64,000 nt of DNA from assembly GCF_001905825.1 (NCBI RefSeq), contig NZ_LIVV01000001.1, positions 791,536-855,535 on the forward strand, in the 5' to 3' direction. Positions within the stretch are counted from its first letter, which is position 1; each line of letters begins with the position of its first letter. Position numbers and translations under genes: made by a program. A model generated the notes under the pieces. It saw nothing but the letters and a program-made list of their open reading frames with translations. It searched no databases and was not told the origin of the DNA. Positions 1 to 64,000 of the stretch are shown piece after piece. This DNA is from Streptomyces sp. CB02009. GTDB taxonomy: Bacteria; Actinomycetota; Actinomycetes; Streptomycetales; Streptomycetaceae.

Positions 1-218
1 GTGCCCGGCGCGGGTCCGCCCGTCGGGGCGGGTGCCACGGTGACGGAGGAGCCGGCCGTGGGCGGCGCGCCCGTGGGGCTCACCCCGGCCGGAGAGGCCG
101 ATCCCCCCGCGGAGGCCGCCCCGCCGGACCCCTGCGCGCACCCGGCGAGCAGGACCACGGCCACGGCTCCGGGCAGGAGAACCCGGGCGGAACGGGACGC
201 ACGGCGGTACTTCGTCAT
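1..218 (-). CDS. Lipoprotein, 3' part outside window
   Basis: The reading frame starts at the ATG at 216-218 and runs off the left edge, so only the first 72 codons are visible. The N-terminus is basic (Arg/Lys in residues 1-12), then hydrophobic, ending in a lipobox LLAGC with the lipidated Cys at residue 27. After it comes a Gly/Ser/Ala/Pro/Thr-rich linker, as in many Streptomyces surface lipoproteins. A purine-rich ribosome site (GAGGAG) lies just upstream of the ATG. The functional domain is outside the window, so no role beyond membrane-anchored extracytoplasmic protein can be given. Confidence 0.75.
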   Translation of the reverse strand, partial: MTKYRRASRSARVLLPGAVAVVLLAGCAQGSGGAASAGGSASPAGVSPTGAPPTAGSSVTVAPAPTGGPAPG

Positions 219-451
219 GACGGACTCCTCGGCTCGGCGGACACGGGCGGCCCGTCCGAGGACGGGCCGCACCCCGTACCGATCCTCCGCCCGCGCACGG
301 CCGGACCCGGTCCGACGGCCGGCCCCGGCCCGGTGGCGGTACGGATGACGCCGGGGTCGACCGATCGGCTGACCCCGACGTGACCCCGGCGCTGTCCTCC
401 GAACTCCGTCGACCCGAACCGTCGAGCCCCTTCGACCCGTACCGTGGCGGG

Positions 452-901
452 ATGACCGACCGTGACGCGACGACCGAACCCTGGCCGGAGTCGGCCCCCG
501 GCGTCCTGAGGCTTCCCTCCGGACGGCTGGTGCGCGGCCGCGCCCTGCGCCGCCCGCTGCCCGGCGGGCCCCGCCCGACCTACGCCGTCCACCTGCTCGG
601 GCGGCGCGCGCCCGAGGTCCCGTGGGAGTCGGTGTGGCTCCGCTGGCCGGACTTCCGCCTCCCCGCGGACCGTGACGCGGCCCGAGCGGTCCTCACCGAC
701 GCCTGGGAGCGCGCCGCGGACGAACGGGTCGAGTTCGCCTGCGGGGGCGGACGGGGCCGCACCGGCACCGCCCTGGCCTGCCTCGCCGTCCTCGACGGGG
801 TCCCGGCCGACGAGGCCGTCGACCACGTCCGCCGCCACTACGACCGGCACGCCGTCGAGACCCCCTGGCAGCGCCGCTACGTCCGCCGCTTCAGCGCTTG
901 A
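452..901 (+). CDS. Dual-specificity/tyrosine phosphatase-like protein
   Basis: This 149-residue protein carries the cysteine-phosphatase loop CGGGRGRT, which gives C-x5-R with Cys97 and Arg103. A candidate general-acid Asp67 lies in WPDF, about 30 residues before it. The length fits a compact single-domain cysteine-based phosphatase that cleaves phosphate monoesters in the cytoplasm. The usual His before the Cys is Ala here, as seen in some prokaryotic members. ATG 452 is preferred over an upstream in-frame start at 380 because homology-like sequence begins only here. The 3' end overlaps the convergent hydrolase gene by 11 bp. The substrate (phosphoprotein, inositol or nucleotide) cannot be told. 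Confidence 0.75.
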   Translation: MTDRDATTEPWPESAPGVLRLPSGRLVRGRALRRPLPGGPRPTYAVHLLGRRAPEVPWESVWLRWPDFRLPADRDAARAVLTDAWERAADERVEFACGGGRGRTGTALACLAVLDGVPADEAVDHVRRHYDRHAVETPWQRRYVRRFSA

Positions 902-1472
902 CGGCGTCGAGGAAGCAGACCGCCCGCTCCAGGCACAGCGCGGTCGCCTCCGGCACGTAGGACGGCGTCCCGCGCTCGGCGAAGAGATGCGCGGTCCCCG
1001 GGTACAGGAAGAGTCTCCGGTCCGCCGCGTCGGCCACCAGCGCGCGGGCCGCCGCGAGATCGCCCTCGTCGACGAAGAAGGGGTCGGCGTCCATCCCGTG
1101 CACCTGCGCGGGGACCCCCTCCGGCCAGGCGGGACCGAACTCCGCCACCGGCACGCAGGCGCTGAACAGCAGGGCGCCGAGCGCCCCCGGTCGCGTCTGC
1201 GCCAGCTTCTGCGCGGGCAGCGCGCCGAGCGAGAACCCGGCGTAGACGATCTCCGAGGGCAGCTCCGCGGCCGCCTGCTCGCCGCGCTCCAGAAGGGTGC
1301 CGAAGCCGACCTCCTGGGCGTGCCCCACGCCGCTCGTGAGGTCGGTGAAGGTCCGGCCCTCGTAGAGGTCGGGAGTGTGCACGGTGTGCCCCGCCCGCCG
1401 CAGCTCCTCGGCGAACGCGCCGACTCCCGCGGTCAGCCCGAGACAGTGGTGGAAGAGCAGAACCTCGGCCAT
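891..1472 (-). CDS. Dienelactone hydrolase family protein
   Basis: A 193-residue alpha/beta hydrolase of the small DLH type. The nucleophile elbow is GFSLGA with Ser81, where classical dienelactone hydrolases have Cys. An acidic residue near Asp128/Asp130 (GMDADPFF) and His162 (GTAHLF) complete a plausible triad. The opening FHHCLGL corresponds to the oxyanion-hole loop after strand 1. It is likely a cytoplasmic hydrolase of lactones or esters. ATG 1472 follows a purine-rich GGGGATGAC stretch. The gene converges on the phosphatase gene with overlapping 3' ends. Confidence 0.8.
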   Translation of the reverse strand: MAEVLLFHHCLGLTAGVGAFAEELRRAGHTVHTPDLYEGRTFTDLTSGVGHAQEVGFGTLLERGEQAAAELPSEIVYAGFSLGALPAQKLAQTRPGALGALLFSACVPVAEFGPAWPEGVPAQVHGMDADPFFVDEGDLAAARALVADAADRRLFLYPGTAHLFAERGTPSYVPEATALCLERAVCFLDAVKR

Positions 1473-1621
1473 GTCGTCATCCCCAGTCGTCCGTACAGGA
1501 CCCGCCCCACTGCGGCACGGGCCGATCGCAGCAGCATGACCCACGCCACTGACAACGCCCGCGGACGGGCGCACGGGCGGCGAGCCGAGCGGGACCGGGG
1601 TGGAACGGCCCGGGAGGTGTC

Positions 1622-1966
1622 CTAGCGCACCGGGCGGTGCGGCAGGACGGCGCCCGCCTGACCCACGACCCCCGCGGGTCCGCCGACGCCCATCGGGCCC
1701 CCGACACCGGAGGGCTGCACCGCGCCCTGGTGGGCGATGGCGACGACGCCCTGGTGGGAGCCCTGGTGGGCCCCCGGGTGCGCGCCCGCCCCCGCGTGCG
1801 CCACGACGCCCTGCTGCGGCCCCTGGACCCCCTGCGGCGGCACCTGGATGACCCGGCTCAGGTCCCGCAGAACCTCCTCGGCGACCTGGCGGACGTCACC
1901 CGGAACATCCCCCCGCTCCCGTATGAGCTCGGCGTAGATCGGTGCCGTGCCGTCCGCGTGGTTCAT
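1622..1966 (-). CDS. Hypothetical protein with His-Gln-Gly repeats
   Basis: A 114-residue protein with two parts. Residues 1-40 are a predicted amphipathic helical region rich in Glu, Arg and Val. Residues 41-114 are low complexity, built from Gly, Val, Gln and His, with recurring GVV, HQG and PGAHQG units and a Pro/Arg tail. No family is recognised. The start ATG 1966 has an AGGAAG ribosome site eight bases upstream. The gene is divergent from the RNA-ligase gene (203-bp gap). The His/Gln tail could bind metal or be disordered; this is only inference. Confidence 0.55.
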   Translation of the reverse strand: MNHADGTAPIYAELIRERGDVPGDVRQVAEEVLRDLSRVIQVPPQGVQGPQQGVVAHAGAGAHPGAHQGSHQGVVAIAHQGAVQPSGVGGPMGVGGPAGVVGQAGAVLPHRPVR

Positions 1967-2168
1967 GGGGCTCGCTTCCTTCGTCTGCGCCGGTGACGTC
2001 ACCGACGGGGAGACGGCGAGTCTACGGGGCACCACCGACACACCCCGGAGCGAGTCCCGCCCACCGCCCCGGCCGCCCCCGCGCCGCGCCGCCGACATCC
2101 GGGATAATCGCTGTCCCCCAGGGCCCCCACCACGGAGAATGGATCACCGAACACCCGGGGAGGGACCC

Positions 2169-3377
2169 ATGAGCCAGGCGACCCTGACTCTGCACGACCT
2201 GATGCCGTCCGACGAGCTCACCGCCGCGCTGACGGCCGGGCACATCACGCGCAAGCGGCACCCTCGGCTGCCGCTGTCGATCTACACGTACACGCGCGCG
2301 TGCCAGTACGCCCAGCACTGGAACGAGGCGACCACCCGCTGCCGCGGACTCGTCGCCGACGACGCCGACGGACGGATCGTCGCGCTGCCCCTCCCCAAGT
2401 TCTTCAACGTCTCGGAGCACGCGGCCGGCCGCCCCTACGCGCCGCCGCTGCCCGACGAGCCCTTCGAGGTGTACGACAAGGTCGACGGCAGCCTCGGCGT
2501 GGTCTTCCACTACGACGGCCGCTGGCACGTCGCCTCCAAGGGCTCCTTCACCAGCGTCCAGGCCACCTGGGCGCAGCGCCGGCTCGACGCGGCCGACACG
2601 GCGGGCCTGACGCCCGGCGTCACGTACCTCGCCGAGATCCTCCACCCGGGCAACCGCATCGTGGTGAACTACGGGGACCGCCGCGACCTCGTCCTGCTCG
2701 CCGCCTTCGACCGGGACGGCACGGAGGTCCCGCTCGCCGAGGCCGCGACCGGCTGGCAGGGCGTCGGTTCCGTCGTCCGCACCTGGCCCGCCATGGACCT
2801 CGCCGAGCTCGTCGCCCTGACCGAGTCCAACACCCTCCCCGACGGCCACCGGGCCACCGGCACCGACGCCGAGGGCTTCGTCCTGCGCTTCGCCTCCGGC
2901 CGACGCGCCAAGGCCAAGCTCGCCGAGTACGTACGCCTCCACAAGGTGCTCACCGGCGTCACCGAGCGCGACATCTGGCGCGGCCGCGGCATCCAGCGCT
3001 TCGCCGCGCTCCCGGCCGGCGAGCTCGCCAAGGGCCTCGGCTGCTCCGTGGCCGAGGTCGAGGCCGATGGCGGCAAGCCGCTCGACGCCCTCCTGGAGCA
3101 GGTGCCGGACGAGTTCGACGCCTGGGTGCGCGAGGTGATCGGCGGCCTCGAAGCCGCGGCCGCCGAGCGCGAGCGGGCGGTCGACGAGGCGTACGCGGGT
3201 CTGGCCCACCTCGCCGGCGACCGGGGCGCCTTCGCCCGCGCCGCGGCCGGGGTGCCCGACCGGGGCCTGCGCGCCGCCCTGTTCCTGCGCCTCGACGGGC
3301 GCCCCACCGACCTCCTCCTCTGGCGCCAGCTGCGTCCCGAGGCCACCGACCCCTTCGCCCACGACCAGGAGAACTGA
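2169..3377 (+). CDS. T4 Rnl1-like RNA ligase
   Basis: A 402-residue ATP-dependent RNA ligase of the T4 RNA ligase 1 type. The adenylylation motif is KVDG with Lys104 as the nucleotidyl acceptor, preceded by the TRCRGLV segment typical of Rnl1-like enzymes. Further on, AEILHPGNRIVVNY and GFVLRF match nucleotidyltransferase motifs III-IIIa, and KAKLAEY fits motif V (K-x-K). The C-terminal about 130 residues form the helical extension. The enzyme joins a 5'-phosphate and a 3'-OH end of broken RNA. Two bases separate its stop from the kinase/phosphatase gene, so the two make one repair operon. ATG 2169 follows a GGGGAGGGA ribosome site. Confidence 0.88.
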   Translation: MSQATLTLHDLMPSDELTAALTAGHITRKRHPRLPLSIYTYTRACQYAQHWNEATTRCRGLVADDADGRIVALPLPKFFNVSEHAAGRPYAPPLPDEPFEVYDKVDGSLGVVFHYDGRWHVASKGSFTSVQATWAQRRLDAADTAGLTPGVTYLAEILHPGNRIVVNYGDRRDLVLLAAFDRDGTEVPLAEAATGWQGVGSVVRTWPAMDLAELVALTESNTLPDGHRATGTDAEGFVLRFASGRRAKAKLAEYVRLHKVLTGVTERDIWRGRGIQRFAALPAGELAKGLGCSVAEVEADGGKPLDALLEQVPDEFDAWVREVIGGLEAAAAERERAVDEAYAGLAHLAGDRGAFARAAAGVPDRGLRAALFLRLDGRPTDLLLWRQLRPEATDPFAHDQEN

Positions 3378-3379
3378 CC

Positions 3380-4297
3380 GTGCCTGTCGTCCATGTCATG
3401 ACCGGCCTCCCGGCCTCCGGGAAGACGACGGCCGCCCGCGCCCTCCAGGCGGCCGCCGAGGGACGCGTGCGGCGCGTCAACCTCGACGACCTCCGCTCCA
3501 TGCTCGACGTCCCCGCCCCGGACCGCGGCCGGTCCCACAAGCACGAGCAGACCGTGCTCGGCATCCAGGACTCCGCCGTCCGCGCCGCCGTCGACGACGG
3601 CTTCGACGTCGTCGTCGACAACACCCATCTGACCCCGCACATCCCGAAGCGGCTGAAGGCCGCCGTGGGGGGCCTCGCCACCTTCGTCGTCCACGACTTC
3701 ACCGACGTCCCGGTCGACGAGTGCGTGCGCCGTGACGCCGCCCGCGAGCGGCCCGTCGGCGAGGAGATCATCCGCATCCTCGCCGAGAAGCACGCCAAGG
3801 CCACCCGCGGCGGCTGGCGGCTCACCGCGGACTGGCTGAACGACCGCCCCACGGTCGGCGAGCCCTACGTCCCGGACCCGGGCCTCCCCACCGCCGTCAT
3901 GTGCGACATCGACGGCACCCTCGCCCTGCGCGTGAGCCGGGGCCCGTACGACTTCCGGTACTGCGACCAGGACCTGCTCAACGTCCCGGTGCGGGACGCC
4001 CTGCGCGCCTTCCGCCACACCGAGCAGGACCGGATCGTGCTGCTGTCCGGCCGGAGCGAGGACCACCGCGCGATCACCGAGGCCTGGCTCGCCCACCACG
4101 AGGTGCCGTACGACGAACTGTGGATGCGGGGCTCCGGCGACGGCCGCGGCGACGACCTCGTGAAGGCCGAGCTCTTCGACGCCCACGTGCGCCACCGGTA
4201 CAACGTCCGCGTCTCCCTCGACGACCGGGACCGCGTCGTCGCCCTCTGGCGCCGGATGGGCCTGCCCACCTGGCAGGTCGACTACGGCGACTTCTGA
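3380..4297 (+). CDS. Bifunctional polynucleotide 5'-kinase/3'-phosphatase
   Basis: A 305-residue protein with the domain order of phage T4 Pnkp. The N-terminal P-loop kinase has GLPASGKT at residues 9-16, and the C-terminal HAD phosphatase has DIDGT with Asp176 and Asp178. Arg/Asp motifs VLLSGR and SLDDRD supply the later HAD motifs. It would phosphorylate 5'-OH ends and remove 3' or cyclic phosphates, preparing the substrate for the ligase encoded just upstream. The start is a GTG two bases after the ligase stop, preceded by CAGGAG inside the ligase gene, so translation is probably coupled. T4 uses the same pair to mend tRNA cut by anticodon nucleases. Confidence 0.9.
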   Translation: MPVVHVMTGLPASGKTTAARALQAAAEGRVRRVNLDDLRSMLDVPAPDRGRSHKHEQTVLGIQDSAVRAAVDDGFDVVVDNTHLTPHIPKRLKAAVGGLATFVVHDFTDVPVDECVRRDAARERPVGEEIIRILAEKHAKATRGGWRLTADWLNDRPTVGEPYVPDPGLPTAVMCDIDGTLALRVSRGPYDFRYCDQDLLNVPVRDALRAFRHTEQDRIVLLSGRSEDHRAITEAWLAHHEVPYDELWMRGSGDGRGDDLVKAELFDAHVRHRYNVRVSLDDRDRVVALWRRMGLPTWQVDYGDF

Positions 4298-4361
4298 CCC
4301 GCGGCGGCCGGCCTCACGGGGGTGGGGCCGGCCACCCCCGCCGCCGTGTCAGGATCGTGGG

Positions 4362-5090
4362 ATGGTGGAAAAGATCATCGCGGCGTGCGACGGCGCGTCG
4401 AAGGGAAACCCCGGGCCCGCGGCCTGGGCATGGGTCATCGGCCGCGCCGACGGAGCGATCGACCGCTGGGAGGCCGGACCGCTCGGCCGCGCGACCAACA
4501 ACGTGGCCGAGCTCACGGCCCTGGAACGGCTGCTCGAAACCCTCGACCCGGCGGCGCCGGTCGAGGTCCGGATGGACTCCCAGTACGCGATGAAGGCCGT
4601 CACGACCTGGCTGCCCGGCTGGCGTCGCAAGGGCTGGAAGACGTCCTCGGGCAGCCCCGTGGCCAACAAGGACCTGGTCGTCCGGATCGACGCGCTCCTC
4701 ACCGGCCGGGACGTCGACTTCGTCTACGTCCCCGCGCACCAGGTCGACGGCGACCCCCTCAACGACGCGGCCGACCGCGCGGCCAGCCACACCGCCCGTA
4801 CGCAGGAGCCCACGGGATCCGCCGCCGGAGCCCCGCTGCCGCCCCCTGAAGCGCCGACACGCGCCTCCGCGCCCCGCGCGCGCTCCTCAGCGCCGTCCGG
4901 CTCCGCGGGCGCCTCGGCGGGCGGTGCCTCCGGTGGCTCCGGCGGCGGTGCGGGAGCCCGCAGGACTCGCCCGTCCGGCGGCACGCTGAAGGCGAGATTC
5001 TCGGGCCGATGCCGCTGCGGCAAGGCCTACGACAAGGGCGAGACCATCGCGAAGAACCCCGACGGCTGGGGCCATCCCACCTGCGTCTGA
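4362..5090 (+). CDS. RNase H-like protein with Cys-bearing C-terminal module
   Basis: A 242-residue protein. Residues 1-145 are an RNase H type I domain with the four carboxylates visible: Asp10 in CDGASKGNPGP, Glu50 in NNVAEL, Asp72 in MDSQY and Asp138 in NDAADRA. Residues 146-205 are a flexible Ser/Ala/Gly/Pro linker. The last about 35 residues (RCRCGKAYDKGE ... HPTC) contain three Cys and a His and look like a small metal-binding module. The enzyme should cleave RNA in RNA/DNA hybrids; the tail may bind nucleic acid. It lies 64 bp downstream of the RNA-repair pair. ATG 4362 is the first Met of the domain. Confidence 0.85.
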   Translation: MVEKIIAACDGASKGNPGPAAWAWVIGRADGAIDRWEAGPLGRATNNVAELTALERLLETLDPAAPVEVRMDSQYAMKAVTTWLPGWRRKGWKTSSGSPVANKDLVVRIDALLTGRDVDFVYVPAHQVDGDPLNDAADRAASHTARTQEPTGSAAGAPLPPPEAPTRASAPRARSSAPSGSAGASAGGASGGSGGGAGARRTRPSGGTLKARFSGRCRCGKAYDKGETIAKNPDGWGHPTCV

Positions 5091-5387
5091 TCCCTTTCCG
5101 GGCCCGCCGGCCGTCCGACTGGCGGGCGGGTCCGTCCGTTGCTTGAGACCGGTCCACCCGGGCGCGCGCCAGCCTTCACCCAGGCGTGTACCCGGGTTCG
5201 CCGGGGGTTCTGTTCTCCGAGCGCTTGTGGCTGCATACTGTCCTCCTCGCCACCGGTGACGAACCGTTTTACCTGCTTATTTGTCGCTCTCATGACGTGG
5301 TCGGCACCGGCGAGAACCTCCCTCCTGCTGCCGCCGCGGCGACCCCTCGGCGGAAGCTTTCCCTGCCCGTGAAAGACCCGAGGTTCC
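5091..5387. other. Intergenic gap with imperfect hairpin
   Basis: No convincing gene is seen in this 297-bp stretch. Just after the RNase H stop, CCCGCC (5103-5108 area) can pair with GGCGGG about 18 bases later, a GC stem without a T-run that could act as a weak terminator. The remainder is comparatively AT-richer than its surroundings (around 5215-5290) and probably carries the promoter of the acetyltransferase gene; no clear -35/-10 pair was chosen. Confidence 0.35.
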
Positions 5388-6071
5388 GTGCCAGTACCTG
5401 TTCTCCTGACCGGGCGCTCCGTGCGCCTGGAGCCGCTGGCGATGCGGCACGCCGACGCCCTCGCCCGGGCCGGCGGGGCGGACCGATCGGCCTACGCCTT
5501 CACCCCCGTGCCCGACGGCTTCGAATCGGCCCTCGACTACATCGCGCGCGCCCTGACCGATCAGGCAGCAGGAAGATCCCTGCCCTTCGCCCTGGTCAGT
5601 ACGGCCGACGAGCGAGTCATCGGTTCGACCCGGTTCCTCGAACTCGACTACTGGCGGGGGCCGCTGGTCTGGCCGCCCGTCCCCGGCATGCCCCACGGAG
5701 ACCCGCTGACCTCCGTGCCGGACGCCGCCGAGATCGGCAACACCTGGATCGCCGGCGACGCCCGGGGCACCGGCATCAACACCGAGGCCAAGTACCTCAT
5801 GCTCCGGCATGCCTTCGAAGCCTGGGGCGTGCGCCGCATCACGATGCGCGCGGACGCCCGCAACACCCGCTCCAGAATCGCGATCGAGCGCCTCGGAGCG
5901 AGCTGCGAAGGAGTCCGTCGCGCCCACTCCCGCGGGCTCGACGGAGCCGTCCGCGACACGGCCTTCTACTCGATCCTCGACGAGGAGTGGCCGACCGTCC
6001 GCGACATCATCGAACTCCGCCTCTCCACCCCCCGCCAGGTGCGCGTTCCGCAGGATCTGCTCCCGGCCTGA
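5388..6071 (+). CDS. GNAT family N-acetyltransferase (RimJ/RimL type)
   Basis: A 227-residue acetyltransferase. The opening LTGRSVRLEPL followed by the IGSTRFLELDYW strand and the acetyl-CoA region around ARGTGINTEAKYLML fit the Acetyltransf_3 subgroup. The ITMRADARNTRSRIAIERLG segment is the conserved C-terminal helix pair seen in RimJ/RimL proteins. It should transfer an acetyl group from acetyl-CoA to an amine of a protein or small molecule; the substrate is not evident. GTG 5388 lies seven bases after a GAGG site and starts the conserved core at once. A strong hairpin terminator follows. Confidence 0.82.
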   Translation: MPVPVLLTGRSVRLEPLAMRHADALARAGGADRSAYAFTPVPDGFESALDYIARALTDQAAGRSLPFALVSTADERVIGSTRFLELDYWRGPLVWPPVPGMPHGDPLTSVPDAAEIGNTWIAGDARGTGINTEAKYLMLRHAFEAWGVRRITMRADARNTRSRIAIERLGASCEGVRRAHSRGLDGAVRDTAFYSILDEEWPTVRDIIELRLSTPRQVRVPQDLLPA

Positions 6072-6082
6072 ACCCCTTCCGG

Positions 6083-6122
6083 CACCGCTCCGGCGGGCGC
6101 TCGCGCCCCCGCCGGAGCGGTG
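6083..6122 (+). terminator. Perfect 15-bp stem hairpin
   Basis: CACCGCTCCGGCGGG (6083-6097) pairs without mismatch with CCCGCCGGAGCGGTG (6108-6122) around a 10-base loop, starting 11 bases after the acetyltransferase stop. No long T-run follows, as is common for Streptomyces terminators. Confidence 0.8.
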
Positions 6123-6420
6123 GTTCCATGGAAGGGACGGGAAGGACTCGACTCACGAGGACGCGGGGTAGCGGCCGTCACAGGACCGCGCACCGTGCAA
6201 TCAGGATCCGCGAGAAGCGGATGAGTCCTTCCCGCCCCCTGTCCCCACCTCCGCGCGCCCCGCGCACTCCTCCTCTTCGGCGACCGGTCCGCTCTGCGGC
6301 GACCGCTCCCGCCGACCGCCGGGGCGGATGACCAGCGGCGATCCCCGGTCCACCTGAGCCGCGTCCCGACCCGCCCGGTACGGTGATCGCGACAGCGCCC
6401 CGCGCCAGGAAAGGGACCGA
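6123..6420. other. Intergenic region before the HIBCH-like gene
   Basis: No coding frame with convincing codon use or start signal is seen here. The last 12 bases (AGGAAAGGGACC) supply the ribosome site of the next gene. No clear promoter motif was identified. Confidence 0.4.
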
Positions 6421-7623
6421 GTGAACGTGCCGACCGGAACCGCCGACGTACTCCTCCGGACGGAGGGCCGGGCCGGTTTCCTCACCCTGAACCGCCCCCG
6501 TGCCATCAACGCGCTCACCCACCCCATGGTCCTCGCCCTCGACGCGGCCCTGACCGCCTGGGAGCACGACCCGGCCGTCACGACCGTCGTCATCGAGGGC
6601 GCGGGCGAGCGCGGACTCTGCGCAGGCGGCGACATCCGCGCCATCCACGACGACGCACGCGCCGGCGGCTCCGCCTCCGCGGCCTTCTGGCGCGACGAGT
6701 ACCGGCTCAACGCCCGCATCGCCCGCTACCCGAAGCCCTACGTCGCCCTCATGGACGGCATCGTCATGGGCGGCGGCGTCGGCGTCTCCGCGCACGGCTC
6801 CGTCCGCGTCGTCACCGAGCGCTCCCGGGTCGCCATGCCGGAGACCGGCATCGGCTTCGTGCCCGACGTCGGCGGCACGTACCTCCTCGGGCGCGCCCCC
6901 GGCGAGCTCGGCACCCATCTCGCCCTCACCGGCGGCCACGTCGGCGCCGCCGACGCGATCCTCACCGGCCTCGCCGACCACTTCGTCCCGTCGGCCGAAC
7001 TGCCCTCCCTGGTCCGCGACCTGACCCGGCTCCCGGCCGCGGAGGCCGTCGCCCGGCACACCGCCACGCCCCCGCCCGGCGTCCTCGGCGAGCAGCGGGA
7101 GTGGATCGACACCTGCTACCGGGCCGAGACCGTCGAGGCCGTCGTGGAACGGCTCCTCGACACCGGCGTGCCCGCGGCCAAGGAGGCGGCCACCACCCTG
7201 CTCGCGAAGTCCCCGACCGCCCTCAAGGCGACCCTGGCCACCCTGCGCCGTTCGCGGGCCCTCGCGACCCTCGAAGAGGTCCTGGACCTGGAGTTCCGTG
7301 TCTCCTGCGCCGCCCTGACCACCCCCGACCTCGTCGAGGGCATCCGCGCCCAGGTCGTCGACAAGGACCGGAACCCCCGCTGGACCCCGGCCACGCTGCC
7401 CGAGGTCACGGACGCGTCCGTCGCCCGCTCCTTCGCCGCGCCGCCCGGCGGCGACCTCGGCCTGGCGGCCGCCCGGCAGCACGAGGCGCACCGGCGTCCC
7501 ACCGAGCAGGCCGTCGGCGACCGGCCGGCCGCCGACGACCTGCCCTCCCACCGGCCGGCCGCCCATGACCTGGCCTCCCACCGGCCGGCCGCCGAGGACC
7601 GGGCCCCCCGGGACCGCGCGTGA
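6421..7623 (+). CDS. Enoyl-CoA hydratase/isomerase, 3-hydroxyisobutyryl-CoA hydrolase-like
   Basis: A 400-residue crotonase-fold protein. The oxyanion-hole segments are GERGLCAGGDIRA and DGIVMGGGVGVS, followed by MPETGIGFVPDVGG. The Glu in PETGIGF and Asp in PDVGG match the hydrolase subgroup (ECH_2) that releases 3-hydroxyisobutyrate in valine breakdown. The length beyond about 350 residues comes from a low-complexity tail with recurring SHRPAA/ADDL units (about residues 360-400). The GTG start is preceded by AGGAAAGGG. Its stop overlaps the GTG of the glutaminase gene (GTGA), so the two are co-translated. Confidence 0.85.
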   Translation: MNVPTGTADVLLRTEGRAGFLTLNRPRAINALTHPMVLALDAALTAWEHDPAVTTVVIEGAGERGLCAGGDIRAIHDDARAGGSASAAFWRDEYRLNARIARYPKPYVALMDGIVMGGGVGVSAHGSVRVVTERSRVAMPETGIGFVPDVGGTYLLGRAPGELGTHLALTGGHVGAADAILTGLADHFVPSAELPSLVRDLTRLPAAEAVARHTATPPPGVLGEQREWIDTCYRAETVEAVVERLLDTGVPAAKEAATTLLAKSPTALKATLATLRRSRALATLEEVLDLEFRVSCAALTTPDLVEGIRAQVVDKDRNPRWTPATLPEVTDASVARSFAAPPGGDLGLAAARQHEAHRRPTEQAVGDRPAADDLPSHRPAAHDLASHRPAAEDRAPRDRA

Positions 7624-8549
7624 CCACGAACGCCACCACCTCCTTCCAGCCCGTCCTCGACCGCATCGCCGAGGAGATCGCCGCGCTCGCCGACCGGGGC
7701 ACCCCGGCCGACTACATCCCCGCGCTCGCCGCCGCCGACCCCGGTGACTTCGGCATGGCCGTGGCGGAACTCGACGGCACGGTCTACGGGGTGGGGGACT
7801 GGCGGCGGCCCTTCTCCACCCAGTCCGTCACCAAGGTCTTCACCCTCGCGCTCGCCCTCGCCGGAGAGGGCGACGCGCTCTGGGCCCATGTCGGCCGGGA
7901 ACCCTCCGGCGACCCGTTCAACTCCCTGGTCCAGCTGGAGTACGAGAACGGCATCCCGCGCAACCCGTTCATCAACGCCGGTGCCCTCGTCGTCACCGAC
8001 CGCCTGCACCGGCTGACCGGCGACGCCTCGGGCGGCCTGCTCGCCTTCCTGCGCGCCGAGAGCGGCAACCCGGACCTGGCCTTCGACACCGACGTGGCCG
8101 CGTCCGAGGCCGCCCACGGCGACCGCAACGCCGCCCTGGCCCACTTCATGGCCTCCTACGGCAACATCACGGGACCGGTGCCCGACCTGCTCCGCGAGTA
8201 CTTCCGCCAGTGCTCCCTCGAAGCGTCCTGCGCCGACCTGGCCCTGGCCACCGGCTTCCTGGCCCGCCACGGCCTGCGCGCCGACGGCTCACGGCTGCTG
8301 ACCCGCAGCCAGGCCAAGCAGGTCAACGCCGTCATGCTCACCTGCGGCACGTACGACGCGGCCGGCGACTTCGCCTACCGGGTGGGCCTCCCGGGCAAGA
8401 GCGGCGTCGGCGGGGCGGTCGTCGCCGTCGTGCCGGGCCGCTGCACGCTCTGCGTCTGGAGCCCGGGGCTCGACGACCGGGGCAACTCGGTGGCCGGCGT
8501 GACCGCCCTCGACCGCTTCACCACCATCACGGGCCTGTCGGTCTTCTGA
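7620..8549 (+). CDS. glsA: Glutaminase (serine-dependent beta-lactamase fold)
   Basis: A 309-residue glutaminase, close to the usual 305-310. The catalytic Ser-x-x-Lys is in FSTQSVTKVF. NPFINAGAL, YGNITGPV and the later GLPGKSGVGG segment are family hallmarks. It hydrolyses L-glutamine to glutamate and ammonia in the cytoplasm. The GTG start overlaps the stop of the preceding hydrolase gene, so expression is coupled with it. No regulatory STAS domain is fused, unlike some actinobacterial glutaminases. Confidence 0.95.
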   Translation: MTTNATTSFQPVLDRIAEEIAALADRGTPADYIPALAAADPGDFGMAVAELDGTVYGVGDWRRPFSTQSVTKVFTLALALAGEGDALWAHVGREPSGDPFNSLVQLEYENGIPRNPFINAGALVVTDRLHRLTGDASGGLLAFLRAESGNPDLAFDTDVAASEAAHGDRNAALAHFMASYGNITGPVPDLLREYFRQCSLEASCADLALATGFLARHGLRADGSRLLTRSQAKQVNAVMLTCGTYDAAGDFAYRVGLPGKSGVGGAVVAVVPGRCTLCVWSPGLDDRGNSVAGVTALDRFTTITGLSVF

Positions 8550-8554
8550 CCGCC

Positions 8555-8605
8555 CCCGGCCGAAGCGGCATGCCCCGACCCCGGCCGAAGCGGCATGCCG
8601 CGCCC
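8555..8605. repeat. Short direct duplication around GAAGCGGCATGCC
   Basis: The block CCCCGGCCGAAGCGGCATGCC-like sequence occurs twice head to tail immediately after the glutaminase stop, with GGCATGCC itself palindromic. It looks like a recent tandem duplication of about 24 bp. Confidence 0.6.
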
Positions 8606-8697
8606 CCACCGGCCGCGGGGGCGGAGGCCCGGCATTGCCGTCGGTCGGCGTGGGCATGCTGCCGGGGTGGCCGACCGCCCGGACCGAGGAGACCCCC

Positions 8698-9165
8698 ATG
8701 ACCGTCCCCACCCGCATCCGCACCTCCGCGAAGGCCGTCGTCCTCCACGAGGGGTCCGTCCTGCTCACCCGGAACCTCTGGAACGGCAGCGAGTGCCACT
8801 TCCTGCCCGGCGGGGGCCAGGAGACGGGGGAGCTGCTGCCAGACGCCCTCCGCCGCGAGGTCCACGAGGAGACCGGTCTGACCGTGCGGGTCGGCCCGCT
8901 GCTCTGGGTCCTGGAGGGCTGGACGGAGGACCCCGGAGTGCTCAGTTCGGAGAACTTCCACCGGGTCGAGGTCGTCTTCCTCTGCACCGTGGAGGGCAGC
9001 GCCGAACTCGTCGGCGGAACCGAGCAGGACATCGACCAGATCGGCCTCGACTGGGTCCCGCTGGAGAAGATCACCTCCCTCGGGACCCTGTCGCCCCGCT
9101 ACCGCGCCCATATGGCCCCCCTGGTGTCCGGCGCCGTCCCCCGCGCCGCGTACCTGGAGCGCTAG
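8698..9165 (+). CDS. NUDIX hydrolase
   Basis: A 155-residue NUDIX protein. The Nudix box runs from GGGQETGE to REVHEETGL, matching G-x5-E-x7-REU-x-EE-x-GU and supplying the metal-binding glutamates. It would cleave nucleoside diphosphate-linked compounds; substrate unknown. ATG 8698 is chosen because a GAGGAGAC ribosome site lies nine bases upstream; an earlier in-frame ATG at 8656 lacks one. The stop codon overlaps that of the convergent methyltransferase gene. Confidence 0.88.
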   Translation: MTVPTRIRTSAKAVVLHEGSVLLTRNLWNGSECHFLPGGGQETGELLPDALRREVHEETGLTVRVGPLLWVLEGWTEDPGVLSSENFHRVEVVFLCTVEGSAELVGGTEQDIDQIGLDWVPLEKITSLGTLSPRYRAHMAPLVSGAVPRAAYLER

Positions 9166-9932
9166 CGCCGGGCGGTCTCCGGTTTGCGCGCCTCGATCAG
9201 GGTCCGCGCGGAGTGGGCCACGAACGGACCCTCCGTGCGGATCAGCGCGTCGAGCGCGCGCAGCCGGGGCAGCTGGGACTCGACCGTGAAGCCCGGCACG
9301 ATCCAGATCACCTTGCGCAGGAACCACACGACGGCACCGATGTCGTGGAACTCCATCCGCAGCCGCTCGGAGCGGAGATCGACGATCTCCAGACCGGCGG
9401 CGCGCGCCGCCGCGCTCTCGTCGTCGGGGTGCCGGTGCCGGGCCGCCTCCGGCTGGGGCCCCAGGAAGAACTCGACCAGTTCCCAGACGCTGGCGGGCCC
9501 GACGTGCTGGGCGAGATAGGTGCCGCCCGGCAGCAGGACGCGGGCGATCTCCGCCCACCACACGGTGGCGGGGTGGCGGCTGGTGACGAGGTCGAACGCC
9601 GCGTCGGAGAAGGGCAGCGGAGGCTCGTCGGGATCCGCGACGACGACGGCTCCCCTCGGGTGCAGCACCGCGGTGGCCCGGGCGAGGTTGGGGGGCCACG
9701 ACTCGGTGGCCACCATCGTCCGCGGCAGCGTCGGCACACCGGCGAGCACCTCACCGCCGCCCGTCTGGACGTCGAGGCCCGCGGAGGCACGGGCGAGCCG
9801 TTCGCCGAGCACCCGGTGGTAGCCCCAGGAGGGCCGCTGCTCCGTCGCCCGGCCGTCGAGCCAGGAGAAGTCCCAGCCGTCGACGGACGCCTCGGAGGCC
9901 TCCGCGACGAGTTCTTCGAAGGAGGATGTCAT
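9162..9932 (-). CDS. SAM-dependent methyltransferase
   Basis: A 256-residue class I methyltransferase. LDVQTGGGEVLAG replaces the usual E/DxGxGxG SAM loop, DPDEPPLPFSDAAFDLV covers the acidic motif and post-motif II, and ARVLLPGGTYLAQHVG is motif III. The region after residue 150 (WELVEFFLG, MEFHDIGAVVWFLRKV) is typical of actinobacterial methyltransferase-11 proteins of unknown substrate. ATG 9932 has a GGATG-poor leader but starts the conserved FEELVAEA helix; seven extra residues would be added by an upstream in-frame start. It converges on the NUDIX gene with a shared TAG region. Confidence 0.82.
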   Translation of the reverse strand: MTSSFEELVAEASEASVDGWDFSWLDGRATEQRPSWGYHRVLGERLARASAGLDVQTGGGEVLAGVPTLPRTMVATESWPPNLARATAVLHPRGAVVVADPDEPPLPFSDAAFDLVTSRHPATVWWAEIARVLLPGGTYLAQHVGPASVWELVEFFLGPQPEAARHRHPDDESAAARAAGLEIVDLRSERLRMEFHDIGAVVWFLRKVIWIVPGFTVESQLPRLRALDALIRTEGPFVAHSARTLIEARKPETARR

Positions 9933-9968
9933 CCCCTCATCATCACCCGGCACCCCGCCCGGGCCCGG

Positions 9969-12725
9969 TCACCGGCCCGGCGGCCGTGCGGCGGCCGGCG
10001 CCGGTACCTCACGGTCCGCGTCCCACCCGTCCACCACTGCCGGGAGTTCGACACGGGACCGGATGCCCAGCCGGGCGAAGACGCCGCGGAGATGGTGGTC
10101 CACGGTGCGGGGGCTGAGGGAGAGATGGTCGGCGACCTCCTGGTTGGTGGCTCCGCCCGCGACGAGGCGGGCGATGCGCTGCTGCTGCGGGGTCAGCTCG
10201 CGCAGCGCCGCCGGGTCCGTCGCCCCGCCCGACGCGCCTCCCGTCGCACGGAGTTCGGAGCGCGCGTGCTCCGCCCAGCCCTCGGCGGCGGCCCGCTCGA
10301 AGGTGACGAGGGCGTCGCGCAGCGGACCCCGTGCGTCGCCGGGCCGTCGGCGGCGCCTCAGCCAGGTCCCGTACGCGAGCAGGGTGCGGGCCCGCTCGAA
10401 GTCGTTCCCGCAGCCGTCGTGGCGACGCACCGCCTCACGGAACCAGTACGCCGACGCCTCGCCCTCCGCCAGCAGGGCCCGGCAGCGTGCCGACTGCGCC
10501 GGCGCGGGGCCGTCGACGCCCAGCGCGGCCCAGGCCGCGTACTCCTCGGCCGCGTCCCGGGCCTCCGCTTCCCGGCCGGCCGCGACCGCGGTCTCCACGA
10601 AGCAGGGGACCACCAGCATGCGCAGCGCGAAGTGACCGCCCCGGGGGCCCGGCCGGACCAGCGGCACGAGCCGCGCGGCGGCCTGGGCGGCCAGCCCCCG
10701 GCCCCGTTCGGCCCGCGCCAGCGCCCACTCCGCGAGCGTCGCGGCCTGCACGAGCCCGTGCGCTCCCGCCGTCGCGAGCGCCCGCCCGGCGTGCTCCGCC
10801 ACCAGGCTCCCGTCGCCCTTCACCGAGGCCACCAGGGCCAGTACGGCGTGCTGGTGGGCCGCCACGTTGTGCTGGCCCGTCGACTCGGCCGACCGCAGCC
10901 CCTCCCGCGCCGCGAGCGCGGCCCGGCCGTACCGGCCGGCCCGCAGCTCGGCGTAGGCGAGCTGTTCGAGCGCGTGGGGGAGCAGGGCGGTGCGGTGCTC
11001 CGCCCGCGCCCGGACCAGCGCGCGGGCGTGGATCCGGGCCGCCGCCGCGGTGTCGCCGAGGACGAGGGCGGCGGCCCCGGCCCGAAGGAGCAACCGGGGA
11101 TCGTCCGCGCCGCCGTCCCCCGCCACCACCCGCACCAGTGCCGTCCGCGCGTCGTCCAGTCGTACGGTCAACGCGGCGCGCAGCCCGTCGGCGAAGTCGC
11201 GCTCCAGGCCCCGCACGTCCTCCCCGCCGCCCAGGGCGGCCAGGCACGCCTCCACGTCGCCGCCCGCCCAGGCCGCCTCCATCGCCAGGAACCGGGCGTC
11301 GGACGCCTCCACCGGCGCCCGCCCCCGCAGCAGTTCCGCCGCCTGGAGCAGCGCCTCATGGGCGTCCATGACCGGGCCGCCCGCCAGCGCCGCGAGCCCC
11401 CGGACCAGCTGGGCACGGCCCCGGGCGACCGGCGAGAGCGCGCGCACGGCGGCGGGCGGCCCCAGCCGGTCGGCACGATGGCCCTCACCCCGCGCGAGCG
11501 CCGCACCCGCCGCCCGGCGGTCCGCCGAGGGCGCCGCGCCCGAGGCCGGGCCGTCCACCGGCACCGCCTCCGCGCCGCCCTCGGAACCGCCGGGGGCGCG
11601 GGTCCCGCCCCGCCAGGGCTGCCGGGCCGAGGCGAGCGCGGCCCGCCCCAGGAAGGGGTCCTCGAAGCCGACCGCCCCGCCCCCGCGGCGCAGCAGCAGC
11701 CCGTCCGCGACCAGCCCCTCCAGCGCCCCGGCCGGGGCACGCGCCCCGCGCGCCGAACCGCCGCTGCCACCGCCCCCGTACGCCGCCCCACCGGGAGCCG
11801 AACGCCCACTGCCACCGCCCCCGCGCACCGCCCCACCGGGCGTCGAACCGCCCCCGCCATCGACCCCGTACGCCGCCGTGCCCGCCCCGGCCCCCGCGCG
11901 GCCCGCCAGGGCCACCACGGCGACCGTGGCGAGCCGCCGGCGGGAGGCCGCGGGCAGGCGCTCCAGGAGTCCTCCGTACACCTCGGCCAGGACCGAGTCG
12001 TCGACCGCAGGCCGCGGCAGCGGCAGGACGCCCGCGAGCTGAGGCGCGGTCAGCCGCCGTACCGCCGCGGCCAGGACGCCGGGATGGCCGGCCGCCTCGT
12101 CGAGCAGCCGCTCCCCGACCGGCGGCGCGGGCGCTGCCTCCGGGCACAGGTCACCGAGCATCGCCCGCGCCCCCGGCACGGTCAGCCGGCCGAGCCGCAC
12201 CGTCTCCGCTCCCGGCACCTCGGGGAGCCGGTGATGACGCGCGGCCGACACCAGCCATCCCACCCGGCCCGGCCTCCGCGTGCCCGTCTCCTGCCAGGCC
12301 GCGGCGAGGGCGGCCCGTGAATGCGCGTCCCACAGGTGGAGGTCGTCGACACAGATCAGTACCGCTTCCCGCTCGACGGCGAGGGCGGTCACGGCCCGGG
12401 CGAGCCCGCCCTCGCCCCGCGCGAGCCGCAGCGCCCGGCGGCCGGCCGCCGGGGTGGGGGCGAGCTCCGCGAACAGCGCCCGTGCCGCGCTCCAGGGGCC
12501 CCGGTGGTGGGGTGCGCCGACGCGGTGGGCCGTACCGGGAAAGTCGTGCGCCGCCCGGCGGAGGAGGGCGGTGCGCCCCTCGCCGGGGTTGCCGGTGACG
12601 AACAGGACGCCGCCGTGTCCGGACGCCACGCGGGCCGACAGGCGGGCCACGGCGGCGAGTTCGGCCGCGCGGTCGTAGAGCCGAGGGCCGCCGGCGGGGT
12701 GCGTCGCTCCGCTCACGGAGGTCAC
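9969..12725 (-). CDS. Large LuxR family transcriptional regulator with AAA ATPase domain
   Basis: A 918-residue regulator of the LAL (MalT-like) class. Near the N-terminus a P-loop variant GNPGEGRT is followed by Walker B ICVDDLHLWD. The middle is an Ala-rich helical repeat region (TPR-like). The C-terminal about 65 residues hold the LuxR HTH (ELTPQQQRIARLV, TNQEVADHLSLSPRTVDHHL). Such proteins activate secondary-metabolism or catabolic genes after ATP and ligand binding. An insertion at about residues 300-345 is made of Gly/Ser repeats. The GTG at 12725 is favoured; GTG 12716 and GTG 12809 are alternatives, none with a strong ribosome site. Confidence 0.85.
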   Translation of the reverse strand: MTSVSGATHPAGGPRLYDRAAELAAVARLSARVASGHGGVLFVTGNPGEGRTALLRRAAHDFPGTAHRVGAPHHRGPWSAARALFAELAPTPAAGRRALRLARGEGGLARAVTALAVEREAVLICVDDLHLWDAHSRAALAAAWQETGTRRPGRVGWLVSAARHHRLPEVPGAETVRLGRLTVPGARAMLGDLCPEAAPAPPVGERLLDEAAGHPGVLAAAVRRLTAPQLAGVLPLPRPAVDDSVLAEVYGGLLERLPAASRRRLATVAVVALAGRAGAGAGTAAYGVDGGGGSTPGGAVRGGGGSGRSAPGGAAYGGGGSGGSARGARAPAGALEGLVADGLLLRRGGGAVGFEDPFLGRAALASARQPWRGGTRAPGGSEGGAEAVPVDGPASGAAPSADRRAAGAALARGEGHRADRLGPPAAVRALSPVARGRAQLVRGLAALAGGPVMDAHEALLQAAELLRGRAPVEASDARFLAMEAAWAGGDVEACLAALGGGEDVRGLERDFADGLRAALTVRLDDARTALVRVVAGDGGADDPRLLLRAGAAALVLGDTAAAARIHARALVRARAEHRTALLPHALEQLAYAELRAGRYGRAALAAREGLRSAESTGQHNVAAHQHAVLALVASVKGDGSLVAEHAGRALATAGAHGLVQAATLAEWALARAERGRGLAAQAAARLVPLVRPGPRGGHFALRMLVVPCFVETAVAAGREAEARDAAEEYAAWAALGVDGPAPAQSARCRALLAEGEASAYWFREAVRRHDGCGNDFERARTLLAYGTWLRRRRRPGDARGPLRDALVTFERAAAEGWAEHARSELRATGGASGGATDPAALRELTPQQQRIARLVAGGATNQEVADHLSLSPRTVDHHLRGVFARLGIRSRVELPAVVDGWDADREVPAPAAARPPGR

Positions 12726-12815
12726 GTTACCGAGCCGTACGGTACGGCGGAAGGCGCCCGGTCCTGGGCACTGGCCCAGAACCGGGAGCCGGGCTCTGTG
12801 ACGGTGCACAGAGCG

Positions 12816-13727
12816 TCAGGAACCGAGCGGGCAGGTGCCCCGGTACTCGTCGATCGTCAGACTCGGCCGCGGCAGCGGGCACAGGAACTGGTCGTAGCGG
12901 GTGTCGTCGTCGACGAACCGCTTGAGCCAGGAGAGGCTGTACTTCGCGATCGTCGTGTTCGACGAGTTCGGGGTGAAGTGCGTGGCCCCGTTGAGTTCCA
13001 GGTACGCCTTGTCGAGGGAGCCGGGCAGGCTCTCGTAGAACGGCTCGGAGTGGGTGGCCACGGGGGCGATGGTGTCGCCGTCCGCACCGATGACGAGCGT
13101 GGGCGTGGTGATCTCGGGCCAGGTCTTGTCCGTGTTCCACGCGGTGAGGGGGACGGCTGCCCTGAGCGACGGACGGCTCTTTGCGGCTTCGAGGGTGCCT
13201 CCGCCACCCATCGAGTGCCCCATCACACCGAGCCGGCCGGCGTCGACGCGCCCCCGCACGGCGCTTCGCTGGGTGAGGTAGTCGAGCGCGGCGAGGAGCT
13301 GCCGCCCCCGGCTGTCGGGCTGGTCGACCGTGGTCAGGGTGTCGATGGTGAACACCACGAAGCCCTGCGAGGCCAGCCTCGGCCCGAGCCACGCGACCGA
13401 GGACTGGTAGGCCGTGAACCCCGGCGAGATCACCACCGCGCCGAACGTGCCGTCACTCGTGGACGTCGGGTAGTAGATCGTTCCGCCCCCGAAACCGCTG
13501 ACGGCGAGCGAGGAGACGGCCGTCTCGCCGACGGCGTACGGGCCGCGCAGCGCCTCGACGCTCGACGGGGTGGGCGCGGGGCCGCGCTCGTACGGGTTGT
13601 CCGCGGCAGCAGCCGCGCTCGCGGAGTCGGAGGCGGCAGCGGAGGCGGAGCCGGCGGCCTGGGCGCCGGGGGCGAGCAGCAGGGTCAGACAGGCGGCGGC
13701 CATGGCCGCGCCGAGGTGTCGTGTCAC
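12816..13727 (-). CDS. Secreted lipase/polyester hydrolase (cutinase-like)
   Basis: A 303-residue secreted alpha/beta hydrolase very similar to Streptomyces exfoliatus lipase and Thermobifida cutinases. A signal peptide ([15 protein letters not shown]) and an Ala/Ser-rich stretch precede the mature start NPYERGP (about residue 44). The triad is Ser172 (GHSMGG), Asp218 (GADGDT) and His250 (ATHFTPN). The oxyanion-hole loop SPGFTAYQ and the C-terminal Cys pair (FLCPLP ... GTC) that forms a disulfide are present. It should hydrolyse triacylglycerols and possibly polyesters such as PET or PLA outside the cell. GTG 13727 has a GAGAGGACGA site. Confidence 0.93.
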
Positions 13728-13855
13728 GACGGAGTCGTCCTCTCGTGTCGTGGGGTGGCGGCCGCCCGGGCGTCCGGGCGGCGGCCACGCCGTGAACTGG
13801 CCCGGCCACTGTCCGGCCGCCACGTCCCACGGGCATCGGCGGAATCGCCGGTCTT

Positions 13856-13930
13856 CTCCGGGAGATACGACTCCGGGAGATACGACTCCGGGAGATACGG
13901 CTCCGAGAGATACGGCTCCGAGAGGTACGG
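13856..13930. repeat. Five tandem 15-bp units
   Basis: Five consecutive units of CTCCGGGAGATACGA occupy 13856-13930. Units 3-5 carry substitutions (last base G, GGG to GAG, AGAT to AGGT), and a partial sixth unit begins at 13931. The array fills much of the gap between the aldehyde dehydrogenase stop and the lipase start, so it lies in the lipase upstream region. Confidence 0.9.
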
Positions 13931-13971
13931 CTCCTACGGGGTGTCGTGCCGATCGGGCCGGTCGCGCGGCG

Positions 13972-15369
13972 TCATCGGGTCGACGTCCCCGGGATCCGGC
14001 GTCCGACCCGGACCGTGACCGTCTTGGGCCGCTGGTACTCCTGGAGGGCCAGCGTGCTCAGGTCGGTGCCGTGCCCGGAGGCACCGCGGCCGCCGTGCGG
14101 GAGCTCCGCCGTCTGCACGAGGTGGCAGTTGACCCAGGTCTCGCCCGCGTCCAGCGCGGCCGCCAGCTCCAGGCCGGTCGTCAGGTCGGAGGTCCACACG
14201 CTCGCGGCCAGGGCCTGCGGGACGCCGTTGGCCAGGGCGAGCGCGGCCTCCACCCCGTCGGTCCGCTGCACGGTGAGGAGCGGGCCGAACACCTCCTCGA
14301 CGACCGCCGGGTCGTCGTCCGGGAGGTCGGCGAGCACCCGCGCCGGGCGCCAGTGCCCCGCCTCCTCACCCGGTGCCGGCGCGATGTCCGCGACGATGTC
14401 CCGCTTGGCGTCGGACGCGGCGACCAACCGGTCGTAACGCTCTGCCTGGTCGGTGTTGTTGAGCGGGCCGAAGTCCCGCCCCGCCACCCGGGCGGCCATC
14501 GCCGCCGTCAGTCCGGCGACGGCGGCCTCGTAGTTCTCCGGCAGGGTGATGACCCGCGCCGGAGCGGCGCAGCTCTGCCCCGCGTTGTACGTGGCCGCGT
14601 CGGCCAGCGACTCCCAGGTGTCGGCGGGCGCGTCCGGGAGGACGATCGCCGGGGCGTTGCCGCCCAGCTCCAGACTCACCCGCCGCGTCCCCGCGCGGAC
14701 CGCCACGTCCTCCCCGGCCCGGCCGCTGCCCGTGAACGCCACCATGTCCACCGCCGCCCCGACGAGCAGCCTGCCCGTCTCCCGGTCGCCGGGGAGATGC
14801 GCGAGGACCCCCGGGCCCAGGGCGAGCCCGGCGTGCTCCGCGAGGAGATCCAGGCTGTCCGGAGTCGTCTCGGCCGGCTTCGCCACCACCGTGTTCCCGG
14901 CCGCCAGGGCCGGTGCACACCGCCAGGCCGCCATGAGCAGCGGATAGTTCCACGGCACGACCACCCCCACCACACCGACGGGCTCCCAGCGCACCCAGCT
15001 CTCGTGGCCCGCCACCAGCAGGCCCGCCGCCGGTGCCGTACGGGTCCTGGCCGCCGTCGCGAAGAAACGGAACAGGTCCGCGACCTGCTCGATCTCGCCG
15101 GCCGTCTCCGACTCCGGCTTGCCCGTCCCGGCCGCCTCGCGGACCGCGTACTCCGCCGCGTGCTCCTCGACCAGACCCGCGAGCCGGTCGAGGCGCCGGC
15201 CCCGCTCCTTGGGCGTCAGGGCATTCCAGCCGGGCAGGGCGGCACGCGCGCCGGCCACGGCGGCCCGTACCTCGGGCAGCCGGGACAGCACCGCCGTGCC
15301 CCGCGGCGCCCCGGTACGCGGGTCGGTCAGTTCGGTCACGGCGGGGGAGCCGGTTGCGTCGCTGGTCAT
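13972..15369 (-). CDS. Aldehyde dehydrogenase family protein
   Basis: A 465-residue NAD(P)-dependent aldehyde dehydrogenase. [17 protein letters not shown] and NTVVAKPAE form the cofactor pocket, SLELGGNAP carries the general base Glu, and [11 protein letters not shown] carries the nucleophilic Cys. EEVFGPLL is also typical. It is nearest in character to aminobutyraldehyde/betaine aldehyde dehydrogenases. The catalytic core lacks the usual F/Y-TGST form (it has [11 protein letters not shown]). ATG 15369 follows AGAGG. It lies 33 bp downstream of the asparagine-synthetase-like gene on the same strand and is probably co-transcribed with it. Confidence 0.9.
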
Positions 15370-15402
15370 GCGGGGCCTCTCGTCCATCGGGGTGGTGCGG
15401 GT

Positions 15403-17178
15403 TCACACGTCGTACGACCTCAGCCAGAGCTCCAGGGTGAGCACCAGCCACAACTTGCCGCCCTGCCGGGGCAGCAGCGCGCCCTCGCCCCGCAGCCAGG
15501 ACCGGACCGTCTCCGGGCGGAACAGGCCGCGCCGCAGCGACCTGGGCCCCAGGAGGAGGTCCTGGCCGAGGTCGCGGAGCGGGCCCGTCAGCCACTGCTG
15601 GACCGGGACCCGCATCCCGCTCTTGGGGCGATCGACCACCGTGCCGGGCAGCAGGTCGCGTACCGCCTCCTTGAGGATCCACTTCTCCGCCGTGCCACGG
15701 AGCTTGAGGGACGGCGGGGTCGCGAAGGCGTGGTCGACGACCGACCGGTCGAAGAGCGGCGAACGGCCCTCCACCCCCTGCGAGGACGTCAGCCGCTCCA
15801 CCTTGGTGAGGATGTGGTGGGCGCCCTTGGTCCGCAGGTTGCAGTGGAGCAGCTGGTTGAGGAAGTGCCCCATCCGGTACGGGCTGCCGCCGGCGGCCGT
15901 CAGATACGGTGCCACGTGCCGCTCCAGGGGCGGGGCGTCCCGCAGGGCCTCCAGCGCCGACGCCGTCAGCAGCTCCGGCAGGTCCGTCCAGCACTTGCGG
16001 TACGAGCGGAGGTACGCGGTCGCCCGGTCCTCGTCCCAGGGCGCGCCCGGAGTCCGGTGCATCTCCTGGACCAGCATGGGCAGGTTCTTCGGTCCCCCGA
16101 AGACGGGGTCCCCGCCCTCGCCGTTGAGGACCACGGAGGCTCCGTCGGCGGCCACGGCCTCGGCGAGCATCAGGTTCGGCACGGTCAGCGGATCGCCGAC
16201 GGGGCTGTCGAGCAGCGCGGCCGCCTCGGCGAGACGGGCGGCCACGGCAGCGCCCGAGACGTTCAGGACCCGGTGGCGCGTGCGGCAGTGCGCGGCCACC
16301 AGACCCGAGTAGCCCAGCTCGTTCGGCAGGTCGTCGCCGAAGCTGATCGAGTAGGTGTGCACCGGGTGGCTGTGCAGCTTCGCCGCGAGGGCCGTGACCA
16401 GGGAGCTGTCGATCCCGCCGGAGAGCAGCACGGCGGCCGGCTCGGCGGCGGGCAGCCTGCTCGCCGTCGCCTGCTCCAACAGGCCGCGCAGCGCGAGGAC
16501 ATGGCCGCGCGGGTCCTCCGGCCGAGGGTCCTCGACGCGCTCCCGGGGCTCCCAGTGCACGGTCTCGGTGGACGTCCCGTCCCGGTGCAGCCGGAGCACC
16601 CGGCCGGGCAGCACCTCCCGCACACCGGTCAGCAGGGTCTCCTCACCGGGCAGATAGGCGAAGGTGAGGAAGGAGCGGACCGCGGACAGGTTCATCGAGG
16701 TGCCGAGCGCGGGCCAGCGGCGCAGCGTGCGCAGCGAGGTGGAGGCCGCCCAGGCGGCGTCGGCCCGCGCGTAGAACAGGGTGCGGGCACCGACGTGGTC
16801 ACGGATCAGGACCAGGTCGGGGCCGTCGAGCACGGCGAGCACGAACATCCCCTCGGCCAGCGCCACCCCCGCGTCCCCGAGCAGCGCCCAGCAGTGGAGC
16901 AGCAGTTCGCCGTCCGCGCAGTCGGACGGCGGGGGAGCGGCCCGCTCCGCGAGCGCGGCGAGGAGCACCGCGCGGTTGTGCAGGGTGACCTCGCCCACGG
17001 CCGTCCGCCCGTGCGCGGTGAACGGACCCTGGGCGCGGCCGTGTTCACCGGACAGCAGCGACAGCTCGGCGCCGGGGACCTTGACCGGGACATGGCCGGG
17101 GCCGAGGGCGCCCATCGCGTCGAGATGGCCGCGTGCCTGCCCGGTGGTGGCGGCCAGACAGGCGCTCAGACGTGCCAC
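15403..17178 (-). CDS. Asparagine synthetase-like ligase without glutaminase cysteine
   Basis: A 591-residue protein. Residues about 1-190 resemble the class II glutamine amidotransferase fold, and residues 230-590 are an asparagine synthase domain with the pyrophosphatase loop LLSGGIDSS. Later NGEGGDPVFGG and VEGRSPLFDR match AsnB. The protein begins VARLSACLA, so the Cys that must follow Met1 in true AsnB is absent. No alternative start gives Met-Cys-Gly. It could use free ammonia, or catalyse amide formation like beta-lactam synthetase or lasso cyclases. The GTG start is fixed by GAAGGAG six bases upstream. It is the sixth gene of a minus-strand cluster. Confidence 0.85.
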   Translation of the reverse strand: MARLSACLAATTGQARGHLDAMGALGPGHVPVKVPGAELSLLSGEHGRAQGPFTAHGRTAVGEVTLHNRAVLLAALAERAAPPPSDCADGELLLHCWALLGDAGVALAEGMFVLAVLDGPDLVLIRDHVGARTLFYARADAAWAASTSLRTLRRWPALGTSMNLSAVRSFLTFAYLPGEETLLTGVREVLPGRVLRLHRDGTSTETVHWEPRERVEDPRPEDPRGHVLALRGLLEQATASRLPAAEPAAVLLSGGIDSSLVTALAAKLHSHPVHTYSISFGDDLPNELGYSGLVAAHCRTRHRVLNVSGAAVAARLAEAAALLDSPVGDPLTVPNLMLAEAVAADGASVVLNGEGGDPVFGGPKNLPMLVQEMHRTPGAPWDEDRATAYLRSYRKCWTDLPELLTASALEALRDAPPLERHVAPYLTAAGGSPYRMGHFLNQLLHCNLRTKGAHHILTKVERLTSSQGVEGRSPLFDRSVVDHAFATPPSLKLRGTAEKWILKEAVRDLLPGTVVDRPKSGMRVPVQQWLTGPLRDLGQDLLLGPRSLRRGLFRPETVRSWLRGEGALLPRQGGKLWLVLTLELWLRSYDV

Positions 17179-17252
17179 GAACTGCTCCTTCTCCTGGTGT
17201 TGCCGGTCGTGCTGCGGTGCGGGGTGCCGCCGGTCGGGCAGCGGCGCGGGTG

Positions 17253-17349
17253 GTGCCGGTCGTGCCTGGGCCTGGGTGGTGCCGGTTGTGCCGGGGCCTG
17301 GGTGGTGCCGGTTGTGCCGGGGCCTGGGTGGTGCCGGTTGTGCCGGGGC
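17253..17349. repeat. 3.7 copies of a 26-bp tandem repeat
   Basis: A 26-bp unit beginning GTGCCGGTTGTGCCGG and ending GCCTGGGTG is repeated at 17253-17278 (two mismatches), 17279-17304, 17305-17330 and partly 17331-17349. The array lies between the asparagine-synthetase-like gene and the membrane-protein gene. It would be transcribed within the operon as an untranslated spacer. Confidence 0.92.
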
Positions 17350-17375
17350 GCGGGTCGGGGGTCGTGGGGCGCGCC

Positions 17376-17963
17376 TCAGCCGAAGTCGTCGTCGTTCCAG
17401 GCGTCCCCGTCGCCGTCCCAGTGCGCGTCCCAGTCGTTCCCGTCGGCGCTGCCGTCCCCTGACCCCGACCCGTCGGTTCCCTCCGACCCGGCGTCGGAGT
17501 ACCCCGAGCCACCGCTGTCGCCGCCTCCGCCGCCGCTGGACTGCTGGGCCTGCGCCTGCTGCTGCCGCAGGGCCTCCTCCTGCTCGGGGGACATGCTGAG
17601 CGGCGGCAGCTGGGCGGCGGTGACGGCGAGGGTCGCCACCCCGAGGCCCGCGAGCAGGACGCCCATCCGGCCGCCGAAGGAGCTCCGGTTGACCAGCACC
17701 TTCTCGCCGCGCGCCCACAGGGTGCGGCCGTAGCCGATGTCACGGGCGTAGGTGACGGTGCCGTCGGCGAGGCTGCGCTTGATGATCCGGTCGCCGAGCA
17801 GCTCGTCGGTGCCGGAGGCGCCGCGGTTGTCGTGCCAGTGCACGAGGTGCGGGTGGCCGGACGTGCGGCGGCGCCACTCCTCCAGGCCGTTCTCGTAGCG
17901 GCGGTGGACGGTGCCGTCGGCGAGCAGTTCGTCCGCGTAGCCGATCTCTTCGGGACGGTTCAT
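17376..17963 (-). CDS. Membrane protein with Trp/Asp/Gly-rich C-terminal tail
   Basis: A 195-residue protein of unknown family. Residues 1-95 contain two related elements around LADGTV (ELLADGTVHRRYENGLEEW and RSLADGTVTYARDIGYG). One hydrophobic helix (GVLLAGLGVATLAVTAA, about residues 102-118) follows. The remaining about 75 residues are low complexity: a Gln-rich part, then Gly/Ser, then Asp/Trp (DWDAHWDGDGDAWNDDDFG at the very end). It sits between the third wHTH-TOPRIM-like gene (43-bp gap) and the Cys-less asparagine-synthetase homolog. The acidic tail could be a substrate of that ligase, but this is only a guess. ATG 17963 starts the frame. Confidence 0.7.
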   Translation of the reverse strand: MNRPEEIGYADELLADGTVHRRYENGLEEWRRRTSGHPHLVHWHDNRGASGTDELLGDRIIKRSLADGTVTYARDIGYGRTLWARGEKVLVNRSSFGGRMGVLLAGLGVATLAVTAAQLPPLSMSPEQEEALRQQQAQAQQSSGGGGGDSGGSGYSDAGSEGTDGSGSGDGSADGNDWDAHWDGDGDAWNDDDFG

Positions 17964-18006
17964 GGTGTGCGTACCTCGGGTCGGTGGGAGGGGGCGCCGG
18001 GACGGG

Positions 18007-18990
18007 TCACGCGGCGGGCCAGGTCATGAAGCCGGCTCCGCGCAGCCCGCGCAGACCGCTCCAGAGGGAGTCGCGGGGCGGTCGTGGCCCCCGCGTGAGG
18101 CGCAGGACCGTGCGCAGCAGCCGGTCGGGAGGCACGGCCGCCACCTCGGCGAACCGTCCCTCCGCCAGCCAGTCGGCCTCCCGCGGCCGCAGCGCCGCCG
18201 GCAGCGCGGCGAGGGCGGCGGGACCGGGCGCGGGGCCCCGGCCGGTGGGCAGCCGCAGGGCGGCCGCGTGCCGGGGCGCCAGGCCGAGGGACACCACCCG
18301 CACTCCGGGCACCGGCCCCAGACCGGACCGCACCTGGGCGGGGAGGGCGAGCCCGGCCGGGCTCGCGTCGTGCAGGACGTACACGGTGGCACCCTCGGCC
18401 CGCCGCAGGGCGGCGAGCAGTCTCGGGTCGAGGGGCAGGGCGTCCTCGGCGGCGAACACCGGGCAGGCCGCCTCCAGATGGATGTGGTTGGCGAGCAGCA
18501 TCCCGGCGATCGAGCGGTCCTGGCACATCAGCAGCCGGGGCAGCCCGTAGTCGTAGACATCGGGTTCGGAGTACGCCTCCGAGAACTGCGACAACTCTGG
18601 CAACTCCGATGACTCCGACGGCTCCGGCCTCTCCGCCCGCTCGCGCGGCCGGCGCGGGCCCACCCGCGCGCCGGACTCGGGCAGCGGCGGCAGCAGGCCC
18701 GGTACGGTCTCCCGGCCGCGCGCCTCCAGGGCGCGGGTGAACACGGGTAGCCGCAGGACGGGGGCAGGAGTGCCGGGGACCCGGCCCCTCAGGAGCGTCG
18801 AACCGGGGGTCAGGACGCGGCAGGTCTCGTAGTACAGCTGGCGCTCGGTGAAGCGCAGCCCGCCGGGCGCACCGGCGCGCGCCGCGGCCGCGGTGATCGC
18901 CCGGCCGGCGACCCCGGCGGGCCGGCCGGAGGGCAGTCCCGTCCCGGCGGTCGGGCCGGAGCGCGGAGGCGGGAGGTGTCGCTTGCTCAT
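18007..18990 (-). CDS. Topo VI-A/Spo11-like wHTH-TOPRIM protein, soluble paralog (putative)
   Basis: A 327-residue protein, third of three related neighbours. LRFTERQLYYETCR (residues 45-58) resembles the winged-helix segment of Topo VI-A-like proteins, where RQLYY carries a conserved Tyr. Later VYVLHDASPAG (about 203-213) occupies the place of the TOPRIM D-x-D strand. The C-terminus ends GFMTWPAA, a signature shared with the two upstream paralogs, together with a W-L-A-x-G-R-F motif. No zinc ribbon or membrane helix is present. A Ser/Glu-rich stretch lies at 120-145. Its ATG overlaps the upstream stop (ATGA). Family assignment is inference from motifs. Confidence 0.6.
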   Translation of the reverse strand: MSKRHLPPPRSGPTAGTGLPSGRPAGVAGRAITAAAARAGAPGGLRFTERQLYYETCRVLTPGSTLLRGRVPGTPAPVLRLPVFTRALEARGRETVPGLLPPLPESGARVGPRRPRERAERPEPSESSELPELSQFSEAYSEPDVYDYGLPRLLMCQDRSIAGMLLANHIHLEAACPVFAAEDALPLDPRLLAALRRAEGATVYVLHDASPAGLALPAQVRSGLGPVPGVRVVSLGLAPRHAAALRLPTGRGPAPGPAALAALPAALRPREADWLAEGRFAEVAAVPPDRLLRTVLRLTRGPRPPRDSLWSGLRGLRGAGFMTWPAA

Positions 18991-20090
18991 CCGGCCGTGG
19001 TGCCTTTCGTACGGGACGGGTCGCCGGCCTTCGGCGGCGCCTCGGCCGGCCAGGTCAGGAAGCCGTCGGTGGAGCGGGGTTCGGCGGGGCGGGCGGACAG
19101 GGCCCGCTCCACGGCCGCCGTGACGACCGCTTCCAGGCGGGCCGGCGGGACGGCGGCGAGCGGACTCCAGCGGCCCCCGGCCAGCCACGCGGCGTCCTCC
19201 TCGGACAGCCCCGCGACCGACCGGAGGTCCGCGGCGTCCACCGTGGACGTGGTCGAGATCCGGTGCACGGCATCCCGGCGGGTCCTCACCGCGGACACCG
19301 GGAGCCCGGCGTCCACCACGACCCGGCCGGGGTGGGCGAGGCGCAGCAGCGGGGCGAGCAGCGCTCCCAGGGCGCTCGCGTCGTGGAGCACCACCACCGG
19401 GAGCCCGGCGGGGAGGTCCGCCAGCGCCTCGTGCGCGGCGGCCGGTTCGGCCTCGACGAGCCGTGCCTTCAGCCGGGCGGGGACGGCGTTGGCCCGGAGG
19501 AACACCGCGACCGCGTGGTCGGTGCACAGGACGACGGCCTCGCGTCGGCCGCCGCCGGACTCACGGGGTGCCGGCACGCGCGGGTCGTCGTCCACCACAC
19601 CCGGTGGCAGCTGCTCGTACACGGTTCGCCAGGGACCGGTCATCGCCTGCCGGAACGCGGACTCCGAGGGTGTGATGCTCGACCAGGCCCTGACGGCGGG
19701 CCTGTACCGCAGGGACGACGCCACCACCACGACGACGACCGCGGCGACGACGGCGACCGCGCCCGCCACGCCGTGGACGAGCTGGCCGGTGACGAGGAGG
19801 AGAAGGGCGAGGGGCGCGGCGACCAACCACCGGACGCCGGGCCTGATCCCGTGTGCGGGCTTCGCGCCCCAGAGGACGGTGGACACCCGGGAGAGGTACC
19901 AGAGCTGGGTGAGGGTCACCTTCAGGCGTCCGCCGTCGGTGGCCCGTTCGGCGATCCGCCGGATCCGCAGATCGTGCATGCCGCGGCCGTGGACCTTCGG
20001 GTCGAGCGCGAACCGGTGCGCGCAGCGTGCGCACGTCTGCCCGGTCCGTTCCCTGGCCGCCAGCTGGGCGGCGCAGTGCGGGCAGATCAC
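18987..20090 (-). CDS. Membrane-anchored zinc-ribbon wHTH-TOPRIM-like protein (paralog 2)
   Basis: A 367-residue protein beginning with a zinc ribbon (CPHC at 3-6, CARC at 20-23). DLRIRRIAERATDGGRLKVT leads to QLWY (62-65), aligning with RQLYY of the downstream paralog. Two long hydrophobic segments occupy about residues 85-130. The C-terminal half has VVVLHDASALG, a WLAGGRW motif and GFLTWPAE near the end. The order is the same as in its upstream neighbour, so the pair arose by duplication. The GTG start overlaps the upstream stop (GTGA) and the stop overlaps the next ATG. A nucleic-acid-related role at the membrane is inferred only. Confidence 0.62.
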   Translation of the reverse strand: MICPHCAAQLAARERTGQTCARCAHRFALDPKVHGRGMHDLRIRRIAERATDGGRLKVTLTQLWYLSRVSTVLWGAKPAHGIRPGVRWLVAAPLALLLLVTGQLVHGVAGAVAVVAAVVVVVVASSLRYRPAVRAWSSITPSESAFRQAMTGPWRTVYEQLPPGVVDDDPRVPAPRESGGGRREAVVLCTDHAVAVFLRANAVPARLKARLVEAEPAAAHEALADLPAGLPVVVLHDASALGALLAPLLRLAHPGRVVVDAGLPVSAVRTRRDAVHRISTTSTVDAADLRSVAGLSEEDAAWLAGGRWSPLAAVPPARLEAVVTAAVERALSARPAEPRSTDGFLTWPAEAPPKAGDPSRTKGTTAG

Positions 20091-21172
20091 CGGCCACCCA
20101 CCGGGTCCGGTCCCGCGGCCTCGGGCCAGGTGAGGAAACCGAGGTCCGCGGCGCGCCGCCGGTCGGGGTCGGCCCCGTGCGACACCTGCCCGGCGACCCG
20201 GTCGACGACCGCGAGCAGCCTGGCTGGCGGCAGTCCGACGAGCGGGAACCGCCAGCCCTGCCCGAGCCACTTCAGCTCCTCGGGGGTGTACGTCCCCAGG
20301 GCGGTGAGGATCCGCAGGTCCGCCGGGCCGGGCCGCCGCCGCGGGTCCCGGTAGGGAACGGCCTGGGGGAGGGACCGTACGGTGCGCAGCGGCGGTCCCA
20401 CGTCGACGACGGTCCGGCCCGGCAGGGCCTCCCGGACGCCCCGGACGAGCAGTTCGCCGTCCGCGTCGGTGTCGTGGAGCACCAGCACCGGCCCCTTCGA
20501 GGGGACGGCCGCGGCCTCCGCCGGAGTCCGGACCACCGCCAGGCCGTGGCGGGCGGGCAGTCCGTCGGCGACGAGGAACGCGACGACGGCACGGTCGGGG
20601 CAGACCAGCACCCCGGTGGCGCCTGCCGCGCCCGCCGCACCCGCCGGGTCTGCTTGGCCGGCCGCACCCGCCGTGCCCGTGTCGGACGCCGCGGTGTCCA
20701 GCACACCGGGCGGCAGCCCCCCGTACACCGACCGCCAGGGGGAGAGCACCAGGGTGGGGAAGCCCTCCCGGCCGACCGGCGGTATGCCCTTGCCCGCGCC
20801 CATCACCCGTGCCACGAAGATGCCCAGGCCGATGATCAGCAGGGCGCCGGAGGCCAGCAGCAGCGCCGGTGCCTCGGCGAAGAGGGCGACGACGGTGACG
20901 AAGCCGGCCCCCGCGAAGGCTCCGCCCAGGCAGCCCTGGCCGAAGTCGCTGTCCCGGAGGCGCTTGCGGGAGAGGGCGTACCAGAGCTGGTCGGGGACGA
21001 TCGCGATCCGGCCCCCGTCGGTGAGGGCGGTGGTGATCCGGCGGACCCGGAGGTCGTTGAGACGGAGCGGGTTGGTCTTGGGGTCCAGCGCGTAGGTGCG
21101 CTTGCAGTGGGTGCAGCGGTTGCCGGTGCGCTCCTTGCGGAGCAGGTTGCGTTCGCAGTGCGGACAGATCAC
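20087..21172 (-). CDS. Membrane-anchored zinc-ribbon wHTH-TOPRIM-like protein (paralog 1)
   Basis: A 361-residue protein with a zinc ribbon (Cys3, Cys6, Cys20, Cys23), then DLRVRRITTALTDGGRIAIV and QLWY (62-65). Two transmembrane helices follow at about 80-98 and 102-121. An Ala/Gly linker (160-187) leads to VLVCPDRAVVAFLV and to VLVLHDTDADG (229-239), the best preserved acidic D-x-D-x-D-G strand of the three paralogs. It closes with WLGQGW and GFLTWPEA. The gene overlaps both neighbours by GTGA. I read it as a degenerate Topo VI-A/TOPRIM arrangement tethered to the membrane. Confidence 0.62.
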   Translation of the reverse strand: MICPHCERNLLRKERTGNRCTHCKRTYALDPKTNPLRLNDLRVRRITTALTDGGRIAIVPDQLWYALSRKRLRDSDFGQGCLGGAFAGAGFVTVVALFAEAPALLLASGALLIIGLGIFVARVMGAGKGIPPVGREGFPTLVLSPWRSVYGGLPPGVLDTAASDTGTAGAAGQADPAGAAGAAGATGVLVCPDRAVVAFLVADGLPARHGLAVVRTPAEAAAVPSKGPVLVLHDTDADGELLVRGVREALPGRTVVDVGPPLRTVRSLPQAVPYRDPRRRPGPADLRILTALGTYTPEELKWLGQGWRFPLVGLPPARLLAVVDRVAGQVSHGADPDRRRAADLGFLTWPEAAGPDPVGGR

Positions 21173-21915
21173 CTGGGCACCTCCAGCGCGGTCGCCACCC
21201 GGCGCAGCCGGGCGGCGAGCCGCTCGCGGACCGTGGTGGCGGCGATGCCGTGGACCCGTTGGGCGCGCTCGATGTCGCGGAGCTCGGCGGCCAGGGCCCG
21301 GTAGTCCGTGACGGGCTCGGCGGCGAGGGCGGTCCGGCCGCCGGAGCCGCCGCCCGTGGACCGGGCCCGCCGCTCGGCCTCGGCCGCGGTGATCGCGTAG
21401 TCCTCGTGGTCGATCCCGTAGCCGGTGTTCGCGGCGAGGATGGTCAGCGGGTCGTCGCCGCGGTTGGCGAAGGAGTGCGGCATCATCTCCGGGATCCGGA
21501 TCAGCATGCCCGGCGCGAGCGGGACGTCGGTGACGCGCCCGCGGGCCTCGTCGTACAGCCCGCAGGAGGCATGGCCGAGGCTGAGGACGAAGTGCTCGCC
21601 GCCGTGCGCGTGCGGGGTGAAGGCACTGCGCGGGCCGACCACCCCGAGTTTGACGGTGGCGTTCGACGGCCGCTCCGGCGAGGTCCCCGCGTCCCCGACC
21701 AGGTAGTGGGCGAACTGCCCGTCGTCGATGAACCGCAGGAACTCCCGCTCGGGCCCGAGCTCCCGACTGCCGTCCCGGTCGGCCAGCAGGATGCCGCCGT
21801 CGGGCCTCAGGTGGTACAGCTCCACTCCACCGGGCAGATTCCCGGCCACCCGGCCCGGCAGGTCGTCCGGTACCCGGTCCTGCGCTCGTCCCTGTCGTAC
21901 GGGTCGTACCGCCAT
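21169..21915 (-). CDS. Cupin domain protein
   Basis: A 248-residue protein. The cupin core has FTPHAHGGEHFVL as motif 1 (three His) and PGMLIRIPEMMPHSFANRG as motif 2, enough for a metal centre. The N-terminal 70 residues (PGGVELYHLRPDGGILL, EREFLRFIDDGQFAHYLVGD) and a C-terminal coiled region rich in Ala/Arg/Glu (200-245) flank it. ATG 21915 has a GGGGGAG site. Its stop overlaps the GTG of the next gene. It is the first gene of the tightly overlapping cluster and may sense or bind a small ligand; an enzymatic role cannot be excluded. Confidence 0.78.
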   Translation of the reverse strand: MAVRPVRQGRAQDRVPDDLPGRVAGNLPGGVELYHLRPDGGILLADRDGSRELGPEREFLRFIDDGQFAHYLVGDAGTSPERPSNATVKLGVVGPRSAFTPHAHGGEHFVLSLGHASCGLYDEARGRVTDVPLAPGMLIRIPEMMPHSFANRGDDPLTILAANTGYGIDHEDYAITAAEAERRARSTGGGSGGRTALAAEPVTDYRALAAELRDIERAQRVHGIAATTVRERLAARLRRVATALEVPR

Positions 21916-21935
21916 CGCGCCTCCCCCTGACGCCC

Positions 21936-21957
21936 GTTGTACGTGTTCACGCACAAC
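21936..21957 (-). promoter_or_regulatory. 22-bp imperfect palindrome upstream of the cupin operon
   Basis: GTTGTACGTG and CACGCACAAC form arms around a TT centre with one mismatch. On the minus strand the half-site TACAAC resembles a -10 element, 21 bases upstream of the cupin ATG. A repressor binding here would control the whole cupin/TOPRIM-like operon. Confidence 0.5.
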
Positions 21958-22063
21958 CACCGCATGGTAGAGCGCTGATCGCCAACAGGGGGAGTACCCG
22001 GGGCGACTCTCGGGGGACCCGGAGGTGAACGGCCGCCCCGCCGACCGGCCGCGCGTCCCTCGG

Positions 22064-22158
22064 CCGGGGCCGGTCTCGCATCCTGCTGCCGGCCTCGCGT
22101 CCTTCCGCCGGGGCCGGTCTCGCATCCTGCTGCCGGCCTCGCGTCCTTCCGCCGGGAC
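22064..22158. repeat. 44-bp direct repeat, two copies plus a partial
   Basis: A 44-bp unit starting CCGGGGCCGGTCTCGCATCC occurs at 22064-22107 and again at 22108-22151, with a partial third copy after it. It lies in the gap between the cupin operon promoter and the end of the acyltransferase gene. Confidence 0.85.
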
Positions 22159-22175
22159 CGTTCCCGCGTCCCCGC

Positions 22176-22847
22176 TCAGTGCTGCCGGTCGGCCGCCGCC
22201 GGCTCGCCGAGTGCCCCGGCAGCCGTCCGCCACGCCGCCGTGACGGCGCCGTGGGCCAGCTGCGTCGCGACGGTCACATCGGCGGGCAGCCGAAGCGGCG
22301 CCCCGATGTGGACGTGCAGACACGGTCTGCGGACCGGCGCGGTGAGCACCCCGGCGATCTGATTCACGCGCCCGCCCGACGTGATCCGCCGGGCACCCGC
22401 CTGACCGATCGGTACGATCGGACGCCCGGTGGCCTCGGCGAGCCGCGCGAGCCCCGTACGAAACGCCTCCGGCGGGTTCTCCGCGGAGTCCGGACGCGTC
22501 GGGATGCGGCCCTCGGCGTACAGCATCACGTGCCGCCCCGAGGCCAGCGCCACCGCCGCGTGGTCGAGGGCGGCGGAGGCATGGGCCGAGCCGCGGTGGA
22601 CGGGCACATGGCCCTCGCGGGTCAGGGCCCGGCCCAGCACGGGGATGCGCCACAGCCCGGCGGTGGCGAGCAGCACCGGCTCGACGGCGAGCCGCTTGCG
22701 GAGCGCGGCGAGGACGAGTGCCGGGTCGGCCGTCGAGGTGTGGTTCACCACCAGGATGCTGCCGGGTTCGAGGCGTGCCCCGGGATCGGCGGTGACGGTC
22801 AGTCGTCCGAAGAACGGGACGACGCGGGCGGCGAGACGGCTGAGCAC
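22176..22847 (-). CDS. 1-acyl-sn-glycerol-3-phosphate acyltransferase-like protein
   Basis: A 223-residue PlsC-type acyltransferase. The catalytic H-x4-D is in NHTSTADPA, the second block is GHVPVHRG, and the third is YAEGRIP (normally EGTRS, here EGRIP), followed by PIVPIGQAG. It should transfer a fatty acyl chain to a lysophospholipid or another hydroxyl acceptor at the membrane. The GTG start follows CAGGGGG. It is read in the same direction as the cupin cluster but with a 260-bp gap. Confidence 0.85.
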   Translation of the reverse strand: MLSRLAARVVPFFGRLTVTADPGARLEPGSILVVNHTSTADPALVLAALRKRLAVEPVLLATAGLWRIPVLGRALTREGHVPVHRGSAHASAALDHAAVALASGRHVMLYAEGRIPTRPDSAENPPEAFRTGLARLAEATGRPIVPIGQAGARRITSGGRVNQIAGVLTAPVRRPCLHVHIGAPLRLPADVTVATQLAHGAVTAAWRTAAGALGEPAAADRQH

Positions 22848-23054
22848 GAGGGGCCCCCTGGCTCCGAGGACGAGGCGCTGACCTGTTCATCGTGCGAGAC
22901 CGGGCGCTCCCTCACATGAGCACGCGTACTCAGCTCGCGTACCCAAGCGCCATGAGTGCGGGGCGCGGTGGCGGGTGGCCGTGCGGGGCGGTCTACGCTG
23001 ATGGCTCGACAGCCGGCACGGCGCAGGCCGGACCAAGGAGGGAGGGGAACGGCG

Positions 23055-23462
23055 GTGGGACGTCCGACGCGACAGCTCCTGGCCCTCCTGCCCGCGATGC
23101 TCTGCGCGGTCTGGTCCCTCCTCGTCCTCCCCGCGGCGACCGCGCAGCCGACGGACCTCACGGCCGCGACCGGCCCGGCTCCGACCAGGACCGTGGTGCC
23201 CGCCGCGTCCCAGGGCGCAGGACCCCGCGCCTCTGCGCCCGAGCCGCACTTCGCGCCCACCGCCGTCGTACGGCTCCCCGCCGCCGTCGAGAACCCCGTA
23301 CGGCTCCAGGCCCTGCCCGCGGGCACGGCCCCCGTGCCCGTCGACCTCTTCCTCCCGGCGCGCGGCGCCCTCGCGGGCGACCCCCGCCAGGAGCGCGCCC
23401 CGCCCGGCACGGCCCACGACCCCCGGGCCCCTCGCGGCCCTCCCTCCACCCGGCACAGCTGA
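23055..23462 (+). CDS. Small secreted or membrane-anchored protein
   Basis: A 135-residue protein with an N-terminal hydrophobic stretch (LLALLPAMLCAVWSLLVLPAATA) that reads as a signal peptide or membrane anchor. The rest is Pro/Ala/Arg-rich and low in recognisable structure. GTG 23055 is chosen because GGAGGGAGGGG lies just upstream; an earlier in-frame ATG at 22956 would place about 33 basic residues before the signal. No family recognised. The next gene, secDF, is 146 bp downstream. Confidence 0.6.
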   Translation: MGRPTRQLLALLPAMLCAVWSLLVLPAATAQPTDLTAATGPAPTRTVVPAASQGAGPRASAPEPHFAPTAVVRLPAAVENPVRLQALPAGTAPVPVDLFLPARGALAGDPRQERAPPGTAHDPRAPRGPPSTRHS

Positions 23463-23608
23463 CGTTTCCCCGCGTCGCCGTCCGGGCCATCGGCATGCCC
23501 TCGGACCGGTCCCCGACGCGGATCCATCCGTACGTCCGGCACGGCCGGTGCGCGCTCCCCCTTCCGCGTGGACGCGTGCCGTCGCCGTGCGCCGCCCGTG
23601 GAGTAACC

Positions 23609-26053
23609 GTGTCCTCTCGTTCCGCCTTCTGGCGTGCGCTGCTCGCCCTCGCCGTCGTCGCCCTGTCCCTCTGGATCACCCTGACCACCCCACCCCGCCT
23701 CGGACTCGACCTCCGCGGCGGGACCCGTATCGTCCTCCAGACCGAGGACGGGCCCACCGCTCGCGCCGACGCCGCGGCCACCGACCGCGCCGTGGAGGTG
23801 CTCCGCAAGCGCGTCGACGGGCTGGGCGTCGCCGAACCCTCGCTCGCGCGCTCCGGCGAGCGCCGTATCGTCGTCGAACTCCCCGGACTCCGGGACCCGC
23901 GCGAGGCCGCCGAGGTCATCGGCCGCACGGCCCAGCTCGCCTTCCACGCCGTCAAGGGCGAGGCACAGCAGCCGGCCGGACCGGAAGGATCGGCGGGACC
24001 AGCCGCACCGGAAGGATCAGCCGGATCGGAAGGTGCGGCCGGTCCGGAAGCATCTGACGGATCCGACGGATCCGACGCATCGCCCACGAGCAACGGGACG
24101 GCGCGGGTCCTCGCCGACCCCGACGCGCCCGGCCGCTTCCTCGACCTCGCCGCACCCGACCTCACCGGCGACGGCGTCAAGAGCGCCGAGGCCGTGCTCG
24201 ACACCACGAGCGGCCGCGGCTGGACGGTCGACCTCGCCTTCCGCGACGGCGCCGCCGCCACCTGGGCCCGGCTGACCGGAGCCGCCGCCTGCGCGGCGCC
24301 CGGAGACCCGGCCCGCAGGGTCGCGATCGTCCTCGACGACCGCATCGTCTCCGCGCCCGCCATGCAGACCGGCGTCCCGTGCGGCGCGGGCATCGGCGGC
24401 GGCTCCGCGCAGATCACCGGCGGATTCTCCGCACAGGACGCCCGCGACCTCGCGGCCCTCGTCCAGGGCGGCGCCCTGCCGGTCCCCGTCACGACGATCG
24501 AGCAGAGCACCGTGGGACCGACGCTCGGCGCCGAGGCGATCCGGGCCAGTGCCTGGGCCGCCGTGATCGGCCTCGCCTGCACCGGCGTCTTCGTGATGGT
24601 GGTCTACCGGCTCCTGGGCGTCCTCGCGACCGCCGCGCTCCTCCTCTACGGACTGATCTCGTACGCGGCGGTGGTCGCCCTCGGCGCCACGCTCACGCTC
24701 CCCGGCCTCGCCGGATTCGTCCTGGCCATCGGCATCGCCGTCGACGCGAACGTCCTCGTCTTCGAACGCGCGAGGGAGGAGTACGCGGCACTGGGCCGGG
24801 CCGCGACCGGACGCGATCTGCGACGGCCGCTGACGACGGCGTTCGGCAAGGTGTGGAGCGCTGTCGCGGACTCGCATGTGACCACCCTGCTCGCGGCGGG
24901 CCTGCTGTTCGTCTTCGCCACCGGCCCCGTCAAGGGCTTCGGCGTGACCCTCGCGATCGGTGTCGTGACCTCCCTGCTCACCGCGATGGTGATCACCCGA
25001 CTCCTCGCCGACCTCGCTCTGCGCCTGCCCGTGGTGCGCCGGCGGCCGGCGGTCACCGGCATGGCGGGACTCGGCCGGCTGCGCACCCGGCTGACCCGCC
25101 GGGTGCCGCGCCTGATGGTCCACCGGCGCCGTTGGCTGCTGTCCTGCGCCGGACTCCTGATGGTGGCCCTCGCCGGAATCGGCGTCCGGGGCGTGGAGTT
25201 CGGCGTCGAGTTCACCGGTGGCCGGGTCGTCCAGTACACGGCCGAGCGTCCCGTCGACGCGGACGCGGCGCGCGCGGCGATCGCGGAGGCAGGCTTCCCC
25301 GACGCCGTCGTCCAGACCACCGGCGACAGCGACGTGTCGGTACGCGTCCGGGAGAGCGGCGACGGCGAGCAGCGGGAGATCCGGGAGGCTCTCACCCGGG
25401 TCGCCGGCCCGGTGGAGGTGGAGCGCGACGACCTGATCGGGCCCAGCCTGGGAGGCGAGCTGCGCACCCACGCCCTGCTCGCGCTCGGACTGGCGGTCGC
25501 GGCCCAACTCCTCTACCTGACCGTGCGGTTCCGCTGGACGTACGCGACGGCGGCGGTGGCCGCCATGACCCAGGACGTGCTGCTGGTGATCGGTCTGTTC
25601 GCCTGGCTGGGCAAGCCGGTGGACAGCGTCTTCCTGGCCGCGCTCCTGACGGTCGTCGGCTACTCGGTCAACGACTCGGTGGTCGTTCTCGACCGGCTGC
25701 GGGAGCTGCGGCGGCGGGGCGGGGGCGTCCCGCTGGCGGACCTCGCCGACCGGGCCGTCGCCCAGACCCTGCCCCGGACGGTGAACACCGGGATGGGCGC
25801 TCTCTTCGTCCTGGTCGCGCTCGCCTTCCTCGGCGGTGACTCGCTCACCGACTTCTCCGTCGCGCTGCTCGCCGGAGTCGTGCTCGGCATGGCGTCCACG
25901 GTGTTCACGGCGATGCCGTTGGCGGTGGCCCTGGAGCACAGGAACCCGGCGTCGGCCGCGCCCGGTGCTGCGGGCGGCCGTTCCGGCCCCGGCGGGCGGC
26001 AGCGGGCGGGCGGTGCCGGCGTGGACCGGGACCGCTCGGGGGCGGTGGTCTGA
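23609..26053 (+). CDS. secDF: SecDF fusion protein-export membrane protein
   Basis: An 814-residue fusion of SecD and SecF. The SecD half has the first membrane helix (residues 8-26), LGLDLRGGTRIVL, and DDRIVSAP and GGSAQITGGF of the periplasmic P1 region, then five membrane helices with GIAVDANVLVFERAREE. The SecF half has GVEFTGGRVVQY and, near the end, VVGYSVNDSVVVLDRLRE. It uses the proton gradient to pull exported proteins across the membrane. A Gly/Ser/Asp/Ala-rich insertion (about 117-160) interrupts P1 and is unusual. GTG 23609 is the start nearest the first helix. Confidence 0.93.
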   Translation: MSSRSAFWRALLALAVVALSLWITLTTPPRLGLDLRGGTRIVLQTEDGPTARADAAATDRAVEVLRKRVDGLGVAEPSLARSGERRIVVELPGLRDPREAAEVIGRTAQLAFHAVKGEAQQPAGPEGSAGPAAPEGSAGSEGAAGPEASDGSDGSDASPTSNGTARVLADPDAPGRFLDLAAPDLTGDGVKSAEAVLDTTSGRGWTVDLAFRDGAAATWARLTGAAACAAPGDPARRVAIVLDDRIVSAPAMQTGVPCGAGIGGGSAQITGGFSAQDARDLAALVQGGALPVPVTTIEQSTVGPTLGAEAIRASAWAAVIGLACTGVFVMVVYRLLGVLATAALLLYGLISYAAVVALGATLTLPGLAGFVLAIGIAVDANVLVFERAREEYAALGRAATGRDLRRPLTTAFGKVWSAVADSHVTTLLAAGLLFVFATGPVKGFGVTLAIGVVTSLLTAMVITRLLADLALRLPVVRRRPAVTGMAGLGRLRTRLTRRVPRLMVHRRRWLLSCAGLLMVALAGIGVRGVEFGVEFTGGRVVQYTAERPVDADAARAAIAEAGFPDAVVQTTGDSDVSVRVRESGDGEQREIREALTRVAGPVEVERDDLIGPSLGGELRTHALLALGLAVAAQLLYLTVRFRWTYATAAVAAMTQDVLLVIGLFAWLGKPVDSVFLAALLTVVGYSVNDSVVVLDRLRELRRRGGGVPLADLADRAVAQTLPRTVNTGMGALFVLVALAFLGGDSLTDFSVALLAGVVLGMASTVFTAMPLAVALEHRNPASAAPGAAGGRSGPGGRQRAGGAGVDRDRSGAVV

Positions 26054-26141
26054 CCGGGGCGAACCGGCCGGCACGTCCGGAGCCCCACCGGTGGAATGGG
26101 CGACCGGTCACCCGCGCCCGAGCGCTGACGCGTCCCCCGGG

Positions 26142-27356
26142 TCACGCGCCCGCGAGCTCCGCCTCGATCAGGTCGGCGGCCCGCAGTGTGCCGCCCTCGC
26201 GGGCCATCGACTCCTGGATCTCCCGGGCGCGGCGCGGCACTTCGGGATCGTCGAGGAGCGCGAGCATGTCTTCCCGCAGCCGCTCCGGGGTGACCTCGTC
26301 CATCGGCAGGTGCCGCGCCACGCCCAGGGCCTGGAGCATGTCGGCGTTCCCGAACTGGTCGACCGCCTGCGGAACGGCCACCATGGGCGTGGCGGTGGCC
26401 AGGCCCTCCTGGCTGCCTCCCGCACCCGCGTGCGTCACGAAGGCGTCGGCCTGCCGCAGGATCGCCAACTGGGGCACCCAGGAGTGCACTTCCACGTTGG
26501 ACGGCACGTCGCCGAGCTCGGCCGGGTCCACGAACTTCCCGATCTGCAGGACGACGTGCCAGCCGGGGAGGCCGGCGAAGGCCGTCACGCAGTCGCGGTA
26601 GAAGCCGGGCAGCTTGGTGAAGGAGGATCCGAGGGAGACCAGGACGACCTTCTCCGCGTCCGCGGGCCGCTTCCAGCCGCCCTGGTCGGCGCGCTCGCCC
26701 TGGCAGGCTCCGACGAAGGTGTAGACGGACTCGTCCACCCGGTCGGCCTGCGGCTGCAGCGCCTTCGGGATGAGGACGAGCGCGCGGCGAGGGCGGGCGA
26801 CGAACCTGTCCGGGTCGGTGTCGAGACCGTGCTCGGCGAGCCAGCTCTCGAACCGCCCGTAGTACGCCTTGCCGCGCGGCGAGGCCTTGAGCTCGGCGTA
26901 CATCGGCTCGGCGACCTCCTCCTCGTACCCCTCCCACGGCACGAGGTTCGGCCACAGCGAGACCGCCGGTATCCCCCAGGTGTGGGCGAGGACGCGGGCC
27001 GGGTAGGCGGTGATGTCGTGGAGGACGAGGTCCGGCCGGTCCCCTTCGAAGGCCTCGGCGAGCTGCGGCAGCGCCTGCACGGCGTCGTTCAGGAAGGGCT
27101 CGATGTTGTCGATCAGTTCCGTCCCCCAGGCGTCCGGGTCGTCGTCGGTCGGCAGGGTCGAGGTGTAGACGACGGGTGTGGCCCCCGTCTCCGCGACCTT
27201 CTCGGCGAAGGACGCGGGGACGGCGTAACTGACGCGGTGGCCACGGGAGACGAGCTCGCGGATCACTTCCAGGCTCGGGTTCACGTGGCCGTGCGCCGCG
27301 ATGGAGAACATGGCGATGTGCGCGGGAGACGCGGTGGTGGTCATGACGACCACCAT
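26142..27356 (-). CDS. Macrolide-type glycosyltransferase (GT1, MGT family)
   Basis: A 404-residue GT-B glycosyltransferase like OleI/OleD/Mgt of Streptomyces. The N-terminal acceptor half starts [17 protein letters not shown], with the catalytic His in HGHVNP. The C-terminal donor half has [22 protein letters not shown] and the [10 protein letters not shown] segment for UDP-sugar binding. Such enzymes glucosylate macrolides and other phenols or alcohols, giving self-resistance. ATG 27356 lies seven bases after a -10-like TATCGT, suggesting a leaderless transcript; ATG 27344 is the alternative. An inverted repeat covers this promoter. Confidence 0.9.
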
Positions 27357-27361
27357 AGAGG

Positions 27362-27379
27362 AGACGATACGTCTCGTCT
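27362..27379 (-). promoter_or_regulatory. Operator-like inverted repeat at the glycosyltransferase promoter
   Basis: AGACGA and TCGTCT are perfect arms separated by TACGTC. On the minus strand TATCGT (27364-27369) forms a likely -10 element and the first ATG follows seven bases later. The architecture fits TetR-type repression of a resistance gene. Confidence 0.6.
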
Positions 27380-27592
27380 AGTTGATGAGGTGTGCAGGTA
27401 CGGGTACGGGTGCGGGTGCGAGTGCAGGGTTCAGGTGTGGGGTTCCCGGAGGGCGTCCGGCCCGCGCGCGCCGCCTCGCGGGTGCCGGTCGACGCGTCGT
27501 CACCTCGCCTTCATGGTCGCGCCCTCACCGATGTGAGCTGTCCATGCCAAGATGACGCCTGTCGCAACATGCCGCCCGACCCAGGGGACACA

Positions 27593-28360
27593 GTGAAGAC
27601 ACAGGTGTACGCCACCAGGGGCGCGCTCGCCCTCGCCGCCGCCCTCACGATGACCATCGCCCTGCCCGGCAGCGCGTTCGCCGCGCCGCCCCCGCCGCTC
27701 CCGGCCAACGCCGACGGCCTGGAGCAGACCTTCCAGCCGGCCTACGACTACGATACGGACGGCTGTTACTCCACGGCGGCGATCGGACCCGACGGCACCG
27801 TCAACGGCGGGCTCAACCCCTCCGGAACCGTCAGCGGCCAGTGCCGTGACTCCTGGGACCTCACCCAGACCAACGGATACTCCCGCGCCAAGTGCAACAA
27901 CGGCTGGTGCGCGATCCTCTACGGCCTGTACTTCGAGAAGGACCAGGCCGTCTGGGGCAGCGGCCTCGGAGGGCACCGCCACGACTGGGAGCACGTCGTG
28001 GTCTGGGTGCAGAACAACCAGGCGCAGTACGTCTCCACGTCCGCCCACGGCAACTTCAACACCTACGGCCGGGACGCCATCCGCTGGGACGGCACCCACC
28101 CGAAGGTCGTCTACCACAAGGACGGCATCGGCACGCACTGCTTCCGCCCCGCCAACTCCAACGACGAGCCGCCGGAGAACCACCAGCACACCTGGCAGTA
28201 CCCGAGCCTGGTCGGCTGGAACGGCTACCCGGCCGGCCTGCGCGACAAGCTCAGCCAGGCCGACTTCGGCAGCGCGGTGTTCGGCCTGAAGGACGGCAAC
28301 TTCGCCCCCCACCTGGCCAAGGCCAAGCCGGCCGGCATCCCCTTCGACCCCTACGCCTGA
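27593..28360 (+). CDS. Secreted NPP1/NLP-type necrosis-inducing protein
   Basis: A 255-residue secreted protein. A signal peptide (ALALAAALTMTIALPGSAFA) ends near residue 27. The mature part is an NPP1 domain with the diagnostic heptapeptide GHRHDWE, whose His, Asp and Glu coordinate the divalent cation, followed by HVVVWVQN. Cys pairs (DGCYSTA ... GQCRD; AKCNNGWCA) would form disulfides. In plant pathogens this family lyses dicot membranes by binding GIPC sphingolipids; its job in Streptomyces is unknown. GTG 27593 follows CAGGGGACA; an upstream ATG at 27569 is possible. Confidence 0.92.
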   Translation: MKTQVYATRGALALAAALTMTIALPGSAFAAPPPPLPANADGLEQTFQPAYDYDTDGCYSTAAIGPDGTVNGGLNPSGTVSGQCRDSWDLTQTNGYSRAKCNNGWCAILYGLYFEKDQAVWGSGLGGHRHDWEHVVVWVQNNQAQYVSTSAHGNFNTYGRDAIRWDGTHPKVVYHKDGIGTHCFRPANSNDEPPENHQHTWQYPSLVGWNGYPAGLRDKLSQADFGSAVFGLKDGNFAPHLAKAKPAGIPFDPYA

Positions 28361-28526
28361 CCCGGTCGTTCCTCCGGCCCGCCGGAGCCAGTGGGAAACC
28401 CTCCAAGCCGGGCAGTTCATCGTTGTGCCAGGTCAAGATCACCACGCTCGTCCGGGCGACCGCAGACTTGCGGGACGGGGCCGCCGCCGCGGCCTCGTCC
28501 GTACCGACACACCTGGGACACCACAC

Positions 28527-29735
28527 GTGAGCGAACGCGTCATCACCCCCAAGAACCGGGGCTTCCTGTTCCTCGACTCCCACCCCGCCGGCTGCCGCCG
28601 GCTGGTGGACGAGATGTGGCAGGCCGTCCCCGCGCCGGCCCCCGCCGGAACGCAAGGACCGGTGGCCCTGGTCATCGGTTCGTCCGCCGGGTACGGCCTG
28701 GCCGCGACGATCGCCGGCCTCGCCCGCGTCGGAATCCGCGGGATCGGCGTGTGCTTCGAGAAGGCGCCCGCGCGCCGCACCGGCACGGCCGGCTGGTACC
28801 GCACCGCGGCCACCGCGCGGCTCGCCCGGCAGCACGGACGGGACATGGTCTTCCTCAACGGGGACGCCTTCAGCGACACGACGAAGGAGCAGGTCGCCGA
28901 CCTCCTCACCGAGCGGTTCGGCGGACGACTCGACTACCTGGTCTACTCGGTGGCCGCCCCCCGGCGCACCGACCCGGACACCGGCGACGTGTACGCCTCG
29001 GTCCTCAAGCCGGTCGGCGCGCCCCACACCACCAAGACGCTCGTCTTCGACGAGCACGGCGCCCCGGAGGTCAAGGACGTCACCACGGCACCCGCCGAAG
29101 GAGACGACATCGAGCAGACCGTGGCCGTGATGGGCGGCGCCGACTGGGAACGCTGGGTCACCTTCCTGGCCGACCGGTCCCTGCTCGCGGACGGCTTCGC
29201 CACCGTCGCCCTCTCGTACATCGGCTCGCCGCTCACCGCCGCGATCTACCGGCAGGGCACCATCGGCGCCGCGAAGGCCCATCTGGAAGCCACCGCGCGC
29301 ACACTCGACGAGCGCCTCGGCACGACCTTGGGCGGTCGGGCCGTGACCTCGGTCAACGCCGCCGCCGTCACCCAGTCCTCCACCGCCATCCCGGGGATCG
29401 CCCTGTACGTCGGACTGCTGCGCGGCGTCCTCGGCGACGCCATGACGCCCCCGGTCGGCCAACTCGTGCAGCTGTGGGACCAGCTGACAGGCGCCCAGCC
29501 CCTCGACACCGACGACGAGCACCGCGTCCGCCTCGACACCTGGGAACTCGACCCCGCCGTGCAGAAGGCCGTCGCCGAGCGCTGGAGCAGCGCCACCAGC
29601 GCCACCGTCGCCGAACTCGCCGACCTCGACTGGTTCGGCGACGAGGTCCGCCGCCTCTACGGCTTCTCCGTCCCCGGCGTCGACTACACCGCCGCCGTCG
29701 AGACGGACGTCCCCTGGCCCGCCCCCACCGCCTGA
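28527..29735 (+). CDS. fabV: Enoyl-ACP/trans-2-enoyl-CoA reductase, FabV type
   Basis: A 402-residue NADH-dependent enoyl reductase of the FabV/TER family. The Rossmann loop is VIGSSAGYGLA. The catalytic Tyr-x8-Lys occurs in SYIGSPLTAAIYRQGTIGAAK. The N-terminal RVITPKNRGFLFLDSHP and the Cys/Asn-containing later blocks match the family. It reduces the double bond of enoyl-ACP or enoyl-CoA in fatty acid synthesis. FabV is resistant to triclosan, unlike FabI. GTG 28527 lacks a strong ribosome site but begins the conserved block at once. Confidence 0.93.
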   Translation: MSERVITPKNRGFLFLDSHPAGCRRLVDEMWQAVPAPAPAGTQGPVALVIGSSAGYGLAATIAGLARVGIRGIGVCFEKAPARRTGTAGWYRTAATARLARQHGRDMVFLNGDAFSDTTKEQVADLLTERFGGRLDYLVYSVAAPRRTDPDTGDVYASVLKPVGAPHTTKTLVFDEHGAPEVKDVTTAPAEGDDIEQTVAVMGGADWERWVTFLADRSLLADGFATVALSYIGSPLTAAIYRQGTIGAAKAHLEATARTLDERLGTTLGGRAVTSVNAAAVTQSSTAIPGIALYVGLLRGVLGDAMTPPVGQLVQLWDQLTGAQPLDTDDEHRVRLDTWELDPAVQKAVAERWSSATSATVAELADLDWFGDEVRRLYGFSVPGVDYTAAVETDVPWPAPTA

Positions 29736-29892
29736 ACCGCGCCCGAGGCGCCAGGCCGCGCCCCGATCGCCGGGCCGGCTGGGCATGGACGCCCTGACCT
29801 GCCTCAACGCCCTGAAGTACGCCATGGGATCATGCGGTTGCCCCCGGGGGGTGGGCCGCCCGTGCGGGCGTGAGCGATACGAGGAGCTCGGT

Positions 29893-30996
29893 GTGAGAAC
29901 GGGTGGGGACCAGGGCGATTCGTCGGTGCCGGACGACGTCTGGGAACAGTTCCTGCGGGATTCCGTGGAAGGCGTCCCGGACGCGCCCAAGGAGCCGTCC
30001 GCGCGGGCGCGGGAGGTGACGGACCGACTGCGCGACGAGCCGTCGGGCAACGGCGGTTGGCGCACGTACACGCCCGCCGCGCCTGCCCGGCGCGGCAAGG
30101 GCCGGTATCTGCTCGGTCTGGTCGTCGCCGTGGCGCTGCTCGTGGTCGCGTTCGACCCGTGGGACATCATCGGCACGTCCGGCGGGGGTACGGCGGCCGG
30201 GCCGCCGCTGGCCCAGGAGTCGGGGCGCCCGACCGAGGCGCCGCCCGTGGAGCCCGCCCAGCGCGGGACGCTCGCCGAGCCGTTCAGGGGCTCGCCCGCC
30301 GTGCGCTGGGCGGACGGCGCGGCCGGGATCACCGTCCCCGCCGCGCGGGCGACGGGATGGATGAGCAAGGCCCAGGTGGAGAAGGCCCTCCGGCAGACGC
30401 GGGACTTCCTCGTCGCGACCAGCCTGGACCCGGCCGTGCTCCGCGGCGAGCGCCCCGCAGAGGCCGTCGCCGTGATCAACCCGCACCAGAAGGACGTCAA
30501 GGCCTACCTGGCCGCCGCGTTCGACACGCCGACGGAGCAGAACGACCCGCTCCTCCTCTTCAGCCGCTTCGACGCCTCGTACGCGCGCCCGGCCGGCGAC
30601 GTCGTCAAGACGCGCGGCCGGATGACCTTCCGGGAGGGCGACCGCGGCGCCCTGCAGGTGACCACCGACGTCACCTACGTGTACCCGGTCGTGCCGGCGG
30701 ACGGCGGCGACGAGGTCGTGCGCACGATCGCACGGCGCGAGGTCGTGGTGAGCTGGGACGACCCCTCGAAGGTCATCACCGAGCCGGGCACCCTCTCCCT
30801 CGTCTCGTACAAGGTCGACATGACCAACGGCGGCTGCGACGACAACACCGGTTACTTCACCCCCGAGTTCGGGAGGTCGGGGGCGGACGGCGGTCCGGCC
30901 GACGGCGACACCGTCGACCCGTACGACCGCAGCACCTCGATGTTCGGAGGGACGGGAAGCCCCGACGGCGGCTGCAGGACGGCGTCGCGCTCCTGA
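29893..30996 (+). CDS. Membrane-anchored protein, function unknown
   Basis: A 367-residue protein. The first about 75 residues are cytoplasmic (VPDDVWEQFLRDS ... REVTDRLRDEP), then one membrane helix (YLLGLVVAVALLVVAFDPWDIIG, about 77-99). The outside part has a Pro/Gly linker and a beta-rich domain with VRWADGAAGITVPAA and VINPHQKDVKAYLAAAF. It ends with Cys residues in NGGCDDNTGYF and GGCRTA. GTG 29893 is chosen for its GAGGAG site 10 bases upstream. No family name can be assigned; the layout is common in actinobacterial conserved membrane proteins. Confidence 0.7.
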   Translation: MRTGGDQGDSSVPDDVWEQFLRDSVEGVPDAPKEPSARAREVTDRLRDEPSGNGGWRTYTPAAPARRGKGRYLLGLVVAVALLVVAFDPWDIIGTSGGGTAAGPPLAQESGRPTEAPPVEPAQRGTLAEPFRGSPAVRWADGAAGITVPAARATGWMSKAQVEKALRQTRDFLVATSLDPAVLRGERPAEAVAVINPHQKDVKAYLAAAFDTPTEQNDPLLLFSRFDASYARPAGDVVKTRGRMTFREGDRGALQVTTDVTYVYPVVPADGGDEVVRTIARREVVVSWDDPSKVITEPGTLSLVSYKVDMTNGGCDDNTGYFTPEFGRSGADGGPADGDTVDPYDRSTSMFGGTGSPDGGCRTASRS

Positions 30997-31078
30997 CCGG
31001 TGGCCGCTCGCGTTCCTGACCATCGGTCGCACGCGGTTCCTGACCACCGGCCGCTCGCGCTCCTGATCACGGGTCGCA
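30988..31078. repeat. Four degenerate ~23-bp tandem units
   Basis: Starting in the last codon of the upstream gene, four units of the form NTCCTGACCGGTGGCCGCTC (20 of about 23 bases) follow each other with substitutions (30988, 31010, 31033, 31057 approximately). Each unit recreates CCTGA, so the stop codon region itself has been duplicated. Confidence 0.75.
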
Positions 31079-31205
31079 CCGGCCCCCGGGGGCATTTCAG
31101 GCCGCCGTTCCATGGTCACGGACGCACCGGGCGGGCACGATGGGGGCCACCACGGCGGGGCGCCCCCGAGCGCGCCGACAGGAACCGGAAGGGACACGTC
31201 ACCCC

Positions 31206-32378
31206 ATGCCCCAGCACTACGGCGACTACCAGCACGAGATCTACTTCGACGGGCTCTTCGGCGTCCTGCCCACCCAGCCGATGACCTTCGCCGAACTGGA
31301 GACGAGGGCGCGGGCCGCGCTCCCGCCCTCGCTGTGGTCGTACGTCGCGGGCGGAGCGGGCGACGAGTCCACCCAGGAGGCCAACGCCGCGGCCTTCCGC
31401 ACCTGGGGCCTCGTACCGCGCATGATGGTCGGCGCGGCCCAGCGCGACCTGTCCGTCGACCTGTTCGGGCTGAAGCTGCCGTCACCGCTCTTCATGGCGC
31501 CCGTCGGAGTGATCGGCCTCTGCGCCCAGGACGGGCACGGCGACCTGGCGACCGCCCGCGCCGCCGCCCGCACCGGCGTGCCGATGATCGCCTCCACGCT
31601 CACCGTCGATCCGATGGAGGACGTGGCCGCCGAGTTCGGCGACACACCGGGCTTCTTCCAGCTCTACACGCCCACCGACCGTGACCTCGCGGAGAGCCTC
31701 GTACGCCGTGCCGAGGCCGCCGGCTTCAAGGGCATCGTCGTCACGCTCGACACCTGGGTCACCGGCTGGCGGCCCCGTGACCTCGCCACCGGCAACTTCC
31801 CCCAGCTGCGCGGACACGCCCTCGCGAACTACACCTCCGACCCCGTCTTCCGCGCCCGCCTGGCCAAGAGCCCCGAGGAGGACCCGCGCGCCGCGGTCCT
31901 GGAGTGGGTGGGCGTCTTCGGCAAGCCGCTCGTCTGGGACGATCTGGCCTGGCTCCGCTCGCTCACCGACCTGCCGATCCTCCTCAAGGGCATCTGCCAT
32001 CCCGAGGACGTCCGCCGGGCGAAGGACGGCGGTGTGGACGGCATCTACTGCTCCAACCACGGCGGCCGGCAGGCCAACGGCGGTCTGCCCGCCCTGGACG
32101 CGCTGCCCGACGTGGTCGCCGCCGCCGACGGCCTCCCGGTGCTCTTCGACTCGGGGGTCCGCAGCGGCGCCGACGTCGTCAAGGCCCTCGCGCTCGGGGC
32201 CACCGCGGTGGGCGTCGGGCGGCCGTACGCGTACGGACTCGCCCTCGGCGGCACCGACGGCATCGTGCACGTCCTGCGCGCCCTGCTCGCCGAGGCCGAC
32301 CTGATCATGGCCGTCGACGGCTACCCGACGCTCGCGGACCTCCGTACGGAGGGTTCGCTGCGTACGGTCCGGGCGTAG
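31206..32378 (+). CDS. Lactate 2-monooxygenase-like FMN enzyme
   Basis: A 390-residue FMN-dependent alpha-hydroxy acid oxidase. [31 protein letters not shown] (flavin-binding Lys) and CSNHGGRQ (catalytic His and Arg) are the family signatures. [18 protein letters not shown] binds FMN phosphate. The longer loop [18 protein letters not shown] is typical of lactate monooxygenase, which makes acetate, CO2 and water from L-lactate. ATG 31206 opens the conserved [12 protein letters not shown] segment. A hairpin follows the stop. Confidence 0.9.
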
Positions 32379-32399
32379 GGGGGGCACATTGTGCGTCCG

Positions 32400-32429
32400 G
32401 GTCGGCGCCCGGCGGATCGGGCGCCGACC
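32400..32429. terminator. Hairpin between converging genes
   Basis: GGTCGGCGCCC (32400-32410) and GGGCGCCGACC (32419-32429) form a perfect 11-bp stem with an 8-base loop. It lies between the stop of the lactate monooxygenase gene and that of the convergent dehydrogenase gene and can serve both. Confidence 0.8.
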
Positions 32430-32461
32430 GGACCCGCGCCTCCCTACGCCTCCTGCCCTCC

Positions 32462-33382
32462 CTACCCCTCCCGCTCTTCCTTTCCCTCCTGCTCTACGTT
32501 CCCCTCCTCGTCGAAACTGGCGAAGTAGGCGGCGGCCATGTCCTCCTCGCCGTGGCCCTGCGCCGAGGCGCGGGCGAGGCGTTCCGCGCCGGCCGCGGCC
32601 ACGTCGAGGCGCACGCCGTGCCGGCGTCCCGCGTCGACGATCAGCCGGGCGTCCTTCAGTGCGGTGTCCACCGCGAAGCTGGCCGGCGAGAGCCGGTCCT
32701 CCAGGACGAGCGCCGCCTTGGCGTGCAGATAGCCCATGTCGAGAGGCCCGCCCGCGATGACGTCGAAGAAGCTCTGCGGATCGACCCCCAGGGCCTGGGA
32801 CAGGGCAAGGACCTCACCGGTCGCCTGGGTGGCGGCGAGGACCCAGCTGTTGGCCACGAGCTTCAGACGCGTGGCCGCCGCGTCCGCCCCGTCCTCGCCG
32901 GTCCACACGGTGCGGGAGCCGACGGCCTGGAGGACCGGCTCGACGGCCCGCCGGTCCTCACCGGGTCCCGCGGCCAGGACGACCAACTGCCCGGCCTCCG
33001 CGGGCGCGCGCGTACCGAGGACGGGCGCGTCGAAGAACACCAGTCCGTGCTCGCGAGCGAGGCGGGCCTGCTCGCCGACCTCCTCGATCCCCGAGGTCGT
33101 CGACTGCACCCAGGCGGCGCCCCGCCGGAGCCCGGGCGCGGCCTGCCGCATGGTCCGGAGCACGGCGGGCCCGTCGTGGAGCACGGTGAGCACGACATCC
33201 GCGCCCCGCACGGCCTCTTCGGGCGTGTCGGCGACGTACGCGCCGTCCGCGGCGAGCGGTTCGGCCTTGGCGCGGGTACGGTTCCAGACCCGGACGGCGA
33301 GTCCGGCACGGAGAAGGTTGCGGGCCATGGCGGCCCCCATGATTCCGGTGCCCAGGACACCCGCGGTCGGTCGGTCGGTCAT
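32462..33382 (-). CDS. NAD(P)-dependent 3-hydroxyisobutyrate dehydrogenase-like protein
   Basis: A 306-residue beta-hydroxyacid dehydrogenase. The Rossmann loop is GVLGTGIMGAAMA, followed by WNRTRAKAEPL. The substrate block is STTSGIEEV, and the catalytic Lys lies in RLKLVANSW. The C-terminal tail is rich in Glu. It should oxidise 3-hydroxy acids or reduce related oxo compounds; imine reductases share this fold. ATG 33382 starts directly before the Rossmann fold. The gene is divergent from an HD-domain gene with 69 bp between them. Confidence 0.87.
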   Translation of the reverse strand: MTDRPTAGVLGTGIMGAAMARNLLRAGLAVRVWNRTRAKAEPLAADGAYVADTPEEAVRGADVVLTVLHDGPAVLRTMRQAAPGLRRGAAWVQSTTSGIEEVGEQARLAREHGLVFFDAPVLGTRAPAEAGQLVVLAAGPGEDRRAVEPVLQAVGSRTVWTGEDGADAAATRLKLVANSWVLAATQATGEVLALSQALGVDPQSFFDVIAGGPLDMGYLHAKAALVLEDRLSPASFAVDTALKDARLIVDAGRRHGVRLDVAAAGAERLARASAQGHGEEDMAAAYFASFDEEGNVEQEGKEEREG

Positions 33383-33451
33383 GAAGTCGCTTCCTGTTCT
33401 CGGGCGGGCGCTAGCGGTGCGGTGGTGCCGGCACGTCAGTAGCCTGACGCG

Positions 33452-34048
33452 GTGACACCGTCGAACAGTCTCCACCGAGCCCTGCACACCGCGGGCGATC
33501 CACCCCTCCGCCCGCTGCCGGCTCCGGTGGCGGAGCTCCTCGGGTCGCTCGCCGCGCCGCCGCGGCTGGCCGCCCACCTGCGGGCCGTTCACGATGTCGC
33601 GGTGCGACTGGTCGACTGGCTGGAGCAGCACTGTCCTGGCCTCGACGTGGACCGCGACGCCGTGCTCTTCGGAGCGGCCACGCACGACATCGGCAAGACC
33701 GTGCACGTCGCCGAGCTGTCCGGGCCCGGCTCGGCGCACGAGGAGGCGGGGCGGGAACTCCTCCTCGCCCATGGGTTCGGCCCCGCGCTGGCCCGCTTCG
33801 CCGGGACCCACGCCTCCTGGACGGCTCCCGACGCGACAGTCGAGGACCTGCTGGTGAGCACGGCCGACAAGGTGTGGAAGAACAAGCGCGTCCCGGAGCT
33901 CGAGGACCTGCTCCTCGTACGGCTGACGCAGGCGTCCGGCAGAGAGCGCTGGGAGGAGTACCTCGCCCTCGACGAACTCCTCGGAGACATCGGGGACGGC
34001 GCCGACCACCGGCTCGCGTTCCAGGCGGCCTTCCCGGTGTCCGGGTAG
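33452..34048 (+). CDS. HD domain phosphohydrolase-like protein
   Basis: A 198-residue HD-fold protein. The first His is in HLRAVHDVA and the HD pair in GAATHDIGKTVH; a later GTHASW and STADKVWKNK fit the remaining metal ligands (H...D). Such proteins cleave phosphate from nucleotides or related molecules with divalent metal. The GTG start lies at the divergent junction; the ribosome site is weak. Substrate not evident. Confidence 0.8.
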   Translation: MTPSNSLHRALHTAGDPPLRPLPAPVAELLGSLAAPPRLAAHLRAVHDVAVRLVDWLEQHCPGLDVDRDAVLFGAATHDIGKTVHVAELSGPGSAHEEAGRELLLAHGFGPALARFAGTHASWTAPDATVEDLLVSTADKVWKNKRVPELEDLLLVRLTQASGRERWEEYLALDELLGDIGDGADHRLAFQAAFPVSG

Positions 34049-34098
34049 GAGAGGGTGGGTACGGCGGGCGGTCCGGCTGACCGAAGTCCCGCCGGGTG

Positions 34099-35106
34099 CT
34101 AGCGCGAGGGGAACTCCGGGAGAACCGTCTCGGCGAGTTCGTGGAGGACGTCCTCGACGGGTCGGCTGCCCGGGCGGAGGTTGAAGGAGACATGGGCGAC
34201 CCCGAGGTCCCCCATGCGCCTCAGGTGGTTGCGCAGGGCACGGCGGCCCGTGCGCAGGCCGAGGCGGATCGCGGCGGCGGGCGTGGCGGGGTCCGCCGTG
34301 AGGTCGAGCTGCATCGGCGTGAGGTAGGGCTTGGGGGCGGAGCCGGCGGTGAGTGCCCGCCACTCCCCGGTCCTGAGGGCCAGCGCCCCGAGCGGCCTGG
34401 GGTAGTCGAGCGTCGCGTCGGCGTGCTCGGCCACCCACGCGGGCGTCTGCCGGGCGTTCCCGGCGACGGCCAGCGGGACGGTCGGGCCGGTGGGCTTGGG
34501 CAGGACGTCGAGCCGTCGATCCGCGTCGAGGCCGAGCGCGGGCAGCGCGAGCCCCTCGCCACGCGGGCGCGTGGCCCAGGCGGCGCGCAGGATCCCGATG
34601 TTGTCGCGGAAGGTCCTTCCGCGGGCGTCGAAGTCCGCGCCGAACAACGGGTACTCGACCGGCCTGTCACCGCTCGCGAGGCCGAGCACGAAGCGCCCGC
34701 CGGAGAGGACGTCCACGGTCGCGGCAGCCTTCGCGACGAGCAGCGGCTGCCGTAGCGGGAGGACGACGGCGGCCGTGCCGAGCACGGCCCGCTCGGTGAC
34801 CGCCGCGAGATGACCCAGGTGGGTGAAGGTCTCGAAGACCGAGCCGGCGTCGCCGAAGTGCTCCGGGTCGTGGAGGGGCACGTCACGCACCCACAGGGCC
34901 GCGAAGCCGAGCGAGTCCGCGAGCCGGGCGAGCCGGGCGTGCTCGGTGAGATCGGGGACGCCGAAGGGCCGGCCGGCGGCCCGGTCCGTACGCAGACGGG
35001 TGGCGTCCCGGTCGTTGTCGAGGGGCAGTTCGAGGCCGAGCGTCGGCCGGCCGTCGGACGACACCAGCCGGTCGAGGGCGGTGGGGGCGGGCGGAGGGGC
35101 GGACAT
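34099..35106 (-). CDS. Luciferase-like (bacterial LLM class) flavin oxidoreductase
   Basis: A 335-residue TIM-barrel flavin monooxygenase-like protein. LTEHARLARLADSLGFAALWVRDVPL, the AVVLPLRQPLLVAKAAATVDVLSGGRFVLG block and SGDRPVEYPLFG are classical for the luciferase/F420-linked oxidoreductase superfamily. It would use reduced flavin or F420. ATG 35106 has a GGAAGGAACC site. It lies 125 bp downstream of the aldo/keto reductase gene on the same strand. Confidence 0.88.
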   Translation of the reverse strand: MSAPPPAPTALDRLVSSDGRPTLGLELPLDNDRDATRLRTDRAAGRPFGVPDLTEHARLARLADSLGFAALWVRDVPLHDPEHFGDAGSVFETFTHLGHLAAVTERAVLGTAAVVLPLRQPLLVAKAAATVDVLSGGRFVLGLASGDRPVEYPLFGADFDARGRTFRDNIGILRAAWATRPRGEGLALPALGLDADRRLDVLPKPTGPTVPLAVAGNARQTPAWVAEHADATLDYPRPLGALALRTGEWRALTAGSAPKPYLTPMQLDLTADPATPAAAIRLGLRTGRRALRNHLRRMGDLGVAHVSFNLRPGSRPVEDVLHELAETVLPEFPSR

Positions 35107-35231
35107 CGCGGCTGGTTCCTTCCGGCGGGGGAGGCGCGCTCGCGCGCGGGCAGCGGGTGCGGACCGCCGCCCGCGCGCGTGGCGGGTGAAAGGGGGACCC
35201 GGCCCGGGCGGGCTCGGTCGAGGGTGTCGGC

Positions 35232-36062
35232 TCAGTTGAGGGTGTCGGGGTCCGGCCCCGTGCGCAGACCGCGGTCGAGCCCGCCGAGCGCGCTCATCTC
35301 CTCGGCGGAGAGCGCGAAGTCGAAGACGTCGATGTTCTCGCGGATACGGGCCGGGGTGACGGACTTCGGGATCACGACGTTCCCGAGCTGGAGGTGCCAG
35401 CGCAGCACCACCTGCGCGGGGGACCTGCCGTGCCGGGCGGCGATGTCCGCGATGGCCGGCTCGGCGAGCACGGCGCCCTGGGCGAGCGGGCTCCACGCCT
35501 CCGTGGCGATGGAGTGGGCGGTGTGCAGCTCGCGGAGTTCGCGCTGCTGGAGCGCCGGGTGGAGCTCGATCTGGTTGACCGCCGGGACGAGGTCGCTGCT
35601 GTCGAGCAGCCGCTTCAGGTGGGCGGGCTGGAAGTTGGAGACACCGGCCGCGCGGACCCGCCCGTCGGCGACCAGCGTCTCGATGGCACGCCAGGTGTCG
35701 ACGTACAGGTCGCGCGCCGGGGTCGGCCAGTGGATCAGGTAGAGGTCCACGTGGTCGAGGCCGAGCTTGGTAAGACTGTCGTCGAAGGCCCGCAGGGTGG
35801 AGTCGTACCCCTGGTCGGCGTTCCAGAGCTTGGTGGTCACGAAGAGGTCGCCGCGGTCGATGCCGGAGTCGGCGAGCGCCCGTCCGACGCCGGCCTCGTT
35901 GCCGTAGATCGCGGCGGTGTCCAGGGACCGGTATCCGGCCTGGAGGGCGTGGCCGACGGCGGCGGTCGTCTCGTCGTCGGGGACCTGGAAGACACCGAAG
36001 CCGAGCTGCGGGATCTCCACGCCGTTGTTGAGCGTGACGGTGGGGACGGGGACGTGGGACAT
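35232..36062 (-). CDS. Aldo/keto reductase
   Basis: A 276-residue NADPH-dependent aldo/keto reductase close to 2,5-diketo-D-gluconate reductases. The tetrad is visible: Asp and Tyr in RSLDTAAIYGNE, Lys in VTTKLW, His in YLIHWP. GVSNFQPAHL and VIPKSVTPARIRENIDVF bind the cofactor. It reduces carbonyls of small sugars or aldehydes. ATG 36062 is preceded by GAAGAAGGCAG. Its upstream gap carries three GGGATCGCTG-like direct repeats. Confidence 0.92.
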   Translation of the reverse strand: MSHVPVPTVTLNNGVEIPQLGFGVFQVPDDETTAAVGHALQAGYRSLDTAAIYGNEAGVGRALADSGIDRGDLFVTTKLWNADQGYDSTLRAFDDSLTKLGLDHVDLYLIHWPTPARDLYVDTWRAIETLVADGRVRAAGVSNFQPAHLKRLLDSSDLVPAVNQIELHPALQQRELRELHTAHSIATEAWSPLAQGAVLAEPAIADIAARHGRSPAQVVLRWHLQLGNVVIPKSVTPARIRENIDVFDFALSAEEMSALGGLDRGLRTGPDPDTLN

Positions 36063-36079
36063 GCGTGAACTGCCTTCTT

Positions 36080-36140
36080 CTACGGGTTCGCTGAGGGATC
36101 GCTGGGGGATCGCTGGGGGTCTCTGGGGTTCTCTACGGCG
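36080..36140. repeat. Short GGGATCGCTG direct repeats
   Basis: Between the aldo/keto reductase start and the GlcG-like gene, the decamer GGGATCGCTG occurs twice in tandem, flanked by the related GGGTTCGCTG and GGGTCTCTGG/GGTTCTCTA. No coding function seen. Confidence 0.6.
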
Positions 36141-36157
36141 CCGGTGCGGATCAGGGA

Positions 36158-36580
36158 TCAGGCGAGGGCCGCGGTGGCCGTGACCGCGAAGGAGTGGTCC
36201 TGCTCGGGCGCGCCGCCGCCGACCCCGACGGCGCCGATGAGCGTGCCGTCGCGGTGCACGGGGACGCCGCCGGCGATGAAGAGGAGCGGGCGGTCCAGGG
36301 CCGTGGTCAGGGAGTGGAAGGGGCCGTCCGGCTTGACGAGGTCGACGAGGTCGGCGGTGGGGGCGTTGAGCTGCAGGGCGGTGTAGGCCTTGCGGGTGCT
36401 GGTCTCGCCGGAGATCAGCACGGCGCGGTCGTCGCGGCGGAAGGCGAGGAGGTGGCCTCCGGCGTCGAGGACGGTGACGCTCACGGTGACCCCGGCGGCC
36501 TCGGCGGCACGGCGGGCGGCGGTGAGCAGGATCTCGGCGTCGTGTGTGGTCAGCGGGGCGACGGCGGTGGTGGTGGTCAT
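36158..36580 (-). CDS. GlcG/HbpS family heme-binding-like protein
   Basis: A 140-residue protein of the DUF336 (GlcG/HbpS) family. AAEAAGVTVSVTVLDAGGHLLAFRRDD, STRKAYTALQL and the Gly-rich PVHRDGTLIGAVGVGGGAPEQD strand-turn are diagnostic. HbpS of Streptomyces reticuli binds heme and senses redox stress with SenS-SenR, but it is secreted; this protein has no signal peptide. ATG 36580 follows GGAGAAGCGCC. It is 53 bp downstream of the MFS gene on the same strand and may be co-expressed. Confidence 0.88.
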   Translation of the reverse strand: MTTTTAVAPLTTHDAEILLTAARRAAEAAGVTVSVTVLDAGGHLLAFRRDDRAVLISGETSTRKAYTALQLNAPTADLVDLVKPDGPFHSLTTALDRPLLFIAGGVPVHRDGTLIGAVGVGGGAPEQDHSFAVTATAALA

Positions 36581-36633
36581 GGCGCTTCTCCTGGGGGTGT
36601 GCGGTGGGGGAGGGGGAAGAGGAAGTGTGTGGG

Positions 36634-37899
36634 TCAGTGGCGTACGGGGACGCGGGCGCCACCGCTGGTGTCCTCGGCAGCAGAGGAAGCTGAGACACCA
36701 GGAGCACCGGGAGCACGTGAGGCGCTGGAGCCATCGGTGGCATCTGTGCTCGCGGGGGCCCGGCGCTCCAGCGCCGCGGACCAGAGGGCGAGGCCGAGCG
36801 CGGCGGCGGCGAGGGCGGCGCCGACCCAGTTGGGTGCGGTGTAGCCGAGGCCGGCGGCGATGACGAGGCCGCCGAGCCAGGCGGCGAGCGCGTTGCCGAG
36901 GTTGAAGGCGCCGATGTTGACGGCGGAGGCGAGGGTCGGGGCGCCGTGCGCCTGGTCGAGGACGCGCTTCTGCAGCGGCGGGACGGTGGCGAAGCCGAGC
37001 GCTCCGACGAGGAGGATGGTGATCGCGGCAAAGATCTTGTTATGCGCGGTCACCGTGAACAGCGAGAGCACCACCGCCAGGCCGCCGAGGGCTACGTACA
37101 GCATGGGCATCAGCGCACGGTCGGCGAAGCGGCCGCCGAGCAGGTTGCCGAGGAACATGCCGATGCCGAAGAGGACGAGCAGCCAGGTCACCGAGCCGTC
37201 CGCGTAGCCTGCGACATGGGTCATCATCGGGGCGATGTAGGTGATCGCGGCGAAGACGCCGCCGAAGCCGAGCACGGTCATCGCCATCGCGAGCAGCACC
37301 TGCGGGTTACGGAACGCCTTCAGCTCGCCACGCAGGCGGGCGCCCTCGGGGCGGGGCATGGCCGGGACGAGCTTCGCGATACCGAGCAGCCCGACGACAC
37401 CGAGCGCGGCGACGATCGCGAAGGTGGTGCGCCAGCCCAGGGCCTGCCCGATGAACGTGCCGAGCGGCACGCCGACGATGTTGGCGACGGTGAGCCCGGT
37501 GAACATGGTGGCGATGGCGCCGGCCTTCTTCTCCGGCGCGACCAGCTCAGCGGCCACGACCGACCCGATACCGAAGAACGACCCGTGGGCGAGTGATGCG
37601 ACGACGCGGCCGGTCAGCATCACTCCCAGGTTCGGGGCGAGTGCGGACAGCAGGTTTCCGAGCACGAACAGGCCCATGAGCAGCATCAGCATTCGCTTGC
37701 GACTGACCTTGGCCCCGAAGACGGTGAGCAGCGGTGCGCCGACGACGACTCCGAGGGCGTAACCAGTGACGAGCAGGCCGGCAGCGGGGATGGAGACACC
37801 GTAGTCGGCGGCGATCTCGGGCAGCAGCCCCATGATCACAAACTCAGTCGTGCCTATGCCAAAGGCCCCGACTGCAAGAGCGAGTAGTGCGAGCGGCAT
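36634..37899 (-). CDS. MFS transporter, DHA1 (AraJ/YdhP-like) family
   Basis: A 421-residue 12-helix transporter. TTEFVIMGLLPEIAADYGVSIPAAG at the N-terminus and GALGFATVPPLQ, ASAVNIGAFNLGNALAAWLGG in the second half are hallmarks of the AraJ/YdhP/PbuE exporters. The VFGAKVSRKRMLM loop is the MFS signature between helices 2 and 3. It should export sugars, purines or drugs by proton antiport. The C-terminal 45 residues are a Ser/Ala/Pro-rich cytosolic tail. A good promoter overlapped by an inverted repeat lies upstream, so it is probably repressed by a local regulator. Confidence 0.92.
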   Translation of the reverse strand: MPLALLALAVGAFGIGTTEFVIMGLLPEIAADYGVSIPAAGLLVTGYALGVVVGAPLLTVFGAKVSRKRMLMLLMGLFVLGNLLSALAPNLGVMLTGRVVASLAHGSFFGIGSVVAAELVAPEKKAGAIATMFTGLTVANIVGVPLGTFIGQALGWRTTFAIVAALGVVGLLGIAKLVPAMPRPEGARLRGELKAFRNPQVLLAMAMTVLGFGGVFAAITYIAPMMTHVAGYADGSVTWLLVLFGIGMFLGNLLGGRFADRALMPMLYVALGGLAVVLSLFTVTAHNKIFAAITILLVGALGFATVPPLQKRVLDQAHGAPTLASAVNIGAFNLGNALAAWLGGLVIAAGLGYTAPNWVGAALAAAALGLALWSAALERRAPASTDATDGSSASRAPGAPGVSASSAAEDTSGGARVPVRH

Positions 37900-37947
37900 G
37901 GCTCGCCCCCTTCCAGAATTGCTTGAGGCATCTCTTTACGTGCCTCG

Positions 37948-37977
37948 ACAATAATTGCACACGCGCTATATGTGCAA
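37948..37977 (-). promoter_or_regulatory. Promoter with operator palindrome for the MFS gene
   Basis: On the minus strand -35 TTGCAC (37972-37977) and -10 TATTGT (37948-37953) are 18 bp apart, about 49 bases before the MFS ATG. TTGCACA (37955-37961) and TGTGCAA (37971-37977) form a perfect inverted repeat with a 9-base spacer exactly between and over these elements, typical of MarR/TetR repression. Confidence 0.65.
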
Positions 37978-38490
37978 CCGCAGGTAGCCAGTGTGCTCTC
38001 GATGGTGTGGACTGCTCGCGAAGGGGCCCGGGTGCGGAGCTGACCGGTCGGCACCGCATCGGAAGTCGCTGCCCTCCGGGCGCGGGCCCGCCCGTCCCGG
38101 TGCGACCAGTGGTGCGGCGGCCAGCTCCTCGGTCACCTGGAGCGGACGCCTCTGTCGCGAACCGAGTAGTCGGCCCTCCGGTAGGGCGGCCACGGAGAGC
38201 GGGGGGTGCGTGCGGTGCCGGCAAAGTTCCGACCGGTGCTCGCGACCGTCCCGCTGCGCGCCAGTGCGGACGATGCGGACGCGGCGGTGTGCTGGTGGCC
38301 CCGATCCTTGCCGCCTGGGAACGGTCTGGGTCGCTGGTGATTACCGACGGCCGGATGGTCGGGTGGCAGGCCGTCGACGGTGGCTCGGGATCACCGGGGC
38401 GCCAGGCCGGGGACGTGGCCGGGTCTCGACCGGAAGCATTGGTCGGGACCCATGGTTGACGTGCGCGGTTCAGCGGTGGCGAAGGGTGTC
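37978..38490. other. Gene-poor stretch, possibly decayed coding DNA
   Basis: No intact gene is supported here. A plus-strand frame around 38275-38370 reads VLVAPILAAWERSGSLVITDG, faintly like the VirD4/TraG type 'VAP-L-W-GS-VVTD' segment, but without neighbouring domains or a P-loop. The rest has no convincing start or codon pattern. It may be remnant DNA from an insertion or deletion event. Confidence 0.3.
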
Positions 38491-38494
38491 CCCT

Positions 38495-38635
38495 TGACGT
38501 CTTTGCCTGGTCTGGCGGGCGATGCCCTTGGCCTGGTCGGCGTGCCCATCGGCGGTCATCCGTGTTGCCGAGTGCCCGGCCCGTGCTCTCCTTGGCCTGC
38601 GCGGCCTGCGCCTTGGCGTACCCGATGGGTCGCGA
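38495..38635 (-). pseudogene. Decayed csbD-like gene with frameshift
   Basis: On the minus strand one frame reads YAKAQAAQAKESTGRALGN (about 38620 to 38563). A different frame then continues MTADGHADQAKGIARQTRQ (about 38560 to 38500). Together they match CsbD general-stress proteins (KAKAEQAKGK-KE-GRA-GN, then LTAEGRADQAKG-ARQ), with a frameshift at the GN/LTAEG junction and no good start codon. It is therefore a broken csbD copy. Confidence 0.6.
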
Positions 38636-38879
38636 CCGCAGCCTGCTCAGGATTCCGAGGCCTGAACCCGCGCGGCTCGCCGGCGGCGGCTTCAGATCTC
38701 TCCCGATTCTCCGAGGTGGTCAGTCGACGCGAGGTGCGGCGCAGTGGCAAAGGAAGGTAGTGGGTGAGTGGGGAGCCGGGCTCGCGCCTTATACCCACCT
38801 GCGCCGCTAGAAAACAGCTGGAAATCATATGCATGAGTGAGGGGTTGTAGGGCATCCGGTGTTTCGGAGGTTGATAACT

Positions 38880-39041
38880 ATGGTCCCCCTGCTTCTTGTT
38901 CTTCTGCTCGCTCTGATCCTGTTCGGTGCCGGTTTCGCGGTGAAGATTCTCTGGTGGGTCGCGATCGCCGTCTTGGTGATCTGGTTGATCGGCTTCGTTG
39001 CCCGGCCGAAGAACAGCAGCGGCCGCTGGTACCGCTGGTAG
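38880..39041 (+). CDS. Small hydrophobic membrane protein
   Basis: A 53-residue protein made of two membrane segments, LLLVLLLALILFGAGFAV and LWWVAIAVLVIWLIGFVA, with a basic Ser/Arg/Trp tail (SSGRWYRW). ATG 38880 has a GGAGG site nine bases upstream, stronger than the upstream in-frame ATG at 38859. Small hydrophobic proteins of this type occur beside stress genes in Streptomyces; here a csbD remnant and a PRC-barrel gene flank it. Function unknown. Confidence 0.75.
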   Translation: MVPLLLVLLLALILFGAGFAVKILWWVAIAVLVIWLIGFVARPKNSSGRWYRW

Positions 39042-39252
39042 CACGGCCTCTCCTGGCGTAGTTCAGGGTCGGCGTTCAGGGTCGGCATGGCGCGTTCCGG
39101 ATGAAAGGAAAGGGCGGACGTGTAGCGCCGCGAACGCGGGGCAGGCGGTGTCCAGGCCGGAACGCGAGTTCCGTCTCCTGTGTGATGCATCTGAAGAAGG
39201 TCGATCGAGAATTACATTCCCGATCGGTTCCCGTTTACGGAGGGAAATCCGA

Positions 39253-39609
39253 ATGACTGAGAATGTGTGGGGCTACCGCGAGACGTCTGGTCGTACGGTC
39301 GGAACCGACCTGACGGGTTACAAGGTCGAGGCGGCCGACGGTTCCATCGGCAAGGTCGACAAGCACTCCGAGGAGGTCGGCTCCTCGTACATCGTGGTCG
39401 ACACCGGCCCGTGGATCTTCGGCAAGGAGGTTCTTCTGCCGGCGGGCACGATCGACCGGGTCGACGCGCAGGAGGAGAAGGTCTACGTCGGCTGGACCAA
39501 GGACCAGATCAAGGCCGCCCCGGAGTTCGAGAAGGACAAGCACCTCGGCAACGAGGACTACCACCGGCAGGTCGGCGACTACTACGGGGGCCTCTCGAAC
39601 CGCCTCTGA
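39253..39609 (+). CDS. PRC-barrel domain protein
   Basis: A 118-residue protein. Residues 10-75 form a PRC-barrel: DLTGYKVEAADGSIGKVDKH, SSYIVVDTGPWIFGKEVLLPAGTIDRVD and EKVYVGWTKDQIKAAPEF. The C-terminus (HLGNEDYHRQVGDYYGG) is typical of Streptomyces stress-associated members. ATG 39253 has a GGAGGG site. Such proteins are often under general stress sigma control; no clear SigB promoter was seen here. A strong hairpin follows. Confidence 0.9.
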   Translation: MTENVWGYRETSGRTVGTDLTGYKVEAADGSIGKVDKHSEEVGSSYIVVDTGPWIFGKEVLLPAGTIDRVDAQEEKVYVGWTKDQIKAAPEFEKDKHLGNEDYHRQVGDYYGGLSNRL

Positions 39610-39629
39610 GGAAGCCGCAGAGGCGGTGC

Positions 39630-39669
39630 GGGTGTGGGGCGGCAGCCACCGGGCTGCCGCTCCACACCC
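39630..39669 (+). terminator. 17-bp stem hairpin after the PRC-barrel gene
   Basis: GGGTGTGGGGCGGCAGC (39630-39646) pairs with GCTGCCGCTCCACACCC (39653-39669), one G-U pair included, with a 6-base loop. It starts 20 bases after the stop codon. Confidence 0.85.
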
Positions 39670-40140
39670 ATGTCCTCTGCACGCATGGTCACCGTCAGCA
39701 GATGCCGCACGCCCGGATCCGGCCGTCGGCCCTCACGCAGGAACGACGGCACCCAGCCGGGACCCTCCGGGCCCGGCCGCACCGGACGCAGAGCCGCCTC
39801 CCGGGTCTCGACCTCCGCTATCCGCTCCCTCCCGCACCCGGTCCAGGGGACAGCACAAGCCAGTGCTCCAGGGTCCTGAGCCGCAGGAGGTCGGGTGGCA
39901 GCTCGTGGGCTTCTTCGCCCGGAGTTCGGCCACCCCTCGATGATGTGCCTGACGCAACGGGTTTCCATCGAATCCGTACCGGTGGCAGGCCGGCGTGGCA
40001 CGGGCGCAGTGGCCCAGGGGCCGGAGCCGGGCAGGGGCGGTCATGGCGCGCATCCTCGGGGTCGGGCGGACAGGTGCCGATGCGGCTGAGAGTAGAACCC
40101 GCGTTCTGCCCGACCCACGCGGCACGACTGGCACTCCAAA
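39670..40140. other. Intergenic region without a supported gene
   Basis: About 470 bp between the terminator and the SOS-box-like site. Frames in both directions lack plausible starts, ribosome sites or recognisable protein sequence. No repeats were noticed. Confidence 0.4.
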
Positions 40141-40156
40141 TCGAACAGGTGCTCTA
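40141..40156 (+). promoter_or_regulatory. LexA (SOS) box-like site
   Basis: TCGAACAGGTGCTCTA matches the actinobacterial SOS box TCGAAC-N4-GTTCGA at all but two positions (C for T, T for G in the right half). It ends eight bases before the start of the small gene preceding the Y-family polymerase homolog, so LexA would block transcription of both. Confidence 0.6.
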
Positions 40157-40164
40157 ATCGGTCT

Positions 40165-40404
40165 ATGAGGTTCCACCCGTTTCCCGACGACCTCGTCACC
40201 GCCCAGCGATCCTGGACCGCCACCTACGAGGAGCTCGCCCACCCCCACGCCACCAGCACGACCCTGCTCCGCCGGCGCCTTCTGCGCCTGTCGGTGCAGC
40301 TGCACTTCCACCCCTACTGGGCACACCCCCGCCCTGCCGCAGGGCGCGCAGAGCTGAGGCAGCTGGTGCGTGAGCAGCGCGCGAGTAGGGGCCGGACAGC
40401 ATGA
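40165..40404 (+). CDS. Small protein coupled to the Y-family polymerase homolog
   Basis: A 79-residue basic protein of unknown family. It is predicted helical: FPDDLVTAQRSWTATYEELA, then LLRRRLLRLSVQLHFHPYW and AELRQLVREQRA. Its stop overlaps the ATG of the next gene (ATGA), so the two are made together. Small helical partners of this kind commonly precede the inactive DinB-like genes of Streptomyces. Start ATG 40165 has no ribosome site and lies close to the SOS-box-like site, suggesting a leaderless or short-leader transcript. Confidence 0.7.
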   Translation: MRFHPFPDDLVTAQRSWTATYEELAHPHATSTTLLRRRLLRLSVQLHFHPYWAHPRPAAGRAELRQLVREQRASRGRTA

Positions 40405-41393
40405 CGGGCACGAGCGTCATCTGGCACGTCCGGTGCAGGCCGGACACCTCTCCCGAGGACTACCGCCACGTCCTCGACCTCCTCGCCGGCTTCACCCCAC
40501 AGCTCCAGCCGCTCCCGCCGCTCGCCGCCCTCGCGCAGGTCAAGGGATCGCTGCGCCTGTTCGGCGTGGGCGCCAGCGAGCTCGCGGCCCGCTTCCGGGT
40601 GCGAGCGCTGGTGCAGACCGGCATCGACACCCACATCGGCGTCGCCGACACCTGGGCGACCGCCGCCACCGCCTCCGCCCGCGCCGGCCGGTCCGGGGTG
40701 CTGCACCTGCCCGACCACCGCGCGGTCGAACACTTCCTCGCCCCCCTGCCCGTTCACGCGCTGCACGGCATCGGCCCCGCCCAGGCCGCCCAGCTCCAGC
40801 GGTACGGGCTGCACACCATCGGCGCACTCGCCGCCATGGACGAGACCGTGGTGTGCCGCATCCTCGGCGGCAAAGCCGGACGCACCCTGCGCGCCCGGGC
40901 CCGAGGCATCGACCCCCGCGCCGTCGCGGTCCAGAAGATGCCGGAGTCCACCTCGGAGTCCTTCGGCTTCGACCGCGACGTCTACGACCCGGTCCTCGTC
41001 CGTGCCGCGCTCCTGGACCTGGCCGTCATCCTCGGGGACCGGATCCGCAGCCGCGGACAGACCGCCCGCGGCCTCACCCTGACCGTGCGCCTCGCCGACG
41101 GCGCCACCACCGAGCGGACCAGACGCCTCCCGCAGCCCTCCGCCCGTACCGAGGACCTGCGCACCGGCACCCTGCGGCTCCTGGACGCCATGGCCTTCCA
41201 GCGCGCCCGGATCCGCCGCCTCACCCTCACCGCCGAAGACCTCCGTCCGGCTGAGGAAGGCCCGGGTACTCAGCTGTCTCTCGACCACGCGCAGGAGGCC
41301 CGGCTGCGGCTGGAGCCGATGATCGACAAGCTGAACGCCCGGTACGGCCATCGGGTCGCCGGGCCTGCCGCTGCTTGTCGGAAGGCGAGCTGA
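40401..41393 (+). CDS. Y-family DNA polymerase homolog lacking catalytic residues
   Basis: A 330-residue protein similar to the back half of DinB/UmuC/ImuB. VKGSLRLFGVGASELAARFR, HALHGIGPAQAAQLQRYGLHTIGALAAM (helix-hairpin-helix) and GRTLRARARGIDPR, TSESFGFDRDV match palm/thumb and little-finger segments. The N-terminal D-x-D and the SxDE acid pair of active Y polymerases are missing, because the palm is shortened to SVIWHVRCRPDTSPEDY. Near the end TQLSLDHAQ resembles a beta-clamp-binding motif. It probably acts as an accessory in translesion synthesis, as ImuB does. It overlaps the preceding gene by ATGA. Confidence 0.82.
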   Translation: MTGTSVIWHVRCRPDTSPEDYRHVLDLLAGFTPQLQPLPPLAALAQVKGSLRLFGVGASELAARFRVRALVQTGIDTHIGVADTWATAATASARAGRSGVLHLPDHRAVEHFLAPLPVHALHGIGPAQAAQLQRYGLHTIGALAAMDETVVCRILGGKAGRTLRARARGIDPRAVAVQKMPESTSESFGFDRDVYDPVLVRAALLDLAVILGDRIRSRGQTARGLTLTVRLADGATTERTRRLPQPSARTEDLRTGTLRLLDAMAFQRARIRRLTLTAEDLRPAEEGPGTQLSLDHAQEARLRLEPMIDKLNARYGHRVAGPAAACRKAS

Positions 41394-41657
41394 CGCCTGC
41401 GAGCCAGGCCCTGGGGCGGGTGGGCTCGCGTGCTTTCGCGCTGGTGTTGATCCGGGGCACGCCTGTCTCAGGGTCCGAAGGGCAACAGAGCTGCCACCGA
41501 CGATGAGGCGTAGCGGATACGCCGGCCTGCGATTCCGTGTGCCCCGGGCGTACGCCTGCCCAGCGGAGTGAGAGCCGGAGCGGCACCAGCGCGGCGGCCG
41601 AGAGACGTGACAAGCATGGTTCCCGAACCGACGAACAGTCACGTGAAAGGGGCCCTT

Positions 41658-42875
41658 GTGGCCGACAGCAGGAATGAGAAGGCAAGGAAGGCCGCCGGGT
41701 CGATCGGACTGGTGACCCCGCAGGACCAGCCGGCGGTGCCCCAGGCTCCCGCGGCCGACGAGACGTGGGAACTTCCCTACGGCACGGCCCGCGTGTACTA
41801 CGCGGAGGGACAGCGGGGTGTGGTGCGGCCCGTGGTCCTGGCCGACGGGTTCAACCTCGGTCCCAGCGACCTGGACTGGCTGTACGACTGGCTGGAGAAC
41901 GGGCGCTACCCGTTCGTCAGCCAGCTCCGTGCGCGGGGGCGCACGCTGGTTCTCGTCGGCTTCGACGAGCGCAGCGAGTCCATCCTCACCAACGCGGACA
42001 CGATGATGGCCGCCATCCTGCGCACGTCCGCCGAGCAGCTCGGCGACGCCCGGCTGATGGTCGGCGGGTTCAGCATGGGCGGCATCGTCGCCCGCTACGC
42101 GCTGGCCAAGATGGAGACCCAGCGCATCGACCACCGCGCCGGCGTCTACGTGTCGTTCGACAGCCCGCACCGCGGGGCGTGGGTCCCGATCGGCCTCCAG
42201 GCGTTCGCGCACTACCTCGCCAAGACCGGAGACGACACCTACCTGAGGCAGATCAGCAGCCCGGCCTCGCAGCAGATGCTCTGGCGCTACCTCGACGCAC
42301 TCGACGCCACCCCCGCCGAGAGCCCCCTGCGCACCCGGTTCAAGGAGCAGCTGCAGCAGGTGGGCGGCTGGCCCCGGATCCCGCGCCTGATCGGCGTCGC
42401 CAGCGGACGCGGCGACGGCGTGGGCAACGGCGTGGAGGCCGGGAAGGAGACGCTCAGCTGCGCCGGGCCGCTCTTCGCGGGCACCCGCTTCCTCGCTCAG
42501 TCGCAGGGCAAGAAGGCGCAGGTCGCCGCCCTCGACGGTGTCCTCGGCGGGCCGCACACGATCACCACCGACGACTTCCCCGAGTTGGACGGGGCTCCGG
42601 GCGGCACCCTCGAATCGTTCGGCATCATCGCCGACGCCCTCACCGGCGTGGGTGAGGAGGTCGAGGCGACCCACCGGTCGGTGTGCTTCGTGCCGTCCGT
42701 CAGCGCCGTCTCCGTGCGCGACCTGGACCGGCACGACGACCTCTACACCAACATCGACGAGCTGGACCCGGACCAGTCCGAGCTCGACGACTTCCTGCTC
42801 TCCGCCGACAACGACCCGCACACCCTCATGACCCCCGACATCGGCGAGTGGGTCCTCGACCGGCTGCCCGACTAA
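41658..42875 (+). CDS. Alpha/beta hydrolase (esterase/lipase-like)
   Basis: A 405-residue protein. VVLADGFNLGPSDLDWLYDWL gives the oxyanion loop, and GGFSMGGIVARYAL the nucleophile elbow with the catalytic Ser. FDSPHRGAW is typical of lipase-like triacylglycerol or acyl-protein hydrolases. No signal peptide is present, so it acts in the cytoplasm. GTG 41658 is preferred since AAAGGGG lies six bases upstream; ATG 41616 would add 14 residues. A perfect hairpin terminator follows about 160 bp after the stop. Confidence 0.8.
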   Translation: MADSRNEKARKAAGSIGLVTPQDQPAVPQAPAADETWELPYGTARVYYAEGQRGVVRPVVLADGFNLGPSDLDWLYDWLENGRYPFVSQLRARGRTLVLVGFDERSESILTNADTMMAAILRTSAEQLGDARLMVGGFSMGGIVARYALAKMETQRIDHRAGVYVSFDSPHRGAWVPIGLQAFAHYLAKTGDDTYLRQISSPASQQMLWRYLDALDATPAESPLRTRFKEQLQQVGGWPRIPRLIGVASGRGDGVGNGVEAGKETLSCAGPLFAGTRFLAQSQGKKAQVAALDGVLGGPHTITTDDFPELDGAPGGTLESFGIIADALTGVGEEVEATHRSVCFVPSVSAVSVRDLDRHDDLYTNIDELDPDQSELDDFLLSADNDPHTLMTPDIGEWVLDRLPD

Positions 42876-43365
42876 ACACCCCAGGTGGCGCCCGGCCAGC
42901 GCACCGACGCCGGCGGCGTGCCAGCCGTACCCGATGAGCCGGCAGGTCCATCTGCCCACGACACCGGGTACGGCCCGCAGCGGCGCCCGTTCGACCAGCG
43001 GAAGCACCGCCCCTCCGGGGTGGGAAAAACCACGCCCGGCCCCCTGCATCCCCAGTCAGGGGGCCGGACGCAACGAATGTTTCTGCATCTTCCCGGCGTG
43101 GCTCGGTGGTGAGCCGTACCGCCGTCGAGCGCAGCGGTCGAGGAACCGGCGGTAGGCCGTTGCCCTGAGCCGTGATATAGGGATGACAGGTCACGGGCAC
43201 CAGGGAAGCGGTTCAACGACCAGTTCGGCCTGACCTCCCACCACGCACGCTAGTGGCCGGCAGGACCGTACTGTCCGACGCCTCCTCCGATGGAACTGCG
43301 GTCTCTCTGGTTCCGGGACAGTGGCGAAACGACCCATGTCAGTGCTGTGCTGTTCACTTGGCCGC
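42876..43365. other. Intergenic region with hairpins, no supported gene
   Basis: Contains the terminator below, a second stem (TACCGCCG 43117-43124 with CGGCGGTA 43147-43154) and the upstream region of the SUKH gene. No frame shows recognisable protein sequence. Confidence 0.45.
43036..43067 (+). terminator. 11-bp stem hairpin
   Basis: CCGGCCCCCTG (43036-43046) and CAGGGGGCCGG (43057-43067) are perfect complements with a 10-base loop, downstream of the hydrolase gene. Confidence 0.75.
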
Positions 43366-44268
43366 ATGGACGCCCCAGCTCTGCGCACCCGTCTGAACGA
43401 CGCCTGCCGCGCGCCCGAATTGCACTGCCCACAGCCCAGTCATGGCGCAGGGCACGTCTGTGTGCCCAGCGACGCGGAGGATCTGGCCGAGCTCGAGCGC
43501 ATCGCCGCGGACGTGATCGACGGGACGAGTCTGCCCGTACGCGCGTGGGTCGTCGGAGGTATGGCGGCAGGGGCGCCCGACGGTCCGCCGGTGGGCGGGG
43601 AGCAAGGGATCCCCGTCGGCGGGGAGGGCGGGCTGCTGGAATTGCGCGGGTGGGTGCTGGCCGAGCACTGGTTCGGATACGGCGTGACGGCCACCGCCGA
43701 TGGCCCGCGCCGCGTCGTGATCCTCGCCCGGCGCGCGTTCACCCGCCCGCCCGGCGTCGGGTGGGCTGCGTTGCTGCGGGAGGCCACCGGGTGGACGGAG
43801 CCCGATCGGCGCGGCGTCGACTGGGCCGCGACGGAGGCCGCGCTGGGCACCGCGCTGCCCGGTGACTACAAGGACATCGTCGACGCCTTCGGCCCGGGCA
43901 GCTTCGACGAGTACCTGGACCTGCTGGTGCCGGGTGCGCTGGGCACGGATCTGGTCTCCTGGGGCCAGGACATGGCGCGGTACGCCGACCTGTACCGGCC
44001 GTACCCCGTCCACCCCGCGCCCGGCGGCGTGCTCACATGGGGGATCTCCGAACAGGAGCTGAGCTTTCACTGGCTGACCGGACCGGAAGATCCCGACGAC
44101 TGGCCGGTCCTGGTGCAGTACCTGGGCGGTGAGTGGCAGCGCTTCGACTGCGGCACCGGCGAGTTCGTGCTGCGCCTGCTCACCGACCGCACCCCGCCGT
44201 TCGCCTTCCCGCCCTCCGCCGGACCGTTCCCCCACTGGTTCGCTTCATCGGAGCTGCCGGAACACTGA
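43366..44268 (+). CDS. SMI1/KNR4 (SUKH) family protein
   Basis: A 300-residue protein. Its C-terminal half has the SUKH pattern: VDWAATEAALGTALPGDYKDIVDAFGPGSFDEYL, then LVPGALGTDL, GVLTWGISEQELSFHWLTG and WPVLVQY. The N-terminal part contains DLAELERIAADVIDG and a Gly-rich loop. SUKH proteins are often immunity proteins to contact-dependent nuclease toxins, though many solitary copies exist. No toxin gene is adjacent. ATG 43366 was chosen as start; ATG 43336 and GTG 43321 are alternatives and none has a strong ribosome site. Confidence 0.8.
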   Translation: MDAPALRTRLNDACRAPELHCPQPSHGAGHVCVPSDAEDLAELERIAADVIDGTSLPVRAWVVGGMAAGAPDGPPVGGEQGIPVGGEGGLLELRGWVLAEHWFGYGVTATADGPRRVVILARRAFTRPPGVGWAALLREATGWTEPDRRGVDWAATEAALGTALPGDYKDIVDAFGPGSFDEYLDLLVPGALGTDLVSWGQDMARYADLYRPYPVHPAPGGVLTWGISEQELSFHWLTGPEDPDDWPVLVQYLGGEWQRFDCGTGEFVLRLLTDRTPPFAFPPSAGPFPHWFASSELPEH

Positions 44269-44289
44269 GCCCTGCCGAAAGGCCCGCCA

Positions 44290-44375
44290 GGCCGTTTGAG
44301 CCGGTTGATCGCCCGTTCTACGGTGTTCTGCTTCTCGTAGCGGTCTTCACCGAGGCACGGTCTTCGGAGCCGTGA
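44290..44375 (-). pseudogene. Fragment of an IS5-like DDE transposase
   Basis: On the minus strand about 25 codons read GEDRYEKQNTVERAINRLKR, matching the C-terminal 'YK-RN-VER-INRLK' block of IS5-type transposases, which contains the last Glu of the DDE triad. Nothing of the rest of the transposase or inverted repeats is nearby. It is a relic of an insertion. Confidence 0.65.
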
Positions 44376-44698
44376 CGCAGTCAATGCGACGGGTATTCGT
44401 GGCCGTCACCCGCCCCACGCACCTGCGCCCGGACCGGAATCGACGGTGTTCTGGTGACGAGACCTTCGCTGCCGCCATCTGGATGGTCGTCATTGCTCCA
44501 GAGCGGTGAGCACCTTGCTTCACGGCCGGCGAATCGGGGCGTCGAATCCTGCTGCTCTGCTGCTCGGCTGGGATTGTCCAGCAGAACCTCGTTTCCTGAG
44601 CGGCCGGATCGGGTACTCAGTGCCGGGCACGGAGAGCCTTGGCTAGGTCAGGAAGTCTCTTTCAGAATGTGATGCGGAACAAGGGAGAGGATCGGTGC
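44376..44698. other. Intergenic region upstream of acetate kinase
   Basis: No gene is supported. The last part holds the ribosome site of the acetate kinase gene (GGGAGAGG). The base composition is lower in GC than in the surrounding genes, fitting acquired or decayed DNA. Confidence 0.4.
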
Positions 44699-45811
44699 GT
44701 GCGGACACGAATCAGCCCGGTGCTAGTCGCGGACGCGGGATCATCCAGTTTGCGTCTGACGGTCTTCGGGGACGGCGGTGAGGTTCTCAACGAACATCAC
44801 AGCGAATCTCCTCCTGGCGAGAGCGCATTCGGTTCGCTTCGGCAATTGCTGAGGGAGGGGCCGGCTCCTGCGGCCGTGGGCCACCGCATCGTCCACGGTG
44901 GCTCGGAGCTGTGCAGCCACGCCCTGCTCGATGACGACGTGCGTGTCCGCTTGGATCGGGTGGCGAGACTCGCGCCGCTGCACGTCCCGCAAGCCTTGAC
45001 CGTTCTGGACGCGGCCCGGGACCTGCTGCCCGGCGTCCCGCACGTGGTCTGTTTCGACACGGTGTTCCACTCCGGCCTGCCGGCTGCGGCTCGGGAGTAT
45101 GCCGTGCCTGCCGGCTGGCGCGAGGCCTACGGACTGCGCCGTTACGGCTTCCACGGTCTGTCCTACGCCTGGGCGCTGGCACGCACCGCTGAACTCCTCG
45201 GCCGACGCCCGGAGCAGCTGCACGTGGTGATGGTGCACCTCGGCGGCGGCTGCTCGGCCTGCGCGGTGCGCGCAGGACGCAGTGTCGATACCACGATGGG
45301 CTTCACACCCTTGGAGGGTTTGGTGATGAGTCGCCGCAGCGGCAGCGTCGACCCTGGTGCACTGACCTGGTTGATGAAACAGAAGAACGTGTCGGCCGAC
45401 GAGATCGAGGACGCTCTCAACCACGAGTCCGGCCTCCTCGCCCTCTCCGGTACTTCGGACGACACGCGCGACCTGGTCCGCAGCCGTGCGGCGGGCGACG
45501 AGCGTGCCGCACTCGCTCTCGACGTCTTCACCCACCACTGCCGTCGCGGTATCGCCGGGATGGCCGCATCTCTGAGCCGTCTGGACGCCCTGGTCTTCAC
45601 CGGTGAGATCGGTGAGGATCAGCCTGAGGTACGTGAAGAGGTGTGCGCCCGGCTGTCCGTGTTCGGCCTCACGGGCGGGCTGCGACCAGTGGTCCCCGAA
45701 CAGCCCGAGATCGTCAGCGCGCCCGACGCACGCGTTCCCGTCGTTGTCGTTCCCACCGGAGAGGCTCGACAGATCGACCTGGAGACCCGTGCTCTCCTGG
45801 TTCAGGGCTGA
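44699..45811 (+). CDS. ackA: Acetate kinase
   Basis: A 370-residue acetate kinase, somewhat shorter than the usual 395-405. ADAGSSSLRLTVF is the N-terminal phosphate loop, GHRIVHGGSE and CFDTVFHSGLP follow, RYGFHGLSY carries the catalytic Arg/His, and HLGGGCSACAV and FTPLEGLVMSRRSGSVDP bind ATP and acetate. It makes acetyl phosphate from acetate and ATP, or ATP in the reverse direction. No phosphotransacetylase gene is adjacent, so the partner is elsewhere. GTG 44699 follows GGGAGAGG; ATG 44672 is the alternative. Confidence 0.9.
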   Translation: MRTRISPVLVADAGSSSLRLTVFGDGGEVLNEHHSESPPGESAFGSLRQLLREGPAPAAVGHRIVHGGSELCSHALLDDDVRVRLDRVARLAPLHVPQALTVLDAARDLLPGVPHVVCFDTVFHSGLPAAAREYAVPAGWREAYGLRRYGFHGLSYAWALARTAELLGRRPEQLHVVMVHLGGGCSACAVRAGRSVDTTMGFTPLEGLVMSRRSGSVDPGALTWLMKQKNVSADEIEDALNHESGLLALSGTSDDTRDLVRSRAAGDERAALALDVFTHHCRRGIAGMAASLSRLDALVFTGEIGEDQPEVREEVCARLSVFGLTGGLRPVVPEQPEIVSAPDARVPVVVVPTGEARQIDLETRALLVQG

Positions 45812-45884
45812 CCGGGCCTGATGTCACTGCCCCTCACCGACAACCAGGGATGTCACGCGGGCGGAGTCCGGATCCGATGTCCGT

Positions 45885-45921
45885 AAAACGTAAAACGGAG
45901 AACGGAGAACGGAGAACGGCC
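45885..45921. repeat. Heptamer tandem repeat
   Basis: Two GTAAAAC units are followed by three to four GGAGAAC units in the gap between acetate kinase and the convergent PucR gene, an unusually A-rich stretch for this genome. Confidence 0.7.
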
Positions 45922-45950
45922 GAAGCAGCAGACCTCCCCGACCTCCCTCG

Positions 45951-47732
45951 TCAGCCGGATCCGCCCAGCACGATCCTCCACACTCGGGTCGCCACCTGGA
46001 GGTTCAGACGGTCTTCGACGTTCGCGAGGTCGTTGCCGCTGATCTCGCGGATGCGCTGCAGCCTGTAGCGCAGTGTGCTGCGGTGGATCGAGAGGGACGC
46101 GGCGGCCTCGTCGTAGTTGCCGCCGCAGTCGAAGTACCGGGAGAGGGTCTCCACCATGGTCGCGTGATGGCGGGAGTCGTAGTCGATGAGCTGCCCGAGC
46201 CACTCGTGGACGAACGCCTCCAGCTCCCGGTGATCGGCGCCGGGTCCCAGGATGCGGTACAGGCCGAGCTCGTCGAAGAAGGTCGTGCCGTAGCGCTCGC
46301 GGGAACTGAGGCGCGCGTCGAGGGCGCGCTGTGCCTCCTGGTAGCGGTGGGGGATGTCGGGCACGGAGTCGGAGGGGGAGCTCACCCCGATCGTCCCGGA
46401 CCGCGTTCCGGTCTCCCGGGCGAGCGCCTCGTGGAGCGCGCGAGCGGGCGGCCTGTCGTCGGCGACCAGGACCACGTGATCGGAGCGTCGGGTCAGCAGC
46501 GAGCGCATGCCGACGGCAGAGGCCGCCCGGCCCACAGCCCGGGCGAAGGAATCGTCTGCCGTCCGGTTCGACCACTCCACGACGACGACGTAGTGGCTGC
46601 GGCGCAAATCGTGTCCGACCGCCTCGGAGCGGGCGTAGGCGCTCGCGGCGTCCGTCCCCGCCAGGAGGTCGTCGACCAGCTCTCGGTGCAGTCTCAGCTC
46701 CACTTCGGCCAGGTTGCGCACGTGCGTCAGCTCCAGGGCGAGCGACGCGGCGGCGTGCTCCAGCGCGAAGGCGGTGTGTCCGTCGGCCTGATCGAGGGCG
46801 TCGACCAGTGCCAGTACGCCCAGGATCTCGCCGTGTGGACGTACCAGAGTGACCAGCCGGTCCTCGATCCGTACGGGGCCGACCTCCCGGGCGACGGAGT
46901 GCAGCATGAGGTCCTGGTGGGCGGGGTCCGGTTCCGGGTAGGGGTCGGGCCGACCGGGACCTGACCAGGCCTTCAGCCGTCCGAAGCGGTCTTCGACCAG
47001 CGCCGGAAGTCCGGTGAGCTGGTGCAGTGCGCGGGTGACGGCCTCCTCACCGCCGCCTGATGCGGCGATGTCGGCCATGAGCGCGTGAACGGCTCGCTGG
47101 TTCCCCAACTCAGCCGCCACCGAGATCAGCTGCTGCTGAAGGGTGGCACGTTCCTCCCTGACCCGGTGGAGCTCCAGCGCGTCCTCGCGCCGGCGGCGCT
47201 GCGCGAAGGCGACGGACAGGGCGGCCGCGGTGTGCCAGATCAGCATCGCGAGCAGGGACCGTTGGGCCCCCGTCGGCCGCGCTACGGAGGTCACCACCAG
47301 ATACCCGTGAAGTCGCTCCGTCCCGCGCAGCCCGAGGGCCCACCCCCAGGCTCTGTCGGGGACGGCCACCGGCCCGTCCCGCCCCTCCAGTTCCCGGACA
47401 CTCCGGTCGACGGATACGGCGTGGGTGTGATCGTTCCTCGGGCTGGGGACCAGATCGCCGTCGACCTGGAGGTATCCGGCTTCCGCACAGTACGGCCCGG
47501 CGTCGGCTATGTGATGCATGGCCAGGCGCAGGATCTCGCCTTCACTCGCGGCTTCGAACAGGGCGCGGGAGAAACCCGTCATGGAGTGGAGGGCATGCCC
47601 GATCGGTCCGGTAGCGGGCGGGAGCGTCTCCTCCCGTGCGCCCGGAGGGTGCCGCCCGGCGCTCTTCGGCGGAAGGCTGCCCTCCCCGTCGGAGCAGCGG
47701 CCGTGAGCGTTCGGTGATCGGCTGCCGTTCAT
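45951..47732 (-). CDS. PucR family helix-turn-helix regulator
   Basis: A 593-residue regulator. The N-terminal part is a GAF-like sensory region with FSRALFEAASEGEIL, a coiled helix near residues 180-215 (REDALELHRVREERATLQQQL) and further PAS/GAF-like blocks. The middle has the GGDEF-like PucR region (VGHDLRRSHYVVVVEWSN). The C-terminal LSRYFDCGGNYDEAAASLSIHRSTLRYRLQRIREISGNDL is the PucR HTH. Family members control purine, amine or secondary-metabolite genes. ATG 47732 has GGAGTGATCCC before it. A 20-bp palindrome lies 14 bp upstream and may be its own operator. Confidence 0.88.
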   Translation of the reverse strand: MNGSRSPNAHGRCSDGEGSLPPKSAGRHPPGAREETLPPATGPIGHALHSMTGFSRALFEAASEGEILRLAMHHIADAGPYCAEAGYLQVDGDLVPSPRNDHTHAVSVDRSVRELEGRDGPVAVPDRAWGWALGLRGTERLHGYLVVTSVARPTGAQRSLLAMLIWHTAAALSVAFAQRRRREDALELHRVREERATLQQQLISVAAELGNQRAVHALMADIAASGGGEEAVTRALHQLTGLPALVEDRFGRLKAWSGPGRPDPYPEPDPAHQDLMLHSVAREVGPVRIEDRLVTLVRPHGEILGVLALVDALDQADGHTAFALEHAAASLALELTHVRNLAEVELRLHRELVDDLLAGTDAASAYARSEAVGHDLRRSHYVVVVEWSNRTADDSFARAVGRAASAVGMRSLLTRRSDHVVLVADDRPPARALHEALARETGTRSGTIGVSSPSDSVPDIPHRYQEAQRALDARLSSRERYGTTFFDELGLYRILGPGADHRELEAFVHEWLGQLIDYDSRHHATMVETLSRYFDCGGNYDEAAASLSIHRSTLRYRLQRIREISGNDLANVEDRLNLQVATRVWRIVLGGSG

Positions 47733-47746
47733 GGGATCACTCCGAT

Positions 47747-47766
47747 CTCCCCGGATCTCCGGGGAG
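47747..47766. promoter_or_regulatory. Perfect 20-bp palindrome upstream of the PucR gene
   Basis: CTCCCCGGATCTCCGGGGAG is a 9-bp perfect inverted repeat around TC. It lies between the PucR ATG and its probable promoter, so it could be an operator or form a leader hairpin. Confidence 0.5.
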
Positions 47767-48187
47767 GCGATCGCTACTAACACTACCCACTGGGGGGTGA
47801 CTCAGCCGAGATGCCCAGAATCCCCCTCTCGTGCTCGTGGGGCTACTCGGCGCGCGCACTTCTGGCTCGTCGGGAGAAGGCGCCGAGCCATCCGGCCGAC
47901 CATCCTGGACAGGGTCTGGCAGCCTCGGCGGCCACCGGCTGGAAGCACCGCGCGATGACCGGGTGACCTCTCCCGCGCTGCGGCGCGGCCGCCGGCACTG
48001 CGCTTCGCTCAGGTTCCTGTAGCCGAGCCGGTACGGGGTCGCCGCGGACCAGAAGGTCGCGGACGAGGCTGAACAGCTGGTCGGCAGGTCGGCACTCTGC
48101 CTGTCACCGGTTGGGATTCCACTTGTACCCGAACGAGCGTGATCCGGAGAGTCGGCGCAGGACCGCCGCACCGGGAGGAGGATTCTC
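47767..48187. other. Divergent region between PucR and dnaK
   Basis: About 420 bp that must contain promoters of both directions. I find no HAIR element (CTTGAGT-N7-ACTCAAG) that HspR uses at the main Streptomyces dnaK operon, nor a CIRCE element. The dnaK ribosome site GGGAGGAGGA is at 48172-48182. Confidence 0.45.
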
Positions 48188-50086
48188 ATGGCCAAGGCAG
48201 TGGGCATCGATCTGGGTACCACGAACTCGGTGATCGCCGTGTGGGAGGGCGGCGAGCCCTCCGTGGTGCCGAACAGCGAGGGTAACCGCACGACACCGTC
48301 CGTGGTGGCCTTCACCGACACCGGCGAGCGTCTGGTGGGCCAGTTGGCCCGGCGCCAGGCGATCCTCAATCCCAAGGGGACCATCTACTCCGCCAAGCGG
48401 TTCATCGGCCGGCACTTCGACGAGATCTCCGAGGAGGCCAGGGCGGTCGCGTACGACGTCGTCGAGGGCGACGGCGGGGCGGCCCGCTTCAAGGTCCGCG
48501 ACACGTTGTACGCGCCTGAGGAGATCAGCGCCCAGGTGCTGCGCAAGCTCACCGCGGACGCCTCCAAACAGCTGGGGGAGCGGGTCACGGAGGCGGTCAT
48601 CACGGTGCCCGCCTACTTCAACGACGCCCAGCGCACGGCCACCAAGGACGCCGGCCGGATAGCCGGACTCGAGGTGCTGCGGATCATCAACGAGCCGACG
48701 GCCGCAGCCCTCGCGTACGGCATGGACAAGCAGCACCACGAGACCGTCCTCGTCTTCGACCTGGGCGGCGGGACCTTCGACGTGAGCATCCTCGACGTCG
48801 GCGACGGTGTGGTGGAGGTGCGCTCCACCGCCGGTGACAGCCACCTGGGCGGCGACGACTTCGACCGGCGCCTGGTCGATCACCTCGCGGACGGCTTCCA
48901 GAAGGAGAACGGCATCGACCTGCGCAAGGACCCGCAGGCGTTGCAGCGACTCTTCGAGGCGGCTGAGAAGGCCAAGACCGAACTGAGTTCGGTGACGCAG
49001 ACCCAGGTCAGCCTGCCGTTCATCACCGCCGACGCCTCCGGACCCAAGCACCTCACCGACTCGATCATGCGGTCCACCTTCGAGCAGATCACCGGAGACC
49101 TGGTGGAGCGGTGCCTCGGACCGGTCCAGCAGGCCATGACCGACGCCAAGGCCGGCGAGAGCGACATCGACGAGGTCATCCTCGTCGGCGGGTCCACCCG
49201 CATCCCGGCCGTTCAGGCCCTGGTGCGCAGGCTGACCGGCGGCAAGGAACCCAACATGAGCGTCAACCCCGATGAGGTCGTGGCCTTGGGCGCCGCGATC
49301 CAGGCCGGGGTGCTCAAGGGCGAGGTCAAGGACGTCCTGCTGCTCGACGTCACCCCCCTGTCGCTTGGAGTCGAGACACGTGGCGGCGTGATGACGAAGA
49401 TCATCGAGCGGAACACCACGATCCCGGTGCGCCGCTCCGAGACCTTCTCCACCGCTGAGGACAACCAGCCGGCCGTCGACATCGTCGTCCTCCAGGGTGA
49501 GCGAGAGCTTGCCGCCGACAACCGGGTGCTGGGGCGGTTCCAGCTCACCGACATCCGGCCGGCGCCGCGGGGCGAACCCCAGGTCGAGGTCACCTTCGAC
49601 ATCGACGCCAACGGCATCCTCAACGTCACGGCCTCCGATCGGGACAACGGCAAGGAACAGGGCATCACGATCAGTGAGAGCTCCAACCTGGACCGCAGCG
49701 AGGTCGAACGCATGGTCCAGGAGGCCGAGCGGCACCAGGGGCAGGACCAGGCGCTCCGCGAGGCCGTCGACGCCCGCAACGAGCTCGACGCTGTCGCGTA
49801 CCAGGTCGAGAAGCGCCTCACGGAACTGGGCGACGCGGCGCCCGCGCACGAGAAGGCACGCGCCGAGATGCTCGTGTCCGATGCCCGGGCGGCGGTCAAG
49901 GAAGAGGCGGACGTCGAGCGTGTGCGGCCCCTGACCTCCGAACTCCAGCAGCTGCTCGCCGGCCTCGCGGCTCACCAGGGTGCGGCTGACACGGGCGGCC
50001 CCGGGCAGGACGCCACCACCGGCGGTCCCACGACCGGCAGTGACGGTGACGACGACGTCATCGACGCCGAGTTCGACAAGGACTGA
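48188..50086 (+). CDS. dnaK: Hsp70 chaperone DnaK (additional copy)
   Basis: A 632-residue Hsp70. [13 protein letters not shown] is ATPase phosphate loop 1, [15 protein letters not shown] loop 2 and [13 protein letters not shown] the adenosine motif. [17 protein letters not shown] opens the substrate-binding beta domain, and the tail ends [12 protein letters not shown], the usual acidic end. It folds and disaggregates proteins with GrpE, DnaJ and ClpB, all encoded immediately downstream in the same direction. The ATG has a perfect GGAGGAGG site. Streptomyces normally has dnaK-grpE-dnaJ-hspR elsewhere, so this is likely a second, stress-specialised set. Confidence 0.97.
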
Positions 50087-50095
50087 GGAACCGCC

Positions 50096-50701
50096 ATGCC
50101 CATCCACCCCCAGAATCCCGAGCCGGTCGTACCGGGCCACACCGATCCGGCTTCGGAGGACGCCGCGGCTCCGCCGCCCTCGGGCCGGCCGACCGGACGG
50201 GTGCCCGCTACGGACGGGCAACCCGGCGTCGGCGCGGCCGACGGCGGCCCCGCACCGTCCGACGACGAGTACGCGGCGGAGCTCCAGGAGCTGCAGGACC
50301 GCTGGCGGCGCGCGCTCGCCGACCTCGACAACCTGCGCAAGCGCCACGCCAGGGAACTGGAGCGGGAGCGGAAGGTCGAGCGTTCCCGGACGGCCGCCGC
50401 GTTCCTGCCCGTCCTGGACAACCTCGAACTCGCCCTGACCCACGCCGGCGCCGATCCCGGTGCCATCGTGGAGGGTGTCCAGGCAGTCCGCGACCAGGCG
50501 GTGAACGTCCTGGAACTGCTCGGCTACCCGCGGCACGCGGAGACCGGCGTGGCGTTCGACCCGGCGCGGCACGAGGTGATCGGCGTCGTCGAGGACCCCC
50601 ACGCCTCGCCGGGCACGATCGTCGACGTGCTGCGCCCCGGCTACGGGGATGGCGAACGGCAGCTCAGGCCCGCCGCCGTGACTGTCGCGAAGCGGGAGTG
50701 A
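50096..50701 (+). CDS. grpE: Nucleotide exchange factor GrpE
   Basis: A 201-residue GrpE. After a Pro/Asp/Gly-rich disordered N-terminus (1-60) comes the long coiled-coil ELQELQDRWRRALADLDNLRKRHARELERERK and the C-terminal beta domain (FLPVLDNLELAL, GVAFDPARHEVIGVVE, VLRPGYGDGERQLRPAAVTVAK). It dimerises and releases ADP from DnaK. It starts nine bases after the dnaK stop, within the same operon, with AGGAACC upstream. Confidence 0.95.
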   Translation: MPIHPQNPEPVVPGHTDPASEDAAAPPPSGRPTGRVPATDGQPGVGAADGGPAPSDDEYAAELQELQDRWRRALADLDNLRKRHARELERERKVERSRTAAAFLPVLDNLELALTHAGADPGAIVEGVQAVRDQAVNVLELLGYPRHAETGVAFDPARHEVIGVVEDPHASPGTIVDVLRPGYGDGERQLRPAAVTVAKRE

Positions 50702-50707
50702 CAGGCG

Positions 50708-51661
50708 ATGGCACAGGACTTCTACGAGGTGCTGGGCGTGCCGCGGACCGCGAGCCAGGACGAGATCCAGCAGGCGTATCGCAGGCTCGCCCGCCGACAC
50801 CACCCCGACGTCAACAAGGACCCGGGGGCGGAGGAACGCTTCAAAGACCTCAACGAGGCGTACAGCGTCCTGTCGGACCCGAAGGCCCGGGCCCGCTACG
50901 ACCGCTTCGGCGAGGACTTCCGCAAGATCCCCGAGGACTTCGACGACCGGGTCGCGGCCGGCGCGGGCGGCGGTTTCCGCGCCCGGGGGACCGCGGGGGC
51001 GGGCGGCCCCCGCGTCCGGTACGCCACCGGCTTCGGCGACGACTTCGCAGCGGAGGACATCGACTTCGAGGACCTGTTCGGTTCGTTCTTCGGGGCGGGC
51101 GCCGCCCGCGGCGGTGTACCGGGAGCCGACCAGGAGGCCGAGCTGCCGCTCTCCGTGGAGGAGGCGTTCAAGGGCGGCCGTCGTACCGTCACGCTCGCCG
51201 GGCCGACCGGGCAGCCGCGGAGGTACGAGGTCAACGTGCCGCCGGGCGTCACCGACGGACAGCGCATCCGGCTGGCGGGGGAGGGCGGCCGGGGGAGTGG
51301 TGATGCCCCCGGTGGTGACCTGTACCTGCGGGTGCGTATCCAGTCCCATCCGCAGTTCCGGCTGGACGGCCGCGACGTCCACGTCCAGATCCCCGTCACC
51401 CCTTGGGAGGCAGCCCTCGGGGCGACCGTGCCCGTGCCCACCCCTGGCGGTGGCACGGCGAAGGTCACCGTCCCCGCGGGCTCGTCCAGCGGTCGGCGGC
51501 TGCGGCTGCGCGGCGAGGGCATGCCCGACCCGCGCGGCGGCGACGGCGATCTGTACGCCGAACTCCGTGTCGTGGTGCCGCCCATCCTGGGCGACCGGGA
51601 GCGCGAATTGTTCGAGGAACTCGCCGCCACCTCCTCCTTCGACCCCAGGAGGACACGATGA
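50708..51661 (+). CDS. DnaJ-like co-chaperone without zinc domain (CbpA type)
   Basis: A 317-residue J-protein. The J domain at residues 1-68 has the HPD motif (RRHHPDVNKDP). A Gly/Phe-rich linker (DRVAAGAGGGFRARG) and the DLFGSFFGAG segment follow, then two C-terminal beta domains (VEEAFKGGRRTVTLAGP, NVPPGVTDGQRIRLAGEG, HPQFRLDGRDVHVQIPVTPWEAALGA). The cysteine-rich zinc centre of class A DnaJ is missing, which makes it CbpA-like and fits the CbpM-like protein encoded next. It delivers clients to DnaK. Six bases separate it from grpE, and it overlaps the next start by ATGA. Confidence 0.93.
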   Translation: MAQDFYEVLGVPRTASQDEIQQAYRRLARRHHPDVNKDPGAEERFKDLNEAYSVLSDPKARARYDRFGEDFRKIPEDFDDRVAAGAGGGFRARGTAGAGGPRVRYATGFGDDFAAEDIDFEDLFGSFFGAGAARGGVPGADQEAELPLSVEEAFKGGRRTVTLAGPTGQPRRYEVNVPPGVTDGQRIRLAGEGGRGSGDAPGGDLYLRVRIQSHPQFRLDGRDVHVQIPVTPWEAALGATVPVPTPGGGTAKVTVPAGSSSGRRLRLRGEGMPDPRGGDGDLYAELRVVVPPILGDRERELFEELAATSSFDPRRTR

Positions 51662-52068
51662 ACGACCGACCCTCGGGAGCCGCAGGCCCCGCCCGGGCCG
51701 ACAGGGGCGACGACCGCCCGGTACGCACGGGCACCGGCCTCACCGCCGCGGCGACCGTCCGGTACGCGCTCGTGCCCGTCCGCAGACTCTCCCTGGACAC
51801 TGTGGCCCGTCGCTCGGGCCTCCACCCCGATCTCATCCGCCGGTTCGTCGCCCTCGGTCTCGTCGAAGCCGAACGCGACGCCGCGGGGCGCCTGGTGTTC
51901 GACCCCACGGCCCCGGCGGTGCTCGCCCGCATCCAGCGGCTGCGCTCCGGACTCTGCCTCAACTACGCCTCGATCGGCCTGGTGCTCGACCTGCTCGATC
52001 GCATCAGCCTGCTCGAAGCCGCCCTGCGAGGGCGCGGCACGAGGAGTGATAACCCCCCATGGACATGA
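51658..52068 (+). CDS. CbpM-like chaperone modulator (MerR-type fold)
   Basis: A 136-residue protein. After a disordered N-terminus, [40 protein letters not shown] is a MerR-like winged helix, and [35 protein letters not shown] a C-terminal helix pair. This is the pattern of CbpM, which binds and restrains the J domain of CbpA, rather than of HspR. It replaces hspR in the operon. The gene overlaps dnaJ (ATGA) and clpB (10 bp). It could alternatively bind DNA as an operon regulator. Confidence 0.82.
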
Positions 52069-54698
52069 ACCGTCTCACCCAGAAGTCCCAGGAAGCCCTT
52101 CAGGAAGCCCAGTCCGCGGCCGTCGGCATGGGGCAGACCGAGGTCGACGGGGAGCACCTGCTGCTCGCACTCCTCGATCAGGAGGACGGTCTGATCCCGC
52201 GACTGGTGCGACAGGCCGGTAGCGGGCCCGACGAACTGCGTGCGGCCGTGCGGGAGGAGCTCTCCCGCCGCCCGCGGGTCACCGGGCCCGGCGCGTCCCC
52301 CGGCCAGGTCTTCGTCACCCAGCGGCTGGCCCGCCTGCTCGATGCCGCCGAGCGGGAGGCCAAACGCCTCAAGGACGAGTACGTGTCCGTGGAGCACCTC
52401 CTGCTCGCCCTCGCGGAGGAGGGGTCGTCGACCGCGGCCGGGCGTCTGCTCAAGGAGGCCGGCATCACCAGGGACTCGTTCCTGAGCGCGCTCACCCAGG
52501 TCCGAGGAAACCAGCGCGTCACCTCCGCCAACCCCGAGGTGGTTTACGAGGCTCTGGAGAAGTACGGTCGCGATCTCGTCACCGAGGCGAGGAGCGGCAG
52601 CCTCGACCCCGTCATCGGCCGGGACGCCGAGATCCGCCGCGTCACCCAGATCCTCAGCCGCAAGTCCAAGAACAACCCGGTCCTCATCGGCGACCCGGGC
52701 GTCGGGAAGACCGCCATCGTCGAGGGTCTCGCCCAGCGCATCGTCCGCGGCGACGTGCCCGAAGGGCTGCGCGACAGGACGGTGTTCGCCCTCGACATGG
52801 GCTCCCTGGTCGCCGGGGCCAAGTACCGCGGCGAGTTCGAGGAACGGCTCAAGGCCGTGCTCGGCGAGGTCAAGGCCGCTCAGGGGCGCATCCTGCTCTT
52901 CGTCGACGAACTGCACACCGTCGTCGGCGCCGGTGCCGCCGAAGGAGCCATGGACGCGGGCAACATGCTCAAGCCGATGCTCGCGCGCGGAGAGCTCCAC
53001 ATGATCGGCGCCACCACCCTCGACGAGTACCGCAAGCACATCGAGAAGGACGCCGCCCTCGAGCGACGCTTCCAGCAGGTGGTGGTCGACGAGCCGAGCG
53101 TGGAGGACACCGTCTCCATCCTGCGAGGACTGCGGGAACGCCTGGAGGTCTTCCACGGAGTGAAGATCCAGGACACCGCCCTGGTCTCCGCTGCCACCCT
53201 CAGCCACCGTTACATCACCGACCGGTTCCTGCCGGACAAGGCCATCGACCTCGTGGACGAGGCGTGCGCCCGGCTGCGTACCGAGATCGACTCCATGCCC
53301 GCCGAACTCGACGAGATCACCCGTCGCGTCACCCGCCTGGAGATCGAGGACGCCGCCCTCTCGAAGGAGACCGATCCCGCCAGTGAGGCCCGCCTGGAGG
53401 AGCTGCGCAGGGAACTGGCCGACCTGCGCGCGGAGGCCGACTCCAAGCGCGCCCAGTGGGAGGCCGAGCGGCAGGCGATCCGCCGTGTGCAGGAGCTGCG
53501 CCAGGAACTGGAGCAGGTCCGCCTGGAGGCGGAGGAGGCCGAACGCGCCTACGACCTCAACCGGGCCGCCGAGCTCCGCTACGGCCGCCTCCGGGATCTG
53601 GAGCGCCGGCTTGCCGCGGAGGAGGAGCAACTGGCCTCCAAGCAGGGGCAGAACCGGCTGCTGCGCGAGGTCGTCACCGAGGAGGAGATCGCCGAGATCG
53701 TCGCCGCCTGGACCGGCGTCCCCGTCGCCCGCCTCCAGGAGGGCGAACGCGAGAAGCTGCTGCGCCTCGACGAGATCCTGCGCGAGCGCGTCATCGGTCA
53801 GGACGAGGCCGTCAAGCTCGTCGCCGACGCCATCATCCGCGCCCGCTCCGGCATCCGCGACCCACGTCGTCCCATCGGCTCGTTCATCTTCCTCGGTCCC
53901 ACCGGCGTGGGGAAGACCGAGTTGGCCAAGACCCTCGCCCGGGCTCTGTTCGACTCCGAGGAGAGCATGGTCCGTCTCGACATGAGTGAGTACCAGGAGC
54001 GGCACACCGTCAGCCGGCTCATGGGCGCCCCGCCCGGATACGTCGGCTACGAGGAGGGCGGCCAGCTCACCGAGGCGGTACGCCGCAAGCCCTACTCGGT
54101 CGTGCTGTTCGACGAGATCGAGAAGGCGCACACCGATGTCTTCAACACCCTGCTGCAGATCCTCGACGACGGCCGCATCACCGATTCCCAGGGCCGTACC
54201 GTCGACTTCCGCAACACGGTGATCATCATGACGTCCAACATCGGCTCCGAGCACCTTCTCGACGGCGTCACCGCCGAGGGTGAGATCAAGCCCGACGCGC
54301 GCGCCCTGGTGATGGGAGAGCTGCGCGGACACTTCCGCCCGGAGTTCCTCAACCGCGTCGACGACATCGTGCTGTTCAAGCCGCTCGGTGAGCGGCAGAT
54401 CGAGCGGATCGTGGACCTGCAGTTCGACGAGCTGCGACAGCGGCTCGCCGAGCGTCGCATCACCGTCGAACTCACCGACGCGGCGAAGGAGCTGATCGCC
54501 CACCAGGGCTACGACCCGGTGTACGGGGCCCGGCCGCTGCGGCGCTACATCTCCCACGAGGTCGAGACGCTGGTCGGACGCGCGCTGCTGCGCGGCGACG
54601 TCCAGGACGGTGCGACGGTGCGCGTCGACGCCGCGCACGGAGAGCTGGTGGTCACCTACGACCGGCAGGAGCCTGCCTCGGAAGCGAGGGCTGCGTGA
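52059..54698 (+). CDS. clpB: ATP-dependent disaggregase ClpB
   Basis: An 879-residue ClpB. The double Clp-N repeat covers residues 1-150 ([27 protein letters not shown]), the first AAA domain has GDPGVGKT, the coiled middle domain lies about 400-520 ([28 protein letters not shown] in pieces), and the second AAA domain has GPTGVGKT and ends with [15 protein letters not shown]. The pore loop AGAKYRGEF is present. It rescues aggregated proteins together with DnaK. It starts inside the cbpM reading frame, so translation is coupled; no VGF/IGF ClpP loop was seen, as expected for ClpB. Confidence 0.96.
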
Positions 54699-55135
54699 AC
54701 ACCACCCGGACGACGACGGTGACCTGTCCGAACTGCGGGCGCGGCAACCGGATACCCGTAACCGCCGAGGGGCGGCCCAGGTGCGGCCACTGCAAGCAAC
54801 CGCTGCCCTGGGTCGTGGACGCAGGCGACGACGATTTCGCCGAGGTCGTCGAACGGGCCTCCGTGCCCGTGGTCGTCGACCTCTGGGCCACCTGGTGCGG
54901 CCCCTGCCGCACGGTCAGCCCCGCCCTCGAACAGGTCGCCCGCGACCTCGCCGGCCGGATCAAGCTCGTGAAGGTCGACGTCGACAGGAACCCGCAGCTC
55001 AGCCGTCGTTTCGACGTGCAGGCCGTGCCGACCCTCCTCGTCCTGGACAAGGGCGAGACGATCGCCCGGCAGGCCGGCGCGGCACCCGCACACGTTCTGC
55101 GCGCATGGGTCGAGCAGGCGATGGCGGGCCGCTAG
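54695..55135 (+). CDS. trxC: Thioredoxin with N-terminal zinc domain (TrxC type)
   Basis: A 146-residue thioredoxin 2. The N-terminal domain has two CxxC pairs (CPNCGRGN and CGHCKQP) that bind zinc; the thioredoxin fold has WATWCGPC as the active site and [11 protein letters not shown] as the cis-Pro loop. It reduces disulfides, especially under oxidative stress. The GTG start overlaps the clpB stop (GTGA), placing it in the chaperone operon. A reductase-like gene lies two genes downstream. Confidence 0.94.
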
Positions 55136-55169
55136 ACCACTGCAAGAGGTTCACGGAAGGAGAACCCTC

Positions 55170-55433
55170 ATGGCCACGATTCCCGACCCGCACCTGTCGA
55201 TGGTGCGCCCGGTCACACCGCGTACCCCGGAAGGCTGCGAGGAGTGCCTCAGGGAGCACACCCCGTGGGTGCATCTGCGCCTCTGCCTCACCTGCGGACA
55301 CGTCGGCTGCTGCGACTCCTCGCCCATGAAGCACGCCAGGCGGCACGCGGGGAGTGCCGGTCACCCCGTCGTGCGGTCCCTGCAGCCGGGAGAGGACTGG
55401 CGCTGGTGCTTCGTTCACGAGGCCCTGGTCTGA
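55170..55433 (+). CDS. UBP-type zinc finger protein
   Basis: An 87-residue protein that is almost entirely a ZnF-UBP domain: CEECLREHTPWVHLRLCLTCGHVGCCDSSPMKHARRHAG gives the Cys/His ligands in pieces, and HPVVRSLQPGEDWRWCFVHE the C-terminal strand. In eukaryotes this fold recognises the C-terminus of ubiquitin. In bacteria the ligand is unknown, but it is often encoded beside redox or degradation genes, as here. The ATG has AAGGAG before it, and its stop overlaps the next ATG (TGATG). Confidence 0.9.
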   Translation: MATIPDPHLSMVRPVTPRTPEGCEECLREHTPWVHLRLCLTCGHVGCCDSSPMKHARRHAGSAGHPVVRSLQPGEDWRWCFVHEALV

Positions 55434-57184
55434 TGAGCACGACCGAGCACGAGCAGGATGCCGTCCGCGAGACACCTGACCGGTACGGGGCGTTTCCACG
55501 GCTGACATCGGAGCAACTCCAGGACCTGACCGCGCACGGTGAACGCCGCAGGGCCGCCGAGGGCGAGGTGCTGTACCGCGAAGGTGAGCCGTTCCGGGAG
55601 TTTCTCGTGATCCTCAGCGGCGCCGTCGAGATCCTCCACGACCACGGTGGGCCCGAGGAGCGCACGGTGGCCGTGCACGGACCCGGCAGGTTCCTCGGTG
55701 AACTCGGTCTGTTGGAGGGCCAAGCCGCTTTCGACACCGCCGTGATGCGCCGGACCGGCGAGGTCCTGGCCGTGCCGGTGGAGCTTCAACGCGCCCTGGT
55801 CGAACGCGACCCCGTCCTCGGCGACCTGATCCTCCGCGCCTATCTGGGCCGCAGATACCTGCTCATCGGCCTCGGCGCCGGCTTCCGGATCCTGGGGTCG
55901 TGCTACTCACCGGACACGTTGCGGCTGCGGGAGTTCGCCGCCCGTAACCGGCTTCCCCACCGATGGGTGGACCTGGAGCGTGACAAGGAGGCCGACGCGC
56001 TGCTGAGCCGGTTCTCGATCCGACCCGAGGAGACCCCGGTGGTCCTCTGGAAGGGCGAGCAGGTGCTGCGCAATCCCAGCAACGCCGAACTCGCCCGGCT
56101 CATCGGGCTGCCCGCCCCCTCGCCGGAGGCCGGGCGGTGCGACGTACTGGTGGTCGGCGCGGGCCCCGCAGGACTCGCCGCCTCCGTGTACGGAGCCTCC
56201 GACGGCCTCACCACGGTCACCGTGGACGCGGTGGCCACCGGAGGCCAGGCCGCCACCTCGTCCCGCATCGAGAACTACCTGGGCTTCCCCTCGGGCATCT
56301 CCGGGGGCGAGCTCGTCGAACGGGCGGTGCTCCAGGCCCACAAGTTCGGCGCCCGCCTCATGGTGCCGGCCCAGGTCACCGGGCTCGCCCCGCGGGACGA
56401 CGAGTACGTCGTCACCTTCGCAGACGGTTCCACGGCGCGGGCAGGCGCCGTGGTGCTCGCTTCGGGTGTGCGCTACCGCAGGCTCGCCGTCCCGGACATC
56501 GACCGCCTGGAGGGCATCAGCGTCTACTACGCGGCGACCGTCCACGAGGCCAGTCTCTGCCGGGCGGATCCGGTCGCCGTGGTGGGTGGCGGGAACTCGG
56601 CCGGGCAGGCGTCGCTGTTCCTCGCGAACCACGCTGCCCGGGTCCATCTCCTCGTCCGGGGCGGCGACCTCACCGCCGACATGTCGCGGTACCTGGTCGA
56701 TCAGGTGGAACGGCACCCGAAGATCGAGGTGATGCTCCACACCGAGGTCCGTCGTGTGTCCGGGAAGGAGAAGCTGGAGTCGTTGACCGTCGAGGACAAC
56801 GCGAGCGGTGAGCGCCGCGAAGTGCGGGCCGCGGCGCTGTTCGTGTTCATCGGGGCCCGGCCGCGCACGGACTGGCTCGGGGGCGTGCTGGCCTTGGACG
56901 AGAAGGGTTTCGTCCTCACCGGTGCCGACGCCCTGGCGGCGGCCGACGCGTCCCGGTGGGACCCGCTCGGCCGCGGTCCGCTGCTGCTGGAGACGACCCT
57001 TCCGGGGGTCTTCGCCGCCGGCGACGTCAGGAGCGGTTCGGTCAAGCGCGTGGCCTCGGCCGCCGGTGAGGGGGCCATGGCGATTCGCTTCGTGCACGAG
57101 CACCGGGAGATGACGGGCAGCCTGGTCCGCCCCGCAGGCCCTGAATCGGCCTCGGGGAACGACGGTACAGTCGCTTGGCGCTGA
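55433..57184 (+). CDS. cNMP-binding domain fused to thioredoxin-reductase-like oxidoreductase
   Basis: A 583-residue three-part protein. Residues about 20-140 are a cyclic nucleotide-binding (CRP-like) domain (GEVLYREGEPFREFLVILSG), residues 150-230 a thioredoxin/glutaredoxin-like linker (GSCYSPDTLRLREFAARNR; PEETPVVLWKGEQVLRNP), and the rest an FAD/NAD(P)H oxidoreductase with VVGAGPAGLAAS, ATGGQAATSSRIENYLGF and VVGGGNSAGQA. The CxxC redox pair of thioredoxin reductase is absent (YYAATVHEASLC instead). It shares an operon with trxC and the UBP finger, so a redox-signalling or reductase role is likely. Confidence 0.88.
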   Translation: MSTTEHEQDAVRETPDRYGAFPRLTSEQLQDLTAHGERRRAAEGEVLYREGEPFREFLVILSGAVEILHDHGGPEERTVAVHGPGRFLGELGLLEGQAAFDTAVMRRTGEVLAVPVELQRALVERDPVLGDLILRAYLGRRYLLIGLGAGFRILGSCYSPDTLRLREFAARNRLPHRWVDLERDKEADALLSRFSIRPEETPVVLWKGEQVLRNPSNAELARLIGLPAPSPEAGRCDVLVVGAGPAGLAASVYGASDGLTTVTVDAVATGGQAATSSRIENYLGFPSGISGGELVERAVLQAHKFGARLMVPAQVTGLAPRDDEYVVTFADGSTARAGAVVLASGVRYRRLAVPDIDRLEGISVYYAATVHEASLCRADPVAVVGGGNSAGQASLFLANHAARVHLLVRGGDLTADMSRYLVDQVERHPKIEVMLHTEVRRVSGKEKLESLTVEDNASGERREVRAAALFVFIGARPRTDWLGGVLALDEKGFVLTGADALAAADASRWDPLGRGPLLLETTLPGVFAAGDVRSGSVKRVASAAGEGAMAIRFVHEHREMTGSLVRPAGPESASGNDGTVAWR

Positions 57185-57253
57185 GGTCATGGTCAGGCTG
57201 TGAGCTCGCGCCGAGTCTTCGCCGTCCGCCGCCCTGCTCGCCTTGCCCGGTTC

Positions 57254-57688
57254 TCATGCGGGTTCGCGGCCGAGGAGGGTGGCGCGCCGGTAATACTCGT
57301 AGAGGCCGTCGAAGACGGGGCTTGAGACGGCCATGGTGTGGGCGTCGTCGCCGATCATGGACAGACCGCGCAGGACGACGTCGAGGCCGGGGGCCTCGGG
57401 CGCGTGGAAGCGTTCGTCGTCGATGTCGGCTTCATGGACGATGTCCGCGATCCGTCGCAGGGCGGGGTCGTCGGTGAGCCGGTGGACGCGCAGGATCGTC
57501 TCGAAGCTGCAGTCGCCGTGGTGGTGCCCGAGTTCGGCGCCGCGCATGTCGAAGGGAGTGGCGTCGGCCGGGACGTGGGCGGGGTCGGTGACGAACACGA
57601 ACTCGGCAGCAGGGTCGATGAAGCGGCTGATCAGCCAGGCGCAGGCGGCGCGGTCGATGTGGATGCCGGCGCGGGTGGCCCACTTCAT
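57254..57688 (-). CDS. chrB: Chromate resistance protein, ChrB C-terminal part
   Basis: A 144-residue ChrB-type domain. MKWATRAGIHIDRAACAWLISRFIDP, FDMRGAELGHHHGDCSFETIL and DDALR-like VHEADIDDERFHAPEAPGLD are the conserved blocks of the ChrB C-terminal half, including the His/Cys residues thought to touch chromate or metal. Usually this is fused behind the N-terminal half in a protein of about 300 residues; here the two are separate genes. The ATG overlaps the upstream gene's stop (ATGA), so both are co-translated. ChrB represses chromate genes until chromate appears. Confidence 0.88.
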   Translation of the reverse strand: MKWATRAGIHIDRAACAWLISRFIDPAAEFVFVTDPAHVPADATPFDMRGAELGHHHGDCSFETILRVHRLTDDPALRRIADIVHEADIDDERFHAPEAPGLDVVLRGLSMIGDDAHTMAVSSPVFDGLYEYYRRATLLGREPA

Positions 57689-58179
57689 GGGGTGCTCTCT
57701 TCCGTGGTGTCGGTGGCATGCAGGGCGTTGACGGCCTGCTCGGCAGTGTCGCGGGCGTCGGGGGGGAAGTAGTCGCGGCGTTGGATGCGCCGTAGTTCGG
57801 CGCGCAGCCTGGTCAGGGCCCGCCGCCGTTCGGCGTCGTCCTCCGTGCGGGCGGCTTCGGCCTCGCCGCGCACCTGCTGGTACTCGGCGGCACGGGCCTG
57901 CGTCATCGTGTCGATGAGCCGTTGTTCGTCGCCGGCAGCGGCTGGGTGGGCGAGCCACACCGTGGCGTTGCCGTCGTGGTCGGTGACCTCTTCGGCGATC
58001 CACTCCAGCTGCTCGCGGGTGCGGGCGTCGGCGGGCAGGGCGACGAGGCCGTCGCTGATCTGTGCGACCCCGAGGCGCTTGAGCTTGCGCCACACGGTGA
58101 TCCGCGGGGTGGAGGGCTCCCGGGGCAGCCGGTAGGAGAGCAGCACCCACTGGCGCTGCCCGGTGTCCGGGCCGCTCAC
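57685..58179 (-). CDS. ChrB N-terminal domain protein
   Basis: A 164-residue protein matching the ChrB N-terminal half. WVLLSYRLPREPSTPRITVWRKLKRLGVAQISDGLVALPAD is its conserved winged-helix-like start, and LTRLRAELRRIQRRDYFPPDARDTAEQAV the helical end. It is likely the DNA-binding part of the chromate-responsive regulator. The GTG start is followed by the ATGA overlap to the C-terminal half, so the two halves are produced together. It is divergent from chrA; a perfect palindrome lies in between. Confidence 0.85.
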   Translation of the reverse strand: MSGPDTGQRQWVLLSYRLPREPSTPRITVWRKLKRLGVAQISDGLVALPADARTREQLEWIAEEVTDHDGNATVWLAHPAAAGDEQRLIDTMTQARAAEYQQVRGEAEAARTEDDAERRRALTRLRAELRRIQRRDYFPPDARDTAEQAVNALHATDTTEESTP

Positions 58180-58273
58180 CCGAAGAGTCCCGGGGCGCCG
58201 CTCACGACCGGCGGCTGCAACGAGCTGTTCATGTCCATCCCCCGAGAACCGCCTTCCTCAGTCCATCTTCAGA

Positions 58274-58289
58274 TGTAACCATGGTTACA
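58274..58289. promoter_or_regulatory. 16-bp perfect palindrome between chrB and chrA
   Basis: TGTAACCATGGTTACA is fully palindromic and lies in the 207-bp divergent gap, about 95 bp before either start. Its place between the chromate regulator and transporter makes it the best candidate ChrB operator. Confidence 0.7.
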
Positions 58290-58386
58290 CAACAGTGGGC
58301 GAGGTGGGTGACGCGGTCGCGTACGCCCGAGCCGCCCGGACCCGGTCGTCTCGTGCGGCCTGATCAGGACGAGAAGGGGAGTGCCG

Positions 58387-59796
58387 GTGACCGCCACCGA
58401 CCAGCCACCGAGTTGCCGGGCCCGAGCCGACCGGGGCGCCGCCGACGGGGACGTGATCCCCCTGCGGCAGGCGACCCGCGCCTGGTGCGCCATCTCCTGG
58501 CAGACCTTCGGCGGCCCCGCCGGTCAGATCGCCGTGATGCAGCGGGCACTGGTGGAGGACAAACGCTGGATAGGCCAGCAGCGGTTCAACCACGCTCTCA
58601 GCTACTGCATGCTCCTCCCCGGCCCGGAAGCGCAGCAGCTCGCGATCTACACAGGCTGGCTCCTCAACGGCACCCGCGGCGGACTCGTGGCCGGCACCCT
58701 CTTCGTGCTCCCGGGCGTCCTCGCCCTGCTCGCCCTGTCCGCCCTCTACGTCGCCTTCGGCTCGACGGCAGCCGTCACCGGCGTCTTCGCCGGCCTGGCT
58801 CCCGCGGTGGTCGCCATCGTCGCCCAAGCCGTCACACGGGTCGCCCGGCGCTCCCTGACCCACCCGCTGCTCATCGCCCTGGCGGCGGCCTCGTTCGCGG
58901 CGCTGGCCCTGTTCTCGATGCCCTTCCCCGCGGTCATCGCCGCCGCCGCCCTCGCGGGGTGGCTGATCGGCCGGTACAAGCCCGACGCGCTCAAGCCCGC
59001 CGGCGGCCACGGGGCCGGCGACGGCCCCGCGCCGTTGATCCCCGACGACACGCTGCACCACGAGCGGCCCAGCCGCCGCCGCACCTGGCGCATTGTCGCG
59101 ATCGGGCTGCTCCTGTGGGGCGTCCCCGTGGCCGCGGTCGCCCTCCTGACGGGCACCGAGAGCGTGTTCACCAGGCAGGGCGTGTTCTTCTCCGGCACGG
59201 CGCTGGTCACGTTCGGCGGCGCCTACGCGGTTCTGGCCTACGTCGCCCAGCAGGCCGTGCAGACCTACGGCTGGCTCACACCGAAGGAGATGGTCAGCGG
59301 CCTCGCCCTGGCAGAGACCACCCCGGGACCGCTGATCATGGTGGTGCAGTTCGTCGCGTTCCTCGGCGCCTACCGCGACCCCGGCACCCTCGCCCCCTGG
59401 GCGGCGGCCCTGCTCGGCGCACTGCTGACCACCTGGGTCACCTTCGTGCCCTGCTTCCTCTTCATCTTCCTCGGCGCCCCCTACATCGAGCGCCTGCGCG
59501 GCAACCGGCGCATCTCCGCAGCCCTGACCGGCATCACCGCGGCCGTCGTCGGGGTCATCGCCAACCTCGCCCTCTACTTCGCCGAACACGCCCTCTTCAC
59601 AGACGTGCACGAGAAGGTCTTCGGCCCTGTGACCTTCGCGCTGCCGGACGCGGGCACGCTGCGGCCCGCCGCGCTCGCGATCACCGTGCTCGCCGCCCTG
59701 CTGATCTTCAAACTCCGTTGGAGCGTCCTGCGCACCCTCGGTGTCTGTGCCGCCCTCGGACTGGGCGCCGCCCTGGCCGGGCTCCCCGGCGTCTGA
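58387..59796 (+). CDS. chrA: Chromate transporter ChrA
   Basis: A 469-residue long-chain CHR transporter with two homologous halves. The first half has FGGPAGQIAVMQRALVEDKRWIGQQRFNHALSYCMLLPGPEAQQLAIYTGWLLNG in consecutive blocks, and the second has FGGAYAVLAYVAQQAV and GLALAETTPGPLIMVVQFVAFLGAYR. About 10-12 membrane helices are expected. It exports chromate from the cell. GTG 58387 is preferred since AAGGGG lies seven bases upstream; GTG 58381 would sit too close to it. It is divergent from the split chrB genes. Confidence 0.94.
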   Translation: MTATDQPPSCRARADRGAADGDVIPLRQATRAWCAISWQTFGGPAGQIAVMQRALVEDKRWIGQQRFNHALSYCMLLPGPEAQQLAIYTGWLLNGTRGGLVAGTLFVLPGVLALLALSALYVAFGSTAAVTGVFAGLAPAVVAIVAQAVTRVARRSLTHPLLIALAAASFAALALFSMPFPAVIAAAALAGWLIGRYKPDALKPAGGHGAGDGPAPLIPDDTLHHERPSRRRTWRIVAIGLLLWGVPVAAVALLTGTESVFTRQGVFFSGTALVTFGGAYAVLAYVAQQAVQTYGWLTPKEMVSGLALAETTPGPLIMVVQFVAFLGAYRDPGTLAPWAAALLGALLTTWVTFVPCFLFIFLGAPYIERLRGNRRISAALTGITAAVVGVIANLALYFAEHALFTDVHEKVFGPVTFALPDAGTLRPAALAITVLAALLIFKLRWSVLRTLGVCAALGLGAALAGLPGV

Positions 59797-59934
59797 GCGC
59801 CGACGTGGAAGCGGACCGAAGTCCCAGGACGTGTCCCTGCTCACGCCGCACCTGCTCGGGCCCGCGCTGGTGCACGTCGACACCCTGCTCCTCCAGGACG
59901 TTGCGTCGGCGGGCAGCGGATCGTACGACGCGTG

Positions 59935-60564
59935 CTAGGGGGCCGTGAGGGTGTCGAGCCGGGCCGCGAGATCCGGGTGGGCAGCCGCCAGGTGGGGGCG
60001 GGCGGCGAGCAGGGGGGCGATGAGGTCGGCGGGATCGTCGTGGGCGAGGGCGGCGTGGAGCTCCCTGAGCGGGTGGCGGGCGGAGACGGGCAGGTCGTCG
60101 AGTGCGGTGATCTGCCCGGCGAGACGGCGCAGGTCGGCGGCGTTGCGGCGGGCCCGGGCGGCGGTCGTGCGGTCGGCGGCACGGGCCTGCCGGGTGGCCG
60201 TCACGCGCTGTTCGCCGGTGGTCCCTGCCGCGCCGGGGCGGCCGCGCAGATAGCGGCGCTCGGCGGCCTGACGGCTGGCGACGCCCAGGGGAGAGGCGAG
60301 GTCGGCCCAGCTCGCGCCGGCGTCCCGGGCGGTTTCGATCATGCCCGTCTCCCACCCGGCGAGCTGCTCGCGGACCTGCCGCAGAAGCGACAGCGAAGCC
60401 AGGGCCTGCTCCGGTCCCGGCCCGGCGTCGGGGCCCTCGGGAATCTGCTCCTGGGCGGCTCGCAGGGCCTCGTCCACGGCGTGAAGGGCTGCCGCGGCAG
60501 CCAGGAACGACGCCGGGCTGTGGCCGTCGGTACGAGGTGACCGCGGCTGGTCGGACGGGGTCAC
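59935..60564 (-). CDS. rheA: RheA-like heat-sensing repressor of hsp18
   Basis: A 209-residue protein encoded divergently from hsp18, the arrangement known for RheA in Streptomyces albus. It has FLAAAAALHAVDEALRAAQEQIP, LLRQVREQLAGWETGMIETARDAGASWADLASPLGVASRQAAERRYLRG (a helix-turn-helix-like core) in blocks, and an Ala/Arg-rich helical C-terminus. RheA represses hsp18 and its own gene at normal temperature and releases DNA on heating. GTG 60564 is chosen because AGGGAGG lies five bases upstream; ATG 60618 and others would be inside the operator. The operator match is exact. Confidence 0.82.
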   Translation of the reverse strand: MTPSDQPRSPRTDGHSPASFLAAAAALHAVDEALRAAQEQIPEGPDAGPGPEQALASLSLLRQVREQLAGWETGMIETARDAGASWADLASPLGVASRQAAERRYLRGRPGAAGTTGEQRVTATRQARAADRTTAARARRNAADLRRLAGQITALDDLPVSARHPLRELHAALAHDDPADLIAPLLAARPHLAAAHPDLAARLDTLTAP

Positions 60565-60607
60565 GAGCACCTCCCTCGGATCTGTCATCAGGTCGACGAC
60601 ATCGTGT

Positions 60608-60636
60608 TTGTCATCCATTGGATGACATGTTACAAC
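60608..60636 (+). promoter_or_regulatory. hsp18 promoter with RheA operator
   Basis: TGTCATC (60609-60615), five bases, GATGACA (60621-60627) equals the RheA operator TGTCATC-N5-GATGACA reported for S. albus hsp18. It sits between -35 TTGTCA (60608-60613) and -10 TACAAC (60631-60636), 17 bp apart, so RheA would block RNA polymerase for hsp18 and for the divergent rheA. Confidence 0.88.
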
Positions 60637-60692
60637 GGTGTCAGTGAAGCGCATTGGCAGTAACTGCCTGACCTGCTGGAGGTGTTCTCACG

Positions 60693-61124
60693 ATGTTGAT
60701 GCGCACTGACCCCTTCCGGGAGCTGGACCGGATGACGCAGCAGCTGCTGGGTCCTGGCACCTGGTCGAGGCCCTCGGCCATGCCGATGGACGCCTACCGC
60801 GAGGGCGACGAGTACGTGGTGGTCTTCGACCTGCCCGGCGTCAGCGCGGACGCGATCGACGTCGACGTCGAACGCAACATGCTCACCGTCAGGGCCGAGC
60901 GCCGCCCGGTCGCGAAGGCCGACGACGTGCAGATGGAACTGTCCGAGCGGCCACTGGGCGCCTTCTCCCGCCAGCTCGTGCTCGCCGACACCCTCGACAC
61001 CGAGCGCATCGAGGCCGACTACGACGCGGGCGTGCTCACCCTGCGCATCCCGATCGCCGAGCGTGCCAAGCCCCGCAAGATCTCCGTCGGCATCGGCTCC
61101 GGCCGCAGGGAGATCTCCGGCTGA
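60693..61124 (+). CDS. hsp18: Small heat shock protein Hsp18 (Hsp20 family)
   Basis: A 143-residue alpha-crystallin protein. The core starts at [21 protein letters not shown] and contains the conserved [11 protein letters not shown] (A-x-x-x-n-GvL) motif near the end; the C-terminal tail is short ([12 protein letters not shown] with an I-x-V type contact, ISV). Oligomers bind unfolding proteins for later refolding by DnaK/ClpB. ATG 60693 follows GGAGGTG. Control by RheA is strongly suggested by the promoter site. A hairpin terminator follows. Confidence 0.95.
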
Positions 61125-61140
61125 CCCCGACCGGACACCG

Positions 61141-61186
61141 GTGCGGAGGACGGGCTCCTGATCTCCCCCTCACCCGCCCTCCGCAC
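61141..61186 (+). terminator. 14-bp stem hairpin after hsp18
   Basis: GTGCGGAGGACGGG (61141-61154) and CCCGCCCTCCGCAC (61173-61186) pair with a single mismatch, 16 bases after the hsp18 stop. Confidence 0.75.
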
Positions 61187-61224
61187 CCCTACGGACTTCC
61201 AGATCCGAAAGGGTGGCGACCGAG

Positions 61225-61620
61225 ATGACCCTGCGACGCGAAGCGTTCCTCGACCACGTCAGGGAACGCGGCGAGTACGGCACCGCAGAGGAGGCCGAGC
61301 GCGCGGCCCGGGTGGTCCTCGCGCTGCTCGGCGCGCACCTGGTCGGCGCAGTCCGCGCCCAGCTCGCGGCACGCCTGCCGGAGGTATTCGCCCTGATCCT
61401 GCTCAACCCGCTCCAGAGCGCCGAACCGCTGCCACCGGAGCGGTTCGTGAGGGCTACCGCGGCGTGGATCGAGGGCGCCACCGAGCAGACCGCGACATGG
61501 GACGTCAGCGCCGTGCTGTCCACGGTCGCCGACGCCGCGGGCGAGGACCTGCTGGGACAGATCCTGCTCCAGCTCCCGGTCGGCTACGACCTCCTCTTCG
61601 GCCGCCCCCACCCCATCTGA
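61225..61620 (+). CDS. DUF2267 family protein
   Basis: A 131-residue protein of the DUF2267 family. RREAFLDHVRERGEYGTAEEAERAARVVLALLGAHL is the first of two similar helical motifs, and EGATEQTATWDVSAVLSTVADAAGEDLLGQILLQLPVGYDLLFG the second half. The exact role is unknown, but such proteins occur in stress and sHsp neighbourhoods. ATG 61225 is used; GTG 61213 sits too near AAAGGG. The next gene is a second family member, 60 bp downstream. Confidence 0.8.
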   Translation: MTLRREAFLDHVRERGEYGTAEEAERAARVVLALLGAHLVGAVRAQLAARLPEVFALILLNPLQSAEPLPPERFVRATAAWIEGATEQTATWDVSAVLSTVADAAGEDLLGQILLQLPVGYDLLFGRPHPI

Positions 61621-61680
61621 CCAAGGGTGCCGCACACCGGCACCCACTCGACCCCGGCTTGACGAAAGGCATCCACCGCA

Positions 61681-62124
61681 ATGATCACCGACGTCCGCGT
61701 ACCGCTCGAGCAACGGCAGCCGTACTCGACGACGTACGAGCAGATGCTGGAGAGGGTCCGTTACGAAGGCGCCTACCCCACCCGCGAGCGGGCAGACGAG
61801 GCCGTCCGCCTGGTCCTGGCAGGGCTGGGACGCCAGCTGACCGGCGACGAGCGTGTCGACCTGACCGCCTGCCTGCCCCTGGAGGCCGCCCGCGTCCTGG
61901 CCTCGCAGATCCCCGACCATCAGCCGCTGGGAGGCTGGGCCTTCGTCAAGGACCTCGCCGCCCGCTCCGGCGCCTCCCTGGCCACCACCCGCTGGGACAC
62001 CGGATCCGTCTTCGCCGCCGTCACCGCCCACGCCGGCCCCGACCTCATCACCCGCATCCTCCACCGGCTCCCCACCGGCTGGGCCCTGCTGTTCGGCCGG
62101 GCCGAACTCCACTCGGCCGCGTAG
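61681..62124 (+). CDS. DUF2267 family protein, second copy
   Basis: A 147-residue protein of the same family as its upstream neighbour. YEQMLERVRYEGAYPTRERADEAVRLVLAGLGRQL and DTGSVFAAVTAHAGPDLITRILHRLPTGWALLFG show the two-repeat helical layout and the same closing -LLFGR motif. ATG 61681 follows GAAAGG. The pair probably arose by duplication, though identity is moderate, and may be co-transcribed. Confidence 0.8.
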   Translation: MITDVRVPLEQRQPYSTTYEQMLERVRYEGAYPTRERADEAVRLVLAGLGRQLTGDERVDLTACLPLEAARVLASQIPDHQPLGGWAFVKDLAARSGASLATTRWDTGSVFAAVTAHAGPDLITRILHRLPTGWALLFGRAELHSAA

Positions 62125-62167
62125 ACGAGCGGCCTCCCGCGGCCGCGGCAAGCAGAGGCCTGACGGT

Positions 62168-62184
62168 GACCGCCCCCGGCGGTC
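62168..62184 (+). terminator. Short hairpin after the DUF2267 genes
   Basis: GACCGCC and GGCGGTC pair perfectly around CCC. It is small and lacks a T-run, so termination is only possible. Confidence 0.4.
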
Positions 62185-62318
62185 CCGGCAGGCGGCCAGG
62201 CGCACGGCCCGCATCTTCCTCTGGGAGGCCCGCGTGTCGCGTGCGGTGGCGACGTAGCCGTGAAGGCATCCTGTGGGCACCTGCGATTGTGGGGGTGGCC
62301 GACGAGAAGAGGCGGGGC

Positions 62319-63452
62319 ATGCGTACGTCGCCTCAGGACGTCACGGTCGTAGCCCTCCTGGCGGATCCGGACGCGCCGACGGAGATCGCGCACCGCATGG
62401 CCCGGGTCCTCTCCACTCGGCTCGCCGACACGTCCCCCCAGGAGCGGCGGTTCGAGGTCACGGTCGTCAGTGAGCCCTTCACCGCGGGGACCGAGGACCC
62501 GCACACCTTGATGCGCCGGATCAAGGACCGCGGAAGCGCGGAGGACTGGGACATCGTCGTGGCCCTCACCGACCTTCCGCTGCACTCACACGGCCGCAGG
62601 CTGGCTGTGGACCTGAGCCACGAACACGGCCTGGCGCTGCTCTCGCTTCCTTCCCTGGGTGGCTTGCGCCTGCAGACGAGGGCGCGGCGGGCCGTGGAAG
62701 AGGCCGTGCTGGCCCTGACCGGGCCAAAGGACTCCGGCGCCGGGGAGCGGCCGCGTGGCGAACGGCGTCCAAGCCCGCTCGCCCATCGTCTGACACCCGT
62801 TCGTCCGGGCGGGGCCGGTGAAGAAGAGACCGCCGATCTGCGGTACGTCGTCGGCGGGCCACGCGGCTACCTGCGGGTGCTCGCCGGCATGGTCCGCGCC
62901 AACCGGCCTTGGCGCTTGGTGCCGGGGCTGTCGAAAGCCTTGGCGGCCGCATTGGCCACGGGAGCGGTCGCCACCGTCAACTCCACCGTCTGGAGTCTCG
63001 CCGAGGCACTGAGCACCCCGCGGCTCGTGATCGCCATGGTCGGCTCGGTCGCACTCATGATCGGCTGGCTGATCGTCGACGCGGAGCTCTGGCATCGCTC
63101 GGCGGAGGGCTCTCCGGAGGCACGGCAGAGGGCGAGGCTCTACAACACGTCGACGGTCCTGACCGTGGGCATCGGCGTGCTCGTCTGCTACGGGGGTTTG
63201 CTGCTCATCAACGTCGTGTGGGCGCTGTTCATCCTCAACGACCAGGTGTTCGCCTCCTTGACACGAGAACCACTGGACGCGACGGACTACTGGACGTTGT
63301 CATGGTTCGTCGCGTCGACCGCCACCGTGGGCGGCGCGCTGGGCTCCGGCCTGGAGAGCGACGAGGCCATCCGGGCGGCCGCCTACTCCAAGCGGGAACA
63401 GGAACGACGCCAGATGGCACAGGACGACCGAGGGGACCAGCGGGTGACCTGA
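62319..63452 (+). CDS. Multi-spanning membrane protein, function unknown
   Basis: A 377-residue protein. The N-terminal 190 residues are soluble with beta-alpha pattern (VTVVALLADPDAPTEIAHRMARVLS, FEVTVVSEPF, WDIVVALTDLPLHSHGRRLAVDLS). About four membrane helices follow: near 208-230, 236-255, 282-305 and 320-345 (LVIAMVGSVALMIGWLIV, TSTVLTVGIGVLVCYGGLLLINVVW). A basic tail closes it. ATG 62319 is chosen since AAGAGGCGGGG precedes it; GTG 62295 is an alternative. No family recognised. It lies downstream of the sHsp/DUF2267 genes. Confidence 0.7.
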   Translation: MRTSPQDVTVVALLADPDAPTEIAHRMARVLSTRLADTSPQERRFEVTVVSEPFTAGTEDPHTLMRRIKDRGSAEDWDIVVALTDLPLHSHGRRLAVDLSHEHGLALLSLPSLGGLRLQTRARRAVEEAVLALTGPKDSGAGERPRGERRPSPLAHRLTPVRPGGAGEEETADLRYVVGGPRGYLRVLAGMVRANRPWRLVPGLSKALAAALATGAVATVNSTVWSLAEALSTPRLVIAMVGSVALMIGWLIVDAELWHRSAEGSPEARQRARLYNTSTVLTVGIGVLVCYGGLLLINVVWALFILNDQVFASLTREPLDATDYWTLSWFVASTATVGGALGSGLESDEAIRAAAYSKREQERRQMAQDDRGDQRVT

Positions 63453-63501
63453 GCCGGAGGACCGGCTCGGCGCGACCCCGCAGGGCGTTCCGACTAGGCT
63501 C

Positions 63502-64000
63502 ATGCCCGTGACGTGGCTGCGGGCCCTCCGAGAAGTCGTGCGATCCGGGCTCACGATCGAGGAGACGCGACTGGAGCCCCTCCTCGCCCTGCGCACGGCC
63601 GTCGGGGTGGCGATCATCGTCGGACCGGCGCTGTGGCTGGCCTCCCCCGCTTATGCCGCATCGGCCGCCCTCGGCGCCTACTCCGCGGGCGCAGCCACCT
63701 TCCAGCGCACCTGGCGTCCGCGCAAAGTGATCGCGCTCGGCGCGGGCGCCGGTCTGGCCCTCAGCACCTTCGTAGGCTATCTGGCAGCGGAACGACTCGT
63801 GACGTTCCTCCCGCTGCTGGCCGTATGGGCCTTTGCCGCGGGGATGGCGTGGGCCGTGGGATCGACCGCCGGGATCGTCGCGGCGACGACGGTCGGCAGC
63901 ATGCTCGTGACCGTCACCCTGCCCACCAGCGTCGGGCGGGCTCTGGAGCACGCCGGGGTCATCGCGCTCGGGGGCGTGGTGCAGGCCGCGCTCATCCTGC
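63502..64000 (+). CDS. FUSC/aromatic acid exporter-like membrane protein (3' part outside window)
   Basis: The first 166 codons are visible and run off the right edge. After a cytoplasmic N-terminus (TWLRALREVVRSGLTIEETRLEPLL) the sequence is hydrophobic: AVGVAIIVGPALWLASPAYAAS, ALGAGAGLALSTFVGYLAAERL, FLPLLAVWAFAAGMAWAVG and further helices. The short-gap helix pattern fits the N-terminal half of FUSC-type proteins (YccS/AaeB). GTG 63508 is a possible leaderless start, as TAGGCT (63495-63500) resembles a -10; ATG 63502 is used here. Confidence 0.75.
   Translation, partial: MPVTWLRALREVVRSGLTIEETRLEPLLALRTAVGVAIIVGPALWLASPAYAASAALGAYSAGAATFQRTWRPRKVIALGAGAGLALSTFVGYLAAERLVTFLPLLAVWAFAAGMAWAVGSTAGIVAATTVGSMLVTVTLPTSVGRALEHAGVIALGGVVQAALIL

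Follow-up and report, generated by a model that had tools for sequence, protein, structure and literature searches.

Three adjacent genes in the window (the whole 64 kb stretch of DNA that was analysed) encode paralogous proteins, here called A, B and C, and form part of a cassette that also encodes a cupin, a predicted membrane protein (D) with an acidic tail, and a homolog of AsnB without the glutaminase cysteine. We put forward, tentatively, that this is a horizontally spread cassette in which the three Topo VI-A/Spo11-like paralogs form a membrane-tethered DNA-handling complex, switched by the AsnB-like ligase acting on the tail of D. The parts belong to known superfamilies; for the combined system, the libraries and open-access literature searched gave no described counterpart. 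An earlier reading of the letters alone (the sequence-only reading) had taken the locus for an uncharacterised multi-gene system.

All genes of the cassette lie on the minus strand. The first gene of the operon encodes a cupin protein of 248 aa (21169–21915), whose match to Pfam Cupin_2 (E 6.2e-6) reached 26.3 bits against a cut-off of 27.2. It is followed by A (20087–21172, 361 aa), its paralog B (18987–20090, 367 aa) and C (18007–18990, 327 aa), exactly where the sequence-only reading had placed three paralogous genes, and the four-base overlaps described there could be read directly from the sequence (GTGA for cupin/A and A/B, ATGA for B/C). Further downstream are D (17376–17963, 195 aa), the AsnB-like synthetase (15403–17178, 591 aa; Pfam Asn_synthase, E 8.6e-75) and an aldehyde dehydrogenase (ALDH; 13972–15387; Pfam Aldedh, E 2.5e-105), which is an accessory gene of the Streptomyces-type cassette. 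The last of these had been suspected as a member of the set; its identity was borne out, and the gene itself lies outside the range given in that reading. Searches of Pfam, NCBIfam and PADLOC with A, B, C and D of the window gave nothing above cut-off or noise.

The motifs shared by A, B and C proved to be real and conserved: a profile of 28 diverse C proteins and one built from 29 A/B proteins could be aligned across 245 columns (99.8%, E 7.7e-30), and in this alignment the QLWY helix of A pairs with the RQLYY helix of C. Predicted models were made for A and C, and B was placed by its alignment with the C profile (99.8%). A is made up of a zinc ribbon, a putative half winged helix, a predicted TM hairpin and a TOPRIM-like domain; B has the same architecture, as judged from its alignment row and its hydrophobic stretch (residues 81–133). 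C is a soluble paralog with a TERQLYY helix and a TOPRIM-like domain. The zinc ribbon (CxxC...CxxC) was found in 101 of 105 A/B ORFs, and the weak Pfam matches of the 29 A/B relatives were mostly to zinc ribbons (among the matches listed, 25 of 66 families). Two membrane helices had also been claimed for A and B, and all 29 A/B proteins checked have a hydrophobic stretch long enough for them at about residues 72–143, where the predicted structure of A has two helices. In the profile alignment this predicted hairpin falls into a gap right after the QLWY/RQLYY helix, at the position occupied by the wing region of C; from alignment and prediction together, A looks like a winged helix in which a membrane hairpin stands instead of the wing.

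When predicted models were compared with known structures, the TOPRIM half of A and of C aligned best with Topo VI-A and next with JetD-type nucleases, giving a predicted TOPRIM domain of Topo VI-A type. This comparison and the Tyr/Arg spacing of RQLYY in C support the assignment to the Topo VI-A/Spo11 superfamily made in the sequence-only reading. As to the order of domains proposed there, the TOPRIM part was supported by structural alignment, and the winged-helix part by the motif and by the predicted helices of C (residues 24–40, 49–60 and 81–91) only; the structural alignments listed cover the TOPRIM half, with no solved winged helix among them. Foldseek returned no match at E 0.001 or better, and a PDB sequence search with the C and A profiles nothing below E 0.07. 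Against viral models, Foldseek of C likewise gave no match at E 0.001 and no viral Topo VI-like protein among the 50 listed; TOPRIM primases took ranks 1, 2 and 5 in that search, amid unrelated rows.

At the level of profiles, C scored 27.8 against DUF2399 in the same TOPRIM register, where the maximum of 29 column shuffles was 21.8 and the hhalign probability only 6%; against Spo11 the register was the same and the score (12.8) within the shuffled controls. The A/B profile stayed within the controls both for DUF2399 (20.2, shuffles 22.7) and for Spo11 (14.5, shuffles 16.3). Since these scores are weak, the case for the superfamily is made by structure and by the order of motifs rather than by sequence scores. 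In 28 C proteins no Pfam match to DUF2220/DUF2399 (JetD family) was found at E 10, and none of A/B was among the matches listed (25 of 66 families, 29 proteins). A search for PF04406 in 21 related genomes gave nothing; among 14 control genomes it was detected in 4, all of them archaea.

The second Tyr of RQLYY in C stands four residues after the Arg, a spacing also seen in yeast Spo11 (R131/Y135) and in M. mazei Topo VI-A (R102/Y106). Yeast Spo11 has as landmarks Y135, E233, D288 and E386 (of KKAEM), which we take to have catalytic roles. M. mazei Topo VI-A uses Y106, a clasp of R102 with E342, and E202, D254 and D256 as metal residues (PMC13040014). The motifs of C are R50-Q-L-Y-Y54, Q/E157, D208-A-S210 and G-R-F-A-E282, with spacings of 103, 51 and 74; the M. 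mazei protein has 96, 52 and 88. Around E342 its sequence is GKKAEQQA, with Q at this position in the E342Q chain 9o0g, so that GxxAE is a pattern common to both proteins.

Among the 28 diverse C proteins, R50 and Y54 were each present in all 27 ungapped rows (RxxxY in 27/27), D208 and S210 each in 26 of 28, and E282 in 28 of 28. Residue 157 was Q in 13, E in 11 and another residue in 4; Glu157 was seen in Prauserella, several Nocardia, Actinokineospora, one Frankia (L071) and others. The 66 Streptomyces-type C proteins kept R50 in 65, Q157 in 66, Y54 in 62 (F in 4) and E282 in 49 (Q in 17). The A/B proteins (29 rows) had Arg at the -4 position in a single row, and Pro (17) more often than Glu (2) at the Glu position; D234 was kept in 29/29, and residue 236 was S in 17, G in 6 and D in 4, being D in 60 of the 69 rows of the alignment of A only. 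The sequence pattern of the clasp Glu (E342 in M. mazei) was found in C only, with Pro in 29/29 A/B rows. The metal site of Topo VI-A/Spo11 (Glu plus DxD) is complete neither in C nor in A/B, and with these TOPRIM acids incomplete the three proteins are not classed as members of the Topo VI-A/Spo11 family. As Ser stands for the second Asp of DxD and Gln often for the Glu, these proteins have probably lost cleavage or cleave only weakly or conditionally. C was considered as an active nuclease and rejected, the triad being incomplete. MksG requires E236 and D279 (PMC10123090). Plant SPO11-2 has a DxN motif (PMC11302465), so that a changed second Asp alone would not exclude function.

The most conserved part of D is its N-terminal beta-hairpin-repeat domain of about 100 residues, which gave a weak match to Tcp10_C in 14 of 26 relatives (best E 5.1e-5). 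After the repeats follow one hydrophobic segment, predicted to be a TM helix, then a PPxxLSPEEEEELR stretch, a variable G/S/D linker and a W...DDFG end, the acidic tail of the window's protein ending in DDDFG. The last tripeptide was DFG in 75 of 77 loci, the others having HFG (L079) and DSG (L077). The charge pattern around the hydrophobic segment favours a tail outside the cell and suggests that the C-terminal tail of D is extracellular.

The AsnB-like protein has an Asn_synthase domain with a PP-loop (SGGxDSS conserved) and keeps SGGIDSS and LNGEGGDP. It had been described as Cys-less, which is correct for the catalytic glutaminase Cys2, absent from the window's protein and not conserved in relatives; other cysteines are present. 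Its nearest solved chain was beta-lactam synthetase 1jgt (E 3.6e-19), and lasso and albusnodin cyclase models matched far below their cut-offs. A carboxylate-activating ligase adjoining a protein with a fixed acidic end suggests, from neighbourhood, co-occurrence and chemistry, that the two are enzyme and substrate. The main problem for this idea is the location of the tail, since an ATP-using ligase could act on an extracellular tail only before export of D.

Window-type cupin genes were found by tblastn in 41 of the 80 loci analysed (see below), a second cupin-like family in 27, a third family in 2 and none in 10 (41, 25, 2 and 12 when counted from ORFs). A cupin or cupin-like gene was thus present in 70 loci and two together in none, and a single gene of this kind appears to be part of the design of the cassette. 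The third family has Pfam Cupin_2 matches. The second, found in Nocardia-type loci, looks cupin-like by motif only: it gave no Pfam match (two members), no NCBIfam match and only noise in the PDB, and hhalign showed no link to the window-type upstream cupin. A strong ALDH homolog directly followed AsnB in 35 of 77 loci (two more are cut by the contig end); none was found in Nocardia-type cassettes, and ALDH is therefore not a core gene.

Upstream of the cupin gene (21936–21957, minus strand) lies a 22-nt imperfect palindrome, GTTGTGCGTGAACACGTACAAC, with 9 of 11 pairs, which is likely an operator. It had been noted at the promoter in the sequence-only reading; pairing alone is not rare, as 51 22-mers in the 64 kb pair equally well, and what stands is its conservation. 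In 8 close Streptomyces loci (L002–L008, L020) the best match was found 34–43 bases before the estimated cupin start with 2–5 mismatches, and five of these loci have 10 of the 11 pairs; in the remaining cupin loci there were at least 8 mismatches, i.e. it was not found further out. A sigma-70 promoter scan found none, and no family reached the gathering score in an Rfam scan of the window.

Among 5.8 billion proteins, at least 439 homologs of C and at least 140 of A were detected at E 0.001 (about 8,000 candidates scored for each), all but one stray label named 'hypothetical' or 'uncharacterized' among the 120 matches listed for each. With the queries counted, 66 sequences of C and 69 of A were aligned. 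A search with the profile of 28 diverse C proteins gave 418 matches, mainly in Streptomyces and Nocardia among the matches listed. When named genomes were scanned with the C alignment, 83 loci were confirmed and 80 of them kept; they include Streptomyces, Actinacidiphila, Kitasatospora, Nocardia, Prauserella, Actinokineospora, Actinophytocola, Amycolatopsis, Gordonia, Frankia and Wenjunlia, and, outside the actinobacteria, three Chloroflexi and a single, possibly mis-binned contig from a Verrucomicrobia bin. Conservation of gene order had been set beforehand as a check, and the order is kept in three phyla, with just one metagenome bin standing for one of these.

A or B was present in 74 of the 80 loci (75 with L036, by tblastn), D in 77 and the AsnB-like gene in 77; the four-gene core was complete in 73. 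Four loci (L019, L037, L071 and L076) start less than 130 bases from C and L039 ends at C, so that the genes not found there may lie beyond the contig end. The core is truly incomplete in L055, where a degenerate C stands alone, and in L073, where 11.5 kb contain A and C but neither D nor AsnB. The genes are usually arranged as (cupin)-A-(B)-C-D-AsnB-(ALDH); A precedes the cupin gene in L021, L030 and L034, lies on the opposite strand in L045, and in one Chloroflexi locus an AAA_15 ATPase is found between C and D. Beyond the cassette and the cupin-like genes, no gene cluster occurred in more than 10 of the 80 loci; in the flanks (134 proteins, 52 of 80 loci) TetR_N was the commonest Pfam family, in 6 (among 25 of 153 families listed).

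In 61 related genomes C, D and the AsnB type (at least 890 bits and at least 75% identity; next AsnB homolog 184 bits) were each found in 7, and these were the same seven genomes. Across the phylum (296 genomes) C was found in 2 and D in 3, the third D being a weak match to model positions 91–157. Streptomyces is present in both actinobacterial clades of the AsnB tree, which points to transfer (the base of one clade is supported by 0.62 only), and the cassette is patchily distributed and likely horizontally spread. A, C, D and AsnB show correlated distances (Spearman 0.78–0.86, 59 loci), as linkage alone would also yield. No C homolog was found in 50,697 phage records; 24 pattern matches in viral contigs included none that was confirmed, and one of 72,556 plasmid records had a C homolog, on a 1.6 Mb replicon.

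In the mechanism that we propose, A (and B), by their predicted hairpins, would anchor C at the membrane through pairing of the predicted TOPRIM folds, as in Topo VI-A dimers. C would supply Tyr and Arg together with the majority of active-site positions, and, cleavage being probably weak, conditional or lost, the complex would mainly hold or bend DNA. The DDDFG tail of D would be the target of the AsnB-like enzyme, which would adenylate the carboxylates of its Asp residues (or the C-terminal one) and amidate or cross-link them, changing the state of the complex. The cupin may sense or feed this switch. It is doubtful whether a more specific form applies, namely a Spo11-like machine on the membrane, with a hairpin for the wing, that is checked by the acidic, DNA-like -DDFG tail and released when the ammonia-using AsnB-type ligase converts tail Asp to Asn.

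The same genes could instead be a metabolic or signalling cassette, in which A, B and C are dead TOPRIM-like scaffolds while cupin, ALDH and the AsnB-like enzyme make or sense a small amide. The loss of the triad, strongest in A/B, would fit this, as would the single cupin or cupin-like gene of 70 loci, the ALDH gene directly after AsnB and the operator-like palindrome. It seems unlikely: ALDH is not core, and R50, Y54, D208 and E282 are kept in diverse C proteins, which argues for a functional site. The incomplete triad counts against a defence system, in which a membrane-anchored TOPRIM nuclease, gated by D and the AsnB-like enzyme, would act on plasmids or phages. Such a role is suggested by the patchy spread (7 of 61 relatives, 2 of 296 genomes), by Streptomyces in both AsnB clades, by JetD of Wadjet among the nearest TOPRIM relatives and by the AAA_15 ATPase of the Chloroflexi locus; however, PADLOC had no match for A, B, D, AsnB, ALDH or cupin, and the sole match of C (Cas11e, E 0.028) was taken as noise. 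In the 134 flanking proteins 31 PADLOC models matched at E 1e-10 and gave no clear defence-island signal: among the 25 models listed, mad2 matched four proteins, and each of the remaining 24, which include 21 PD-T4-6 models, matched a single one. We consider a defence role unlikely.

Lastly, D might be a ribosomal peptide precursor, with its Asp/Trp tail cyclised by the AsnB-like enzyme in the style of lasso peptides. The resemblance of that enzyme to beta-lactam synthetase, its low-scoring matches to cyclase models and the conserved acidic end of D are consistent with this, but the best-conserved part of D is a domain and not a short leader, A, B and C are left unexplained, and, with no further gene cluster in more than 10 of the 80 loci, no conserved leader peptidase or exporter was seen; the cassette was rejected as a RiPP cluster on the last point, and the proposal is improbable. 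MFS-like genes, recognised by eye, occurred in 10 loci at scattered places.

If the membrane-tethered DNA-handling complex is real, the Topo VI-A/Spo11 superfamily, known for topoisomerases, for proteins that make meiotic breaks and for nucleases of plasmid defence, would have one more use, in a membrane-fixed branch that is linked to a tail protein and an amide ligase. The cassette could also serve as a bacterial model of heteromeric Spo11-like complexes in which some subunits are degenerate, to be compared with the DxN motif of plant SPO11-2 (PMC11302465). Because the DFG end hardly varies and a ligase is encoded beside it, modification of the tail is directly testable by mass spectrometry.

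Among known systems, the logic proposed for D and its ligase resembles that of the ATP-grasp proteins YgiC/YjfC with YgiB/YjfM, where an amide ligase adjoins a membrane protein with a fixed C-terminal end; the ligase fold differs from that of the cassette, and no TOPRIM proteins are involved. Beta-lactam synthetase and AsnB homologs without glutaminase activity share with the AsnB-like protein a synthetase domain with SGGxDSS and the loss of Cys2. In contrast to beta-lactam synthetase, which has Tyr in the alignment where the cassette's enzyme has the Glu of GEG, the latter is linked to D and not to a known antibiotic pathway. JetD/MksG (Wadjet, MksBEFG) and DUF2399 provided the second-best structural matches, with the same TOPRIM register in the weak C-DUF2399 alignment, whereas the cassette lacks a Pfam match of C to them, has incomplete acidic residues and has no conserved SMC-like JetABC partners, its core genes adjoining each other with no further gene cluster in more than 10 of 80 loci; a Wadjet variant was rejected because the SMC partners are missing. 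From Topo VI-A/Spo11 the cassette differs in having DxS for DxD, Gln for Glu in Streptomyces, and a zinc ribbon and membrane hairpin in A/B, and no GHKL B subunit was recognised in the cassette or as a further gene cluster in more than 10 of 80 loci. With these proteins it shares the TOPRIM fold of the predicted models, and C has RxxxY, Glu/Gln, Asp and GxxAE in the same order and at similar spacing.

The PETase-like hydrolase gene found 3' of the aldehyde dehydrogenase (ALDH) gene in the window (12816-13823, minus strand) matched the NCBIfam model NF051441, bis(hydroxyethyl) terephthalate hydrolase, with 549 bits against a curated cut-off of 520. Such a gene is likewise located 3' of the ALDH gene in three other cassette loci (L002, L003 and L020). 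On the opposite flank, three copies of a 44-nt tandem repeat (22045-22176) lie between an acyltransferase gene and the cupin gene, and a long ORF at 22892-26053 on the plus strand looks, as judged by eye, like a putative SecD/SecF fusion. Within the cassette, the interval between the D and AsnB-like genes (17180-17375) is, as read by eye, taken up by GC-rich repeats in tandem, each roughly 26 nt long.

A position close to a chromosome end was observed for the cassette in some Streptomyces genomes that consist of a single contig: 8.37 of 8.4 Mb in genome G031, 0.21 of 8.2 Mb in genome G015, and at most about 60 kb from the end at locus L017. Locus L060 is an exception to this placement, with the cassette roughly 2.3 Mb along a length of 7.9 Mb.

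In L021 and L030, a full-length A gene is found upstream of the cupin gene, and an additional A-like piece, which matches the C-terminal part of A and in which the zinc ribbon is not readable, follows 3' of the cupin gene (8866-9501 in L021, 8381-8938 in L030). In L045, the A gene lies downstream on the opposite strand, the hydrophobic segment of D is altered, and C carries TERQLYF.

In L076, from a Candidatus Viridilinea bin, C is separated from D by a gene (1049-2197) for an AAA_15 ATPase of 382 aa. In OLD-type nucleases, TOPRIM domains are partnered by ATPases of the AAA_15 kind.
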